The position numbers and the translations under genes were made by a program. Shown piece after piece: positions 1 to 52,654 of a DNA stretch of 52,654 nucleotides. This DNA comes from Thermogemmatispora onikobensis (GTDB lineage Bacteria > Chloroflexota > Ktedonobacteria > Ktedonobacterales > Ktedonobacteraceae). The stretch lies in contig NZ_BDGT01000049.1 in the NCBI RefSeq assembly GCF_001748285.1, positions 1-52,654 of the forward strand, given 5' to 3'. The notes beneath the pieces were generated by a model that saw only the letters and a program-made list of their open reading frames with translations, was not told where the DNA came from and did not search any database. Numbering within the stretch: position 1 is the stretch's first letter; every line of letters begins with the position of its first letter.

Positions 1-325
1 CGCTATGCGCTTTCCTGAGAAGGGCTACAGTCGGCGAGCATGGGAGACCTACAGCCAGCTAAAAACCACGCCTGTGAGGGTAATGACCCCTGCCCGCCTG
101 CAGGTGGAGATTCTCCTAGATGAAACCAAGACAGCGCTCATCCAGCAGGAGCGAGAGACTTTTACCTACCTGCTGATAGAGTGCATGCACAAAGCGACCG
201 AGCTGAAAAGTCTAAGTCTGCAGAGAGAAACCTTGGCCCTGTATCGCCGGGTGCGTGCCGAAGACCACCCCTGGCACAACGAACGTTCTCTGGTCGAGCT
301 AGCCGATTTGTTCATCAACCGATAG
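1..325 (+). CDS. C-terminal part of an unrecognised protein, cut by the window edge
   Basis: The frame is open from the first base, so the gene probably starts outside the window. An in-frame ATG at 5 gives a minimum of 106 residues, but no convincing ribosome site can be judged that close to the edge. The visible part is charged and predicted mainly helical, with many Leu, Glu and Arg residues. It has no metal or catalytic motif I recognise. The helical pattern would suit the tail of a TPR-type or regulatory protein, but that is a guess. It ends with TAG at 323-325. Confidence 0.45.
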   Translation, partial: AMRFPEKGYSRRAWETYSQLKTTPVRVMTPARLQVEILLDETKTALIQQERETFTYLLIECMHKATELKSLSLQRETLALYRRVRAEDHPWHNERSLVELADLFINR

Positions 326-722
326 GGGGCAGCGACCGCCCGGCCTGCCATCGCCGGCAGGGGATGGTACTTCAGACCAGGCAGCACCGGAGAGGGGTCT
401 ACCGCTAACGCCCCGTTCTCCGGCGTCTGATCGACCGCGATCTCTCTGCTGCTGGCGTGACCGATTCAGCTCGACAGACACGCCCGATATGCACCGAAAA
501 TGCGCTTGTGCCTTCCTGAGCGGTGCTGATCTGCTCAGCGGCGGGATGCTCCTGGACCAGGCATCTCCCCCTGGCAGTAACAGCTCAGACAGGAATAGCA
601 CAGGCGTTTTTTTCTCACCTCTCCCATCCTCTGGAAAAAGTTCGAACAGCTTCTGAGAGCCTTCCTTTCCTCCCTTGACTATCCTGTTCCAGGAGCTTGA
701 AAGGAAAGGAGATATACAACCT
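326..722. other. Intergenic stretch, no gene seen
   Basis: These 397 bases separate the truncated first gene from the methyltransferase cluster. Frames on both strands lack a plausible start with a ribosome site. A T-run at about 607-613 could be the tail of a terminator for the first gene, but I find no strong stem in front of it. The last 25 bases carry the AAGGAGATATA ribosome site of the next gene. Confidence 0.4.
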
Positions 723-932
723 ATGGCTACGTCACCCCAGCCATTAACAGATGCGCATGAGCGATCCCCATATTCCTGTCCGCGCTGCCGTCAGCATCAG
801 CGCCTGCTCCTGCAGGAGGCCACCGACCGCGGCCAGCCGCTCCTGATCCTCTCGCCGCGGCTTCCCTCGCCACACTGGTTCCAGCAACTACGCCGTCTGC
901 TCTCTCCCGAGCAAGAGGAGGCCCGCGCATGA
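723..932 (+). CDS. Small CPRC-motif protein, unknown function
   Basis: This is a 69-residue protein starting at ATG 723, chosen because AAGGAGATATACAACCT lies directly before it. An upstream in-frame start at 675 lacks this. A CPRCRQ motif near residue 19 could be half of a zinc site, but no second Cys pair is present, so a zinc ribbon is unlikely unless it dimerises. Its stop overlaps the start of the next gene (ATGA at 929-932), so it is translationally coupled to the methyltransferase. No family is recognised. Confidence 0.6.
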   Translation: MATSPQPLTDAHERSPYSCPRCRQHQRLLLQEATDRGQPLLILSPRLPSPHWFQQLRRLLSPEQEEARA

Positions 933-1819
933 TCCGCCACTGGCTCAGGCACCTCTTGCAGGCCTCGCCTCACCCCTCCACCGCTGCAGACTCAGCCGCG
1001 CCGCCTCCGGCAGCTCCCGGCGCCCTGACCCCAACCGGTCCCGGCGACACCTACGTGCTGCCACGCACCCGCCAGGAACAGGACCGCCTCGACCTGCAAC
1101 ACTTCGCCCTGCGCCAGTTCCTTGGCAGCCACTTCCTGGCTCCCGTCCGCGACCCGCGCGCCATCCTCGACGTCGGTACCGGCAGCGGCATCTGGCTCCG
1201 CGAGGCCGCCCGCTGCTGGCCCCAGGCTCGCCTCATCGCCCTCGACAAAGACCTCTCCCTCCTGCGCACCCCTTTGCCGCCACACTGCCAGCCCGTCCAG
1301 GCCGACCTGCTCAGCGGCCTCCCCTTCCCTGACGCCTCCTTCGACTACATCCATCAGCGCCTCCTCGTCGCCGCCATCCCCCTCACCGCCTGGCCCGGCG
1401 TTCTCAGCGACCTCCTGCGCGTCACCGCCCCAGGTGGCTGGCTCGAATTCGTCGAGGCCACCGGCCAGGTCTTCCACGAGGGACCACACCAGGCCCGCGT
1501 CCGCGCCTGGTTCGAAACCCTGGCCGCCCGTCGCGGCCTCCATCTGACCGCACCGCTCCAAATCCCCGACTGGCTGCGCTCCCTTGGCCTCCATCCCACC
1601 GTCCGCGCCTACGAGACCCCCCTCTTTGGCAAAGCCTACGGCGCTCCCCTCTTCCGCCGCGACCTGCTCGCCTCCCTGCAGAGCGTCGCCCCCATTCTGG
1701 CCAGCGTCAACCAGGTTCCCCTGAGCCTGGTCGAGGAGACCTTGAGCGCCCTACCCGCCGAATGGGAGCGCCAGCGCACCTGCTGCGGCCTCCTGACCGT
1801 CTGGGGGTGCAAGCCATGA
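929..1819 (+). CDS. Class I SAM-dependent methyltransferase (LaeA-like)
   Basis: This 296-residue protein has a Rossmann methyltransferase core. Motif I is ILDVGTGSGIWL at about residues 79-90, followed by an acidic strand end (ALDKD, about 104-108). The sequence before the core, YVLPRTRQEQDRLDLQHFAL (about 42-61), is the Tyr/Leu-Pro...Glu...Arg-Leu...Gln-His pattern seen in LaeA-type and related small-molecule methyltransferases. The N-terminal 40 residues are Pro/Ala-rich and probably disordered. The start overlaps the previous stop by 4 bases and the stop overlaps the next start by 4, so the three genes form one translation unit. The substrate cannot be told from sequence. Confidence 0.85.
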   Translation: MIRHWLRHLLQASPHPSTAADSAAPPPAAPGALTPTGPGDTYVLPRTRQEQDRLDLQHFALRQFLGSHFLAPVRDPRAILDVGTGSGIWLREAARCWPQARLIALDKDLSLLRTPLPPHCQPVQADLLSGLPFPDASFDYIHQRLLVAAIPLTAWPGVLSDLLRVTAPGGWLEFVEATGQVFHEGPHQARVRAWFETLAARRGLHLTAPLQIPDWLRSLGLHPTVRAYETPLFGKAYGAPLFRRDLLASLQSVAPILASVNQVPLSLVEETLSALPAEWERQRTCCGLLTVWGCKP

Positions 1820-2343
1820 GCCGCCATCGCCACCGTCGTCAGCGCTCCAGGCGTCCCACCAACGACCTGCTGGCCGGTCTCTCGCCCGTGCTCATCCCCG
1901 GCCCACTAGAGTGGGCCTTGACCGGGCGCACCATCGAAGATCTCCAGCTCCTTACCATCACCCTCCTCTCGCCACGCGCTCAACAACTCTGGCAGCACTG
2001 GCAAGAGGAGCGCGACCCACGCTTTCCCACGTCCACCAGCGGACGCCTGGGCAAGGGCGACCGTCACCTGCTCCGACTCCTGGTCGAGCTACAACAAGGT
2101 CTGGACCTGCTCCAGGCCCGCTGCCAGGAAACCATCGCGCGCGATCCCGACCAACCCATCTATTTCCACACCAGCGAGATCCCGCGCCTGCGCCGGCTGC
2201 TGAGCCTGACAGACCGCATGCTGCAGGAGGTGCATAGCGCGAGTCCCGAATCGGCTACCCTGCAGATGAAGCTTGGTCAGCGGCTCATCCGCTACCTCTC
2301 CCGCACCTTGCGCGACCATCCCCGTCGCGAGCACCTTAATTAA
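1816..2343 (+). CDS. Unknown protein in methyltransferase operon
   Basis: This is a 175-residue protein starting at ATG 1816, inside the stop overlap (ATGA) of the methyltransferase. An earlier in-frame start at 1762 would overlap it by 58 bases and has no ribosome site. The N-terminus is strongly basic (many Arg/His in the first 15 residues) and the rest is predicted helical with no known motif. The coupling suggests it works with, or on the same substrate as, the methyltransferase. I do not recognise a family. Confidence 0.65.
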   Translation: MSRHRHRRQRSRRPTNDLLAGLSPVLIPGPLEWALTGRTIEDLQLLTITLLSPRAQQLWQHWQEERDPRFPTSTSGRLGKGDRHLLRLLVELQQGLDLLQARCQETIARDPDQPIYFHTSEIPRLRRLLSLTDRMLQEVHSASPESATLQMKLGQRLIRYLSRTLRDHPRREHLN

Positions 2344-2376
2344 GCCGCCGAGCGAGGTCCTCGTGCGTGGGCCAGG

Positions 2377-2697
2377 GTGCTGGATGATCGTAAAGGGGGT
2401 AATACTTTAGGAGAGCCATACAATTGGCAACATCCACAGCTACCAGGCTTTCACCTGACGCTTGCTGGCAGCGATGGAGATGACGCCAAGCCCTATCAGC
2501 TGCAAGCAATTCAAGCAGCCTCCACCCAGAACTCTGGCCTCTTCCTCAGCCTGACCCTCTGCCCCTGGGATAACGCCTTCTCCCTTTTCATGGCTGCCCC
2601 AGGCAGGCGCCGAGCCAGCGTCACAACAAAGGAGCTACCCGCCACGTACGAGCCTCAGCGAGCCTCAACCCAAGCCGAGGCCCTCGTGAGCAGATAG
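2377..2697 (+). CDS. Doubtful small reading frame
   Basis: A 106-codon frame from GTG 2377 lies between the methyltransferase cluster and the convergent E1 gene. It has no convincing ribosome site at the GTG, and a better purine-rich stretch (TTAGGAGAG at about 2407) has no nearby in-frame ATG. The middle reads like a folded protein (aromatic residues, short hydrophobic blocks), while the end is low-complexity. It may be a small real gene, a decayed fragment or chance. Otherwise the 465 bases between neighbours hold nothing I can name. Confidence 0.25.
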   Translation: MLDDRKGGNTLGEPYNWQHPQLPGFHLTLAGSDGDDAKPYQLQAIQAASTQNSGLFLSLTLCPWDNAFSLFMAAPGRRRASVTTKELPATYEPQRASTQAEALVSR

Positions 2698-2808
2698 CTC
2701 CTCGTTCCGGCTCACCTTGCCCTCTAGCGAGAGCGAAGCGCCTGATCCCTGCCGGTCAGCATCAGGCTCACGCCAGTTTGTTTGCCGGCGCGCGCCCTGT
2801 CTCTTCTC

Positions 2809-4905
2809 CTACTCGATCAGCAACTCCTCCAGGCAGCGCTCAATGGTGCTGGCCGAAGGATAGTAAGCCGTCTCCTCCGGCTCGTTATAGGGGGCCGCCG
2901 GCGCCGGCAGGGCCGAGATCAGGCGCGGCGTCGCATCCAGATCATAGAAACAATGCTCTACAATCCATGAATGCACATGGCGCGCGAAGCTCGTCAGATC
3001 CGGCTCTTCCGTCACCACCACCACCCGATTCGCCTCGCGCACCGCCGCCCGCAGCGCCTCCTCATCGAACGGCATCAGCGTCCGTAGATCCACAATCTCG
3101 ATAGCCCCGCCATGCCGCTCGATCACACTGGAAGCAGCAATACAGGCTTCCAGCACCATCGTCCCCCAGCTCACGATCGCCACCTGCGGCGTTCCCTCGC
3201 CCAGGCACAGCCGGCGGGCCTTGCCGATCGGCAGCGTATAATAGCCCTCGGGCACCTGCCAGTACTGGGCCATCGCCTCAAGCGGGCGCCCGTGGCGATC
3301 CTTCGGCGGCTCCGAGCGATAGAGACGCCCACGCTCCAGAAAAACCACCGGCGACTGCGAGCGCGCCGCCTCCAAGAGCAGCCCTTTGGCATCGAACGGC
3401 GTCGCCGGGCAGAGCGTGATCATCCCTGGCACATTCGTAAACCACTGCTCGCCCGCATTCGAATGACCAAAGGCCCCACCACCAGCGGCACTACTCGAAA
3501 TGGGACCGCCTCCTCCACTGCCCGACTTCGTGCGGATCAGCAACGGCACCCGCCAATCGCCAAAGTTCTGGTAGGAGATACGCGCCGCCAGGCGAATCGT
3601 CTGCGCCGCCGACTGATGATAATCCACAAACTGAATCTCGGCACAGCGCGCACGCCCGTCAGTCATGGCCGCCCCGGCGGCGACTCCAATGATCAACTGC
3701 TCATTGAGGGGGCTACTGATGGCTCTCCCAGGGAAATGCGTAACCAGCGAGGCAGTGGCGCCGAAAACGCCCCCTTTTGGACTCCCCACATCCTGACCAT
3801 AGACGAAGAAATCAGGGTCGCGCTGCGCCAGCTCAGCCAGCGCCTCATTAATCGCGCCCAACATCGTTGTCGGGCGCCTGGCCCCACGCGGCGTATTTTC
3901 CTGCCACTGCGGAACATAAACCACATGCTGCAGAACTCGCTCGGGCGTCGGTTCCGGCTCCTGCAGCACACGCTCCTCGGCCTGTTGCAGCTCGGCTCGT
4001 ACCTCACGGCGCAGGCGCTCAAGATCAGCCTCCTGCAGATAGCCATGCTCCACCAGCCAGCGACCATAGTTAGCCACCGGATCTTTGGTCGCCTTGGTAA
4101 ACTCGACCTCCTCCCGCTTGCGGTACGAATAGATATCCGTACTGCTGGAGTGAGGATCGAGCAGGCCGAGCTTCAGATGCATCAAGGCCGGGCCTTGCCC
4201 CGAGCGCACATACTCAGCCAGGCGCGCTGTCGCCTCAAAAACTGGGATCGCGTTTGTGCCATCGACCTCCTCGGCAGAGATTCCGGCAGCGCGCGCCCAC
4301 TCGACCAGCGAGCCAGCCCACTGAAGCGCCGACTCAGTGGTGATGGCCCACCCGTTATCCTCAACAATCATGAGAATCGGCAGGCGGTGCACCGAGGCCA
4401 GGCGGAAGAGCACATTGAAATCGTTGGTCGCTACGCCGCCATCGCCGGTCGTGAAGACCACGATCTCCTTGCTCCCGTGCCGCTTGAGCGAGAAGGCCAC
4501 CCCGCCGGCAAAGGGGGCCAGCGCCGCCACCTCGCTGAAGGTCGGCAGAATGCGATGGCGTCGGCTGCTGTAGTGCGAGGGCATATTGCGACCGGCACAC
4601 ATCGGTCCCGTCGTGCGCGAGTAGGCTTCCCGCAGCGGACCATAAATGTCGCCCGTCCGCTGCAGCCATGCCGCCAGGTCACGATAGTAGAGGGAGAGCC
4701 AGTCTTGCGGATCAACGGCAGCTACTACGGCGGCCATGCTCTCGTGCCCACCGCACCCAATATAGAAGGGAAACTTCCCTTGCGTCTTGCGCACTTTCAG
4801 CAGCTCGTTGATGCTGCGCGCCATCAGCATGGTGCGGTAAAGCGCAACGGGATCTTCAGGCCGCGCGCCCGTTTTGGATTCCGCTGCCTGCACTTCCAGA
4901 GTCAT
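2809..4905 (-). CDS. Thiamine-diphosphate 2-oxoacid dehydrogenase E1, fused alpha and beta subunits
   Basis: This 698-residue protein combines both halves of a heterotetrameric E1 (pyruvate or branched-chain 2-oxoacid dehydrogenase type). E1 decarboxylates the 2-oxoacid and passes the acyl group to lipoyl-E2. Residues ~20-330 are the alpha half, with the thiamine site GDGG at 154-157 and VEDNGW at ~181-186 supplying the metal-binding Asn. Residues ~345-698 are the beta half, with SPLNEQLIIGVAAGAAM containing the conserved Glu. The start is ATG 4905, with GGAGGCAG before it and a TATAAT promoter further upstream. In-frame starts above that lie within the promoter and are rejected. No E2 or E3 gene is nearby. 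Branched-chain substrates are likely for this architecture, but that is unproven. Confidence 0.9.
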   Translation of the reverse strand: MTLEVQAAESKTGARPEDPVALYRTMLMARSINELLKVRKTQGKFPFYIGCGGHESMAAVVAAVDPQDWLSLYYRDLAAWLQRTGDIYGPLREAYSRTTGPMCAGRNMPSHYSSRRHRILPTFSEVAALAPFAGGVAFSLKRHGSKEIVVFTTGDGGVATNDFNVLFRLASVHRLPILMIVEDNGWAITTESALQWAGSLVEWARAAGISAEEVDGTNAIPVFEATARLAEYVRSGQGPALMHLKLGLLDPHSSSTDIYSYRKREEVEFTKATKDPVANYGRWLVEHGYLQEADLERLRREVRAELQQAEERVLQEPEPTPERVLQHVVYVPQWQENTPRGARRPTTMLGAINEALAELAQRDPDFFVYGQDVGSPKGGVFGATASLVTHFPGRAISSPLNEQLIIGVAAGAAMTDGRARCAEIQFVDYHQSAAQTIRLAARISYQNFGDWRVPLLIRTKSGSGGGGPISSSAAGGGAFGHSNAGEQWFTNVPGMITLCPATPFDAKGLLLEAARSQSPVVFLERGRLYRSEPPKDRHGRPLEAMAQYWQVPEGYYTLPIGKARRLCLGEGTPQVAIVSWGTMVLEACIAASSVIERHGGAIEIVDLRTLMPFDEEALRAAVREANRVVVVTEEPDLTSFARHVHSWIVEHCFYDLDATPRLISALPAPAAPYNEPEETAYYPSASTIERCLEELLIE

Positions 4906-4975
4906 TGCTACTGCCTCCAATCGTCTACGCTGACATCTCGACCCGGCTCCATTGTCCAGGGTTTTTTTCACTGGC

Positions 4976-5004
4976 ATTATAGAATCGACTTTTGCGAAAA
5001 GCAA
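4976..5004 (-). promoter_or_regulatory. Promoter of the fused E1 gene
   Basis: Read on the minus strand: TTGCTT, a 17-base spacer, then TATAAT, placing the transcript start about 65 bases before ATG 4905. It closely resembles the promoter of the divergent E1-alpha paralogue, so the two genes may be controlled together. Confidence 0.65.
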
Positions 5005-5156
5005 CCACTAGAGCCACAAGCCCAACCTGAAAAATAGGCCAGAGTGGGCAAAACAGGCAGCAGCCTAGCCCCTCCTTCGCTCGTCTGCTAATCGGCTGAT
5101 AGCCCTCAGCAGGCCGGCCCGGCCCCCTTTGATCCTCCCCTTCTCTGGCCGCGCTA

Positions 5157-5186
5157 TTGCTAGCCCGCGCACCGAGGGCGTATAAT
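5157..5186 (+). promoter_or_regulatory. Promoter of the E1-alpha paralogue
   Basis: TTGCTA, an 18-base spacer and a perfect TATAAT (5181-5186). Transcription should begin near 5192, leaving a leader of about 90 bases before the proposed GTG start at 5283. This promoter rules out the in-frame ATG at 5157 as the protein start. Confidence 0.65.
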
Positions 5187-5191
5187 GAGCA

Positions 5192-5209
5192 GTGCATCTG
5201 GCGATGCAC
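5192..5209 (+). promoter_or_regulatory. Inverted repeat at the transcription start
   Basis: GTGCATC, four bases, GATGCAC: a perfect 7-bp inverted repeat placed exactly where transcription should start. It could be an operator for a dimeric repressor or a 5'-end RNA hairpin that stabilises the message. The sequence cannot tell which. Confidence 0.5.
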
Positions 5210-5282
5210 CGGCTTCCTTCTACGACCCTGCAAAAGAAGATCAAGGCGTGAATCGTATGAAAACGCATCTGGTGGTGTCGAC

Positions 5283-6245
5283 GTGGAGCTAGCGACTACT
5301 CAGCCTTCACTATCCACGACGCAGCTACGCGACCTCTATCAGCGCATGTTACTGACGCGCCTGGTTGACGGCCACTGTTGGCAACTCCACCAGAGTGGGC
5401 GCATTGGCTTCGTGGCCAGCTGTCGCGGCCACGAGGCGGCCCAGGTTGGCAGCGCCGCCTGCATTCGCCCGAGCTTCGACTTTACCCTGCCCTACTACCG
5501 CGACCTGGGGGTCGTCCTCACTCTCGGGATGACTCCCTACGAGATCTTCCGCACCTACCTGCAGGGCTGGCCAGGCAGCCTGACCGACCCCGACCAACGC
5601 CTCCATCGCCCGATCCAGCACTGGGGCTATCATAAACACAATATGATTAGCGGCCCCGTCCCCGTGGCGACCCAGATTCTGCACGCCGCAGGCATCGCCT
5701 TCGCCTGCAAGCTGCGTAAAAGCTCAGCCGTGGCAATCGCCTACTGCGGCGACGGCGCCACCGCCGAGCCGGATTTCCTGGAAGGACTCACCTTTGCCGC
5801 CCAGCAACGCCTGCCTGTCCTCTTCATCTGCGAGCAGGATTGCTCACTCGACGCCCAGGTTTTCCGCCTCTCCCCCGCCCGCCTCCCCTCCGGCCTCACC
5901 TATCGCTGCGTCGACGGCAGTGATATCCGCGAGGTCTACGCTTTCACAAGCGAGGCGCTGGAACTGGCTCGCACCGGCCAGGGGCCGATCCTGCTGGAGA
6001 TGCTGGTGACGCGCGGCTCCCCCGAGCAGGCTGAGGCCGAGTGTGATCCGCTTTCCCATTGCCGGCGCCTGCTAGAGAACAGCGGAGCCTGGGACGAGGT
6101 ATGGCATGCTCAGCTGACAGCTCGCCTGCGCGCCGAGGTTGAGCAGGCCCTAGAGGATGCACTGCGCGACAGTCACCTGAGCGAGTCGGCTGAGAGCCAG
6201 CCCGCCAATCCCGCACCCCAGCGCCGCGACCGCGAAGGAGGATGA
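5283..6245 (+). CDS. Stand-alone E1-alpha-like thiamine-diphosphate protein, divergent
   Basis: This 320-residue protein matches only the alpha half of a 2-oxoacid dehydrogenase E1. The start is taken as GTG 5283, the only usable in-frame start after the promoter. The thiamine region reads YCGDGATAEPDF (GDG at 156-158), but the usual Asn-Asn-Gly-Tyr that completes the metal site is CEQDCS (183-188), so Asp replaces the metal-ligand Asn and Ser the Tyr. No beta subunit is adjacent, though the fused E1 is divergently encoded next door. A 12-codon frame (ATG 5257 to TAG 5292) overlaps the GTG and might couple translation. It may be an inactive or altered-specificity paralogue. The stop lies 6 bases before the beta-galactosidase start. 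Confidence 0.75.
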   Translation: MELATTQPSLSTTQLRDLYQRMLLTRLVDGHCWQLHQSGRIGFVASCRGHEAAQVGSAACIRPSFDFTLPYYRDLGVVLTLGMTPYEIFRTYLQGWPGSLTDPDQRLHRPIQHWGYHKHNMISGPVPVATQILHAAGIAFACKLRKSSAVAIAYCGDGATAEPDFLEGLTFAAQQRLPVLFICEQDCSLDAQVFRLSPARLPSGLTYRCVDGSDIREVYAFTSEALELARTGQGPILLEMLVTRGSPEQAEAECDPLSHCRRLLENSGAWDEVWHAQLTARLRAEVEQALEDALRDSHLSESAESQPANPAPQRRDREGG

Positions 6246-6251
6246 TACGCC

Positions 6252-8288
6252 TTGCCACGCCAGAATAGCCGTCCTAGCGCGCTCTTTGAAACTCTGCTCT
6301 ACGGGGCCGACTACAACCCCGAGCAGTGGCCCGCCTCGCTCTGGCCAGAGGATATGCGCTTAATGAAGCTGGCGGGCCTTAATATGGTCTCGATCAATAT
6401 TTTCTCCTGGGCCTTGCTTGAGCCAGCCCTGGATCAGTACGATTTCTCGCAGCTCGACCGCGTGATGGATCTGCTGGCCGAGCACGGCATCGCCGCCGAT
6501 CTGGGCACGGCCACCGCCGCCCCTCCTCCCTGGATGAGTCGCCACTATCCCGACATCCTGCCGGTGACCCGCGAGGGCCTGCGCTTCTCCCACGGCTCAC
6601 GGCAGCACTTCTGCCCCAACAGCAGAAACTACCGCCGCGAGGCCGCTGAGCTGGTCCGTCAGCTGGCCCTGCGCTACCGCAAGCATCCCGCGCTGCGCCT
6701 CTGGCACGTCAACAATGAATACGGCTGCCACGTCCCGGCCTGCTACTGCGATAACTGTGCCGAGGCTTTCCGCTCCTGGCTCCAGCAGCGCTACGGCTCG
6801 CTGGAGGCCCTCAATGAAGCCTGGGGGACCACCTTCTGGGGCCAGCGCTATTACCACTGGGAGGAAATCCTCCCCCCACGCCTGACGCCAGCTCAGCCCT
6901 CTCCCAGCCTCTGCCTGGATTACCAGCGCTTTATGTCCGCCTCCTTGCTGGAATGCTTTTTGAACGAGGCCCGCATTCTGCGCGAGATCACGCCCCATGT
7001 ACCGGTGACAACTAACCTGATGGGGGCTTTTAAGCCGCTGGACTATTTCGCCTGGGCTCCCCACCTGGATGTGATCGCCTTCGATAACTATCCAGCACGC
7101 ACCACACCACCCAACGAGGTGGCTTTCGTCCATGACCTGATGCGTTCGCTCAAGAGCGGTCAGCCACATCTGGTGATGGAGCAGGCCCCTGGTCCCGTCA
7201 ACTGGCGCCCGCAGAATCCCCAGCGCCGCCCTGGCGAGCTGCGCCTGCAAAGCCTGCAGGCCGTGGCACGCGGCGCCAATGGCGTCCTCTACTTCCAGTG
7301 GCGCCAGTCGCGCGCTGGCGCGGAGAAGTTCCACAGTGCCATCGTCTCCCACGATGGCAGCGAGCGCGCACGCATCTTCCGCGAGGTCGAAGCGATCGGC
7401 GCCGAACTCAAGCAGCTCGCCCCCATCGTCGCCGGCAGCCGCCTACCGGCTCAGGCGGCCTTGCTGATGGACTGGGAAAACTGGTGGGCTGTGGAATATC
7501 AGCCAGGCCCCAGCGATCGCCTTCGCTACTGGGATCTGCTCCTGGCCTACCATCAGCCGCTCTACGCCGCGAATATCCCCGTAGCGGTGGTCTCACCAGA
7601 GAGCAACTGGCAAGGCTACCGGCTCTTGATCGCCCCCTTGCTCTATCTGCTGCGTCCGGGCCTGGCCCAGAAGCTGGAGATGTTCGTAGCGGAAGGCGGA
7701 ATCTTGCTGACGACCTTCTTTAGCGGCATCGTCGATGCCAACGACCGCGTGGTGACCGGCGGCTATCCGGCTGAACTGCGGCGTTTGCTGGGCCTGCGTG
7801 TGGCCGAGTTCGATCCCTGGACCGCGGAGATGAGGAACACGCTGGTCATCGAAGAGGGTCCACTGCAGGGACGCTACGCCTGCAGTCTGTGGGGCGAGGT
7901 GCTGGAGCTGGAAGGCGCCCAGGCCCTCGGGCATTTCGCCAGCGACTACTATGCCGGCGGCCCCGCGCTGACCGTTCACCACTTTGGCCAGGGCCACGCC
8001 TACTACCTGGCAACTCAGCCGGAAGAGGCTTTTCGGCAACGGCTCCTGACCCGGCTTTGCCAGGAGGCGGGCCTGACCCCCTTGCTGGAGGCCCCTCCCG
8101 GCGTCGAGGTCTCGCGCCGCCTGACCCCAGATGCACGCAACATCTACTTCCTTTTGAACCATAACCAGCAGGAGGTCACGCTCTCCCTGCCCGATGGCCA
8201 TTTCCGACGGCTGCCCCAGGGAGAAACGCTCAGCGGACAGGTGCGCCTGACCCCATATGACGTAGCGGTCCTGCAGGAGGAAAGCTAG
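6252..8288 (+). CDS. Beta-galactosidase, glycoside hydrolase family 42
   Basis: This 678-residue enzyme hydrolyses terminal beta-galactosides. The TIM-barrel domain carries the acid/base Glu156 in LWHVNNEYG and the nucleophile Glu310 in HLVMEQAPGPVNW. A zinc cluster typical of thermophilic family members is present: Cys121, and Cys164, 166 and 169 in ACYCDNC. A trimerisation (Rossmann-like) domain and a small beta domain follow, and the length is normal for the family. The start is TTG 6252, preceded by AAGGAGG at 6235-6241. No in-frame ATG occurs before residue 35. There is no signal peptide, so it is cytoplasmic. It is only 6 bases behind the E1-alpha paralogue. It could supply galactose to the galT/galK genes 28 kb away. 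Confidence 0.92.
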   Translation: MPRQNSRPSALFETLLYGADYNPEQWPASLWPEDMRLMKLAGLNMVSINIFSWALLEPALDQYDFSQLDRVMDLLAEHGIAADLGTATAAPPPWMSRHYPDILPVTREGLRFSHGSRQHFCPNSRNYRREAAELVRQLALRYRKHPALRLWHVNNEYGCHVPACYCDNCAEAFRSWLQQRYGSLEALNEAWGTTFWGQRYYHWEEILPPRLTPAQPSPSLCLDYQRFMSASLLECFLNEARILREITPHVPVTTNLMGAFKPLDYFAWAPHLDVIAFDNYPARTTPPNEVAFVHDLMRSLKSGQPHLVMEQAPGPVNWRPQNPQRRPGELRLQSLQAVARGANGVLYFQWRQSRAGAEKFHSAIVSHDGSERARIFREVEAIGAELKQLAPIVAGSRLPAQAALLMDWENWWAVEYQPGPSDRLRYWDLLLAYHQPLYAANIPVAVVSPESNWQGYRLLIAPLLYLLRPGLAQKLEMFVAEGGILLTTFFSGIVDANDRVVTGGYPAELRRLLGLRVAEFDPWTAEMRNTLVIEEGPLQGRYACSLWGEVLELEGAQALGHFASDYYAGGPALTVHHFGQGHAYYLATQPEEAFRQRLLTRLCQEAGLTPLLEAPPGVEVSRRLTPDARNIYFLLNHNQQEVTLSLPDGHFRRLPQGETLSGQVRLTPYDVAVLQEES

Positions 8289-8400
8289 CCAGCCCGGCGC
8301 GCGGTCTCGCTCATCAGGGTCTGGCCTCTGCCCCCTGGCTCTCGCCCTCCCTGCTGCCGCCGCCACTCTCCAGGCCGCCGCCGCGCCGCGCTCTTGTGCC

Positions 8401-8877
8401 CTAGGTCAATCCCTGATCCTCGGCGGTGCTGCTGCGCTGGGCCCGCAGCACAGCCTCGGCCTGGTTGAGCAGCGCGTCCTCGATGCGCTGCCGATGTTTG
8501 GGCAGAGTGTTCGCCGGCAGGTCCTGGGGCGGGAAATAGCGACAGTCGCGCGCCTCTTCGGTAGGAGTGAGCGCGCCACCTACGACGCGACAGCGGAAGG
8601 TCAAAACCACTTCCTGCTTCTGGGGCTTGGAGTAGACGCCCACCAGCCGCTCGACAACTACCTCAAGGCCGGTCTCCTCGCGCACCTCACGCTGTACCGC
8701 CTCGTCGACCGTCTCCCCCAGCTCCATCCCTCCCCCGGGAAGGTTCCACCAATCGATATCGTTGCGATGCACGAGCAAAACTCGTCCCTCGTCATCGAAA
8801 ATGAGAGCAAAGACCCCCACACGGAAGTGGGCAGAGCCACCCGCCAGCGCCTCTGCCCCGATCTCGGCGTTCTGCAT
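8401..8877 (-). CDS. NUDIX hydrolase
   Basis: This 158-residue protein contains a full NUDIX box: GGGMELGETVDEAVQ followed by REVREETGLEV (about residues 49-74). Such enzymes cleave nucleoside diphosphates linked to another moiety, using Mg2+ on the Glu cluster. The start is ATG 8877, with AGGGAGGAAAGGA immediately upstream. The upstream extension to 8925 has no such site. The exact substrate is unknown, and the single compact domain suits an oxidised-nucleotide or ADP-sugar hydrolase. It is convergent with the beta-galactosidase and 77 bases downstream of the amidohydrolase, so it is probably co-transcribed with it. Confidence 0.88.
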   Translation of the reverse strand: MQNAEIGAEALAGGSAHFRVGVFALIFDDEGRVLLVHRNDIDWWNLPGGGMELGETVDEAVQREVREETGLEVVVERLVGVYSKPQKQEVVLTFRCRVVGGALTPTEEARDCRYFPPQDLPANTLPKHRQRIEDALLNQAEAVLRAQRSSTAEDQGLT

Positions 8878-8954
8878 TCCTTTCCTCCCTGAGTGAGCGT
8901 GCGTGGCCTGTGCCCATACCATCATCCGATCTCCAGCCTCTTTTCCGCTCTGGC

Positions 8955-10094
8955 TCAGTCGCTGAGGCCATAGAGCCGCCAGGCATTATCGTGCAGAATG
9001 AGCTGGGCCATATGCCGGGCCTGCTCGTAGTCTAGCTCTTCCGCATCGATCATCTCCTGGAGAACCTGGGCCAGAATGGCGCGTCCGCGCAGGGCGGCTG
9101 CCCAGTGCATTTCTGGCAGATGAACGCCATCAGAGCTGTAGACGAGTTTGCTGGCAGGGGCTACTCCAAGGGCCTGGCGCGTAAAGGCCAGCATTTCCAG
9201 CCGATCGACAAAGGGAATACAATACGAAAGATCGAAATAGACATGGGGATAGATTGCCGCCAGATAGGCGCCTAATTGAACATAGGGATAGCTTTCATGC
9301 AGCAAGACAATAGCCATCCCACGATAATCACCGCGCTCCATAATGTTGCGCAGATGTAGCGGGTTACCCAGCAGGAGATTCGTATCACTATCGCCATAGC
9401 CTGTATGGAACTGCACCGGCAGTCTTTGCTGAGAGGCATAGTGAAACGCAATATGGAGCAAGTAGTCGAGCAACGGCTTATGATTGATGCGCAGCGTGCC
9501 CTGACGCAACCCCTCGGCTCGCGCCTGAGCGAAGGCTGCCACTGCCTCATCCTTGGTCCACTCCAGAATATTGAGGCCCGTGCGATAGGCCGCAATGCTT
9601 TTGAAGCCGCAGTAGCCGCGCTCGCGGATGGTGCTCACCTCCTGCTCATAGTGAGCAACCATCTCATCGAAGTCGCTATAGGCCATGACGAGGCGCTGCA
9701 TGAGCGGCTCCAGGCGGAAGAGCCTGGCTGCGCGACAGTGACCCAAGGCGCCCATCCGCTCCGGGGAATAGACATGCGGGCCTTCAGGGAAGCCCGTGTC
9801 GATGACCAGGGCGGCAAAATTCGCCGCTTGCAAGAGGCGCGCTAGCAGGGCATCGCTCTCCAGAGCATTGCGAGCTGCGATCAGCTCCTCTTCGCTCGCC
9901 GAACAGCCATAGAAGGCCGTCGCCTGGCGCACCAGCCAGAGGTAGTAGACCGACTCGCCTACATGACGCTGGGCAAAGCTGGGATCAGCGGCTTCAGTAA
10001 AATAGCTGCGGAAACGTACCAGATCCATTTGCTGATCGAGCAAGACCGGATGGCAGTGATTATCAACGAGCGGTATATCGCTGAGATCGAGCAT
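8955..10094 (-). CDS. Amidohydrolase-2 family TIM-barrel enzyme (FluG N-domain-like)
   Basis: This 379-residue protein has the metal-hydrolase layout of the amidohydrolase 2 family. The first-strand motif is DNHCHP (about 11-16), followed by GFKSIAAYRTGL with a Lys, QFHTGYGD, LLHESYP, and a last-strand Asp in VYSSDG. The start is ATG 10094 with GAGGG before it. Relatives include the N-terminal half of fungal FluG and gamma-glutamylamide hydrolases, where it is paired with a glutamine synthetase-like domain. A glutamine synthetase-like gene lies at 25.2 kb in this window. The substrate is unproven. It is likely one transcript with the NUDIX gene. Confidence 0.85.
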   Translation of the reverse strand: MLDLSDIPLVDNHCHPVLLDQQMDLVRFRSYFTEAADPSFAQRHVGESVYYLWLVRQATAFYGCSASEEELIAARNALESDALLARLLQAANFAALVIDTGFPEGPHVYSPERMGALGHCRAARLFRLEPLMQRLVMAYSDFDEMVAHYEQEVSTIRERGYCGFKSIAAYRTGLNILEWTKDEAVAAFAQARAEGLRQGTLRINHKPLLDYLLHIAFHYASQQRLPVQFHTGYGDSDTNLLLGNPLHLRNIMERGDYRGMAIVLLHESYPYVQLGAYLAAIYPHVYFDLSYCIPFVDRLEMLAFTRQALGVAPASKLVYSSDGVHLPEMHWAAALRGRAILAQVLQEMIDAEELDYEQARHMAQLILHDNAWRLYGLSD

Positions 10095-10339
10095 GGTAAC
10101 CCTCGCGCGCTATCATATGAACTGAGGTCGTCCCGCTCATGATAGCAGCCCCAGGGGTCAACAATCAAGCCCTACCGGGCCAGCGCCCGCCCGCGAGCAG
10201 CACCCCTGCACGATGAGGCGCACCCGCGAGCGGGCCGAGCGGGCTTGTCGGCAAGCTGGTCTTGCTGGCGCCCGACCACGCCGTCCCTGCTCTGACCACT
10301 CGCTCGACCAGCAGAGGCTCTCTGCAAGCCTCTTGCTCT

Positions 10340-10558
10340 TCAGACGTCCTTGCCGACCATGACCTCGGTCGACTTGATGATCGCCACCACCTGATCGCCT
10401 GGCTGCAGCTGCAGCGTCTCCGCTGAGGTGCGCGTGATAGCTGCAACCAGCTCCTGACCATCAGGCAGAGCGACCGTCACTTCAGCCATCACATCGCCAA
10501 GCTTGACGGCCTTGACCGTGGCCTGCAAACGATTGCGTGCACTAAACTGCAGAGCCAT
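10340..10558 (-). CDS. Mop/TOBE molybdate-binding protein
   Basis: This 72-residue protein is a single Mop domain starting SARNRLQATV and containing the typical AEVTVALPDG and ITRTSAETLQLQPGDQVVAIIKSTEVMVG segments. Such proteins assemble into hexamers that bind molybdate or tungstate between subunits and act as stores or sensors. The start is ATG 10558, preceded by AAAGGGGGACG. It lies downstream of the broken aldehyde dehydrogenase, 190 bases away, behind a highly structured leader. A molybdenum link with the neighbouring genes is not otherwise visible. Confidence 0.88.
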   Translation of the reverse strand: MALQFSARNRLQATVKAVKLGDVMAEVTVALPDGQELVAAITRTSAETLQLQPGDQVVAIIKSTEVMVGKDV

Positions 10559-10577
10559 GATGCATCGTCCCCCTTTC

Positions 10578-10694
10578 GCCCGGTTCAGCCGGGCGGCGAG
10601 CACGCTCCAACGTGTTGCCTGCCCGTTCCGTGGCTCATACAAACCGCGAGCATGGCAGCGCCTCCTTGCTCACGAGGAGTTCCGCCATGCTCGC
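10578..10694 (-). promoter_or_regulatory. Structured leader upstream of the Mop gene
   Basis: On the minus strand this leader folds into a long hairpin: GCGAGCATGG pairs with CCATGCTCGC (10646-10655 with 10685-10694), with a second inner stem CTCCT/AGGAG. A shorter stem follows, GCCCGG-CTGAA-CCGGGC (10578-10594), only about 10 bases before the ribosome site. Three stacked stems before a molybdate-binding gene suggest a cis-acting RNA, possibly metal- or cofactor-responsive. I cannot match it to a known riboswitch. The upper hairpin could also be the terminator of the aldehyde dehydrogenase transcript. Confidence 0.4.
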
Positions 10695-10748
10695 TCGTCG
10701 TTACGTTGCGCTTACACTACACAATACGGCGCCAGTGCGCCCGAGGCT

Positions 10749-11843
10749 TCAGAGTCCAATACAGACCGATTTCAGCTCGGTATAGTTCTCCAGGACCTCG
10801 TGGCCCATCTCGCGCCCCCACCCGGATTGCTTGTAACCACCGAAGGGCAATGCGGCATCAAAGACATTATAGCAGTTGACATAAACCGTACCGGCTCGCA
10901 GCTGCTGCGCCAGGCGATGAGCCTTACTGATATCGCGCGTCCAGATGCCCGCCGCCAGCCCGTAGACCGTATCGTTAGCCACCGGCGGGATCTCATCCAG
11001 CTCCTTGATGGGCATGGCCGTGACCACCGGCCCAAAGATCTCCTCCTGCACCACCTTCATATCCTGGCGCACATTGACCAGGACCGTCGGCTCGACGAAG
11101 TACCCCTGGTCGCCGTAACGCCTGGCCCCACAAAGCGGGGTAGCCCCATCGGCCAGGCCGGCCTCAATGTAGCCGGAGACACGCTGCAGCTGCTCCTCAG
11201 AAACCAGCGGCCCCATCTGCGTCGCCGGATCAAAACCTGGCCCCAGGCGAATCTTCTTGGCCTCTTCGGCCACGCCCTCGACAACGCGATCAAAGACCGC
11301 CTGCTCGACATAGAGGCGCGACCCGGCGCAGCAACACTGCCCGTGGTTGAAAAAGATGGCATGGGCCGCCCCCTTGATAGCACGGTCAAGGTCGCTATCC
11401 TTGAGCACGATATTCGGCGATTTGCCGCCCAACTCCAGCGTCACCTTTTTGAGATTGCCCGCAGCAGCGTGGACGATAAGCTTGCCAACCTCCGTCGAAC
11501 CAGTGAAGGCGATCTTATCGACGTCGGGATGGGCCGCCAGGGCCGCGCCCGCGGTCTCGCCAAAACCGGGCACGATGTTGACGACCCCATCGGGGAAACC
11601 CGCCTCCTGGATCAGCTCGCCCAGGCGCAGGGCCGAAAGCGGGGTTTGCTCAGCCGGCTTGAGGACAATGGTACAGCCAGCAGCCAGAGCCGGGGCCAGC
11701 TTCCAGGCCGCCATCAAAAGGGGGAAATTCCAGGGGATAATCTGCCCAACAACGCCTATCGGCTCGCGCAAGGTATAGGCGAAATAGTCGCCCGGCGTGG
11801 AGATCGGAATGGTATGGCCTTCGATCTTGGTCGCCCAGCCCGC
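10749..11843 (-). pseudogene. Aldehyde dehydrogenase, C-terminal 364 residues (gene interrupted)
   Basis: This is the downstream part of an NAD(P)-dependent aldehyde dehydrogenase. It reads [20 protein letters not shown], then [17 protein letters not shown] (cofactor strand), FTGSTEVG, the general-base Glu in LELGGKSPN, the catalytic Cys in [12 protein letters not shown], and EEIFGPVV. The N-terminal 133 residues are found at 19,761-20,159 in the same orientation. The two parts abut in frame if the 7.9 kb between them is removed, giving about 498 residues, the usual family length. The catalytic half has no start of its own with a ribosome site (the first ATG-like start, at 11,771, lies inside the fold). 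The gene is therefore very likely inactive unless the insertion excises. Confidence 0.9.
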
Positions 11844-11846
11844 CTG

Positions 11847-11870
11847 CCGCTCTGCAGCGCTAAGTAGCGG
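11847..11870 (+). repeat. Left-end subterminal hairpin of the insertion
   Basis: CCGCT (11,847-11,851) pairs with AGCGG (11,866-11,870), three bases inside the proposed left boundary, with an inner CGCT/AGCG pairing as an alternative. Subterminal hairpins near the left end are what the single-strand transposase of IS200/IS605 elements recognises. This one is short, so the assignment is tentative. Confidence 0.35.
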
Positions 11871-11994
11871 TATAGCTTGTCTTTGGCACGGGAAGGCAAA
11901 TGGCTTCTCGATCTTAGGCTACTGTTGCACGCTTTTACAGAATGCTGTGAAGGTTACACTGTTAGTAGGCTTTTTTACCCTGAAAGGCTTCCCC

Positions 11995-12834
11995 TTAGTT
12001 CTCTCTGGAGCTTTCTCCCCTGTCATTAGCTCGCTTCTGTTCAATACATTGCTGGAATTCCTGGATCAGCCGTGACGGGTTGGGCTCCCAAGGGTCAAGC
12101 TCAAAGGCATCAGGCGCCAGGTCACGTCGGGGGGCAAAGTACAGGTGTTTGATTAGCAGCCAGCCTTCTCGGCTCCACGGGAATGTGTACAGCCGTCGGA
12201 GTCTAACCTGCGGATATTGATCACACCAGAACTGCACCAAGCTGTAGAGTAGTTGACGGAGGTGAATTCGAGCCTGGGGACGGACTACAGTTGAAAGTAC
12301 AAATGCGTCATACTCGCCTGGCTCATAGGTCAGGATAGCTTCAGGGGGGATATCCTGCTCCTGGATTTCACGCCGCAATAGTTTCAAGATGGTGTCCATC
12401 TCTAGGGGCATGATGGTAATAGCCCCAAGGACGCTCCTGCGGTCCTGTGCGTCGAATAAGATCCTGCACATGTATGGGTTTTTCTGCCACCACCGGTATG
12501 TGATCTTGGGATCAACTGTTCCTTCCGGTCCATACATCTCGAAGTCGAGTGCTAGTACGTAGGGAAGATCTCCCTCTCTGATCCAGTCGGTGGCGACGGT
12601 AATGGGAGGCTGCTGTTCCTTACCCTTTGTCTTCGTCTTGCCTTTGGTTTGAGAGGAAGAGAGTTTCTCAATATCCGAGCGCAGATATAGTGCGCCTCTG
12701 TCTTTCCCTGGGGGGAGTTGCTTTCGAATATGCTCCGCGTGGCGGTAAAAAGACCTCCCCGAGAGGCCCGTTACTTCGACGAAGAGGGGAATGGCTTCCT
12801 TCGCTTCCAACCATTGTTTCTCTTGCTTACTCAT
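11995..12834 (-). CDS. HTH plus GNAT-like protein of the insertion
   Basis: This 279-residue protein begins at ATG 12,834, about 33 bases after its predicted transcript start. Residues ~8-60 look like a helix-turn-helix of the excisionase/MerR type (SGRSFYRHAEHIRKQLP, then LYLRSDIEKL). A Lys/Gln-rich linker (about 60-75) follows. The remaining 200 residues resemble an acetyltransferase fold: a YRWWQKNPYMCRIL strand, VLGAITIMPL, then VVRPQARIHLRQLLYSLVQFW where the acetyl-CoA loop would be, although the usual Gly pattern is poor. It is the only minus-strand gene of the insertion and is divergent from the operon. It may be the regulator that binds the repeated motif in between. Its codon use is less GC-rich than its neighbours'. 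Confidence 0.65.
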   Translation of the reverse strand: MSKQEKQWLEAKEAIPLFVEVTGLSGRSFYRHAEHIRKQLPPGKDRGALYLRSDIEKLSSSQTKGKTKTKGKEQQPPITVATDWIREGDLPYVLALDFEMYGPEGTVDPKITYRWWQKNPYMCRILFDAQDRRSVLGAITIMPLEMDTILKLLRREIQEQDIPPEAILTYEPGEYDAFVLSTVVRPQARIHLRQLLYSLVQFWCDQYPQVRLRRLYTFPWSREGWLLIKHLYFAPRRDLAPDAFELDPWEPNPSRLIQEFQQCIEQKRANDRGESSREN

Positions 12835-12865
12835 AGATTTCCTTATCTGGTTTTGTCAGGAGCTT

Positions 12866-12901
12866 TGTCAGTAATTATAGCACAGAAGTGGCTCAAGGCA
12901 A
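12866..12901 (-). promoter_or_regulatory. Promoter for the HTH/GNAT-like gene
   Basis: On the minus strand: TTGCCT (12,896-12,901), a 16-base spacer, TATAAT (12,874-12,879). The 17-base segment 12,866-12,882 is repeated perfectly, inverted, at 12,957-12,973, so the -10 regions of both divergent promoters are the same sequence including a TGTCA motif just downstream. Confidence 0.65.
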
Positions 12902-12936
12902 GCAGGCTAAGTGCGTCAGTCAGTTGTCTTGTAGTA

Positions 12937-12973
12937 TTGACAATGTCACTTTTAGCTGCTATAATTACTGACA
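12937..12973 (+). promoter_or_regulatory. Consensus promoter for the nine-gene run
   Basis: TTGACA (12,937-12,942), exactly 17 bases, TATAAT (12,960-12,965): a perfect housekeeping-sigma consensus, with a TGTCA-class motif within the spacer and another just after the -10 box. Such a strong promoter overlapped by operator-like repeats suggests it is normally repressed. The leader to the first gene is over 400 bases. Confidence 0.7.
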
Positions 12974-13391
12974 GATGTGCCGTTTGTCACTAGATATACT
13001 GTTGCTGCCGACATTTGGAAACCATTTTGTCACTTTATGGAAAATGTGTCAGTGACATGGCACGGTTGTTGGCAGAAGTACTTTGACAACTATATGCAGC
13101 TTGGGGGTGTTCTGCAGGGGAGCCAAGCACCTGGGTGACATGTGGCAAGGAGAGGAGGCAAGGCCGGCGAGCTGGAGGTGACTGTTCTCAGGTTGAGAAG
13201 GGGCTGGCTCGCTCGGAGGTGTGCGGCATCTTCCCTGTATATGCCTATGCCTTGTGGGGACAGTAGTTCCTGGGGGTCTGCCTCTCTCCTGGGAGAGCAT
13301 GCCACACAGCAGTGGTTGCCCGGCCCTTTCTGCCTCTCTTGTCTGTCTTTTCGGTTTACATCGGTGTCTCGTTCTCCCTAAGGAGGTCCTC

Positions 13392-13721
13392 GTGTCTGCC
13401 TTCCCGTCTTTCCCTCCTGTCGTTCCCTCTCGATTGCGTCGGCGACGCGCTCGGAGAGCTGCGCGTACACCCTGGGCAGTGCCTTATGCACGTCTGGTGG
13501 CGCAGGCGCGTCGTCTGTTCTGTGGGCACACGGTGCTGGTTCCCTCTCCTGTCGGTCTTCATCCTGACGGGACCCCGGCCTTCCGTTGGGGTCGGGGAGT
13601 CGTGACTTCCGTCGCTGACGACGGAAGTGTCTGCGTGGTGTTCTTCGAGTCGGGCAGGAGCCACAAACAGTGTTTTGGCGTCTCCTTTGCCCTGCAGCAG
13701 TTTCGGGTGCTCTCTTCCTAG
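13392..13721 (+). CDS. Unknown basic protein, first gene of insertion operon
   Basis: This is a 109-residue protein from GTG 13,392, chosen for the preceding AAGGAGG (13,380-13,386) at good spacing. The N-terminal third is very Arg-rich (RLRRRRARRAAR) and could bind nucleic acid. The C-terminal part (VLVPSPVGL, GRGVVTSVADDGSVCVVFF) has the alternating hydrophobic pattern of a small beta-barrel such as an SH3/KOW-type fold. No family is recognised. The next gene starts 28 bases after its stop. Confidence 0.55.
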   Translation: MSAFPSFPPVVPSRLRRRRARRAARTPWAVPYARLVAQARRLFCGHTVLVPSPVGLHPDGTPAFRWGRGVVTSVADDGSVCVVFFESGRSHKQCFGVSFALQQFRVLSS

Positions 13722-13749
13722 CCCCCTATTCTGATCAAGGAGGTGTTCT

Positions 13750-14427
13750 ATGTCCCCTCTGTCTTCTCTCTCGTGGCGGGTTCGCTGGCGCGGACGGGTA
13801 TGGTATCCCAATGAGCTGGAGGAACTCCTGCGGCTGTGTGGACGTGACCCTGCAATCCTACAGGAACCCGCAGCGGTCGTGATTGATCCTGACTTGGAGG
13901 ACGAGGTCATTTGCGACACGTTTCAGAACATTCTCTTGACGATTGCCACCGCCCTGGGGACTAAAGATGCTCTGCTCTTCTTCCATCCCCAGAATACCGA
14001 GGAAGACTGGTACCTCGCGGGACGACTTCACTATGACCTTGGGGGAGAGCGTGGGCCGCATGCGCTGCTGCTGACTCAGCAGCGCGCTCGGACGCTGGTG
14101 GGTCAGCAGCCGGAGCGAGAGAAACTGATCACTGCTTTCCTGACTGGGTTCGTGCAACGTTTTCTGGAAGACCAATGCCTCCCTCCCCAATACTGTCCCT
14201 TGCTGGTCCCTCAGGGGGTGTTCCTGGAGGTGGTGCCTGTGCGTTCGGAGGGGACTCCACCCACACGCATGGACCAGGAACCGACGGAAGCTTCCTCAGG
14301 TTCCACCGGCTGGTTGTTGCTGCAGCCTGGGAAACGCTCCCCCTATGTGGTATGTTTCCCAGCCCCAGCTCCTGGGTCCGTCCAGATTGACGAGCGTGGG
14401 TTGAACCGCCCCTATCCCTGGTGGTGA
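13750..14427 (+). CDS. Unknown 225-residue protein of insertion operon
   Basis: The start is ATG 13,750, preceded by CAAGGAGGTGTTCT. The first 20 residues are basic, followed by acidic helical stretches (DPDLEDEVICDTFQNILLTIATAL) and a segment, QQRARTLVGQQPEREKLITAFLTGFVQRFLED, that looks like a compact helical domain. It has no transmembrane segment or recognisable catalytic motif. Residues ~170-190 are a Ser/Thr/Glu-rich linker. Function is unknown, and it is probably co-transcribed with the following genes of the insertion. Confidence 0.6.
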   Translation: MSPLSSLSWRVRWRGRVWYPNELEELLRLCGRDPAILQEPAAVVIDPDLEDEVICDTFQNILLTIATALGTKDALLFFHPQNTEEDWYLAGRLHYDLGGERGPHALLLTQQRARTLVGQQPEREKLITAFLTGFVQRFLEDQCLPPQYCPLLVPQGVFLEVVPVRSEGTPPTRMDQEPTEASSGSTGWLLLQPGKRSPYVVCFPAPAPGSVQIDERGLNRPYPWW

Positions 14428-14542
14428 GATACACCGCCAGCGAGGTGTTTCTGGGGAGGTGTCTCGCTTCTCTGCCGGGCTTTCCCAGGTGCACCTCGCA
14501 CTGCTCCTTCTGTTAGCATGCACACCTGGAAAGGGGGCATTC

Positions 14543-15001
14543 GTGATCCCAGCAGCTACAGAGCGGGTGGGTCAGGAGGAGCCAGAGGACGCTGCTGCCT
14601 CTCCTGTTCCCCTGGAGATCCTGCTGGCCCAGGTAGAGACCTTGCTGCGACGTCCGGGTCGACTCTTCTGGGTCGGGGCATCGCCGGCGCTGCCTACCCT
14701 CTGGTTCTTCTGGCCTCCCTGGTTCGCCCCGGATCGGCGGGGCCGCTTCCTGGAAACCCGCCGGGCGTACCTGGAGGCCCTTCGGGAGGTGCTGTGTCGC
14801 ATTGAGCGGCTGCGCCGGGTGCCTGATCCTGCCCGACAGGGCCAGGCTTTCTGGCTCGCTGAGCACCTACGGGCGGAACTGCAGGAGCGGCTCACCTGGT
14901 ATGAGATCCGCCCAGGACCAACCTGGCCGCCCTGGGATGGGCCTGTCCGCTCCTCACGAGCAGGCCGGTCACGGGGGGCTGATCCTTCCAGCACCCCATA
15001 G
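14543..15001 (+). CDS. Unknown 152-residue protein of insertion operon
   Basis: I prefer GTG 14,543, because AAGGGGG (14,531-14,537) stands right before it. An in-frame GTG at 14,459 would add 28 residues including a Leu-rich run that looks like a signal peptide or lipoprotein leader (ALLLLLAC), but its purine stretch is too close. If that longer form is real the protein would be exported. The body has a Trp/Pro-rich hydrophobic centre (PTLWFFWPPWFAP) followed by Arg/Glu-rich helices suggestive of a coiled coil. No family is recognised. Confidence 0.5.
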   Translation: MIPAATERVGQEEPEDAAASPVPLEILLAQVETLLRRPGRLFWVGASPALPTLWFFWPPWFAPDRRGRFLETRRAYLEALREVLCRIERLRRVPDPARQGQAFWLAEHLRAELQERLTWYEIRPGPTWPPWDGPVRSSRAGRSRGADPSSTP

Positions 15002-15123
15002 GCCAGTCTACGCCACAGCCCCGTACATGCCACGTTCAGCAGTGCTGTTTTCTCCCCTCCGTCTGTCTGCGTTGCTCCTGTCGTGCTTTTGTCGCCAAAC
15101 CTGAGAGGAGGTTTTCTCTCGTC

Positions 15124-15828
15124 ATGACCGCTCCATCCCCTTCCCAGTCTTTCTCCACAGGCATTCCGCTGCGAGCCAGTCGCCTGCACCCTGCGGCAGC
15201 GGCTCCTGTGACCGCGGACCGGGTCCCTCTGACAGAGCCGGAGATGCCTGCGGATGGTTCCCCTGGCTCCGGTCGCTCGCGCACGCCTCAGACGCCGCGC
15301 CGGGGACGGGTACGGGCTGCTCTGAGTCTGGGGACAGGAATGCTGCTGGCCCTGTGCTGGCTCGGGTGGCTTGGTCCCACCCTGGGGGCATGGTGGCAGC
15401 AGCAGCAAGCCCAGTATGCCTATGGCACAGCCCGGGTCAGTCAGCTTGATGTCGTAGTGCATGGCCAGGTCCACCATTTCCTGGGGCAGGACTGGCACGG
15501 CACGATCCTGGTCGTGGAGATCACTGCCCCGGCTTCAGCCTCGGGTCCTGGCTCGGCTGTCGCTGGGGTGGGGGCAGTGCGCCTGTGTACTTTCCCCCAG
15601 GTGGTGCAGGAGGCTCCCGGTGATCTCCCGCGCGTAGTGACCCTGCAGGTGCAACCGTCGAGATCGGGACAGGCGCCTGTGATCCTGGTCCGGGTCGACG
15701 GTGTCCCCTTTCAGCTCGTGTGTCATCTAACCGCACGAGTTCCTGACGAGCTGGCTCCTGCTGTGCAGGTTCCTGATGCGCGGCTGAGTGACGTTCCAGC
15801 AGGGTCCTCGGGGGTGGGCAATGGCTAA
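15124..15828 (+). CDS. Unknown single-span membrane protein of insertion operon
   Basis: This 234-residue protein from ATG 15,124 (GAGAGGAGG upstream) has a disordered Pro/Ala/Ser-rich cytoplasmic N-terminus of about 60 residues ending in RRGRVR. One transmembrane helix follows (about 64-89, AALSLGTGMLLALCWLGWLGP), and then an outside beta-rich domain of about 140 residues (VSQLDVVVHGQVHHF, TILVVEITAP, VVTLQVQPSR, VILVRVDGVPF). This N-in topology with a beta-sandwich outside would fit an envelope sensor, anti-sigma-like or secretion accessory protein. There is no sequence match I can name. The stop overlaps the next start by 8 bases. Confidence 0.6.
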   Translation: MTAPSPSQSFSTGIPLRASRLHPAAAAPVTADRVPLTEPEMPADGSPGSGRSRTPQTPRRGRVRAALSLGTGMLLALCWLGWLGPTLGAWWQQQQAQYAYGTARVSQLDVVVHGQVHHFLGQDWHGTILVVEITAPASASGPGSAVAGVGAVRLCTFPQVVQEAPGDLPRVVTLQVQPSRSGQAPVILVRVDGVPFQLVCHLTARVPDELAPAVQVPDARLSDVPAGSSGVGNG

Positions 15829-16360
15829 GTCCGGTCCCCTGGAGCCTTTCCCCAGTTGTGAGCCGCCCGCTCCTGATGCTCCCTGGCCCCACTGGCTGGC
15901 CTGGCTCTCCTGGGCCAGCCACCAGGTCGGTGCCTACGAGATCGCCCTCTCGCTGGCGGATCTGGATCGCCTGACCCGTGGACTGAGACAGCTCTGTCTA
16001 CGGCTGGAGGCTGAGACCGCGCGCGCGCATGGCGGACCCCCACACGTGTCTGCCAGTGCAGTGGAAGCGGCCTTGATCCACCAGCAGCATCTGCTCACGG
16101 ATGCCTGCCAGCAGTGTGATGAGACCCGCCTGCTGGCCGGCACCCTGGCCCGGCGGATCAGTAGCGAGGAGGCGGAGGGCCTGCCCCCCTGGCGCCGGCC
16201 AGGGGTCAACAGCCCGGATCGCCTGCGCCAGCAGGTCCGGCAGCAGCTCCTGCTCCTGCAGGTTACTCTAGGCCGCCTGGAGGCTAGCCGGGGTCCCAGA
16301 GCGATCAGCAGGACGGTCCTGTTTCCCTGCCCGACAGAGGGAGGAGGTGAGCATCGGTGA
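15821..16360 (+). CDS. Unknown helical protein of insertion operon
   Basis: This 179-residue protein from ATG 15,821 overlaps the membrane-protein gene by 8 bases, with GGGGGTGGG as ribosome site. After a Pro/Trp-rich start it is almost all helix, rich in Leu, Gln and Arg (DLDRLTRGLRQLCLRLEAE, DRLRQQVRQQLLLLQVTLGRL), so a helical bundle or coiled coil is likely. Cys-Gln-Gln-Cys at about 103-106 could be redox or metal active but has no partner motif. Its stop overlaps the next start by 4 bases (GTGA). Confidence 0.55.
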   Translation: MAKSGPLEPFPSCEPPAPDAPWPHWLAWLSWASHQVGAYEIALSLADLDRLTRGLRQLCLRLEAETARAHGGPPHVSASAVEAALIHQQHLLTDACQQCDETRLLAGTLARRISSEEAEGLPPWRRPGVNSPDRLRQQVRQQLLLLQVTLGRLEASRGPRAISRTVLFPCPTEGGGEHR

Positions 16361-16650
16361 TCCGTGCCAGAACGGGCCGGTTCCCAGCAGGGACCTGGCT
16401 GCTCTATGCGCGTCCCGACGGGCTGAAGGCGGCGGCCATTGTCCAACAGCCACAACAGCGGCCTGGTGAGGATTTCCAGGCGGCCCTGGTCCTGGATGGG
16501 CTGTCCGATCAGGAGGTCGAGGCCCTGATCCGCCTGCTCGGGCTGGCCCCCTTTCCCGAATGGCTGCCAGCCGGTCCCGCCAGGACTCGGGCCTTCTTCT
16601 CCGTCGACGAGGCGCGTTCTCCTTCTTGCCAGCCTGGTTCAGACGAGTAA
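16357..16650 (+). CDS. Unknown 97-residue protein of insertion operon
   Basis: The GTG 16,357 start overlaps the previous stop (GTGA), with GAGGGAGGAGG just upstream, so translation is coupled. The sequence has a short beta part (GTWLLYARPDGLKAAAIV) and an acidic helical part (LDGLSDQEVEALIRLLGL). It is compact and soluble with no known motif. Confidence 0.5.
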   Translation: MIRARTGRFPAGTWLLYARPDGLKAAAIVQQPQQRPGEDFQAALVLDGLSDQEVEALIRLLGLAPFPEWLPAGPARTRAFFSVDEARSPSCQPGSDE

Positions 16651-16771
16651 GCCTGAACGCGCTGCTTGTGCCAGTTCCCGGTTCTTCCCCTGTTCAGGCC
16701 CTCACGTTGTTCGTTCCCTCATCTGCCTACAGATGTGGGTGGGGACCGCTCCCCATCCAGGAGGAAAGGTT

Positions 16772-17014
16772 ATGCAGTGGATGAAAGGACTGTTCCATCG
16801 GACAGCTACCCACCCAGAGCGTTCCCTGCGCCGGCTGGAACGCCAGATCGCCGCCTATCAGGCCCGTCAGATGCGCCTGGAGGCCACGATCCAGCAGTTG
16901 TGTGCACAACACCTTGCCCTCCAGCTTACCTGGAGGCGGCGCCAGCGGCATCCGGCGGGGGCAGGCCAGCCCGCTCGTGTCTCCCCAGGAGGTCGGCATG
17001 CCCTGCGCGACTAG
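16772..17014 (+). CDS. Small coiled-coil protein before the sigma factor
   Basis: This 80-residue protein from ATG 16,772 has GGAGGAAAGG before it. After a short amphipathic start, residues ~20-57 form one long heptad-like helix ([20 protein letters not shown] and onward), then a basic tail. Its last 17 bases overlap the start of the sigma-factor gene, whose ribosome site lies inside it, so the two are translationally coupled. A role as partner or regulator of that sigma factor is a reasonable guess, not shown by homology. Confidence 0.5.
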
Positions 17015-17939
17015 CCGCCTGTCTTCCGGGAGCAGGCCCCGCTCGCCTGCTCCCTCTCCCCATCTGACCCCCCGGCGCCTGCGTGCCTACCGGACCGACC
17101 TGACTCTAGTCACCCTGTACCTGAACGATCTGTCCGTCTGCCCCCAGGACGGTGCAGGGAGCGCAGAGACAGGAACGGCTCCCCGTGCTCAGCAGACGCA
17201 GACGATCATGGCTTTGGTAGAGAGAAACCTGCGCCTGGTGGTCAGCGTGGCGCGGACCTATGCGCCCCTGCTCCGGGAACAGGCAGCCCTGGACCTGGCT
17301 GATCTGATCCAGGAGGGCAATCTGGGGCTGATTGAGGCAGCCAGCCACTATGACCCGGAGCGAGGCACCCGGTTCAGCACGTATGCCACCTGGTGGATCA
17401 GGCAGGCGATCCTCCGGGCGATCCGGGCAGCGGATACCATCCGGTTGCCTGAGTATGTCCAGGTCCGTCTTCACACCTCAGCCCCAGGGGGGACAGAGGA
17501 GGGCGCACAGCCTGCTCTCCCCGGCTCACAGCCTGTGCCCCGGACGGTCTCCCTGGACGCCCTGACACAGCAAGAGCGCTGGCAGATAGAGGAGCAGTGC
17601 GATCCCCGAGCGCCTGATCCCGCTGAGGCCGTCTGCAGTCCCGACGGGGCAGAGGAGCAACGACGCTGGCTGGCAGAGGCGCTGCGGCACCAGTTGACTC
17701 CCCGGCAGCGCATCGTGATGGAAGCCCTGCTGGGTTGGGGGGACCGCTGGCGTCCAGCCACCCTGGTGGAGATTGCCCGCGCGCTGGGCCTGCCCCCCGA
17801 GCGCGTCCGACAGGTGCGCGAGGCCGCCCTGGCACGGCTGCGAACCGCCTGGCAGGCTTACTGCCAGCACCAGACACCAGAAGAGAAAGGAGTGATCTGC
17901 GATGATCCAACCGGATTCTTTTCCCGACAAGGTACCTGA
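16998..17939 (+). CDS. Sigma-70-family RNA polymerase sigma factor
   Basis: This 313-residue protein from ATG 16,998 has AGGAGGTCGGC directly upstream. Region 2 is very well kept: [14 protein letters not shown] (about 77-90), [17 protein letters not shown] (99-115) for core binding, and [20 protein letters not shown] (122-141) for -10 recognition and melting. Region 4 near the C-terminus has [14 protein letters not shown], then the [23 protein letters not shown]. The segment between (about 155-235) is not a normal region 3, and region 1.2 is reduced to [18 protein letters not shown]. Region 2 is closer to the primary/group 2 type than to ECF sigmas. It overlaps both neighbours (17 and 38 bases). 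It probably reprograms host polymerase towards promoters of the insertion or a related element. Confidence 0.85.
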
Positions 17940-18288
17940 ACCTTCTGCCTCGGAGCTGCTGACCGAGGTCTTGAGGCTGCTCAAACGAGAGGACTGCATC
18001 CGACTCTACAGTCGGGTCAAGGCCGCGCTCATGATCCAGGAGTGGCCAATCACCCCCGAGTCCAGGGCAAGGGAGGTCCGGCTCAAGCAGGCCGGGTTGA
18101 TCCTGTTAGGGTATGGCTTCGAGCAAGGATGGGGAAGTACCCTGGCGGCAGTCGATCTGATCCAGCGCTCCCTCCCTTCCAAGAAGCGGGTGCTCCTGGA
18201 AGAGGAGGCCCAGGCAGTGGTGCACCGCTGGGAGCAGGCACTGGAGCGCCTGCTCCAGCAGCTTCAGACCGAGCTGGATGGTCACTGA
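17902..18288 (+). CDS. Unknown protein overlapping the sigma factor
   Basis: This 128-residue protein from ATG 17,902 has AAAGGAG upstream and overlaps the sigma-factor gene by 38 bases in another frame. It is acidic and helical ([50 protein letters not shown]). The tight overlap with the sigma gene makes it the second candidate, with the 80-residue protein upstream, for an anti-sigma or cofactor role. No domain is recognised. Confidence 0.55.
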
Positions 18289-18306
18289 TGGCAGGCTCCT
18301 CCAGTG

Positions 18307-18319
18307 CCTGGTGACCAGG
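18307..18319. repeat. Short palindrome between operon and tnpB
   Basis: CCTGGT-G-ACCAGG, a 6-bp perfect inverted repeat 18 bases after the last operon gene, could be a weak terminator or the original left end of a minimal tnpB unit. There is no T-run. The 247 bases between the operon and tnpB hold no convincing gene. Confidence 0.3.
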
Positions 18320-18535
18320 GACCATGCAGCCGGAGCCTGTACTCAGCCAGGAGGAGGAAGAGGAAGATCGCTCATCTGCTTCTGGGGGAAGGAGATCGCC
18401 CAAGAGACCAGGCGTTTCCCAGGCGCTCCTTCCCTCCAGGAGAAGGTGCCTCTCTCTCCATCAGATGACCGGAAAGGAAAACGAGCGTGGGAACACGTCT
18501 TGTGAGAAGGAATACGAAGAGGAAGGAGGAGGCCG

Positions 18536-19744
18536 ATGGCCCAGGTGCAGCGAACGATCCCGCTGCTGCTGCCAGCCGATGAAGACCTGCGTGAGACCCT
18601 GGCCGTCTTCCAGCGGGTGCAGCAGCAGCTCTCAGCCCCCTGCTTCAACGGGGGCAAGCCCCTCTCTGCCATGGGGCTGCATCGGGCCTGCTATCACGAG
18701 GTCAAGGGCCAGCTCAACGCGCAGATGACCTGCACCGCCATCCGGCTGGTGGCCGCCGCCTACCAGAGTGCCCAGAGCAACCGCCGCCCGCCACAGTGCC
18801 CGTTCCAGTTCCGGCGCAGACGGGCGCTGTTTCTGATCGGAGCACGTGGGCGGGACGCCAGCCTGCAGTCCGACGGCATCCTCTCCATCTGGACCGTGGC
18901 CGGGCGTAAACGCCTGCCCTCCCAGGTGCCGGAGGCCTTTCAGCCGCGGCTGGCGCAGGCGAAGACGATAGACAGCCTCACGGTGCTGGAACGCAATGGG
19001 CGGCTGCTGGGGCGACTGACCATCACGCTGGAGGTGCCAGACCCGCAGCCCCTCCCACCCTCGGATGAGGCAGCAGGAGCGAGCCGGGTCGTGGGGATCG
19101 ATCTGAATGAGACGAATGCGGTGGTGGCCGTAGATGGACAGGAGCGGGTGCTCTTTGTGAGTGGGAAGGCGGTGAAGGTGCGCAATCGACGGACCGCGAA
19201 GACACGGGCGAGACTGCAGCGGAAGCTGGCGGCCCACAAGGCACAGCATCGGGACACCCGCAGTGTCCGACGGGTGCTGAAACGGCTTGGTCGCCGGCAA
19301 CGACACCGCACCCAGACCTTTGCCCAGACCGTAGCAAAGCGCCTGGTGGAGTGGGTGCCCCCACACGCGGTGCTGGTCTTCGAACAGCTCCAGGTGCCGC
19401 CGCCCCAGCAAGAGCAGGTCCGGGGGCGAGCGCTGCGGCGGCGGCTTGCGCTGTGGCAACGCGGCCTAGTCCGGCGCTGGACAGAGCAGCAGGCCCAGGA
19501 GCGGGGGCTGTGCGTGGTGGAGGTGAACCCGGCTTACACCAGTCAGATCTGTTCGCAGTGTGGACAGCGGGGGAACCGCCGTCGACATGCGTTCACTTGT
19601 CCGCAGTGCGGGTACCAGGAGCATGCCGACATCAATGCCGCTCGGAATATCCGTGATCGCTGTACTGCCCTGCGGGGCAGTGGGCTGCTGTCAACCAGCC
19701 CTGAAGCCCGGGCCGACAAGGCTGCGGGCAAGCCCCTGGCTTGA
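18536..19744 (+). CDS. tnpB: TnpB RNA-guided nuclease (IS605 OrfB family)
   Basis: This 402-residue TnpB, ancestor-type relative of Cas12, has a complete RuvC triad: Asp189 in VVGIDLNETNA, Glu283 in VLVFEQLQVP and Asp365 in EHADINAARNI. The zinc ribbon has Cys339/Cys342 (CSQC) and Cys355/Cys358 (CPQC), and the NPAYTSQICSQCG motif is classical. The N-terminal WED/REC part (1-180) is compact and has a Pro/Arg-rich segment, and the length is normal. The start is ATG 18,536, with AGGAAGGAGGAGG before it. It should cut DNA matching the guide carried by an RNA made from the element's right end. No TnpA partner is present, as in IS1341-type units. It looks active, not a nuclease-dead derivative. Confidence 0.93.
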   Translation: MAQVQRTIPLLLPADEDLRETLAVFQRVQQQLSAPCFNGGKPLSAMGLHRACYHEVKGQLNAQMTCTAIRLVAAAYQSAQSNRRPPQCPFQFRRRRALFLIGARGRDASLQSDGILSIWTVAGRKRLPSQVPEAFQPRLAQAKTIDSLTVLERNGRLLGRLTITLEVPDPQPLPPSDEAAGASRVVGIDLNETNAVVAVDGQERVLFVSGKAVKVRNRRTAKTRARLQRKLAAHKAQHRDTRSVRRVLKRLGRRQRHRTQTFAQTVAKRLVEWVPPHAVLVFEQLQVPPPQQEQVRGRALRRRLALWQRGLVRRWTEQQAQERGLCVVEVNPAYTSQICSQCGQRGNRRRHAFTCPQCGYQEHADINAARNIRDRCTALRGSGLLSTSPEARADKAAGKPLA

Positions 19745-19760
19745 GCCTGGGGCCGTTGAC
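19600..19760 (+). ncRNA. Putative omega RNA overlapping the tnpB 3' end
   Basis: TnpB guide RNAs normally arise from the 3' end of tnpB and the right end of the element, with the guide being flanking DNA. Here the last stretch contains a stem GCCCC-T-GGCT / AGCC-T-GGGGC (19,732-19,753) with a 2-base loop, just before the boundary. The guide would then be the first ~16-20 bases of the aldehyde dehydrogenase flank from 19,761. The 5' limit given is arbitrary. Confidence 0.4.
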
Positions 19761-20159
19761 ATAGCGGAACATGTCGACGGTCAGCGCCACATCGCCGATG
19801 CGCGCAATGCGCAGAGGCTTGCCGTTGTCCAACGATTCAAGCTGAGCAAACTCCTCGCTATGCTGCTCAATGAGGTCGGCCAGCTTCCAGATCAGGCGCC
19901 CACGCTCAGAGGGCTTCATCTTGCGCCAGGGACCGCTCTCGAAGCTGCGCCGCGCCGCCTGCACCGCCCGCTCAATGTCCTCTTTGTCTCCCTCGGCAAC
20001 CTGCGCCAACACTTCGCCAGTGGCCGGATTGTAGACGGGAAAGGTCTTGCCCGAAGCGGCCTCCTCCCATCTCCCCCCAATAAAGAGCTTCTTCGGCCCA
20101 CTTCCAATGAAGGTCTGGACTTCCGGTAAGACAGCGACATTGCTTTCGGCCAGCGTCAT
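19761..20159 (-). pseudogene. Aldehyde dehydrogenase, N-terminal 133 residues (gene interrupted)
   Basis: This is the front of the gene whose catalytic part is at 10,749-11,843. It starts at ATG 20,159 with AAGGAG before it and reads KLFIGGRWEEAASGKTFPVY, NPATGEVLAQVAEGDKEDIE, then LIEQHSEEFAQLESLDNGKP and VALTVDMFRY, where homology stops abruptly. The frame runs on for about 42 foreign codons into the insertion. The fragment lacks both the cofactor domain core and the catalytic Cys, so it cannot be active. Its own promoter and operator upstream are intact and would now drive transcription antisense to tnpB. Confidence 0.9.
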
Positions 20160-20365
20160 GATCGTTCTCCTTCTTCATTGCTGCTGGTTGACCGCGCCGT
20201 CCGTAACGCCTTGCACACAGCCCGTTCTTCAGGGCCGTCCCCAAAAAACGCCACACAAAAGAAGAGTCCCAATGCGATGAGCGTTAACCACGCTGAAACT
20301 CGCTCTGCTGGTGAAGACTGCCGTGACGACGAAGCGCGAAGTGGGCGGCAGTATCTTGCTCATCG

Positions 20366-20412
20366 ATTGAGTACTCAATAATTGAGTATAAGCAAAATGC
20401 GAAGAAAGTCAA
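20366..20412 (-). promoter_or_regulatory. Promoter and palindromic operator of the aldehyde dehydrogenase
   Basis: On the minus strand: TTGACT (20,407-20,412), a 16-base spacer, TATACT (20,385-20,390). Immediately downstream and covering the start site is a perfect 14-bp palindrome ATTGAGTACTCAAT (20,366-20,379), with a further half site ATTGAGT at 20,381-20,387 overlapping the -10 box. This is the geometry of a repressor operator, probably TetR- or GntR-type. The rest of the 343-base gap holds nothing else I can support. Confidence 0.65.
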
Positions 20413-20473
20413 GGGTGGCCGGCGAGAAGAATGGCGGCGAGCCAGCAGATGAGAAGGAGGGGGGGAAGGGTCA

Positions 20474-20499
20474 GCGGGCGCTCAGAAGCGAGCGCCCGC
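20474..20499 (-). terminator. Hairpin after ornithine carbamoyltransferase
   Basis: GCGGGCGCT pairs with AGCGCCCGC around an 8-base loop, three bases after the stop codon of the gene on the minus strand. It is a strong GC stem but is followed by C-rich rather than T-rich sequence, so termination efficiency is uncertain. Confidence 0.5.
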
Positions 20500-20502
20500 C
20501 AG

Positions 20503-21519
20503 CTAACTATCGAGCGATAGGGCTGCCAGGGTGGCCACCATCAGGGCTTTGATAGTGTGCATGCGATTTTCGGACTGCTCGAAGACAATGGAGGCTGGCG
20601 ACTCAAAGACCTCGTCGGTGACCTCCAGAGCCTCCAAGCCATAGCGCGCCGCGATCGAGCGGCCCAGACCCGTCTCAGTATTGTGGAGAGCTGGCAGACA
20701 ATGCATAAAGAGGACCTGCGGGTTGTGGGTAAGGGCCATGAGCTGGGACGTCACTTGATAGGGTGCGAGGAGCTGGATGCGCTCCCCCCACAGGGCCGGG
20801 TCCTCACCCATCGACACCCAGACATCAGTGTAGATGACGTCGCAGCCACGCACAGCCTCGGCGACATCCTCGGTCACCGTGAGGCGGGCGCCACTGGTGG
20901 CCGCCAGGGCCTGCACCTCCTGCAGGCGCGTCTCACTGGGCCAGAGCTGGCGCGGACCAGCCAGGCGGACATCCATCCCCATCAAGGCCCCGCCCACCAG
21001 CAGCGTATCGGCCATGTTATAGCTCACATTCCCCACAAAGCAGAAGCTCACCGCCTCCAGCGGCTTCGCCACATGCTCCTGCATCGTGAGCAGATCGGCC
21101 AGAACTTGCGTCGGATGCGAGTGGGCAGTCATGGCATTCCAGACCGGCACCCCGGCATAGCGGGCCAGCTCCTCGACCGTCTCCTGAGCTGGACCACGGT
21201 AGGCGATGCCATCGTAGAGCCGCCCCAGCACACGCGCCGTATCCTTGATGCTCTCCTTCTGCCCGACATGTGAGCCACTGGGGCCAATATAGGTGACATG
21301 GGCCCCCTGATCAAAGGCCGCCACTTCAAAGCTCGTGCGCGTGCGCGTCGAGTCCTGTTCGAACAGCAGGACAATATTCTTGCCGCGCAAGTACTGCTCT
21401 TCCTTCCCGGCAGACTTGGCCGCCTTCAGACGGCTGGCCAGCGCCAACAGGGCGCGAATCTCCTCAGCGCTGAGGTCCTCCAATTTTAGCAAGTGCCGCT
21501 TGCTCAAATTGCAGGCCAC
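20503..21519 (-). CDS. argF: Ornithine carbamoyltransferase
   Basis: This 338-residue enzyme makes citrulline from ornithine and carbamoyl phosphate in arginine synthesis. It has the carbamoyl-phosphate loop [20 protein letters not shown], the [11 protein letters not shown] motif, and the ornithine-site [14 protein letters not shown] near the C-terminus. The N-terminus [18 protein letters not shown] is typical. The start is GTG 21,519, with AGGAGG about 12 bases upstream (21,531-21,536). The frame is open further but has no better start. No other arginine gene is nearby. The closely related putrescine or N-acetylornithine carbamoyltransferases are less likely given the HCLP context. Confidence 0.9.
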
Positions 21520-21842
21520 GGTTGAGCTAATCCTCCTCAAATAACAGAGCAACAATCTTCTTCGTTCAGCCCAGTCTCCCGCCACCAGGGCGCCCCGCCC
21601 AGCCAGCACGACCGGGGGCTGTGTTCATAGGCTACCACGTTCCCGCCCCCGGCGCAAGCCATAAGCAGAGCTATCCGTCAAGCGCCCGCCCACCCGCGGC
21701 AGCCAGACCGGTTGAGAAGGACGCAGCTTATCACCTCCCCAGCGCCAGCGCAGCAGAATAGAATCAGGAGGAGGGAGAGCATTCGTCTGTCTCTCCCTGC
21801 ACCAGGGTCAGGTCTTGTCTCACTGAGGGAAGGATGCGGACC
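21520..21842. other. Divergent intergenic region argF / coiA-like gene
   Basis: This 323-base spacer holds no gene. AGGGAGAG (21,772-21,779) and CTCTCCCT (21,791-21,798) form an 8-bp hairpin in the leader of the plus-strand gene. I do not see clear -35/-10 pairs for either side. Confidence 0.35.
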
Positions 21843-22964
21843 ATGCTCGTTGCTTACGGACCAGACGGTCAGCCCGTGGTAGCCGATGAGCGGGCCTTGA
21901 GTCAGCTGCAGGAATGGTCGCAGCAGCGCCAGCTGTTCTGTCCCAACTGCCGCGCCGTGCTGCATCTACGCGGCGGACCAGCACGACGGACCCAGCTCCA
22001 TTTCGCTCATCGCAAAGGAGAATGCCCCTGGAGCACCGAAGAAGAATCGGAGCGGCACATGCGCGGCAAGGCTACGCTGGCCGCCTGGCTGAGCCAGCAA
22101 TTTCCCGCCGCTCGCGTCACCCTGGAGGAACGGCTCCCTGAGCCGAATCGCATCGCCGACGTCTTCGTGAAACATGCCGATGGCCGCCAGCTGGCCGTTG
22201 AGTTCCAGTGCGCTCCTCTGGAACTCGAAGAGTGGCAGCGCCGCCACCTGGCCTATCAGCAGGCCGGCATCACCGATCTCTGGATCATCGGCAGCAATCG
22301 GCGCGACAAGCAAGAGGCTTTTCAAGAGGCCATTCTTGAGGTCAGCGGCACCCTCGTCTTTCTCGATCCCCTGCTTACTCCCGCCCGCGCCTGGCTGCGC
22401 TGGCCCCTGAGCGCCCAGGCTCTGCAGGCCTGGCAGGAGGAGAGGCCCAGCTCCGCCCAGGCCCCCAGCCTGAGCACCGGCGGCTGGGTCGGGCGCCTGG
22501 GCTATGGCATGACCTTAAGCACCACCCTGGGCGAGTTGCGCCTCAATGAAGAGGGCACGATCAATCACCCGCTGCGCCTCGAGCACGAGCGCCGCCTGCG
22601 TCTCCGCCATCTGATGACCTTTGCCGACAGCGTTGATGAGGATCTTCTTGCAGCTTATCTCTATAATACAGTTAGTGCTGAGATGATCCAGCGCGTGCTA
22701 CGTCCCCTGCTGCGGGCCTATCGCAGCGATCCCGACCTGCTGCGTCGCTATAACTATGGGCGAGGCACCCCTGAGCAGCCGGTGCGGGAGGCGGACCGCC
22801 AGCGCGTCGCTCGCGCCTGCTCCTGGCTGAGACAGTTGGCCAGGCAGGGTTTTCCGCCCGCACGCTTGCGTGAAGTGACGCAGGAGATCCCTTTCGTCGG
22901 ACCTTACGCTGCCTTCGTCCGCTACATCGAAATGTTAGTAACGCTCGCCCAAACTCACCGTTGA
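21843..22964 (+). CDS. CoiA-like competence nuclease family protein
   Basis: This 373-residue protein starts at ATG 21,843 (MLVAYGPDG, as in CoiA relatives). An ATG at 21,834 sits on top of the ribosome site GAGGGAAGG. The CoiA N-terminal zinc-type segment is LFCPNCRAVLHLRGG with QLHFAH, followed by ESERHMRGKATLAAWL and a PD-(D/E)XK-like nuclease core RIADVFVKHADGRQLAVEFQC (Asp and Glu-Phe-Gln). CoiA promotes recombination during natural transformation. The long C-terminal half is helical and not shared with short CoiA proteins. It stands alone with no other competence genes near. Confidence 0.8.
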   Translation: MLVAYGPDGQPVVADERALSQLQEWSQQRQLFCPNCRAVLHLRGGPARRTQLHFAHRKGECPWSTEEESERHMRGKATLAAWLSQQFPAARVTLEERLPEPNRIADVFVKHADGRQLAVEFQCAPLELEEWQRRHLAYQQAGITDLWIIGSNRRDKQEAFQEAILEVSGTLVFLDPLLTPARAWLRWPLSAQALQAWQEERPSSAQAPSLSTGGWVGRLGYGMTLSTTLGELRLNEEGTINHPLRLEHERRLRLRHLMTFADSVDEDLLAAYLYNTVSAEMIQRVLRPLLRAYRSDPDLLRRYNYGRGTPEQPVREADRQRVARACSWLRQLARQGFPPARLREVTQEIPFVGPYAAFVRYIEMLVTLAQTHR

Positions 22965-23095
22965 AACCGTTTGCCATACTCAGGCGTGTTGACAGAGAAG
23001 AAAGGCAGCAGTCGGACAGTCGTGCCCATCAGCAGTAATGGCCCGGCTTGGACTGGCCACGCCTTCTCTATCTGGCAGGAAGGAAGGAGGGCAGG

Positions 23096-23419
23096 ATGAA
23101 CAACTTCTTTCGAGGAGTCCTGGTCGGCGTTGGTATCGGCCTGTTGATTGCTCCTATGCGCGGCGAAGAGATGCGCCGCCTACTCGGCGAGCGGCTGCAG
23201 CAGTTGCGCGGCTATCTCCCCGACAACGAGCAACTGAACGAATACATGCAGCAGGTCTCTAGCCGCGTTTCGCAGACCGCTGGCAACGTCAAGGAATACG
23301 CGCGCCAGGCCGCCACGCGCGTGCGCGACACTGCCGAGGAACTGGGCAGTCTGGCCCAGAAGTCGGCGCAGGATGTCAGCGAGACCGCACGCTCCCTCAA
23401 ACCATCCAATCCAAGTTAG
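23096..23419 (+). CDS. YtxH-domain membrane-anchored stress protein
   Basis: This 107-residue protein from ATG 23,096 is preceded by GGAAGGAGGGCAGG. A short N-terminal membrane helix (FFRGVLVGVGIGLLIAPMRG) is followed by the YtxH-typical MRRLLGERL and a long amphipathic helix of repeated Val/Ala/Arg/Asp units (SSRVSQTAGNVKEYARQAAT and on). These proteins are general-stress or envelope proteins of unclear biochemical role. It is monocistronic as far as seen. Confidence 0.8.
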   Translation: MNNFFRGVLVGVGIGLLIAPMRGEEMRRLLGERLQQLRGYLPDNEQLNEYMQQVSSRVSQTAGNVKEYARQAATRVRDTAEELGSLAQKSAQDVSETARSLKPSNPS

Positions 23420-23580
23420 CCCAACCTGATCGTTCTGGAGTCGGTCCGGCAGCGCCGCATCTGCACCTGGGTCGAGCATGCCCAACCCAGGTCAGCTTGC
23501 GGCCCAAGCGAAGTCTTATCCCGGTAGCGCCTGCCTCTTTCGAGGGGCAGGCGGCTCTGTACCGGGCCCGGCCTTCCAGC

Positions 23581-24966
23581 TCATGCCTCTGCCACCGCCG
23601 GCATCCGATAAGGAATCCGCTCAATCTTCAGATTCATGGCCGCCAGTCGCGGCACAATATTCCCGTAGCCCCGCTCCAGGAAATGGATTCCTGTAATGAC
23701 CGAGGTGCCGCGTGCAATAGCCGCCGCGATCACATAGGCCAGGCCAGCGCGCAGGTCGGGAATGACAATCTCCTCATCGACCGCCGTAAAGGGCGTCGGG
23801 CCAATAATAATGGCACTATGCTCATAATTCATATCGCGATAGCGACACGGCACGCTGCCCAAACAATGCGTCGTCAGCTGCGTCCGTGCCCCCAGCCGAT
23901 TGAGCGCCTTAAGATAGCCAAAGCGCTTCTCATAGACGGTCTCGTGAATAATCGAGATGCCATCGGCCTGCGTCAGCAGTACGGCAAACGGCTGCTGCCA
24001 GTCCGTCGAGAAGCCCGGATAGACATCGGTCTCGATGATCGCTGGACTGAGCGTGCGCCGGCGGAAAAAGCGGATACTGTTGGCGTCGACAAATTCGAAG
24101 CCGCCACCCACCTGCTGGTAATAGGAGAGAAAATTGCCGAGGCTATCCGGGCGAATCCCATGCACCGTCACATCGCCATCGGAGGCGCAGGCCAGCGAAG
24201 CCCAAGAAGCCGCCTCGATGCGGTCGCCCAGCACTGTCATGCGCGTTCCCGTCAGACGCTTAACCCCCTCCACCCGAATATCTCGACCCGGGGAGGTGAA
24301 GATAATCGCCCCCATCGAGCGCAGCATCGTAATCAGCTCAAAGATCTCCGGCTCGATCGCCGCGTTCGAAATCAGCGTTCGCCCCTCGGCCAGTACACTC
24401 AAGAAAAGGCAAGTCTCGGTCGCCCCCACACTCGGATAGGGCAGATGGATATGGGTCCCCCGCAACGGCTGCACACGCTGCGCCACGTAGCCCTCGGGCG
24501 TCTCCTCGACCAGACCACCGAAGCGCTGAATGGCATCGAGGTGGAAATCCACCTTGCGCGCCCCAATCTGGCAGCCACCCACAACCGGCACCGCGACCCG
24601 CTCGAATCGGTGTAGCAAGGCCCCCAGGAGCAAGATCGGCGCCCGGTTGCTGCCAGACTGAGCCAAGGGGACTGTCGAAGCATTGACCGTTGTCGGATCA
24701 ATGAGCAGTGTCGTTTCATCGAGCTGTTCCACCCGTGCCCCAATCCCCATCAGCATCTCCGCCGTGATCTGGACATCGCCAATGGGCGGCACATTGGTGA
24801 GTACTGTTGGCGTCTCTCCTAGCAGGGCCGCCACCATCGCCTTCGTCGCAAAGTTCTTGGCGCCCAGACAGGTAATCTCGCCCACGACAGGATAGCCGCC
24901 CTCAATGCGATAGGCATAGGTTGTCTGCTGTGGTGTTCCTAAAGCGTTGGGCATAGGCATCATCAT
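23581..24966 (-). CDS. MurA-like UDP-N-acetylglucosamine 1-carboxyvinyltransferase
   Basis: This 461-residue enolpyruvyl transferase-fold protein is of the type that adds enolpyruvate from PEP to UDP-GlcNAc in peptidoglycan synthesis. LGAKNFATKAMVAALL carries the substrate-binding Lys-Asn, VVGGCQIGARKVDFHL carries the catalytic Cys of the mobile loop, and ETDVYPGFSTDWQQPF is a well-kept core motif (compare TDxxPGFPTDxQ). The charged loop residues differ from housekeeping MurA in places (for example Phe-Ala-Thr after GAKN), so this may be a second paralogue. The start is uncertain among GTG 24,981 and ATGs 24,966, 24,963 and 24,960. ATG 24,966 is chosen. Confidence 0.85.
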   Translation of the reverse strand: MMMPMPNALGTPQQTTYAYRIEGGYPVVGEITCLGAKNFATKAMVAALLGETPTVLTNVPPIGDVQITAEMLMGIGARVEQLDETTLLIDPTTVNASTVPLAQSGSNRAPILLLGALLHRFERVAVPVVGGCQIGARKVDFHLDAIQRFGGLVEETPEGYVAQRVQPLRGTHIHLPYPSVGATETCLFLSVLAEGRTLISNAAIEPEIFELITMLRSMGAIIFTSPGRDIRVEGVKRLTGTRMTVLGDRIEAASWASLACASDGDVTVHGIRPDSLGNFLSYYQQVGGGFEFVDANSIRFFRRRTLSPAIIETDVYPGFSTDWQQPFAVLLTQADGISIIHETVYEKRFGYLKALNRLGARTQLTTHCLGSVPCRYRDMNYEHSAIIIGPTPFTAVDEEIVIPDLRAGLAYVIAAAIARGTSVITGIHFLERGYGNIVPRLAAMNLKIERIPYRMPAVAEA

Positions 24967-25205
24967 CCCAGTAGCACACACTTCCGCTGAGAACAGCTTG
25001 TCCTCAGCTCATTCTTCCCTGCACATGTTCTTGTAACAGCTTAACAGAGGCAGAAAAATGCGACAGCCTGCACATCATTGTATCATCCCTGCGCAGGCTA
25101 TCGCTTTTTCCAGCCAGGGCGGGCAAGAGGCAGTCGCCGCAGTCCTCCACGATCAAGTGGATCTTCAGCCCTGCTCTGGCCACCTGGCGCTACCAGTACT
25201 TTCGG

Positions 25206-26567
25206 CTAGTACTTATAGAAATGCTGGCTGGCCACCTCCTCCGGCGTCTTCTCGCGGAAGAAATCGGCCTCGGCCCGTTTCACAGCCACATAGGAATCTG
25301 CCAGCAACGGCCCCAGGGCCTCCAGCAGGACCGTATCGCGCTCCAGCTCATCCAGGGCCTCATCCAGCGTCGTTGGTAGCCGCCGAATGCCCCGCCGCTC
25401 GCGCTCCTCATCGCTGAGGTTGCCCGGATCAACCTCAACCGGCTCCCCCGGATCGATCTGCTGCTGGATGCCATCCAGACCTGCAGCGATCAAAGCCCCC
25501 AGCGCCAGATAGGGATTGCCACTATGATCAGAGGGCTTCAGCTCCAGATTGATCGATTCGGCCTCCCGTCCCCAGAAAGGCGACGGCACGCGAATCGCTC
25601 CCTCACGGTTATCGTAGCCCCAGGCCGTATACGCCGAACTCCAGAAGTGCGGCAGCAAGCGGCTATACGAGTTGGGGCTGCCACAGGTCAGCGCCACCAG
25701 CGCCGGCAAGTGACGGAGCACCCCACCGATGAAATATTTGCCGGTCTGGCTCAGGCCACCACGCTGCTGCGGATCATGGAAGAGATTCCTGCCGGCCTGG
25801 GGACTCCCCTCGGCGCCCCACAGACTGAGGTGAATGTGGGCGCCGCTGCCAGCCTGATCCAGAAACGGCTTGGGGGCAAAGGTCGCATAGAGGCCATAGT
25901 GACGCGCCGTCCCACGCACAACCTCACGCACCAGGCAAACGTGATCAGCCGCCGTCAGGACCTCGGCATGGCGGATTGACAGCTCTTGCTGGGCCGGTCC
26001 CAGCTCCGTATGAAACAGCTCCACCGAGAGCCCGACCGCCTCCAGCGCGGCAAGAATGGCATCGATCACCTCTGCTTGCTCATCCAGGCCGATGCTACTG
26101 TAGCAGAGGCTCTGGTCCGCCGGCACAAAGCGGCCTCCCACATCACGCGCCAGATAAAACTCATGCTCGATGGCCGCCTCGGCCCGCATACCCTGTTCAG
26201 ACAGGCGCGCCACCATCCGCTTCAGAAAGGTGCGCGGACAGGCTTCCCAGGGCTGGCCATCCAGACGCACCAAGTCGCACAGCATGCTGGCGCTGGCCGG
26301 GACATAGGGCAGCACCACAAAGGTCTGCGGATCAGGAATCAGGCGGAACTCTCCCACCGGCCCCATCCCCTCGACTGCCGCCAGGGTCTCGACCGAGGTG
26401 AAAGCCTGCATCGCCAGGGTCTGCCCGATGCCTTCGCGCATGCGCGTCGCCAGCTTCTCCACATGCGTCGCCTTGCCCCGGATGATCCCCCCATTATCAC
26501 AATAGAGGAAACGCACCAGACGCACATTGGCCGCCCGCGCCTGACGCACCACATCGCTGATATCCAT
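25206..26567 (-). CDS. Glutamine synthetase family enzyme (type I fold, atypical)
   Basis: This 453-residue protein starts at ATG 26,567 with AAGGAGGG upstream. It has the ammonia/glutamate and ATP motifs of glutamine synthetase: AAIEHEFYL, GSGAHIHLSLW, SPNSYSRLLPHF, NREGAIRVPSP and LELKPSDHSGNPYLALGA. Changes from true GlnA include His-Ile-His in the HxH motif, Lys where the conserved Arg of EFRxxD lies, and no adenylylation Tyr loop. This suits gamma-glutamyl-amine synthetases or FluG-type enzymes that ligate glutamate to an amine. The amidohydrolase at 8.9-10.1 kb is the FluG partner type. It is not clearly in an operon with the oxidoreductase upstream (154 bases apart). Confidence 0.85.
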   Translation of the reverse strand: MDISDVVRQARAANVRLVRFLYCDNGGIIRGKATHVEKLATRMREGIGQTLAMQAFTSVETLAAVEGMGPVGEFRLIPDPQTFVVLPYVPASASMLCDLVRLDGQPWEACPRTFLKRMVARLSEQGMRAEAAIEHEFYLARDVGGRFVPADQSLCYSSIGLDEQAEVIDAILAALEAVGLSVELFHTELGPAQQELSIRHAEVLTAADHVCLVREVVRGTARHYGLYATFAPKPFLDQAGSGAHIHLSLWGAEGSPQAGRNLFHDPQQRGGLSQTGKYFIGGVLRHLPALVALTCGSPNSYSRLLPHFWSSAYTAWGYDNREGAIRVPSPFWGREAESINLELKPSDHSGNPYLALGALIAAGLDGIQQQIDPGEPVEVDPGNLSDEERERRGIRRLPTTLDEALDELERDTVLLEALGPLLADSYVAVKRAEADFFREKTPEEVASQHFYKY

Positions 26568-26721
26568 AGGGACCCTCCTTGCTGGTTCTGAACACAGCTC
26601 GCCACTGAGCAGAACGGGAGGCCCATCGAGAGAGCCTCCGCTCTGTCAGCTCGCGCCTGCTCTGCTGCTGCTAGTATACAGCAGGCATAGCGCCCGTGTC
26701 CGCCCCTACGGAGACACTTTC

Positions 26722-27690
26722 TCAGCGCAGCCTGGCCATGCACTCGTGAGCAAAGAGGCGCACCGATTCAAGCTGAGCCGCATCAGGGAGATAGACAATC
26801 ACTTCCTGAGCCCCGACCTCCTCGTAGGCTGCCAAACGCTGGCGGATCGTCTCGGGACTTCCCACCAGCTCGCGCTCGCGCAGCTGCTCAGGCGATACAT
26901 TGCGCCCCATGTAGGACTGCTGAGCCTTGCGCATGGCCTCCTCATCGGTCTCCGCAATAGCACAATTAAAGAGCACTGTCCTCTTGATCGTCTGATAATC
27001 CCTCCCAATAGCCTCGCAATGCTGCTGCAGCACCGCGAATTTGTGGGCAATTCCCGCCAGATCGAGATGACCGACATTGCAGGCATCGGCATACTGAGCC
27101 ACCAGCTTCAAGGTCACCTGCTCCCCCCCACCACCGATCAGCAAGGGAATATGCGGCTGCTGCACCCCCTTGGGCTGATTAATGGCGCCATGCACCTGAT
27201 AATAGCGCCCCTCAAAATAGGCCTCCTCCTCAGTCCACATCTTCAGAAGAATCTGCACGGCCTCACGTAACATGCGCAGGCGCTCCGGAGCCTCTGGGAA
27301 ACCGTAGCCATAGGCGCGCCACTCATGCTCGTACCAGCCAGCCCCAATGCCAAAGTCCAGCCGTCCGTGGCTCAGCACATCAACCGTACTCGCCATCTTG
27401 GCCAACAAGGCCGGATTGCGATAGGCGCTGCAGGTCACCATCTGCCCGATACGCACCCGCCGCGTATCGCGGGCCAGGGCCGCTGTGCTCGTCCAGCATT
27501 CAAAGGTCACTTCCTGCAGCGGCTGCGGCACCGTATGGAAGTGGTCAAAGAGCCAGATCGAATCAAAGCCCAGGTTCTCGGCCTCACGGGCCACATGCGT
27601 CATCGTCTCATAAGCTTCAATTGGATCGGCAATACCTACCAGGTCGAGGCGCCAGCCCTGGGGAACCAGCAGACCAAATCGTAATGCCAT
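26722..27690 (-). CDS. LLM-class (luciferase-like) F420-dependent oxidoreductase
   Basis: This 322-residue TIM-barrel protein matches the F420-dependent luciferase-like family: FGLLVPQGW, LGFDSIWLFDHFHT, RVRIGQMVTCSAYRNPALLAKMASTVDVLSHGRLDFGIGAG (shown in part), and PHIPLLIGGGGEQVTLKLVAQYADACN. The start is ATG 27,690 with GGAGAG before it. The substrate is not predictable. It is monocistronic or leads the glutamine synthetase-like gene. Confidence 0.87.
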   Translation of the reverse strand: MALRFGLLVPQGWRLDLVGIADPIEAYETMTHVAREAENLGFDSIWLFDHFHTVPQPLQEVTFECWTSTAALARDTRRVRIGQMVTCSAYRNPALLAKMASTVDVLSHGRLDFGIGAGWYEHEWRAYGYGFPEAPERLRMLREAVQILLKMWTEEEAYFEGRYYQVHGAINQPKGVQQPHIPLLIGGGGEQVTLKLVAQYADACNVGHLDLAGIAHKFAVLQQHCEAIGRDYQTIKRTVLFNCAIAETDEEAMRKAQQSYMGRNVSPEQLRERELVGSPETIRQRLAAYEEVGAQEVIVYLPDAAQLESVRLFAHECMARLR

Positions 27691-27890
27691 GATAGCTCTC
27701 TCCTCACAGGCGTCTCTCCGTCGAGCAAGTCAGGGGAACGACTCACTTCCCCAGCAGGGCCTCGACATTGCCAGCCTCCAGCCTCGGCTCCCATCTGGCA
27801 GGCCCTGCCTTTGGCCATTATATACCATGTCCAGCGCCCCTCTGCCTGACCCATTCTTCCTTTCCCCGGCCCGCAATCAGCGCTTGCCTC

Positions 27891-27919
27891 TTGACACTCC
27901 CAACTATCTTATCTATATT
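27891..27919 (+). promoter_or_regulatory. Promoter of the tandem-TetR efflux operon
   Basis: TTGACA (27,891-27,896), a 17-base spacer and TATATT (27,914-27,919): near-consensus and adjacent to operator-like palindromes, so autoregulation by the TetR-type protein is likely. Confidence 0.7.
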
Positions 27920-27971
27920 AGACAGACGTCTGGACTAAACAGTACAGTCACTGTTATTGGATAGTACAGTC
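27918..27971. promoter_or_regulatory. Operator cluster for the tandem-TetR regulator
   Basis: A perfect 10-bp palindrome CAGACGTCTG (27,923-27,932) is flanked by TTAG and CTAA. A second palindrome ACAGT-C-ACTGT follows (27,944-27,954). AGTACAGTC is directly repeated at 27,941 and 27,963, 22 bases (two helical turns) apart. The two types of site could suit two different DNA-binding domains. Confidence 0.6.
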
Positions 27972-27998
27972 TGCTTGCTTCCAGGGAGTCGACTCATC

Positions 27999-28853
27999 AT
28001 GGCTGAGCGTGATCCTGATCCTGGCGACGCCAGAGCCAGGGGCAAAGAGCGCCTGATTCAGGCAACGGAGAGCTTGCTGCGCAGCCGTCCCTTTGAGGAA
28101 GTGACCGTTGAGGAGATCGCCAAAGAGGCCAGGCTGTCGCGTCCGGCTTTTTACTACCACTTCGCCGGCGGCAAGGAGCAGCTGCGGGCGACGCTGGTAG
28201 AGCGCGGGCTACTACGCGAGAGGCCAGCCCAGGATACGCGCGAGCTGATCCTGGAGGCAGCGTTGCGAGCCTTTGCGCGCTCGGGGATCTCGGCCACCAC
28301 GCTGGATGAGATCGCCGCTGAGGCCGGGGTCTCACGCGGCACCCTCTGCTGGCACTTCCACAGCAAAGAGGAGCTGCTCACAGCCTTGATCAGGCATTAC
28401 ATCCCGCATGGGACGCTGCAGTCCACTATTGCCGAAGCCGTGCAGCAGGCCGAGGAAGGCCAGATCGACGATCGCACGGCGCTCTACCGCATTGTGGCGG
28501 CTTTCCACGATACGCTAATGGCTACTCCCCAGGGCGATTTGCTGCGCCTGGCCATGCTGCTGATCCATAGCCACCCTGACGCGGCCCAGATTCTGGCAAG
28601 GGTGCTGACGGAGAATCGCAAGGTCCTGATCAACTTCGTGCGCACGCGGCAGGAGCAGGGTCGCTTTCGCCGCACCTTTGCGCCGGAGCTGATCGTGCAG
28701 ATCCTGGCTTCGATCTTCGTCACACGGGTCGTGGCGCGGGGCCTGCTCAGCCAGCTGTCTGTGAGACAATTTTCTCGCGAAGAGCTGATCGAGCAGGTGG
28801 TCGATCTGCTCTTTTACGGCATGGTACCCTGCGATCCAGACAAGCGAGTCTAG
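27999..28853 (+). CDS. Transcriptional regulator with two TetR-type DNA-binding domains
   Basis: This 284-residue protein from ATG 27,999 has CAGGGAGTC upstream. Residues 16-63 form one TetR N-terminal HTH (KERLIQATESLL, VTVEEIAKEARLSRPAFYYH). Residues 81-128 form a second complete one (RELILEAALRAFARSG, TLDEIAAEAGVSRGTLCWHF). A single helical ligand/dimerisation domain follows (about 135-284). Normal TetR proteins have one HTH. It leads an operon with an exporter and a fusion protein and probably represses it until a substrate binds. The second HTH has Cys-Trp in place of the common Tyr-Tyr before His-Phe. Confidence 0.88.
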   Translation: MAERDPDPGDARARGKERLIQATESLLRSRPFEEVTVEEIAKEARLSRPAFYYHFAGGKEQLRATLVERGLLRERPAQDTRELILEAALRAFARSGISATTLDEIAAEAGVSRGTLCWHFHSKEELLTALIRHYIPHGTLQSTIAEAVQQAEEGQIDDRTALYRIVAAFHDTLMATPQGDLLRLAMLLIHSHPDAAQILARVLTENRKVLINFVRTRQEQGRFRRTFAPELIVQILASIFVTRVVARGLLSQLSVRQFSREELIEQVVDLLFYGMVPCDPDKRV

Positions 28854-28895
28854 CTAAAGAGGAGCCCTGCAAGCCGAGACTGGTTCCCGCTCTGC

Positions 28896-28916
28896 GTGAG
28901 TGAGTGAGTGAGTGAG
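28896..28916 (+). repeat. Tetranucleotide repeat (GTGA)5
   Basis: Five perfect GTGA units plus G lie between the regulator stop and the exporter start, 31-51 bases before ATG 28,947. Each unit includes a possible GTG start, one of which is in frame with the exporter. Slippage here could alter leader spacing or translation. Confidence 0.75.
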
Positions 28917-28946
28917 TTTCGCGATAGAGAAGAGGAGCTTTGCTAT

Positions 28947-30578
28947 ATGCAAGCAAGCGAGCAAACAAGGAGGCGTGGGGGTGGTCTGGCCTATAAGTGG
29001 ATTGTGGCTATTGTGGTGATCATCGGCGTCTTCATGTCCATTCTGGACCAGACCATCGTCAATATTGCCATTCCCCACCTGCAAGCGGCCTTTGGGGCCG
29101 ATCTGCACACCGTCCAGTGGGTGCTGACAGCCTATATTCTAACCCAGGGCGTGGTCACGCCAACGGCGGCCTTCTTCGCCGATACGTTGGGGATCAAACG
29201 CTTTTATATCATCTCCCTGGCAGCCTTTACACTTGGCTCGGCCCTCTGCGGCCTGTCCTGGAGCTTGCCAGCCCTGATCTTCTTCCGCATCCTGCAGGGC
29301 ATCGGCGGCGCCTCGCTCTTCCCGCTCTCAATGGCCCTGGCCTTTAGGGAGTTCCCGCCCGAGGAGCGCGGGATGAGCATGGGCCTCTTCGGAGTGCCGG
29401 CTCTGCTGGCACCCGCCATCGGCCCAACCCTGGGCGGCTACCTGGTAACGTACGCCGGCTGGCAGCTGATCTTTTACATCAATGTCCCGGTCGGTATTGT
29501 AGCCGTACTGCTGGCGATCTTCCTGTTGCGCGAGCAGCCGGTGGAGCGCAGGCCGCGCTTCGATGCAGCGGGTTTTGTCTTTGCCGCTGCTGGCCTGGCC
29601 TCCCTGCTCTACGCCCTCTCAGAGGCCAGTACTTACGGCTGGGGCTCGACGCTGGTACGCGGCTTCTTGCTCGCCGGCGTGCTGGCGCTGGCCATCTTCA
29701 CGGCCATCGAGCTGATGCTCGCAGCGCGCGGCGGCGAGCCACTGCTCGATTTACGCATCTTCACCAATGGCCCCTTTACAACCAGTACCATTGCCCAGGT
29801 CTTCATCATCTTCGGCATGTTTGGGGGTCTGTTCCTCTTCCCAATCTACCTGCAGGATCTGCGTGGACTGAGCGCCTTCCAGGCCGGCTTGCTGCTCCTG
29901 CCCCAGGCCCTGGCCTCGATGGTGAGCTCAGTGTTAGGCGGGGTGCTGGTCGACCGACTTGGAGTGCGCCCGGTAATGATTCCGGGCCTGCTGGCCCTGG
30001 CGCTGGCAAACTGGGAGCTGACGACCATCACGGTCCACTCGCCTTTCGGCTGGTTCCAGTGGATTCTAGTCCTGCGCGGTGTGGCCCTCGGTCTCTCGGT
30101 GCAGCCGCTGGCCGTGGCCAGTCTCTCGACAATTCGGCCCGAGAAGCTGGCCCAGGCCTCTTCGATCAGCACCGTCACCCGCTCGGTCTCTAGCTCCCTG
30201 GGCATCGCCGTGCTGGCAACGCTGGTCCAGACACAGAATCAGATCCATTTCGGCCATCTGGCAGAGATGGTCACGCCCAGCTCTCCCCTGGGACAGCTGA
30301 TCCCGCGCATCCAGGCGCTCTTCATCCTGCACGGAGCTGATGCTCGCTCTGCCTATAACGCGGCGCTGCAGCTGATCGCTCAACTGCTGCAGCAGCGCAG
30401 CTACGTGCTGGCCATGCAGGATGCTTTCCGCGTGACCCTGCTGGCCACAGTGCTGGCTATGGTGGCGACGCTCTTCGTACGCTCGGGTGTTCGCCCTCGC
30501 TGGGCACGCCGTCGTGGGGCGCCCGCGGCCAGTGAGGAGCGCACAACTGCCGCCATGGAGACCATGTTTGCCGGCTAG
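28947..30578 (+). CDS. MFS multidrug exporter, DHA2 (EmrB/QacA) family
   Basis: This 543-residue inner-membrane proton-driven exporter has about 14 transmembrane segments. Motif D1 is SILDQTIVNIAIPHLQ in helix 1, motif B lies in FFRILQGIGGASLFPLS, and motif C is GPTLGGYLVTYAGWQLIFYI, all diagnostic for DHA2 drug/H+ antiporters. The start is ATG 28,947, with GAAGAGGAGC before it. An earlier in-frame GTG sits in the tandem repeat. It lies 93 bases after the tandem-TetR gene and 127 before the fusion protein, so the three form an EmrAB-like system. The substrate is unknown. Confidence 0.92.
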   Translation: MQASEQTRRRGGGLAYKWIVAIVVIIGVFMSILDQTIVNIAIPHLQAAFGADLHTVQWVLTAYILTQGVVTPTAAFFADTLGIKRFYIISLAAFTLGSALCGLSWSLPALIFFRILQGIGGASLFPLSMALAFREFPPEERGMSMGLFGVPALLAPAIGPTLGGYLVTYAGWQLIFYINVPVGIVAVLLAIFLLREQPVERRPRFDAAGFVFAAAGLASLLYALSEASTYGWGSTLVRGFLLAGVLALAIFTAIELMLAARGGEPLLDLRIFTNGPFTTSTIAQVFIIFGMFGGLFLFPIYLQDLRGLSAFQAGLLLLPQALASMVSSVLGGVLVDRLGVRPVMIPGLLALALANWELTTITVHSPFGWFQWILVLRGVALGLSVQPLAVASLSTIRPEKLAQASSISTVTRSVSSSLGIAVLATLVQTQNQIHFGHLAEMVTPSSPLGQLIPRIQALFILHGADARSAYNAALQLIAQLLQQRSYVLAMQDAFRVTLLATVLAMVATLFVRSGVRPRWARRRGAPAASEERTTAAMETMFAG

Positions 30579-30705
30579 CCTCGCTCGCCCTATTGGCAAC
30601 CTGGTTCTTCCATGACTCTATGACCAAAACAATCCGCACGGAGTTTGAGCTTGCCTACTCCGCCTCGCACAATCAAGAAGGCTTCATTGGAGGAGTGTGA
30701 TTCAG

Positions 30706-31431
30706 ATGAGACGCCTGATTCTGGTCCCCGTCCTGACGGTGGTCGCTTTATTTGCGATTGCTGGCGGGATCGCTTACTGGATTTACTATAACTACACATA
30801 CTACAGCACCGACGATGCTCAGGTAACTGCTCCGATTGTAACGATCAACGCGCCCACCAGCGGCACGCTGACTACCCTGAGCACTAACCTGGGTGACCAT
30901 GTGAATGCCGGTCAGGCTGTAGCCCAGCTGACACCAGTGGCGACCGCGACCACCAGCGCGAGCACCAGCGCTGCCGCCCCAGCACAGAACGCATCTGCGT
31001 CTACAGCAGCATCCCGCGCAAACGCAGCCCGGGCTGTTCCTCTGACCAGCCCTATCAGCGGGACGGTGATCCAGGTCGCGGCTGTCCCCGGCCAGCAGGT
31101 GGTCGCTGGTTCTCCACTGCTGGAAATCTATGATCCCAGCCACTTGACGGTAACAGCCTACGTCGATGAGAATGCTATCAACAATATCCAAACTGGCCAG
31201 AGTGTCGATATAACAATCGATGCATATAAAGACACAAAGTTCACGGGCCATGTGAAGCAGATTGTCCAGGCAGCCGCTTCGGAGTTCTCGCTCCTGCCGG
31301 TGCAAGATAACGCTAGCGGCAATTTCACCAAGGTCGGTCAGCGCATCCCGGTGATTATTAGCCTGGATGGCACCGCCGGCAAGACCTTGATGCCAGGTAT
31401 GAGCGCTGAAGTGACCATCCATCTTCACTAA
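30706..31431 (+). CDS. HlyD/EmrA-type membrane fusion protein without hairpin
   Basis: This 241-residue protein from ATG 30,706 (GGAGGAG 10 bases upstream) has an N-terminal membrane anchor (about 4-30), then STDDAQVTAPIVTINAPTSGTL, the first half of a lipoyl domain. The second half (SPISGTVIQVAAVPGQQVVAG) comes after an Ala/Ser/Thr-rich linker of about 40 residues instead of the long coiled-coil hairpin that contacts TolC in Gram-negatives. A beta-barrel domain follows. The missing hairpin fits a one-membrane cell. It partners the MFS exporter upstream. Confidence 0.88.
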   Translation: MRRLILVPVLTVVALFAIAGGIAYWIYYNYTYYSTDDAQVTAPIVTINAPTSGTLTTLSTNLGDHVNAGQAVAQLTPVATATTSASTSAAAPAQNASASTAASRANAARAVPLTSPISGTVIQVAAVPGQQVVAGSPLLEIYDPSHLTVTAYVDENAINNIQTGQSVDITIDAYKDTKFTGHVKQIVQAAASEFSLLPVQDNASGNFTKVGQRIPVIISLDGTAGKTLMPGMSAEVTIHLH

Positions 31432-31810
31432 AGGAGATCCCACCGGCGAGCTGCTGCCGCCCATCATTGGCTCACCAGCCCCGTCCACGGGAGCAGGGCG
31501 ATGATAGAGGCGGACACTCGCCCACTGCCGATGCGAGGCCAGCCCCAGCAGCCTGGTTTCAGCGGCAAGACGCCGACAGCCAAGGCCAGGCTGGGCCAGG
31601 GGAAGCACTCCACACCGCAGTAACTGAGGGTGCTATTGACAGTCGTCTGTCGCAACTCCAGCCCGCCAAGGGGATTGGCCCCGCCTCTGTCAAAGCAGTC
31701 CAGCCCAGTCCGAGATGGTGATGCTGGAAGGGAACCGGGAAGCAAAAGACAAGAGGTAGAAGAAGCTTACCCATCAACGATTTGAAGCGCGCAAGAAAAG
31801 GAGCAAAGCA
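31432..31810. other. Intergenic stretch after the efflux operon
   Basis: These 379 bases have no supported gene. The only structure I see is GACAG-TCGT-CTGTC (31,638-31,651) immediately after TT of a TTGACA-like box. No -10 box is placed correctly. It resembles the CAGACGTCTG palindrome of the efflux operator in composition. Confidence 0.35.
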
Positions 31811-32224
31811 GTGGTCTTGCTCATCTCAGGAGGCTTACTCGTCCTTGGTCTGCTGGCCATTGTGGCCCTGATCTGGGTAATCAGGAGCACAGCAGCCGAG
31901 GAGCTTCCAGCACGAGGTCCGACCTCGGCAGCGCCGCGCGTTGAAGTGGCTCCCGCCCTCGAATCTGAGGAGCGGGAGGCGCTCCCCGTCGGCGAGGATC
32001 ACCATGAGCACTACCGGAGCCAAGAACTGGCTCTGTTGAACCCGGAGCTGCATGCTCTGGCGACCCAGCTCCGTACTCTTCATCAGCAGTCAGCAGAGCT
32101 AGAACAGCACCTGAATACTTTGATCCAGGTTGTAGAGCGTATCGAGCGCTCGCTGCCAGCCCCAACGGAGGCCGGAGCTGGCGCCGGAGCCGAGTCGCAA
32201 GAGTACCGGCCAAGTCAACTCTGA
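31811..32224 (+). CDS. Small membrane-anchored coiled-coil protein
   Basis: This 137-residue protein from GTG 31,811 has AAAAGGAGCAAAGCA upstream. One N-terminal transmembrane helix (about 3-26, LLISGGLLVLGLLAIVALIWVI) is followed by an acidic linker with a His-rich patch (EDHHEHYRS). A coiled coil of about 45 residues (ELHALATQLRTLHQQSAELE and on) and a Gly/Ala tail complete it. Function is unknown, and it stands alone. Confidence 0.65.
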   Translation: MVLLISGGLLVLGLLAIVALIWVIRSTAAEELPARGPTSAAPRVEVAPALESEEREALPVGEDHHEHYRSQELALLNPELHALATQLRTLHQQSAELEQHLNTLIQVVERIERSLPAPTEAGAGAGAESQEYRPSQL

Positions 32225-32346
32225 CCTCTCCACGTCTCATAGGGCCAGGGACAAGGGAACGAGCATGAGGCGTCTCCCTCCTCATCGCCATCGACCTGCT
32301 GCTCCCTGGTCCTGGCTTTTTGGAGCGGGTCAGGGAGCGCGCCGGC

Positions 32347-32883
32347 TTACAGACTCTGCGAACCTGACAACCTGGTTCTATTGATCAGCGCTTGCCAATC
32401 ACGCAAAATGACAGAGTCAAAAGGGAAAGCCAGCTCAGGAACTGCCCCAGGATGGAAAAAGGCCAGTTCGCTGACTTCGCTCGGCTGGGGAGCCAGCTCC
32501 TCCAGCGAGCCGGCCAACGGGCGCGCTCGATAAGCGACAAGCAGATGGGGGCTGCCCTTCCGACTATAGAGACCGAGCAGGTTCAGCAGCTCGACGCTCA
32601 AATTGGTCTCTTCTTTCACTTCGCGCAGCGCCGCCTCTTCCAGCTCTTCCCCGCGATCAACATAGCCACTGCAGAAACTCCACTTCCCCCTCCCAGGCTC
32701 AATAGCACGCCGGCCTAGCAGGAGTTGCCCCTCATGCTCAATGACAACGACAGTCACCACCTTCGGACCAAGATAGAGCACAAAGTCACAGGCCGGACAG
32801 CTCGGTCGCACCACCGCCCCTACCATCTGCTCCCGCAAGGGCGTAGCACAGAAAGGACAGTAGCGATACACAGACTCAACCAT
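32347..32883 (-). CDS. NUDIX hydrolase with N-terminal zinc ribbon
   Basis: This 178-residue protein from ATG 32,883 has CGAGGTCATCG upstream. A zinc ribbon CPFC...CPAC (about 9-12 and 29-32) is followed by the NUDIX box GYVDRGEELEEAALREVKEETNL. This is the layout of NADH pyrophosphatase-like and ADP-ribose-type hydrolases. It lacks the SQPWPFPxS tail of true NudC, so the substrate is open. It is last of a five-gene minus-strand run with the galactose genes. Confidence 0.87.
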   Translation of the reverse strand: MVESVYRYCPFCATPLREQMVGAVVRPSCPACDFVLYLGPKVVTVVVIEHEGQLLLGRRAIEPGRGKWSFCSGYVDRGEELEEAALREVKEETNLSVELLNLLGLYSRKGSPHLLVAYRARPLAGSLEELAPQPSEVSELAFFHPGAVPELAFPFDSVILRDWQALINRTRLSGSQSL

Positions 32884-32967
32884 CGATGACCTCGCGTTTC
32901 CAGAAGAGAGAAGAGCGCATCGGGAATAGCCTTTGCCGGACGGGCACCCCACTTTGCTTTGCCCTAG

Positions 32968-33807
32968 CTAGCGATCAGCGAGGGCCCGCGCCAGAATGAC
33001 AACCGCTACAAACTGGCGGTAGATGTCGAGCAGATTCTCGCCACTCAGAGAGACCGTACGCGCTGCTGTCCGCTCAACACCTCGCACACTGCAGGCCATC
33101 TCAGCCATGTCAGCCACTAAGAAAGTGACCTCCAGCCGCACCGGCAACGCAAAACTGGGAGGAGCCAGACGCTCATCACCGCGCGCCAGGCGTTCAACGG
33201 CACGGTGCGCTCCCGCGCGCAGCAGCTCGCAGGCTTTGTCTGGATGGAGGTGGGCAGCAGCAAAACGTCCCAGGGAGTGCTTGACGACGATCTTTTCGGC
33301 GGCAGGCGCCACAACTTCAGCCTCCTGGACCGTCACGTCGTCGCCACTGACAAGAACGATCGGAACCCCATAATGGGCTGCTACCAGGGCGTTGATGCCC
33401 GCCTCACCTACGACCTGCCCGTTGAGACGTACCTCCCAAATGGCAGCCGGGCTATAGGTATGGCAGAGGACAGCTCGCTCCGCCCCAATCGAGCCATGAT
33501 AGCTGACAAAGCAGACGCCCGCGAAACTACTGTCGAGTCCCTCCATCATGTAGAGAGGTTTATGGCGACCGCTGATTAAGGTGGCCTCTCCAGCCAGCTC
33601 CTGCGGGTGAAGATTGCGCATAACATGATGAGCATCATTGACCACGAATTCGCCGGCTCCCGCCTCCTGGGCCCCACCGATGACAGCATTGACCTCACGA
33701 GTTAAGAGTAGACGCCCTTGCGCGTATTCCTGCTGCCCTTCGATGATCTGTTCCCAGGCCACAATGCCACTGGTACCTTCAAAATCAGTCGAGAGAAAGA
33801 GCTTCAT
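32968..33807 (-). CDS. M55 family D-aminopeptidase (DppA-like)
   Basis: This 279-residue protein from ATG 33,807 has AAGGAG 10 bases upstream. The opening STDFEGTSGI has the Asp-x-Glu zinc ligands of DppA. VVNDAHHVMRNL and FVSYHGSIGAERAV supply the further conserved His residues, and the length matches the family. These enzymes cut D-Ala-D-Ala or similar D-peptides and assemble as decamers in the cytoplasm. It lies 28 bases after galK and 84 before the NUDIX gene, so it is probably one transcript. A link between cell-wall peptide recycling and galactose use is not obvious. Confidence 0.88.
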   Translation of the reverse strand: MKLFLSTDFEGTSGIVAWEQIIEGQQEYAQGRLLLTREVNAVIGGAQEAGAGEFVVNDAHHVMRNLHPQELAGEATLISGRHKPLYMMEGLDSSFAGVCFVSYHGSIGAERAVLCHTYSPAAIWEVRLNGQVVGEAGINALVAAHYGVPIVLVSGDDVTVQEAEVVAPAAEKIVVKHSLGRFAAAHLHPDKACELLRAGAHRAVERLARGDERLAPPSFALPVRLEVTFLVADMAEMACSVRGVERTAARTVSLSGENLLDIYRQFVAVVILARALADR

Positions 33808-33835
33808 CGCCAATTGGCTCCTTAGACTGTCCAAC

Positions 33836-35152
33836 TTACGCCGGCAAGGAGAAAGCACCCGGACCAGCAGCCGCCCGACAGATCTCGACACTCGCCTGCC
33901 GCCCGGTCTGACGCGGGTATTCGCTCAGGATCGCCTCCTTCAATGGCTCCACTGCCGCGCTACGCACCAGATTGATGGTGCAGCCACCAAACCCTCCCCC
34001 CATCATACGCGCCCCCAGCACCCCCTCAACTCCACGCGCAATCTCGACAAGCGTGTCAAGCTCCAGACAGCTCACCTCGTACTCATCACGTAGCCCCACA
34101 TGCGTCTGCCAGAGGTAAGAGCCAACGGCCTCCACCTCGCCACGCTCTAGCAGACGCGCTACCGCCAGCACCCGCTCATTTTCAGCCACGACATAGCCAG
34201 CTCGTCTCCGGAGCACCTCGGGCAGCCGAGAGGCATAGCGTGCGAACAACTCCGGCGTTACATCACGGAGAGAGGCGATCTGCGGCCCGGCAGCTTTGCT
34301 GGTAGATTCCTGCTCCGTCTCAGCCTGCACCAGCGCTGCGAGCAAACGCGCCGCTTCCTCGCACTGCTGCCGCCGCTCATTGTAAGCCGAAGCCGCCAAC
34401 TCACGCCGCACCTGGGTATCGGCCACTAGCAGAGCCACTCGCTCGCTCTCAAAGGGCAGATAGCGGAAGTCTAGTGAGCGGCAATCAAGCAGCAGCGCCT
34501 GACCGGGACGCCCAAGGCACGAGGCGGCCTGATCGAGAATGCCACAGCGTACTCCCGAGGCCAGATGTTCGGCCCGCTGACAGAGACGAGCGACCTCCAG
34601 GGGGGACAGGCTCGTTGGCGCCGCCGCCCCTTCTCCAATCACAAAGCGGCCACCTGAAAACAAAGAGGCCGCCCAGGCCGTCGCTACTTCCAGAGCCGCA
34701 GAGGAACTCATTCCCCCTCCCAGGGGAACATCACCATGAAGCACAGCGCTGAATCCCTGCAGGTCCAGACCAGCCGCCTTGAGCTCGCTCAAGACCGCCA
34801 GCACATAGCGGGCCCAGGACGGAAGCCGCGTGGCCTGAGCGCTGAAGGTGGCTGGCAGACCCTCTAACTCGATCTCAGCCAGCTCCTGAAACTGCCGCGA
34901 CCAGAGGCGCACTCGCCCATCGCCCCGCGCTCGCCCGGCAAAGGCAGCCACGCGGTCAACCGCCAGTGGCAGCACAAAGCCCTCATTATAGTCGGTATGC
35001 TCACCTATCAGATTGACTCGCCCAGGCGCCCAGGCCACACCCAGGACCGCCCGCTCGCCAGTCTGCTCCTCGTCCACGCCAAAGACCGTCGAAAAAAGCT
35101 CCAGCGCTAGCCGCGCGGCAGACGGTAACTCTTTTGGATCATGCGCCATCAT
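33836..35152 (-). CDS. galK: Galactokinase
   Basis: This 438-residue GHMP kinase phosphorylates galactose at C1. The signature GRVNLIGEHTDYNEGFVLP (about 44-62), the ATP loop GDVPLGGGMSSSAAL and the C-terminal ARMMGGGFGGCTI are all intact. The length is slightly above the usual ~390 because of an insertion rich in Glu/Thr/Ser around residue 290. The start is ATG 35,152 or 35,149, with GAGAGGG before it and overlapping the galT stop by 11-14 bases. It is translationally coupled to galT and works with it in the Leloir pathway. Confidence 0.93.
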   Translation of the reverse strand: MMAHDPKELPSAARLALELFSTVFGVDEEQTGERAVLGVAWAPGRVNLIGEHTDYNEGFVLPLAVDRVAAFAGRARGDGRVRLWSRQFQELAEIELEGLPATFSAQATRLPSWARYVLAVLSELKAAGLDLQGFSAVLHGDVPLGGGMSSSAALEVATAWAASLFSGGRFVIGEGAAAPTSLSPLEVARLCQRAEHLASGVRCGILDQAASCLGRPGQALLLDCRSLDFRYLPFESERVALLVADTQVRRELAASAYNERRQQCEEAARLLAALVQAETEQESTSKAAGPQIASLRDVTPELFARYASRLPEVLRRRAGYVVAENERVLAVARLLERGEVEAVGSYLWQTHVGLRDEYEVSCLELDTLVEIARGVEGVLGARMMGGGFGGCTINLVRSAAVEPLKEAILSEYPRQTGRQASVEICRAAAGPGAFSLPA

Positions 35153-36059
35153 GAGCAACCCTCTCGATCGCTTCTCGCAATTCCTGCGCTTTCTGAACGG
35201 GAGATGAATCGTTGGTCCACAGCGACCAGAGCATCTCAGAGGAAGCTGCATACTTTAGCTTGCCCGGCGCCCTGCCAACCGCCAGAATTTCAATATGGAG
35301 GTGGAAGCGCTCATCGTCTAATTGATGAACACCGAGCATATAGGGCATGGGGGCCATAAGGCCATCATTGAGGGCATTGTAGGCTCGCACCACCTGCAAC
35401 AGCAAGGCTGCCAGGTCGGCCAGCTCCTCATCGCTAGCCGCCGCCAGATCGGCCATATGGCGTCGCGGATAGAGATGGGTTTCGTAGGGATAGCGCACAT
35501 AGGGAGGGAGAAAAACCTGCCAGCTTGCGTTAGAGACTATTTCATAAGGGCCGTTTTCCAGCTCGGCTCGCACCCGGCAGAAGGGGCAGCCGTGTCCCGC
35601 CTCCAGCTCCAACCGGACCGTTTCCAGCTCTCGCTCCAGTAGCGGCGGCACCACCGAGACCCCATAAGCCTGACCATGCGGATGCAACTGCGTCTGGCCG
35701 ATACTCGTGCCACTGTTCTCGAAGATCATCACCGCGGCATAGCGCTGACTCAACTCGCAATACAGCTCGCGCCAGAGCCGCATCACCGCACAGACCTCCG
35801 GCACAGTCAGGCGGGTAAACGTTCGCTCGTGATCGCGGTGGTAGATTACCACATAAGCCTCTCCGACCGGCGGACGAAAGGGGGGGTAGTCGTTGGGATG
35901 AAGCCATACCTGAGTTTCAGGCCCAACTCGTCCTTCGAGCACATCAGCACAGAAAGGACATTGATCTGTCCCCTCCCGGCGATGCATTCGATGCGGTGCG
36001 TTCACCACATAGTGACGCAAAATAGGATTCCATACCAGAGCCTTCGCATCGTCGTACAT
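35139..36059 (-). CDS. galT: Galactose-1-phosphate uridylyltransferase
   Basis: This 306-residue HIT-superfamily enzyme exchanges UMP between UDP-glucose and galactose-1-phosphate. FENSGTSIGQTQLHPHGQAY contains the HPHGQ active site with the nucleophilic His. CPFC at about 34-37 and a later CPFC could bind metal. It is shorter than the E. coli enzyme (348 residues) but near other Chloroflexota-type versions. The start is ATG 36,059 with CAGGGATGAT. It lies 33 bases after the unknown gene and overlaps galK. Confidence 0.93.
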   Translation of the reverse strand: MYDDAKALVWNPILRHYVVNAPHRMHRREGTDQCPFCADVLEGRVGPETQVWLHPNDYPPFRPPVGEAYVVIYHRDHERTFTRLTVPEVCAVMRLWRELYCELSQRYAAVMIFENSGTSIGQTQLHPHGQAYGVSVVPPLLERELETVRLELEAGHGCPFCRVRAELENGPYEIVSNASWQVFLPPYVRYPYETHLYPRRHMADLAAASDEELADLAALLLQVVRAYNALNDGLMAPMPYMLGVHQLDDERFHLHIEILAVGRAPGKLKYAASSEMLWSLWTNDSSPVQKAQELREAIERVAHDGA

Positions 36060-36092
36060 ATCATCCCTGCCTGCATCCTGAGAAGATAGCGT

Positions 36093-36677
36093 TCACAGAT
36101 AGCGATGGGCCGTTTGCGTTCCCAGCAACACGCAGCGACCGGCCTGGGCCAGGGCAGTCAGCAACGCGCCTTTATCGACCGCGCGCTGCGGTGGTAGCCC
36201 CTCATCCGAGCCAAGCAGCCACTCGTTCCAGGTCCGCCAGTCAGTGAACAAGGCCCAGGCCACAGGAGCGACGAGAGCATGAGCAGCGCGCAGAATAGCC
36301 AGGCCATCCTCATAGCCCGGCTCCAACTCCTCCACCGCTTTCAGGCCCGCCGCCCGGAGGGCCTCAAACGTACGCAGCGAGCGGACCTCGCCCTCCACCA
36401 CTTCACAAACCAGGCCCAGCATCAGCCGTTCAGCGGCCTCCCCCTCCAGCGTATGAGCAGAGAGCTGCTCTGGCAAGGCGGCCTGCCATACAGCCACCAC
36501 CAGGCAGCAGGGCGAGGGCAATCCACGCAGAAAGGCCTCGATCTGCCCTTTGGTCCAGCCATGCCAGACATAGCCCTCATCCTGCTGCTCTAGCAAGAGA
36601 GCGGCATTCAAGAGGCCCCTGGCACGTTCCCAGAGGGGCGAATCCCCATCAATTACAGCTAGCTCTTGCGCTAACAC
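36093..36677 (-). CDS. Unknown protein leading the galactose operon
   Basis: This 194-residue protein is taken from GTG 36,677, eight bases after GGAGAGG (36,686-36,692). An in-frame GTG at 36,686 lies too close to that site. The sequence is helical, with WHGWTKGQIEAFLRGLPSPCCLVVAV and VRSLRTFEALRAAGLKAVEELEPGYED giving an alternating alpha/beta look reminiscent of a GNAT-type fold. I cannot name a family with confidence. Its position 33 bases before galT suggests a role in the same pathway or its control. Confidence 0.6.
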   Translation of the reverse strand: MLAQELAVIDGDSPLWERARGLLNAALLLEQQDEGYVWHGWTKGQIEAFLRGLPSPCCLVVAVWQAALPEQLSAHTLEGEAAERLMLGLVCEVVEGEVRSLRTFEALRAAGLKAVEELEPGYEDGLAILRAAHALVAPVAWALFTDWRTWNEWLLGSDEGLPPQRAVDKGALLTALAQAGRCVLLGTQTAHRYL

Positions 36678-36921
36678 AGAGCACACCTCTCCAAGGAGAA
36701 TAGATCTGACTTCCTTATCATATCATCATCTCTTCCGGCGGGCGACGTCCTTGGCGCTGGCGGGATTGGTGAGCCAGCCGGCTAGCCGGCAGCCGGGCGA
36801 GGGTCCTCTCCTCTAGATTCAGAGCCGGCAGATAGGGTATAATGCAAACAGCCTGGGCGCAGTCTAGCCGCTCAGCCATGTTTTCATCTCATCACATGCG
36901 CAACAAGGAAGGTACCATACC

Positions 36922-37215
36922 GTGCCCTGGTGTAAATTTTTTGTGCCTAAGATCGCCACTGCCGGGATCAGGCCCGATGATCCTGCGCTGAACGAGCATA
37001 TCGAGTACGCCAAGTGCATCAAGGGGCATGTCCTCAGAGATGCCAACGACTGGATTCTTTGTGAAAACCTGCCTGCCCCCAATGCCCGCTGCTGGCAGGA
37101 GGGCGGAGAAACCCTCTTCTCGCTGGCGGGTCGCCGTGGAGGCAGTTCAACAAGCTCCCCCAGCGGCACCGATGGGCGGGGAAGATCTGACGACACCGTC
37201 GTGCAACGCGGCTAG
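36922..37215 (+). CDS. Small Cys-containing protein, unknown function
   Basis: This 97-residue protein from GTG 36,922 has AAGGAAGG nine bases upstream. The first 60 residues look folded (MPWCKFFVPKIATAGIRPDD, EYAKCIKGHVLRDANDWILC) with four Cys at about 4, 32, 47 and 57 that might bind a metal. The last 35 residues are Gly/Ser-rich and disordered. A TATAAT lies at 36,838-36,843 but without a good -35. The mutY-like gene follows 60 bases later. Confidence 0.5.
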   Translation: MPWCKFFVPKIATAGIRPDDPALNEHIEYAKCIKGHVLRDANDWILCENLPAPNARCWQEGGETLFSLAGRRGGSSTSSPSGTDGRGRSDDTVVQRG

Positions 37216-37275
37216 GAAGCCAGCGGAAGTCAGCATCAGAGGCTGATCCGCCAGGGAGGAAGCAGGTAGGGGACT

Positions 37276-38262
37276 ATGCGTCGAAGCTCACCGTCATCCT
37301 CGACCGTTGTGCAACCCGCGCCCGAGCAGCTCGCGCGGGTTCATCATCTTCTGTTAGAGTGGTACGCCCGCGAGCAGCGGCCGCTGCCCTGGCGCGCGAC
37401 AAGCGACGCCTACGCCATCCTGGTCTCCGAAATCATGCTCCAGCAGACACAGGTAGAGCGAGTCATTCCCAAATATCACGAGTTTCTGAGCCGCTTTCCC
37501 ACTCTTGCGGACCTTGCCGCTGCGCCAACGGCAGCAGTCATCTCAACCTGGGTGCCCCTGGGCTACAACCAGCGCGCCGTGCGTCTGCAGGCCATTGCTC
37601 GCCAGGTGGTCAGCGACTACCAGGGGCGCATTCCCGACCGCCTGGAGGAGTTGCTCAAGCTCAAAGGGATCGGACGCTACACTGCCGGGGCCATTGCCTG
37701 CTTCGCTTACCATCAGCAGGTCGCCACTGTTGACACGAACATCCGCCGCGTGCTACATCGACTCTTCATCGGCCTGGAGCACCCTGAGCCACGCCTGAGC
37801 GATGCCGAGACACTGACCCTGGCAGAGCAGGTCTTGCCTCCTGGTCGGGCCTATGAGTGGAATCAGGCCCTCATGGACCTGGGGGCCACGATCTGTACGA
37901 GCGCCAGCCCACAGTGCGAGCGCTGTCCAGTTCGCGAGGCCTGCGCGGCCTACCGTGAGCTGAGTGCTCAGAGCCTCTTTCCTTCGGGAACCGTTCTGCG
38001 CACCCTGCGCAAAGTGGCCGAGAAGAAGGGCAGCTATCAGGCCCAGCCATTCACGCAAAGCGATCGCTATTTCCGGGGCCGCATTGTCGCCCTGCTGCGA
38101 ACCTTGCCACCAGAGCAGCGTCTTCCCCTGGCCGAGCTAGGGCCACGCATCAAGCCATCCTACACCGAGGCCGATCTCCCTTGGCTCCAACGGCTCGTCA
38201 GTCGCCTGGCCCGCGACGGCCTGGTCGATTACCAGGAGGAAGAGGGGGTACGACTGCCATAG
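37276..38262 (+). CDS. mutY: MutY-like adenine/mismatch DNA glycosylase
   Basis: This 328-residue base-excision enzyme has a helix-hairpin-helix LLKLKGIGRYTAGAI (127-140), catalytic Glu52 in SEIMLQQTQV and Asp153 in TVDTNIRRVL. A [4Fe-4S] loop with Cys207, 214, 217 and 223 (C-x6-C-x2-C-x5-C) is complete. Ordinary MutY has a C-terminal NUDIX-fold domain that recognises 8-oxoguanine. Here only about 70 residues follow the cluster after a linker and look like a winged helix. The VDTN version of the usual VDGN is closer to thymine/uracil mismatch glycosylases. The start is ATG 37,276. Confidence 0.85.
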   Translation: MRRSSPSSSTVVQPAPEQLARVHHLLLEWYAREQRPLPWRATSDAYAILVSEIMLQQTQVERVIPKYHEFLSRFPTLADLAAAPTAAVISTWVPLGYNQRAVRLQAIARQVVSDYQGRIPDRLEELLKLKGIGRYTAGAIACFAYHQQVATVDTNIRRVLHRLFIGLEHPEPRLSDAETLTLAEQVLPPGRAYEWNQALMDLGATICTSASPQCERCPVREACAAYRELSAQSLFPSGTVLRTLRKVAEKKGSYQAQPFTQSDRYFRGRIVALLRTLPPEQRLPLAELGPRIKPSYTEADLPWLQRLVSRLARDGLVDYQEEEGVRLP

Positions 38263-38377
38263 TCTCGTTCCCACCCGCTTGACGCTCATGAGGGCCGCCA
38301 GAGGCGCTGGTCTCGCCGCATCATCAGCTCCAGTCGGTTGGCCCTCCTGCTGAGGCAATACCCGTCTCCATTGCATT

Positions 38378-38401
38378 GCAACATAGTGTATGATATGTTG
38401 C
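38378..38401. promoter_or_regulatory. Inverted repeat upstream of the PIG-L gene
   Basis: GCAACATA, eight bases, TATGTTGC: a perfect 8-bp inverted repeat 85 bases before the TTG start. Its size and symmetry fit an operator. It contains TATGAT-like sequence that may serve as a -10 box. Confidence 0.45.
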
Positions 38402-38485
38402 GTGGAGACCGCGGCCCCATCAGCATCCCGCGGGGCCACCTGCATCCAGTGGTCTTGATCGAACTACTCACGGGAGGGCTTACCC

Positions 38486-39298
38486 TTGCAGTTACAAAGT
38501 ATTGCCGATATCGCCAAAAAGCATCGACATATATTTCTCTCTCCTCATTTCGATGACGTCGTCTTCTCCTGCGGTGGAACGATCGCCCTGCAGGCCAGTT
38601 GTGGCCTGCACCCTCTGGTCATTACCGTCTTCGCCGGCCTGCCACCGGCGAACCAGCCTCTCAGTACGCTGGCCACCGCCGTCCACCAGAACATGGGCTT
38701 CGGCCACAATGCGCGAGAGGCAGTTGAGGCCCGCCGGCGCGAGGACGCTCGCGCCCTCGACTACCTCGGAGCAGACTATCTCTGGTTGGACTACCCCGAC
38801 GCCATTTATCGCGGGAATCCTCCCCATTATACCCGCGAGGAGGAACTGTTTGGCGCCATTCATCCCACCGATCTGAGTATCGATCAGCAGCTCGGCCAGC
38901 TGCTTGTCAGCCTGAGCGAGCAGCTCCCCGATACCGTCTGGTATGCCCCTCTTGGCGTGGGTCACCATGTCGACCATCAGCTGGTCTGCTCGGCAGCCGA
39001 CCGTCTGGTACAGCGCCACGCCAATGTCAAGTTCTATGAAGATTTCCCGTACGTCACCCGCCTGGGCGAGCTGGAGCGGCGCCTGCATGAGTTCGGCGAT
39101 ACGCTGGAACCGGCCTACGTCGAGATGTCTGAGCTGCTTCCTCTGCGCCAGGAAGCCTCCCAGATGTACGCCTCTCAGATCGCCGCGATTTTCGGCGATA
39201 AAGAATCTATGTCCAAATTGATGGACGAGTATACCCACAACATTCGCCCGGTGGAGACCGTCCATCTCGAACGTTACTGGACCCCTCGCTACCGCTAG
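38486..39298 (+). CDS. PIG-L/LmbE family deacetylase
   Basis: This 270-residue zinc-dependent N-deacetylase-fold protein has SPHFDDVVFSCGGT (His21, Asp23, Asp24) and a second metal site in GVGHHVDH. Members remove acetyl groups from N-acetylglucosamine conjugates, mycothiol precursors or antibiotics. The start is TTG 38,486, with GGGAGGG seven bases upstream. No in-frame ATG lies near. The substrate is unknown, and it is flanked by an operator-like repeat and a strong terminator, so it is a single-gene unit. Confidence 0.87.
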   Translation: MQLQSIADIAKKHRHIFLSPHFDDVVFSCGGTIALQASCGLHPLVITVFAGLPPANQPLSTLATAVHQNMGFGHNAREAVEARRREDARALDYLGADYLWLDYPDAIYRGNPPHYTREEELFGAIHPTDLSIDQQLGQLLVSLSEQLPDTVWYAPLGVGHHVDHQLVCSAADRLVQRHANVKFYEDFPYVTRLGELERRLHEFGDTLEPAYVEMSELLPLRQEASQMYASQIAAIFGDKESMSKLMDEYTHNIRPVETVHLERYWTPRYR

Positions 39299-39323
39299 AC
39301 CAGTAGAGCGGTACTTTCCTGCA

Positions 39324-39347
39324 GGCAGGTGGTGCGAACCACCTGCC
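39324..39347 (+). terminator. Terminator of the PIG-L gene
   Basis: GGCAGGTGGT-GCGA-ACCACCTGCC: a perfect 10-bp stem capped by a GNRA tetraloop, 25 bases after the stop, followed by GGGGGCCTTTCAT. The T-run is short, but stem and loop are ideal. Confidence 0.7.
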
Positions 39348-39544
39348 GGGGGCCTTTCATATGGTATGATGGTCATAAAATGATCCATACTTGTTCCGAA
39401 AAATAGATATAATAAGGCCCGGTCATCAACAAGTGCGTTATAGGCCAGAGGGGCTTTCTAGCCTGAAAAGAGCAAGAATAGAACGGCCAGCTTGGAGGTA
39501 GCCATCATTTTACCGGAGCGAGGCAACGGATCAGGAGTCATAGG

Positions 39545-41530
39545 ATGAAGGGGATCGAAGGACTCACGCTTGGGCGCTATGAGCTACGCCGCCGCATCGC
39601 CCAAGGAGGCATGGCCGAAGTCTACGTGGCTTACGACCGCCGTGTCAAACGACAGGTCGCCATCAAAGTCCTTTACGGACGAGATGAGTCGTTTATTCGC
39701 CGTTTTGAGCGGGAGGCGCTGGCTGTTGGCGCTCTCTCGCATGATCACATTTTGCCGCTCTATGACTTTGGGGAGCAGAGTCCCTGGTATTATCTGGTGA
39801 TGCCCTATGTCGAGGGAGGAACGCTACGGGACTATTTACACCGGCGTAAGCGTCTGACTCTGGAAGAGGCTGCGAGTTTTCTCGATCAGATCGCTTCAGC
39901 ACTGCAGTACGCCCACGATCACGGCGTTCTCCATCGCGACGTCAAGCCGTCGAATATTCTGCTGCGCCCCGACGGCTATGCCTATCTGGCTGACTTCGGC
40001 CTGGCCAAGGCCATCATGGGGGCCGAATCGCTGACTAGCGACGGCACCATCGTCGGCACACCGGAGTACATGGCCCCAGAGCAGTCAAACGGTATCAGCG
40101 ACTATCGCAGCGATATCTACTCACTGGGGGTCGTGCTCTTCCAGATGCTCACCGGGCGCGTACCTTTTACCGCCGAGTCGCCAGTCGCGATTTTCTTGCG
40201 CCATATCCAAACGCCACCGCCCTCGCCACGCGAATTCAATAGCGAGATTCCTCCCGCCGTTGAAGAAGTGATCTTCAAAGCCCTCGCCAAAGACCCGAAC
40301 GAGCGCTTTCAGGAGGCCCAGGAGCTGGCCGCTGCTTACTGGCGCGCCCTCCAGCAGGAGCGCGGTCGCAGTCCGCGATCCCGGCCCGGACCACTGACAC
40401 TGAAAGATCAGAACGTTGCCACAACCACGTCAGGCAACGATGACTCCACCTTGATCGCTGAAGAGAGCCAGGCCGAGGCCACTCCCAGCCCTTCCCGCCT
40501 GGCTGAGCAAGAGACCTTTATTGTCCCCGACGAAGAGCGGGAAATGGTGCGCCCTCCAGCCACCCCTCAGCTTTTTCCGCTCACCGACCTGCCAGAACAG
40601 CCCGAGCTTGCTAGCCCGATCGAGGAAAGCGAGAGCGAGAGGGCTTCAGCCGCACCCCCTCCCCAGGAGGTGGTTGCCAGCGAAAGCACCTTGCTGGCAG
40701 CGAGCGCCACCATCAGGCGTTTGCCCAGCCGTCGCTTTCGCCTGCTCTCTCTCATCGCTGCCTGCTTGCTATTAGCCTTGCTCCTTGTGCCGCTGGTTAG
40801 CCTTTGGCGGGGTTCGTCGTCCTCCAGCAAAGGAATCAATCCTGGCAGCAGCACACTCAGCCCTCAACAGATCCAGGCCACGCAGACCGCCATTGCCCAG
40901 AACAACTCGATGGCCACCCAGCTGGCACGCTCACGGGCCCAGGCCACCGCTGGTATCTCCTCCTCGGTCGGAGCAGGAAACCTGCTCTATCAGTATGACT
41001 TGCGAAGCCCTGGTGGCGGTTGGGCCAGCTCCGGCAGCCAATGCTTCTTCTCGACTCAGGGCTACCATGTGCAGACATTGGGACCACACGAGGCCGCCTG
41101 GTGCTTTTCGAGCCAGGAGCATATGACAGATGCCGTCATCAAAGTTCAGGCCCGCCTGCTACGCGGCGACTTCTGCGGCCTGGTCTTCCGTCTCGACCCA
41201 ACTACTCCTAGCTTTTATGTCTTTGAAATCAACAGCCAGGGGCAGTACCGCTTTGTACGCGCCACGGGAACGAATCCCCAGGCCTGGCTGACGCTCATCG
41301 ATTGGACCCACACCAACGCCATTCAGACTGGCTATAACGTTCCTAATATGCTCATGATACTGGCTCACGGCTCCTCGTTCCGCTTTTACATCAACAATCA
41401 GCTTGTCATTAACAGTTACTCTGACTCGGCCTACAGCGAAGGGCTAATCGGGCTACTCGTGGGAGGCGACAGCAATAGCGGTAGCGAAGCCGTTTTTAGC
41501 GACATCTGGGTCTTCGCATATCAGAGCTAG
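39545..41530 (+). CDS. Membrane Ser/Thr protein kinase with extracellular jelly-roll-like domain
   Basis: This 661-residue PknB-type kinase starts at ATG 39,545. The kinase domain (11-270) has AQGGMAEVY glycine loop, Lys41 in VAIKVL, HRDVKPSN with Asp132, DFG Asp150 and the GTPEYMAPEQ P+1 loop, so it should be active. A disordered acidic linker (~275-395) leads to one transmembrane helix (398-421). After a Ser/Gln-rich spacer, residues ~465-661 form a beta-rich outside domain with an NSQGQYRFVRA strand, like LamG or DUF1080-type folds. That would bind a carbohydrate or other wall ligand. A TATAAT at 39,408-39,413 lacks a good -35. Confidence 0.9.
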   Translation: MKGIEGLTLGRYELRRRIAQGGMAEVYVAYDRRVKRQVAIKVLYGRDESFIRRFEREALAVGALSHDHILPLYDFGEQSPWYYLVMPYVEGGTLRDYLHRRKRLTLEEAASFLDQIASALQYAHDHGVLHRDVKPSNILLRPDGYAYLADFGLAKAIMGAESLTSDGTIVGTPEYMAPEQSNGISDYRSDIYSLGVVLFQMLTGRVPFTAESPVAIFLRHIQTPPPSPREFNSEIPPAVEEVIFKALAKDPNERFQEAQELAAAYWRALQQERGRSPRSRPGPLTLKDQNVATTTSGNDDSTLIAEESQAEATPSPSRLAEQETFIVPDEEREMVRPPATPQLFPLTDLPEQPELASPIEESESERASAAPPPQEVVASESTLLAASATIRRLPSRRFRLLSLIAACLLLALLLVPLVSLWRGSSSSSKGINPGSSTLSPQQIQATQTAIAQNNSMATQLARSRAQATAGISSSVGAGNLLYQYDLRSPGGGWASSGSQCFFSTQGYHVQTLGPHEAAWCFSSQEHMTDAVIKVQARLLRGDFCGLVFRLDPTTPSFYVFEINSQGQYRFVRATGTNPQAWLTLIDWTHTNAIQTGYNVPNMLMILAHGSSFRFYINNQLVINSYSDSAYSEGLIGLLVGGDSNSGSEAVFSDIWVFAYQS

Positions 41531-41724
41531 TCTCACTCTCTTCACTCACGTTCTGCTCCTGCTCCACAGCACGCCCTCCCTGGCCGGGTTCAGGCCAGCG
41601 TACCGTTCCCCAAGCGTCGCCAGCTTGCCCGGGTGGAAGGAAAACCTTCCGCCCGGTGTTACAATACGATGAGGATGCTATCCGTTCAACAATGGAAGGG
41701 GCTTCCAGGAGGATCACTTTTTTT

Positions 41725-43236
41725 ATGAGCTTAGACCTGACTGCCTCAGCCGGGTATTCGTCGAATGGCAAAACTCCAGTCAAAACACATACCGTCTATC
41801 TGGCACTCGGCTCGAATTTAGGAGACCGACGGGCGAATTTGGCTGCGGCACTCCAACGACTGCGCGAGGTAGTGGAGATCAGCAGGGTCTCCTCGGTTTA
41901 CGAGACAGAGCCGGTGGGGTACGCTGAGCAGCCCCGCTTTTTTAATATGGTCTGTGCCGGGCGCACCGCCCTCTCCGCTGAGCAGCTGCTGGCCTATGCC
42001 AAAAGCATCGAGACCGCCCTGGGACGCCGTCCAACCGTGCGCAATGGACCGCGACCAATAGATATCGATATTCTTCTCTACGATGATCTGCAGATGCACG
42101 AAGAGCATCTGATTATTCCTCATCCAAGAATGAGAGAGCGCGCCTTTGTGCTGGTACCGCTAGCGGAGATTGCCCCCGAGCTCACTGACCCAGTTAGCGG
42201 GCACAGCATCAGTGCATTGCGGGATGCAGTGCCTCAGGAAGGCGTCAAAAAGCTGGCGGAAAGCCTGCGTGTTCCATTGGAGCACGATATTCAGAATAGC
42301 AGGCCAGCAGTACACGTACGCCTGGGACGGGTAGGTGTGACTGGCCTCCAGAAGGCCATTCTGGTTGGCGGAGACGAGCGAGCCCAGTGGTTTCAAGTTG
42401 CCTTTGACCTCTACGCCGACCTTGGTCCCGTCAAGGCGGGCGTGCATATGTCGCGCTTCAGTGAGGCTCTGGAGGAGGTCCTGGACGAGATCAGCCAGAC
42501 GACCTGGCCACGAGTCGAACTGTTAGCCGAACACCTGGCTCGCCGCATTGTCGAGCGACAACAGGTGCTACGGGCTGAGGCCCACCTGCGAACGACTTAC
42601 CCACTCCAGAAGTGGACCCCCATTTCGGGACGCCCTACCCAGGAGGTCTATGGTCTGCTGGCTCAGGCCGTGGCCACACGCAAAGGGGCACGTCGTCTGA
42701 TAGGCGTCGAGGTCGAAGGCATGGTTGCCTGCCCCTGCGCCCAGGATATGGTGCATTCCCTCGCCCGCGTGCGCCTGCGTGAGGAGGGCTTCCCGGATGA
42801 GGCCATCGAGAAGATGCTCGATGTCACGCCGCTTGCTACCCACAATCAGCGCGGACGAGCAATGCTCATGGTCGGGACTCAAGCCCTGATCGATGCCCAA
42901 GAGCTGATCAGTATCGCAGAAAACGCCATGAGTTCGGAGAACTATGCACTACTGAAACGGCCTGACGAGCTGTACGTGGTCAACAAAGCCCACGCTAATC
43001 CGCGCTTCGTCGAGGATGTTGTGCGCGAGATGCTACGCTCGGTTGTTGAGCGCTATGAGCATCTTCCTCCTGAGACCTTTGTCTGGGCCAGCCAACGCAA
43101 CGAGGAGACCATCCACAAATATGATGTAGTGGCCGAGGGCTGGGGCACCCTGGCAGAACTACGAGCGGAGATCCGTGAGCAAACCACTCTCGAACACCAC
43201 ACCACCCGCGAGGAGTGGCTCAGGAGCATCGAATAG
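41725..43236 (+). CDS. Fused HPPK (FolK) and GTP cyclohydrolase IB (FolE2)
   Basis: This 503-residue bifunctional folate enzyme starts at ATG 41,725, with AGGAGG upstream (41,707-41,712). Residues ~22-172 are 6-hydroxymethyl-7,8-dihydropterin pyrophosphokinase, with YLALGSNLGDRRANLAAALQ and GPRPIDIDILLYDD. Residues ~187-503 are GTP cyclohydrolase IB, with DIQNSRPAVHVRLGRVGVTG, GVHMSRF and the metal-binding Cys in ACPCAQ. FolE2 makes dihydroneopterin triphosphate at the start of the pathway. FolK activates the pterin three steps later. No folB or folP is in the window. Both halves keep their key residues. Confidence 0.92.
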   Translation: MSLDLTASAGYSSNGKTPVKTHTVYLALGSNLGDRRANLAAALQRLREVVEISRVSSVYETEPVGYAEQPRFFNMVCAGRTALSAEQLLAYAKSIETALGRRPTVRNGPRPIDIDILLYDDLQMHEEHLIIPHPRMRERAFVLVPLAEIAPELTDPVSGHSISALRDAVPQEGVKKLAESLRVPLEHDIQNSRPAVHVRLGRVGVTGLQKAILVGGDERAQWFQVAFDLYADLGPVKAGVHMSRFSEALEEVLDEISQTTWPRVELLAEHLARRIVERQQVLRAEAHLRTTYPLQKWTPISGRPTQEVYGLLAQAVATRKGARRLIGVEVEGMVACPCAQDMVHSLARVRLREEGFPDEAIEKMLDVTPLATHNQRGRAMLMVGTQALIDAQELISIAENAMSSENYALLKRPDELYVVNKAHANPRFVEDVVREMLRSVVERYEHLPPETFVWASQRNEETIHKYDVVAEGWGTLAELRAEIREQTTLEHHTTREEWLRSIE

Positions 43237-43257
43237 GCCCATCCTTGTGGTTCCCAT

Positions 43258-43364
43258 CCGCCAGCAACTTGCAGAGATCCCTTCCGGGGAGTTGCTGGCG
43301 GCTTTCATCCACCCACCAGTAGCTCACCAGTCCACCAGCCAGCCCGGTTATCTTCGGGCTGGCT
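43258..43364 (+). terminator. Two strong hairpins after the folate fusion gene
   Basis: First: CCGCCAGCAACT (43,258-43,269) pairs with AGTTGCTGGCGG (43,290-43,301), 12 bp, with a smaller stem inside its loop. Second: AGCCAGCCCG (43,337-43,346) pairs with CGGGCTGGCT (43,355-43,364). They lie within 130 bases of the stop and before the rsfS promoter, so termination is the simplest role. Confidence 0.6.
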
Positions 43365-43412
43365 CCCTTATCCCCCAATCGGTTGAGTTTTCTTTTTCTC
43401 AGGGCCAGACCC

Positions 43413-43441
43413 TTAACAACTCCTCTCCAACGTGTTATAAT
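43413..43441 (+). promoter_or_regulatory. Promoter of rsfS
   Basis: TTAACA (43,413-43,418), a 17-base spacer, TATAAT (43,436-43,441). Transcription should start near 43,448, about 90 bases before the proposed GTG 43,538. Confidence 0.7.
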
Positions 43442-43537
43442 GCCGTTACAATAGAGCGCACAATGCATTCGAATCAGTCTGAGAGGGTCTGTCTCTCCCT
43501 TGGCTACAGACAAGACGGAGGTCCTGTAAGAGTCACT

Positions 43538-43897
43538 GTGGAACAAGTGCTTCTAAACCCAGGTAAGCTAGCACGGACGGCGGTCGACGTGGCGTCTGAT
43601 AAAAAGGCGTCAGATGTCGTCTTGCTCGACCTTCAGGGCCTGAGCAGTATCGCCGACTACTTTGTCATTTGTAGCGGAAGCAATGAGCGCCAGATCCAGG
43701 CGATCGCTGACGCCCTGGAGGAGGAGCTGGAGAAACAGGGCGCTAGCCTGCTCCATCAAGAGGGCAATGCCGCCACCGGCTGGGTCCTCTTGGATTTCGG
43801 TGCCCTGATCGTCCATATCTTCGGGCCAAGAGAGCGGGAGTACTACCGGCTCGAACGCCTGTGGAGCGATGCGAAAACGGTAGTCTACCTGCAATAA
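43538..43897 (+). CDS. rsfS: Ribosomal silencing factor RsfS
   Basis: This 119-residue protein of the RsfS/Iojap family binds ribosomal protein uL14 and blocks subunit joining when nutrients fall. DKKASDVVLLDLQGLSSIAD, YFVICSGSNERQIQAIADAL and GWVLLDFGALIVHIFGPRER are typical. The start GTG 43,538 gives the normal N-terminus and length. An in-frame ATG at 43,463 would add 25 unrelated residues. It has its own promoter and is followed after 27 bases by a small membrane-protein gene. Confidence 0.92.
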   Translation: MEQVLLNPGKLARTAVDVASDKKASDVVLLDLQGLSSIADYFVICSGSNERQIQAIADALEEELEKQGASLLHQEGNAATGWVLLDFGALIVHIFGPREREYYRLERLWSDAKTVVYLQ

Positions 43898-43924
43898 CAG
43901 ACTCTACTCTAGAAAAGGTGGTCA

Positions 43925-44098
43925 ATGATGACGTTTCTGCGCAATCGCATCTTCCTCGAAGGGGTGGCCTTCGGCGGCATCTGCGGCTTCATCATCGGCT
44001 CAGTGATCGCTTTTACACTCGGCGAAAGCAGCGTTGAAGCCCTGCGTAAGCTGCTGCACCGACGACGCACTATCCCGTTTGAGTACCTGTATCAGTGA
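43925..44098 (+). CDS. Small single-span membrane protein
   Basis: A 57-residue gene from ATG 43,925, with AAAAGGTGGTC before it, starts 27 bases after rsfS. Residues ~10-32 are one Gly-rich transmembrane helix (LEGVAFGGICGFIIGSVIAF), followed by a basic amphipathic tail (ALRKLLHRRR). It resembles the anchor part of YtxH-type proteins. The composition and ribosome site make it a likely real gene despite its size. Confidence 0.65.
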   Translation: MMTFLRNRIFLEGVAFGGICGFIIGSVIAFTLGESSVEALRKLLHRRRTIPFEYLYQ

Positions 44099-44331
44099 TT
44101 TCAAGAGCGTAGTGCTCGCGCCACTGCACCGCGGCTGACGAAGGAGATCGAGCCTACCAGGCTCTCCCAGCTAGCATTAGCTCGCTAGCTCATTGCCTCC
44201 GCAAAGATGGCTTTGGAGGCCAGCCCTGGTCAGTTGTTCGATCGTCGTCTTCTTCAATACGTTGACTGATCCATATCCACCCATAAGTACAACAAAGAAG
44301 GATAGCGAAGAAGGATAGTAGGGAGGCACAT

Positions 44332-45285
44332 GTGCGGTATACGGTAGTCTTACTTACCTTGGCTTTTTTTCTTTTTTTGTCTGCTTTGAGCGCGAAAGGA
44401 GGTGAGGCTGCCACCGTTCATGGTTGCGCCTCCCCTCTCCCCCCAGTGGTATCCGGCGCTCTTCCCCCACCGCTTCGTACTCACGCCATTCTGCTGAATG
44501 AGGTCCTGACCAGGCCCGCCAGCTCCTGGAACTGCTCTACAGCCAGTATGACGACCCAGAATCGCGATGCCTGGGTGGAGCTGTATAACCCTCTTGACCA
44601 GCCGGTTGATCTGTACGCAGTTCATGCTGCGCTTGATACTGGCCCTCAAACCCCGCCGTTTCTCTTGCCGCTCTCCTCAGCCTTGCCGGCTCACGGCTTT
44701 CTGGTAGTTTTCCCAGATTCGCAGTTCTTCTTTCCCAATGCTCCCTTTACGCTCCGATTGCTCTTCAACGGCTCGGTCCTCATCGATGAGGTGAATGTCC
44801 CGCTATTGAACAGCGATGAGTCATTCGCTCGCACTAGCGATGGCGCACCTGTCTGGCATTCAACGACCGCCCCCACGCTCGGCAGCAGTAATGCCCCATC
44901 GCTTCAGTCCTCACCACCATCAACTCCCAAAACGGCCAGCCCAACGGCCTCTTCAAGCGCTTCCCAAAGAACCAGGCCAGGAGGAGAGACAGCAGCCTCT
45001 TCGAGCCAGGCTACTCCCACACCGGCCATTACCGGTACGCAGCCAGCCTGGGACACGTTGCGGCTGCCCTCATCCTCTGCCACGGCTACCGGCTTGAGCG
45101 ATGCTAACCGCCCTGCGCTTTCCTCTTCCTCTTCCTCGTCTACTCTGCCTCCACAGGAGGCAGAGTCAAGCAGTGGAGCAGGCTTCGTGCACCTGGCGGT
45201 AGTGGCGGGCCTGGTGCTGGCTCTTGCCGCGAGTTGCTTCTGGTGCTGGCGCCTCTTTCGCTCTCCTCCTCGCACGGGAGGATAA
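44332..45285 (+). CDS. Secreted/anchored lamin-tail-domain protein
   Basis: This 317-residue protein from GTG 44,332 has GTAGGGAGGCACAT upstream. A signal peptide covers residues 1-26 (TVVLLTLAFFLFLSALSAKG). Residues ~50-170 are a lamin-tail (LTD) immunoglobulin-like domain: AILLNEVLTRP, DAWVELYNPLDQPVDLYAVH, LPAHGFLVVFPD, FTLRLLFNGSVLIDEVNVP. A Ser/Thr/Pro-rich stalk of about 100 residues with a run of seven Ser follows, then a C-terminal transmembrane helix and a short basic end. The whole is a wall-spanning surface protein with both ends hydrophobic. The ligand is unknown. Confidence 0.82.
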   Translation: MRYTVVLLTLAFFLFLSALSAKGGEAATVHGCASPLPPVVSGALPPPLRTHAILLNEVLTRPASSWNCSTASMTTQNRDAWVELYNPLDQPVDLYAVHAALDTGPQTPPFLLPLSSALPAHGFLVVFPDSQFFFPNAPFTLRLLFNGSVLIDEVNVPLLNSDESFARTSDGAPVWHSTTAPTLGSSNAPSLQSSPPSTPKTASPTASSSASQRTRPGGETAASSSQATPTPAITGTQPAWDTLRLPSSSATATGLSDANRPALSSSSSSSTLPPQEAESSSGAGFVHLAVVAGLVLALAASCFWCWRLFRSPPRTGG

Positions 45286-45407
45286 GCCGGCTCCACCGCC
45301 CGTGGCCGGCCAGCAGCAGCCACCTGCCGCCGCTGACAGGGAGGGCGGGCCAGTGTCCCCACTCAGCTTCTCTTCCAGATTGCCCACCAAGGTGATATCA
45401 TTCTCTT

Positions 45408-45442
45408 GGAAGGATGAGGAAGCAGGTGCTCCTCATCCTTCC
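45408..45442 (+). promoter_or_regulatory. Long hairpin in the glcD leader
   Basis: GGAAGGATGAGGA (45,408-45,420) pairs perfectly over 13 bp with TCCTCATCCTTCC (45,430-45,442), loop of nine. There is no T-run on either strand, so it is either a weak terminator of the preceding gene or a leader RNA structure. Confidence 0.5.
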
Positions 45443-45498
45443 CGCAGCCTCCTCGCAGGCTAGAGCAAGCACGGAGCTTGAGCGAGACACAGAAGCAA

Positions 45499-45522
45499 AG
45501 GCGCAGCTGCGCAGCTGCGCCT
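45499..45522. promoter_or_regulatory. Perfect 24-bp palindrome before glcD
   Basis: AGGCGCAGCTGC followed at once by its reverse complement (45,499-45,510 and 45,511-45,522), ending 20 bases before the ATG and just before the ribosome site at about 45,525-45,534. A dimeric or tetrameric repressor site is likely. As RNA it would place a very stable stem next to the ribosome site. Confidence 0.6.
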
Positions 45523-45542
45523 CTGGAAGAAGGGCCTGGCTT

Positions 45543-47024
45543 ATGAGCATTAGAGAGTTGCCAGCGACTACTACCGCCCAGGATTCGGCAGCCCCTCCCT
45601 TCGAGCGCCTCTCAGAGGAGCGTAAGGCTCAATTGGTGCGCGAACTAAGCGCTTTACTGGGCGAGCGCTATGTACTCCACGATCCTTACGATTTGATGCT
45701 GTACGAGTATGATGCCTCGATCGATCGGAGCCGGCCAGATATCGTCGTGCTCCCTTCATCAACCGAAGAGGTCGCAGGCATTGTCAAGATCGCTGCGCGC
45801 CATCGCGTTCCGGTGGTACCACGCGGCGCCGGCACAGGTCTGAGTGGCGGGGCAATTCCCATCTATGGAGGCATTGTGATCGCCTTCGCCCGGATGAATC
45901 GCATTCTGGAGCTTGACTATGAGAACATGCGCGCTGTGGTACAGCCGGGCCTGGTCAACCTCCACTTGAGCAATGCGCTGAATCCGCGCGGTTTTTACTA
46001 TGTGCCCGATCCGAGCAGTCAGCGCTCGTGTACGATCGGCGGCAATGTGGGAGAGAACGCCGGCGGGCCGCATACGCTGCTCTATGGGGTAACCACTAAT
46101 CACGTTCTGGGCCTTGAAGTTGTGACCGCCGATGGCGAGGTGGTGGAGGTCGGTGGCTGGACCCCGGATCAGCCAGGCTACGATCTGACGGGCCTGATTA
46201 CGGGCTCTGAGGGCACTCTGTGCGTGGTGACAAGGATCATTACACGCATCGTCCACCTGCCAGAGCAGGTGAAAACAATGCTGGCAGTCTTCAATAGTAT
46301 TGACGATGCCTCAAATACAGTCTCTGAAATTATTGCCAGCGGGATGATCCCCGCCGCCATTGAGATGATGGATCAGATGATTCTGCAGGCTGTGGAGGCA
46401 GATATGCACGCTGGCTATCCGCTGGATGCCGCCGCCGTGCTGCTGTTGGAGGCTGAGGGCCTGCGCGAGGAGGTAGAAGACCAGACAGAGCGCATCGTCG
46501 CGATCTGCCAGCGCAATCATGCCCGCTCTGTACGCATTGCCGCTCATGAGACAGAACGGCAGCTGTTGTGGGCAGGGCGCAAGAATGCCTTCGGAGCTGT
46601 TGGTCGCATCAGTCCAGAGTTTTATGTGCAGGATGGGGTCGTACCGCGCACGAAGCTGCCCTATGTGCTGCGCCGCGTGAGTGAGATTTGCACACGCTAT
46701 GGCTTGCGCGTAGGGAATGTCTTCCATGCCGGAGATGGTAACCTCCATCCGCTGATTCTCTTTGATTCGCAGGTGCCCGGCGAGGTTGAACGAGTGCGTC
46801 AGGCCGGTCATGAGATCCTGGCGGTTTGTGCAGAGGTCGGCGGGTCAATCACCGGCGAGCATGGCGTAGGGGTGGAAAAACAGGAGGAGATGGCCCTGAT
46901 TTTCAGTGCCGTCGATCTGCGTGTGATGCAGCAGGTTCGCGAAGCATGGAATCCGGAGCAGCTCTTGAATCCAGGTAAGCTCTTCCCTCGCCCAGGACGC
47001 TGTGCCGAGGTGAAGCAGCTTTGA
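45543..47024 (+). CDS. glcD: Glycolate oxidase subunit GlcD (FAD-linked oxidase)
   Basis: This 493-residue flavoprotein oxidises glycolate or a similar 2-hydroxyacid. The PP-loop FAD domain has VVPRGAGTGLSGGAIP and the core CTIGGNVGENAGGPHTLLYG. The C-terminal part has VGNVFHAGDGNLHPLILFD and GEHGVGVEKQEEM, with the His residues of the active site, and LNPGKLFP at the end. The start is ATG 45,543 after GAAGAAGGG. An in-frame ATG at 45,414 would run through the palindrome and hairpin and is rejected. It acts in a complex with GlcE and GlcF, which follow on the same strand. Confidence 0.92.
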   Translation: MSIRELPATTTAQDSAAPPFERLSEERKAQLVRELSALLGERYVLHDPYDLMLYEYDASIDRSRPDIVVLPSSTEEVAGIVKIAARHRVPVVPRGAGTGLSGGAIPIYGGIVIAFARMNRILELDYENMRAVVQPGLVNLHLSNALNPRGFYYVPDPSSQRSCTIGGNVGENAGGPHTLLYGVTTNHVLGLEVVTADGEVVEVGGWTPDQPGYDLTGLITGSEGTLCVVTRIITRIVHLPEQVKTMLAVFNSIDDASNTVSEIIASGMIPAAIEMMDQMILQAVEADMHAGYPLDAAAVLLLEAEGLREEVEDQTERIVAICQRNHARSVRIAAHETERQLLWAGRKNAFGAVGRISPEFYVQDGVVPRTKLPYVLRRVSEICTRYGLRVGNVFHAGDGNLHPLILFDSQVPGEVERVRQAGHEILAVCAEVGGSITGEHGVGVEKQEEMALIFSAVDLRVMQQVREAWNPEQLLNPGKLFPRPGRCAEVKQL

Positions 47025-47253
47025 GTACAGAGCCTGTTCGAGCTCGATATCTCCGTCGAACCCAACAGCCTCTTTGGCACCCTGGCCAACTGGCTCGCTT
47101 GTCTTCTGCTTTCACGCACTTGCATAGAGGCGCCTGGCGCCCTCATCCGCCTGCTTGCCCTATAGCAAGCAAGCTGTGTTAGAGTGCAAGGCAGGAGCCA
47201 GAGATGGGCCGGCAAGCTGGCCTGAAGCGCTGACTCGGCCTTCGCCTCCAGAC

Positions 47254-47811
47254 TCAGGTTTGCCCGTCCTGATTTTGTCGCTCTTCAGCTGCCGCTGGGG
47301 CTCCCGGGATGTTGACCGATGCTTCCCCTTCGGCACTGCTGAGAAGCGAACGGGAAAGAGTGCGCATATGCTCCAGGATCAGCCCGCAGTGACGGATCGC
47401 TTGCTGCAAACAGGCTCGTGCAGTCATTGAGGCAATGTGCGCAAGCCCCCCCGGCGCCAGGGCGAAAGCTAGCGGCTCATCAAGCGCTTCGTCCGGAAGC
47501 CTGTCGAGTATGTCGTGCACTTCTCTGAGCCAGCGCTGATAGCGAGCGATTAGCGCCGGTAGGGTTCCCCCAGCGCAAAATTCGGCCAGGCTTGGGGACG
47601 GATATGGCTTCTTGCCAATTTGACCGACGATCCAAAATTCCCCGACTTCTACTAAGTACGTGGCGAGCATGAAGATGGAGTAGCTTTCAGGTGTCGGGAA
47701 AGGATGGTCGAGCAGTGCCGCTGGGACCTGTTGCAGCATTTGAAGCACTTCATGCGCAATGTGATCAAACTCGCTAGAAAATTGCCGGGCCTCGTTCGTC
47801 ATAGCTTTCAT
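47254..47811 (-). CDS. DinB-like protein inserted in the glc cluster
   Basis: This is a 185-residue, mainly helical protein on the opposite strand between glcD and glcE. ATYLVEVGEFWIVGQIGKK and CLQQAIRHCGLILEHMRTL suit the four-helix DinB/YfiT bundle, but the usual three metal-binding His residues are not all evident, so the assignment is moderate. The start is ATG 47,811 with AAGAG eight bases before. ATG 47,802 is possible. A TATAAT overlaps the first ATG, so a leaderless transcript from the second is a further option. The Ala/Glu-rich C-terminus is probably disordered. Confidence 0.55.
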   Translation of the reverse strand: MKAMTNEARQFSSEFDHIAHEVLQMLQQVPAALLDHPFPTPESYSIFMLATYLVEVGEFWIVGQIGKKPYPSPSLAEFCAGGTLPALIARYQRWLREVHDILDRLPDEALDEPLAFALAPGGLAHIASMTARACLQQAIRHCGLILEHMRTLSRSLLSSAEGEASVNIPGAPAAAEERQNQDGQT

Positions 47812-48144
47812 TATAAACGCTCTTGGCCTCAGAGGCTAGCAAACCAGGCAAGGTAATGGAGAGCAAGTATGGCCGCTAGATGGCTCGCTTGCGCACAGTT
47901 GTTGCTTTGCTGTTGGCAGTCTCGCTGCGCCTTCTCCCAGAGCGAGCGCAACTGCAGGGAAGAAGAGAGATAAATAGTAATTATGCTATAATGTCGGCGA
48001 CGGCGCCACACGAAGCCAGCCGGCCAGTTCGCTTCGGGCAGCCCTGCAGCCTGGCTGTTCAATTGGTCTGGTGACTAGGCTGGTGGTTTCGCCGCCGCCC
48101 ACTGGTTTGGCGCTAACTTTTTCTTTCTGGAGGAGCAGAGCCTG
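47812..48144. other. Intergenic region before glcE
   Basis: This 333-base spacer between the DinB-like gene and glcE holds no gene. A TATAAT at 47,987-47,992 in a locally AT-rich patch could start the glcE transcript, though no good -35 box lies 16-18 bases before it. GGAGGAG at 48,129-48,135 is the glcE ribosome site. Confidence 0.4.
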
Positions 48145-49479
48145 ATGGGTGACTTCGCCAGCTTCATTGCCGCCCTTCAAGAGCAGGTACCCCAGACCGA
48201 GGTCCTTCTTGATTCCGCAACATTGCAGCGCTATGCTGTCGATGAGATCCTGCCCCGCGCTGTAATCGTGCCATCGAGTACGGAGGAGGCCGCGCGAGCA
48301 GTGGCTTTAGCTCATCAGTATCAGGTGAGCCTGCTGCCGCGTGGTGGAGGCAGTCATCTCGGTCTGGGAGGTCTTCCTACGAGTCTGGATGCTGTGATCG
48401 AGCTTACTCGCCTGTCACGCTTGCTGGAGCACGAGGCCGCCGATCTGACTTGCCAGACCGAAGCCGGGATAACGCTGGCAGCCCTCCAGAGTCAATTGGC
48501 CACCCGTGGTCAGCGTTTGGCTTTGGACCCCCCTCACGCCGAGCAGGCCACCATCGGCGGCATTCTGGCTACCAATGCTAGTGGCCCCCGTCGCTTTCGC
48601 TACGGGACCGCTCGCGACCTGGTCATTGGGTTGCGCACCATCCAGGCCGATGGTGAAATCGCCCGTAGTGGGGGCCGGGTTGTGAAAAATGTGGCAGGCT
48701 ATGATCTGAATAAGCTCTATATTGGCTCGCTGGGAACGCTGGCGCTCATCGTTGAGGCAAATTTGAAGCTCCATCCTTTGCCGGCGGCAGAGCGCACGCT
48801 CTTGCTCACCTTCCCAGCCGTAGCCGATGCGATGCGCCTGGTGTGCGCAGTGCTCGGCTCTGTCTTGACTCCAACAGCCATTGAGCTGCTGGATGGGAAC
48901 GCCGCCAGGGCAATTGCAGCCAGGGCCGGCCTTGCCTTGCCAGCCAACGGTTATACGCTGGCTTTCGATTTTGAGGGGAGTCTCAGCGCTATTCATCGTC
49001 AAATGGATGAGACACGCCTGTTGGCTCGCCAGCATGGGGCTCTGATGGGAGAGGATTTGCAGGGAGCGGAGCAAGAGGCGTTTTGGGAAGCCGTGCGGGT
49101 CCAGACAAGCGGCGAGTTGACCTGTAAGGCAACCATGCTGATTACTGCCATTGCCCCTTACCTGGAGTTCGCTGAGCAGCTCTGTCGGCGCCTGAATCTG
49201 GAAATGGCTGCTGTGGCCCATGCTGGCAGCGGCATCGTTTATCTCGAACTGCGCCCCCTGGAGGTGAGCAGCGAACTGCTAGAAGCACTCAGACTTTTAC
49301 GGCAGCAGGCTCAGGAGGGCAAAGGGAGCCTGGTCATCGAACGCGCTTCAACAGCCTTAAAGCGCCAGATCGATGTCTGGGGACCAGTCGGCTCTGATTT
49401 CCCGCTGATGCAGCGGCTGAAGCAGCGCTTCGATCCTAGCGGAGTCTTTGTCAAGGGTCGCTTTGTGGGAGGTCTCTAG
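48145..49479 (+). CDS. glcE: Glycolate oxidase subunit GlcE-like FAD-binding protein
   Basis: This 444-residue FAD-binding protein of the same family as GlcD starts at ATG 48,145 (GGAGGAG upstream). The FAD PP-loop is LLPRGGGSHLGLGGLP, with ATIGGILATNASGPRRFRYG and VKNVAGYDLNKLYIGSLGTL typical of GlcE. The C-terminal cap is short, ending FDPSGVFVKGRFVGGL. GlcE is the second flavin subunit of the glycolate dehydrogenase complex. It lies 1.1 kb from glcD but directly before the methyltransferase-like gene and glcF. Confidence 0.9.
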   Translation: MGDFASFIAALQEQVPQTEVLLDSATLQRYAVDEILPRAVIVPSSTEEAARAVALAHQYQVSLLPRGGGSHLGLGGLPTSLDAVIELTRLSRLLEHEAADLTCQTEAGITLAALQSQLATRGQRLALDPPHAEQATIGGILATNASGPRRFRYGTARDLVIGLRTIQADGEIARSGGRVVKNVAGYDLNKLYIGSLGTLALIVEANLKLHPLPAAERTLLLTFPAVADAMRLVCAVLGSVLTPTAIELLDGNAARAIAARAGLALPANGYTLAFDFEGSLSAIHRQMDETRLLARQHGALMGEDLQGAEQEAFWEAVRVQTSGELTCKATMLITAIAPYLEFAEQLCRRLNLEMAAVAHAGSGIVYLELRPLEVSSELLEALRLLRQQAQEGKGSLVIERASTALKRQIDVWGPVGSDFPLMQRLKQRFDPSGVFVKGRFVGGL

Positions 49480-49485
49480 CCAGCA

Positions 49486-50673
49486 GTGAAGGCAATACTT
49501 TTCAGCGCTTATGTTGACGATGGGGAGCGGGTGATTGCCACGGCTCAGCCGGAGTTCCTTCAGCCTGCCTTGGCAGAGCTGGAGTCGCTCTGTAGCGCGC
49601 TGACAGTGGAGGAGGAGCTGGGTCCAGGAATTGCTTTGTGCGCTGTTCCCGAGACGCGGAGATTATTGCGTCAGGCAATGGAGCATCCGCCCGTGTTTGT
49701 GCGCCATCTGGCACCAGCACAGGCCGTTGTTGAACTGAGGGGGGCGATAGAAGACGATTGCGCCCGCCTTGCTCTGGCTCTGGCCGCTTTGCCGGAGTTC
49801 GCCTGGCTGGGACCAGGACAGTACTTCGCGGTCCAGGCGCGCCTGCTGCCTCCCGCCAAACAGTCGCCAGTCCGTCCATTCGCCTATACCAGTGGTCAGC
49901 TTAATCAGAAGCTGGCAAGCGTGATCAGCGAGGAAACGAGAGCCATTGAGTCCATTCGTAAGCCTCGTATCGTGCTGTCAATAGCCTTGACCGCTGAACG
50001 GGGCTTCGTCGGGATCTCACTGGCGGAGGAGAATCTCAGTTCGTGGCCCGGAGGTGAGCGACATTTCGCGCGCTTGCCTGAGCAGATCAGTCGTGCGGAA
50101 TTGAAGCTGTTAGAGGCGCTCGAGGTTTTTAACCTGACGTTGCCAACGGAGGGCGAGGCCCTCGACTTGGGGGCCGCTCCTGGCGGTTGGACTCGCCTTC
50201 TGCTTCAGGCTGGCTTGCACGTGGTGGCCGTTGATCCCGCCATGCTTGCCCCGGCTCTGCGCGAGGAGGCTCGGTCGCGCCTTGAGCATAAGCGTTGCTC
50301 CGCCGAGGTTTATCTCGCTGAGGCTCTACATCGATCGCAGCGCTTCGCTGTCATTACCAATGATATGCGGATGGATGCTCGCGATGCAGCTCGTCTACTG
50401 GTACGAGCCGCAGAACTGCTCAGAGGAGATGGCTTTGTCCTCAGCGTGCTCAAGCTGCCCCATGCCACGAAGCGCATCCAGCCGCTACCCGTCCTGCGCG
50501 AGGCGCTGGGAATTCTGCAGGAGACATACGCGATTGTGAAGGCTCGTCAGCTCTTTCACAATCGCCAGGAGGTCACTGTTGTGGCCGCCTCCCCTCGTCA
50601 GAGCCGACTTTTCGCGGGTCGTCGGCTATCGCGAGCCGAGTCTAGGACGCGCAATGTGGTCTTCCGCTCTTGA
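49486..50673 (+). CDS. RlmM/FtsJ-like RNA 2'-O-methyltransferase
   Basis: This 395-residue protein from GTG 49,486, six bases after glcE with GGGAGG upstream, has an N-terminal ferredoxin/THUMP-like half (about 1-200). The C-terminal half is an FtsJ Rossmann domain: EALDLGAAPGGWTRLLLQAG, VVAVDPA, ITNDMRMDARDAARL and VLSVLKLPHATKRI. The Asp and Lys of the RrmJ catalytic tetrad are visible. This matches the RlmM type that methylates 23S rRNA. The basic tail (RRLSRAESRTRN) may bind RNA. It is an odd member of a glycolate oxidase cluster. Confidence 0.82.
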   Translation: MKAILFSAYVDDGERVIATAQPEFLQPALAELESLCSALTVEEELGPGIALCAVPETRRLLRQAMEHPPVFVRHLAPAQAVVELRGAIEDDCARLALALAALPEFAWLGPGQYFAVQARLLPPAKQSPVRPFAYTSGQLNQKLASVISEETRAIESIRKPRIVLSIALTAERGFVGISLAEENLSSWPGGERHFARLPEQISRAELKLLEALEVFNLTLPTEGEALDLGAAPGGWTRLLLQAGLHVVAVDPAMLAPALREEARSRLEHKRCSAEVYLAEALHRSQRFAVITNDMRMDARDAARLLVRAAELLRGDGFVLSVLKLPHATKRIQPLPVLREALGILQETYAIVKARQLFHNRQEVTVVAASPRQSRLFAGRRLSRAESRTRNVVFRS

Positions 50674-50863
50674 CTCGACTTGGCCCTGCTGGGCCGGTTA
50701 GCCTGAGAGCAGTAGATACAACCTTTACCGAGGCCGAAAGACGGCAGGGCTGGCCGCCCTATCAAGGAGGAGAGGCGCCCCTGCCACGGAAGAAGTGCTC
50801 CCGACCCTATAACCATCTTCATCGGTCGGTCCTCTGCAAGCAAAACTACTCTGGGAGGAAACT

Positions 50864-52411
50864 ATGTCCAGTCACTCCACGGCGCTGGAAACGACGCTGG
50901 CTGTCACTGCGCCTACTGAAGGCCCACTTCGCCGTCATACGCATACCTATCAATTAATGCGCCAGTGCATCCACTGCGGCTTCTGCCTGCCCACCTGTCC
51001 CACCTATGCGCTGCTCGGGGTTGAGATGGATTCGCCGCGTGGGCGCATCTATCAGATGCAGGCGGTGGCAGAGGGCCGGATTGCCATCAGTCCAGAGTTT
51101 GTGGAGCATATGTACTGCTGCCTGGGCTGCCGTGCCTGTGAGACCGCCTGTCCTTCTGGCGTGCAGTTCGGGAAGCTCATCGAGGCTGCGCGCGAGCAGA
51201 TTCAGCTAGAGATCGAGCGAGTCGAGCAGGAGCCGGCAGGTCTACCAGCCGCGAGGACTGCCACAGCAGTCCTGGAGTCAGGTACTACCCGCTTCCTGCG
51301 TCAGGCTTTCTTCGATGTATTGTTACCTTCGCGTTTGATGACGACGCTCTTCTTCGCTGCTCTTAAGCTTTACCAGCGCAGTGGTCTACAGGCCCTGGTC
51401 CATGCTACTGGCTTACTGGACATGGTGAATGCGCTACCGACGCCCTTTCGGGGTCGGCTGAAGACCCCGGAAGCCTTAATGGCTCCGGCGCGCGGCCCTC
51501 TTTTCTCTCGTCCCCTGCCAGAGGTTACACCGGCCCTGGGCCAGCGCCGCTATCGCGTCGGTTTCATCAGCGGTTGCATTATGGATCAGGTATTCCGCGA
51601 TGTGAATGAGGCTACTATCCGCGTGTTGGCTGCTAACGGCTGCGAGGTCATTACGCCACCCCAGCAGCGCTGCTGTGGCGCTTTACATGTCCACGCCGGT
51701 GAAGCAAGACGTGGGCGGGAGTTGGCGCGCTACAATATCGATGTTTTCGAGGCTTATCAGTGCGATGCGATCATCATTAACTCGGCAGGCTGTGGCTCCA
51801 ATCTGAAGGAATATGGTCACTTGCTGGCAGATGATCCTCTCTATGCCGAGCGCGCTGCCGCTTTTAGCGCTAAGGTAAAAGACATCAGTGAGTTTTTGAC
51901 CTCGATCGATCTCAATCGGGAGATGGGCGAGGTACCGCTCACTGTCACCTACCATGATGCCTGCCACCTCATCCACGGTCAAAAGATTAAGCAGCAGCCG
52001 CGCCGCCTGTTGCAGAGCATTCCGGGGCTGCGACTGGCGGAGCTGAAAGAGGCCGATTGGTGCTGCGGCAGCGCGGGTATCTACAATATCACGAACCAGG
52101 ATCTGGCTAGCAAGCTGCTGGAGAGAAAAATGAACAATATCGCAGCCACGGGAGCAGAGGCGGTAGTTACCGGTAACCCTGGCTGCATGATGCAGATTGC
52201 GCTAGGTATTCGCGAGCGTGGTTTGAAAATGCAGGTTCTGCACCCAGTTGAGCTACTCGACCAGGCATATCGAGCCGCTGGTCTTTACCGCCAGCTCGCC
52301 GCGGTAGCGGTAGCTCGTCAGCGTAGACGGCGCCAGCGCGCACTGCTGGCTGGCATGGGGGCCAGCGCTGGCGCTGCGATCGGCTACTGGCTGGCGCGTC
52401 GCTTACGCTAA
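50864..52411 (+). CDS. glcF: Glycolate oxidase iron-sulfur subunit GlcF
   Basis: This 515-residue protein from ATG 50,864 (GGGAGGAAACT upstream) has two ferredoxin clusters, CIHCGFCLPTCP and CCLGCRACETACP, within the first 110 residues. Two CCG domains follow (QRCCGALHVHAGE and YHDACHLIHGQ...DWCCGSAGIYN), as in GlcF and related quinone-linked dehydrogenases. It passes electrons from GlcDE towards the membrane. The last 25 residues (LAGMGASAGAAIGYWLARRLR) form a membrane helix with a basic end, an addition that would anchor the complex. Length exceeds E. coli GlcF (407) by a middle insertion and this tail. Confidence 0.92.
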   Translation: MSSHSTALETTLAVTAPTEGPLRRHTHTYQLMRQCIHCGFCLPTCPTYALLGVEMDSPRGRIYQMQAVAEGRIAISPEFVEHMYCCLGCRACETACPSGVQFGKLIEAAREQIQLEIERVEQEPAGLPAARTATAVLESGTTRFLRQAFFDVLLPSRLMTTLFFAALKLYQRSGLQALVHATGLLDMVNALPTPFRGRLKTPEALMAPARGPLFSRPLPEVTPALGQRRYRVGFISGCIMDQVFRDVNEATIRVLAANGCEVITPPQQRCCGALHVHAGEARRGRELARYNIDVFEAYQCDAIIINSAGCGSNLKEYGHLLADDPLYAERAAAFSAKVKDISEFLTSIDLNREMGEVPLTVTYHDACHLIHGQKIKQQPRRLLQSIPGLRLAELKEADWCCGSAGIYNITNQDLASKLLERKMNNIAATGAEAVVTGNPGCMMQIALGIRERGLKMQVLHPVELLDQAYRAAGLYRQLAAVAVARQRRRRQRALLAGMGASAGAAIGYWLARRLR

Positions 52412-52489
52412 GTGATCGAATGACTCCCAACAGGCTTTGGTTGATCTTCCCCCACTGAAGGAGATGATCAGCGATATACCAACAAAGAG

Positions 52490-52524
52490 AGGGGCCTACC
52501 AGCTAAGACGACCAGTAGGCCCCT
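52490..52524 (+). terminator. Terminator after glcF
   Basis: AGGGGCCTAC (52,490-52,499) pairs with GTAGGCCCCT (52,515-52,524), extended by AAGA/TCTT with a small bulge, about 80 bases after the stop. No other gene is supported between here and the window end. Confidence 0.65.
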
Positions 52525-52654
52525 CGTCTTGTACGATAAGTCAAACAATACACTCTTCTCGAAGCACACTTAACAACTGCAGCAATTCTTGTCTCAATTT
52601 TGCCGAGAGGGGCCGTAGACAGCGTAATCTGGCAGAGCTGAGATAGATAAGAGA

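Follow-up and report, generated by a model that had tools for sequence, protein, structure and literature searches.

A putative TGTCA operator array beside an HTH/GNAT-fold regulator gene in a TnpB-ended mobile element of Thermogemmatispora

The element and its divergent promoter region

The window, i.e. the whole 52,654-nt stretch of DNA analysed here, carries a mobile element of ~7.9 kb in which a regulator gene and a cargo operon diverge from an intergenic region rich in TGTCA sites (Table 1). When the two flanks of the element (11700-11880 and 19746-19990) were joined, they matched an uninterrupted target site in G003 (T. carboxidivorans), G001 and G002, and the alignments contained a single gap of ~49 nt, equal to the stretches of element end that the joined query still included. 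This places the element at ~11825-19759, without target duplication; two or three target bases may have been lost. A left end near 11976 was rejected as this is only where homology to G003 starts. Inspection by eye suggests that the interrupted gene codes for an aldehyde dehydrogenase.

The right end carries tnpB and a hairpin ending in GTTGAC, which directly abuts host DNA in the same way in six copies. The terminal position of tnpB and the lack of a target duplication are those of an IS200/IS605-type element. No tnpA (Y1/HUH) was found among the element ORFs in a general profile scan (Pfam, NCBIfam, PHROGs) that was not tnpA-specific, and TnpA may be supplied in trans. Between the array and tnpB, the cargo operon consists mostly of unrecognised ORFs together with a sigma-70 factor. 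The element thus encodes its own sigma-70 factor beside TnpB (16902-19744), and the D-E-D residues of TnpB look intact by eye. In the G002 copy, the sigma factor gene is directly followed by an SSB-like gene (L053, 10988-11530), perhaps a trace of an earlier state in which the element replicated or was conjugative.

Table 1. Coordinates of the features in the window
Feature	Position	Strand	Remarks
Mobile element carrying the array	11825..19759	.	~7.9 kb; bounds from empty site
Regulator gene, 279 aa	11995..12834	-	N-terminal HTH (HTH_17-like) and C-terminal GNAT fold; proposed array binder
TGTCA operator array (putative)	12852..13088	.	10 sites, consensus ~TTTGTCA(C/G)T
TGTCA/TGACA starts	12854, 12866, 12938(-), 12944, 12969(-), 12985, 13028, 13047, 13053(-), 13084(-), 13136(-)		
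Left arm, perfect 17-bp inverted repeat	12866..12882	+	operator site and -10 of regulator promoter
Regulator promoter (predicted)	12874..12901	-	TTGCCT(12901)-16-TATAAT(12879-12874), 10/12 consensus
Cargo promoter (predicted)	12937..12965	+	TTGACA(12937)-17-TATAAT(12960-12965), 12/12 consensus
Right arm, perfect 17-bp inverted repeat	12957..12973	+	-10 of cargo promoter and operator site
Long 5' leader of cargo operon	13110..13391	+	conserved in seven element copies
Cargo ORF, family not recognised	13750..14427	+	in all copies, 68-98% identity
Cargo ORF, family not recognised	15124..15828	+	no family match
Sigma-70 family factor, cargo operon	16902..17939	+	Sigma70_r2 E 7.6e-22, Sigma70_r4 E 4.4e-9
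TnpB (OrfB_IS605 / Cas12f1-like TNB domain), right end	18536..19744	+	domain match

A promoter scan returned four promoter-like sites versus 0.4 expected. The earlier note had described a perfect 17-bp inverted repeat that includes the -10 boxes of both divergent promoters; indeed, its two arms are 100% complementary. In both promoters, TACTGACA directly follows the -10 box, which puts a half-site at each inferred transcription start, TGTCA for the regulator promoter and TGACA for the cargo promoter. The cargo -35 box is, in turn, one half of a TGACA-A-TGTCA palindrome.

Ten TGTCA/TGACA sites lie within 12854-13088 and an eleventh at 13136 on the minus strand, out of a total of 63 across the whole 52.6-kb window. 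When 12835-13100 was shuffled with dinucleotides kept (5000 trials), a mean of 1.3 and a maximum of 6 such words were obtained, and none of the shuffles (0/5000) reached the observed 10. The longer word TTTGTCA is matched without mismatch at four positions (12852, 12864, 12983 and 13026). The earlier note had reported at least seven TGTCA-based sites in about 200 bases, bounded by 12852 and 13057. This interval holds nine, so the sites are present as reported, but the array ends near 13088 and not at 13057. Its label "iteron-like" fits poorly, since the sites, with a core of 5-8 bp, lie in both orientations at irregular spacings of 6 to 72 bp.

Distribution of the array among element copies

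Besides that in the window, homologous units were found once in G003 and twice in G001. Homologous elements that share the flanking genes but lack the repeats would have refuted the switch proposed in the earlier note; instead, the array was present in every copy with the same HTH/GNAT module (4/4: window, one G003, two G001). Its cores are also better conserved than their surroundings. Between the window and G001 copy a, 38/40 core positions were identical versus 90/142 other non-promoter positions (Fisher p 5e-5), and for copy b the values were 37/40 and 89/142 (p 2e-4); here, the window sequence served to define the core columns, and core positions were counted outside the promoter hexamers. 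In both G001 copies, the HTH/GNAT gene is masked except for its C-terminal 24 codons, so that comparison of these genes is confined to that part; masked (N) stretches in several relatives were likewise set aside. Both copies also retain a remnant of a GntR-type gene behind the HTH gene.

G003 contains two element copies with 97.2% identity across the 6.1 kb that run from the equivalent of window position 13086, at the 3' edge of the array, as far as the right end; everything further left differs. The first copy has the array and the HTH/GNAT gene; the second has a GntR/UTRA regulator instead, and its promoter region contains neither a TGTCA array nor any other significant repeat. In the G002 copy, the cargo is related but the regulator is of a third kind, with UTRA as its sole recognised domain, and there is no array. 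As far as these copies tell, the array is tied to the HTH/GNAT gene and not to the cargo, the sigma factor or tnpB, because the copies with a swapped regulator keep the cargo and lack the array. The region thus has repeated sites over two divergent promoters beside an HTH gene, and the sites are co-inherited with the regulator and lost on its replacement. This comparison supports the proposal in the earlier note that the array may be a switch for both the HTH/GNAT gene and the cargo operon.

The same copies bear on whether the array serves a different binder, such as the element's sigma factor, a cargo protein or a host regulator, and is linked to the HTH gene only incidentally. The presence of a sigma-70 gene in the element speaks for this, as does the overlap of some TGTCA sites with a -35 box, TTGACA itself containing TGACA. 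However, the GntR/UTRA and UTRA-type copies retain the sigma gene and the cargo and have no array, most sites lack a -10 box at the right distance, and homologous regulators in different gene surroundings carry their own arrays. We therefore consider another binder unlikely; a host protein could be the one that really binds the array.

The regulator family in Ktedonobacteria

The HTH_17 profile did not match the window protein itself and matched 8 of 14 homologues (best E 1.4e-5). An AF2 model built from four sequences (pLDDT 74.7) places an HTH-like part at the N-terminus and a GNAT topology at the C-terminus. Structural comparison returned GNAT chains, with the top Z of 13.8 for an Naa10 chain (158 residues aligned, rmsd 3.2); a sequence profile search against solved structures gave nothing significant. 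By eye, the acetyl-CoA-binding Q/R-x-x-G-x-G/A motif is absent, the corresponding segment reading VVRPQARIHLRQLL, and the family consensus has no glycine pair at this position. Absence of the usual motif makes acetyltransferase catalysis unlikely, and our guess is that the GNAT-fold domain serves as a sensor or an oligomerisation part.

Homologues of the regulator were found in 26/101 Ktedonobacteria genomes. One 4.3-Mb genome (G007; L069 among its loci) gave up to 25 matches to the family. Their upstream regions were examined for significantly repeated 6-mers relative to shuffles, with other intergenic regions of the same loci as controls. At p<=0.05, 21/70 upstream regions were positive versus 3/55 controls, and at p<=0.01, 15/70 versus 2/55; the 70 regions come from related family members, so that the counts are non-independent events. 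The array of the window thus has equivalents in front of many other genes of the family. About two thirds of the homologues have no significant array by this test, showing that an array is not obligatory for the family.

The motifs differ within the family. AAGTCTA and AAGTTC occur as direct repeats spaced by 8 bp and AATAAC in inverted pairs, and CTCTCAA, AGTCAA and TAGTTAT were found as well. Close relatives share a motif: AAGTCTA at 61-79% protein identity, CTCTCAA at 94% and AATAAC at 97%. Relatives above ~60% identity tend towards the same motif and distant ones mostly differ, and the motifs vary from subclade to subclade.

Plasmid and phage records did not yield the regulator. A single distant relative is encoded on a viral contig (L113), where no clear array was seen. 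Several homologues (L057-L066) are transcribed divergently from operons that encode an SLT transglycosylase, a primase-like or Rep_trans-like protein and a tyrosine integrase, and these loci are apparently integrative elements of Ktedonobacteria.

Function of the array and relation to known systems

Taken together, the array is probably the operator of the divergent HTH_17-GNAT protein, which would repress both itself and the cargo operon. We infer that the protein binds TGTCA half-sites along ~235 bp via its N-terminal helix-turn-helix, probably cooperatively. The sites cover both predicted transcription starts and the cargo -35 box and reach up to ~110 bp into the cargo leader, so protein bound there should bar RNA polymerase from both promoters. 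Those deep in the leader might have another purpose. Such an autoregulated repressor would hold the cargo operon of the TnpB-ended element silent until repression is lifted, conceivably by an inducer acting on the GNAT-fold domain, and the regulator gene and its array would form one exchangeable module.

The sign of regulation could differ if the protein on the array were an activator, or formed a filament that sets recombination directionality as excisionases do. HTH_17-type domains are found in excisionase-like proteins, and related winged-HTH proteins, which form oligomers on DNA, are capable of repression as well as activation (RdfS, PMC11963761). However, the sites lie at and downstream of the predicted starts, and both promoters are so close to consensus that they should work unaided. 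Against an excisionase role, the array is internal (with ~1.0 kb of element to its left and 6.7 kb to its right), there is no second TGTCA cluster at either element end, and the element has no recognised tyrosine or serine recombinase. Activation or an excisionase-like role is therefore quite improbable.

Finally, the earlier note had offered a plasmid-type iteron origin, with repeats that bind a replication initiator and an element that has or had an extrachromosomal replicating state, and this is very improbable: as in plasmid iterons, short repeats cluster in an AT-richer intergenic region, and some regulator homologues reside in elements encoding Rep_trans-like protein, primase-like protein and integrases, but in those elements the Rep-like gene is kilobases away, the sites here are short, bidirectional and irregular, unlike regular direct repeats of ~20 bp, no replication protein or initiator gene was recognised among the element ORFs (Pfam, NCBIfam, PHROGs), several of which are of unrecognised family, and one of two 97%-identical copies within a single species does without the array.

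The principle of an autoregulated divergent operator, which we favour here, is known. Temperate phage immunity regions have a repressor gene and operators between divergent promoters and are inherited and exchanged as one module. The putative repressor and its operators resemble them in both arrangement and modular exchange; unlike in phages, no structural genes were recognised in the element. In actinomycete integrative elements of the KorSA/pSAM2 type, an element-encoded GntR repressor controls element genes (PMC3218068). The GntR/UTRA regulator at the same position in the G003 sister copy is similar to this, whereas the HTH_17-GNAT regulator is unrelated to GntR, its operator is a long irregular array and the window element has no recognised Rep, Xis or Int. 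The small winged-HTH proteins RdfS, P2 Cox and BldC are oligomeric and bind DNA at several successive sites; RdfS represses its own expression, and 9-bp direct repeats are used by BldC (PMC11963761). The putative multi-site operator is comparable, and in contrast to RdfS, which has no clear consensus, it has a sharp TGTCA core. To our knowledge, none of these three proteins has a GNAT-fold domain.

The family of HTH_17-GNAT regulators with private arrays is apparently undescribed in the searchable, limited literature, and the DNA letters by themselves tie it to likely targets. It is possible, if still doubtful, that it constitutes a large family of mobile-element regulators in Ktedonobacteria, combining an HTH with a GNAT fold that lacks the acetyl-CoA motif and acts as ligand sensor or oligomerisation part. 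Each member would read its private array, and exchange of regulator and array would give independent control of co-resident copies (heteroimmunity). As motif and protein covary across subclades, the family could show how an excisionase-type HTH reads DNA. The G003 pair, with shared cargo and different regulators in one species, is a natural test case for the exchange of modules between mobile elements in Chloroflexota.

The cargo leader (Table 1) is conserved in the seven copies whatever regulator type accompanies them and contains a GGCGAGYTGG...CTGGCTCGCTCGG hairpin. Rfam had no match in the element, leader included; the leader could be a structured RNA.

An exact 16-mer match in G023 (L041) lies inside a gene reading as an aldo-keto reductase and was dismissed as chance, and a three-site TGTCA pattern had no more matches in the element's own whole genome than a reversed control. 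A separate, tight array of TGTCA direct repeats with a 9-bp period is present on another contig of this genome (L120 4720-4750; G000:C12:42720-42749), upstream of a gene reading as a thiamine-diphosphate enzyme.
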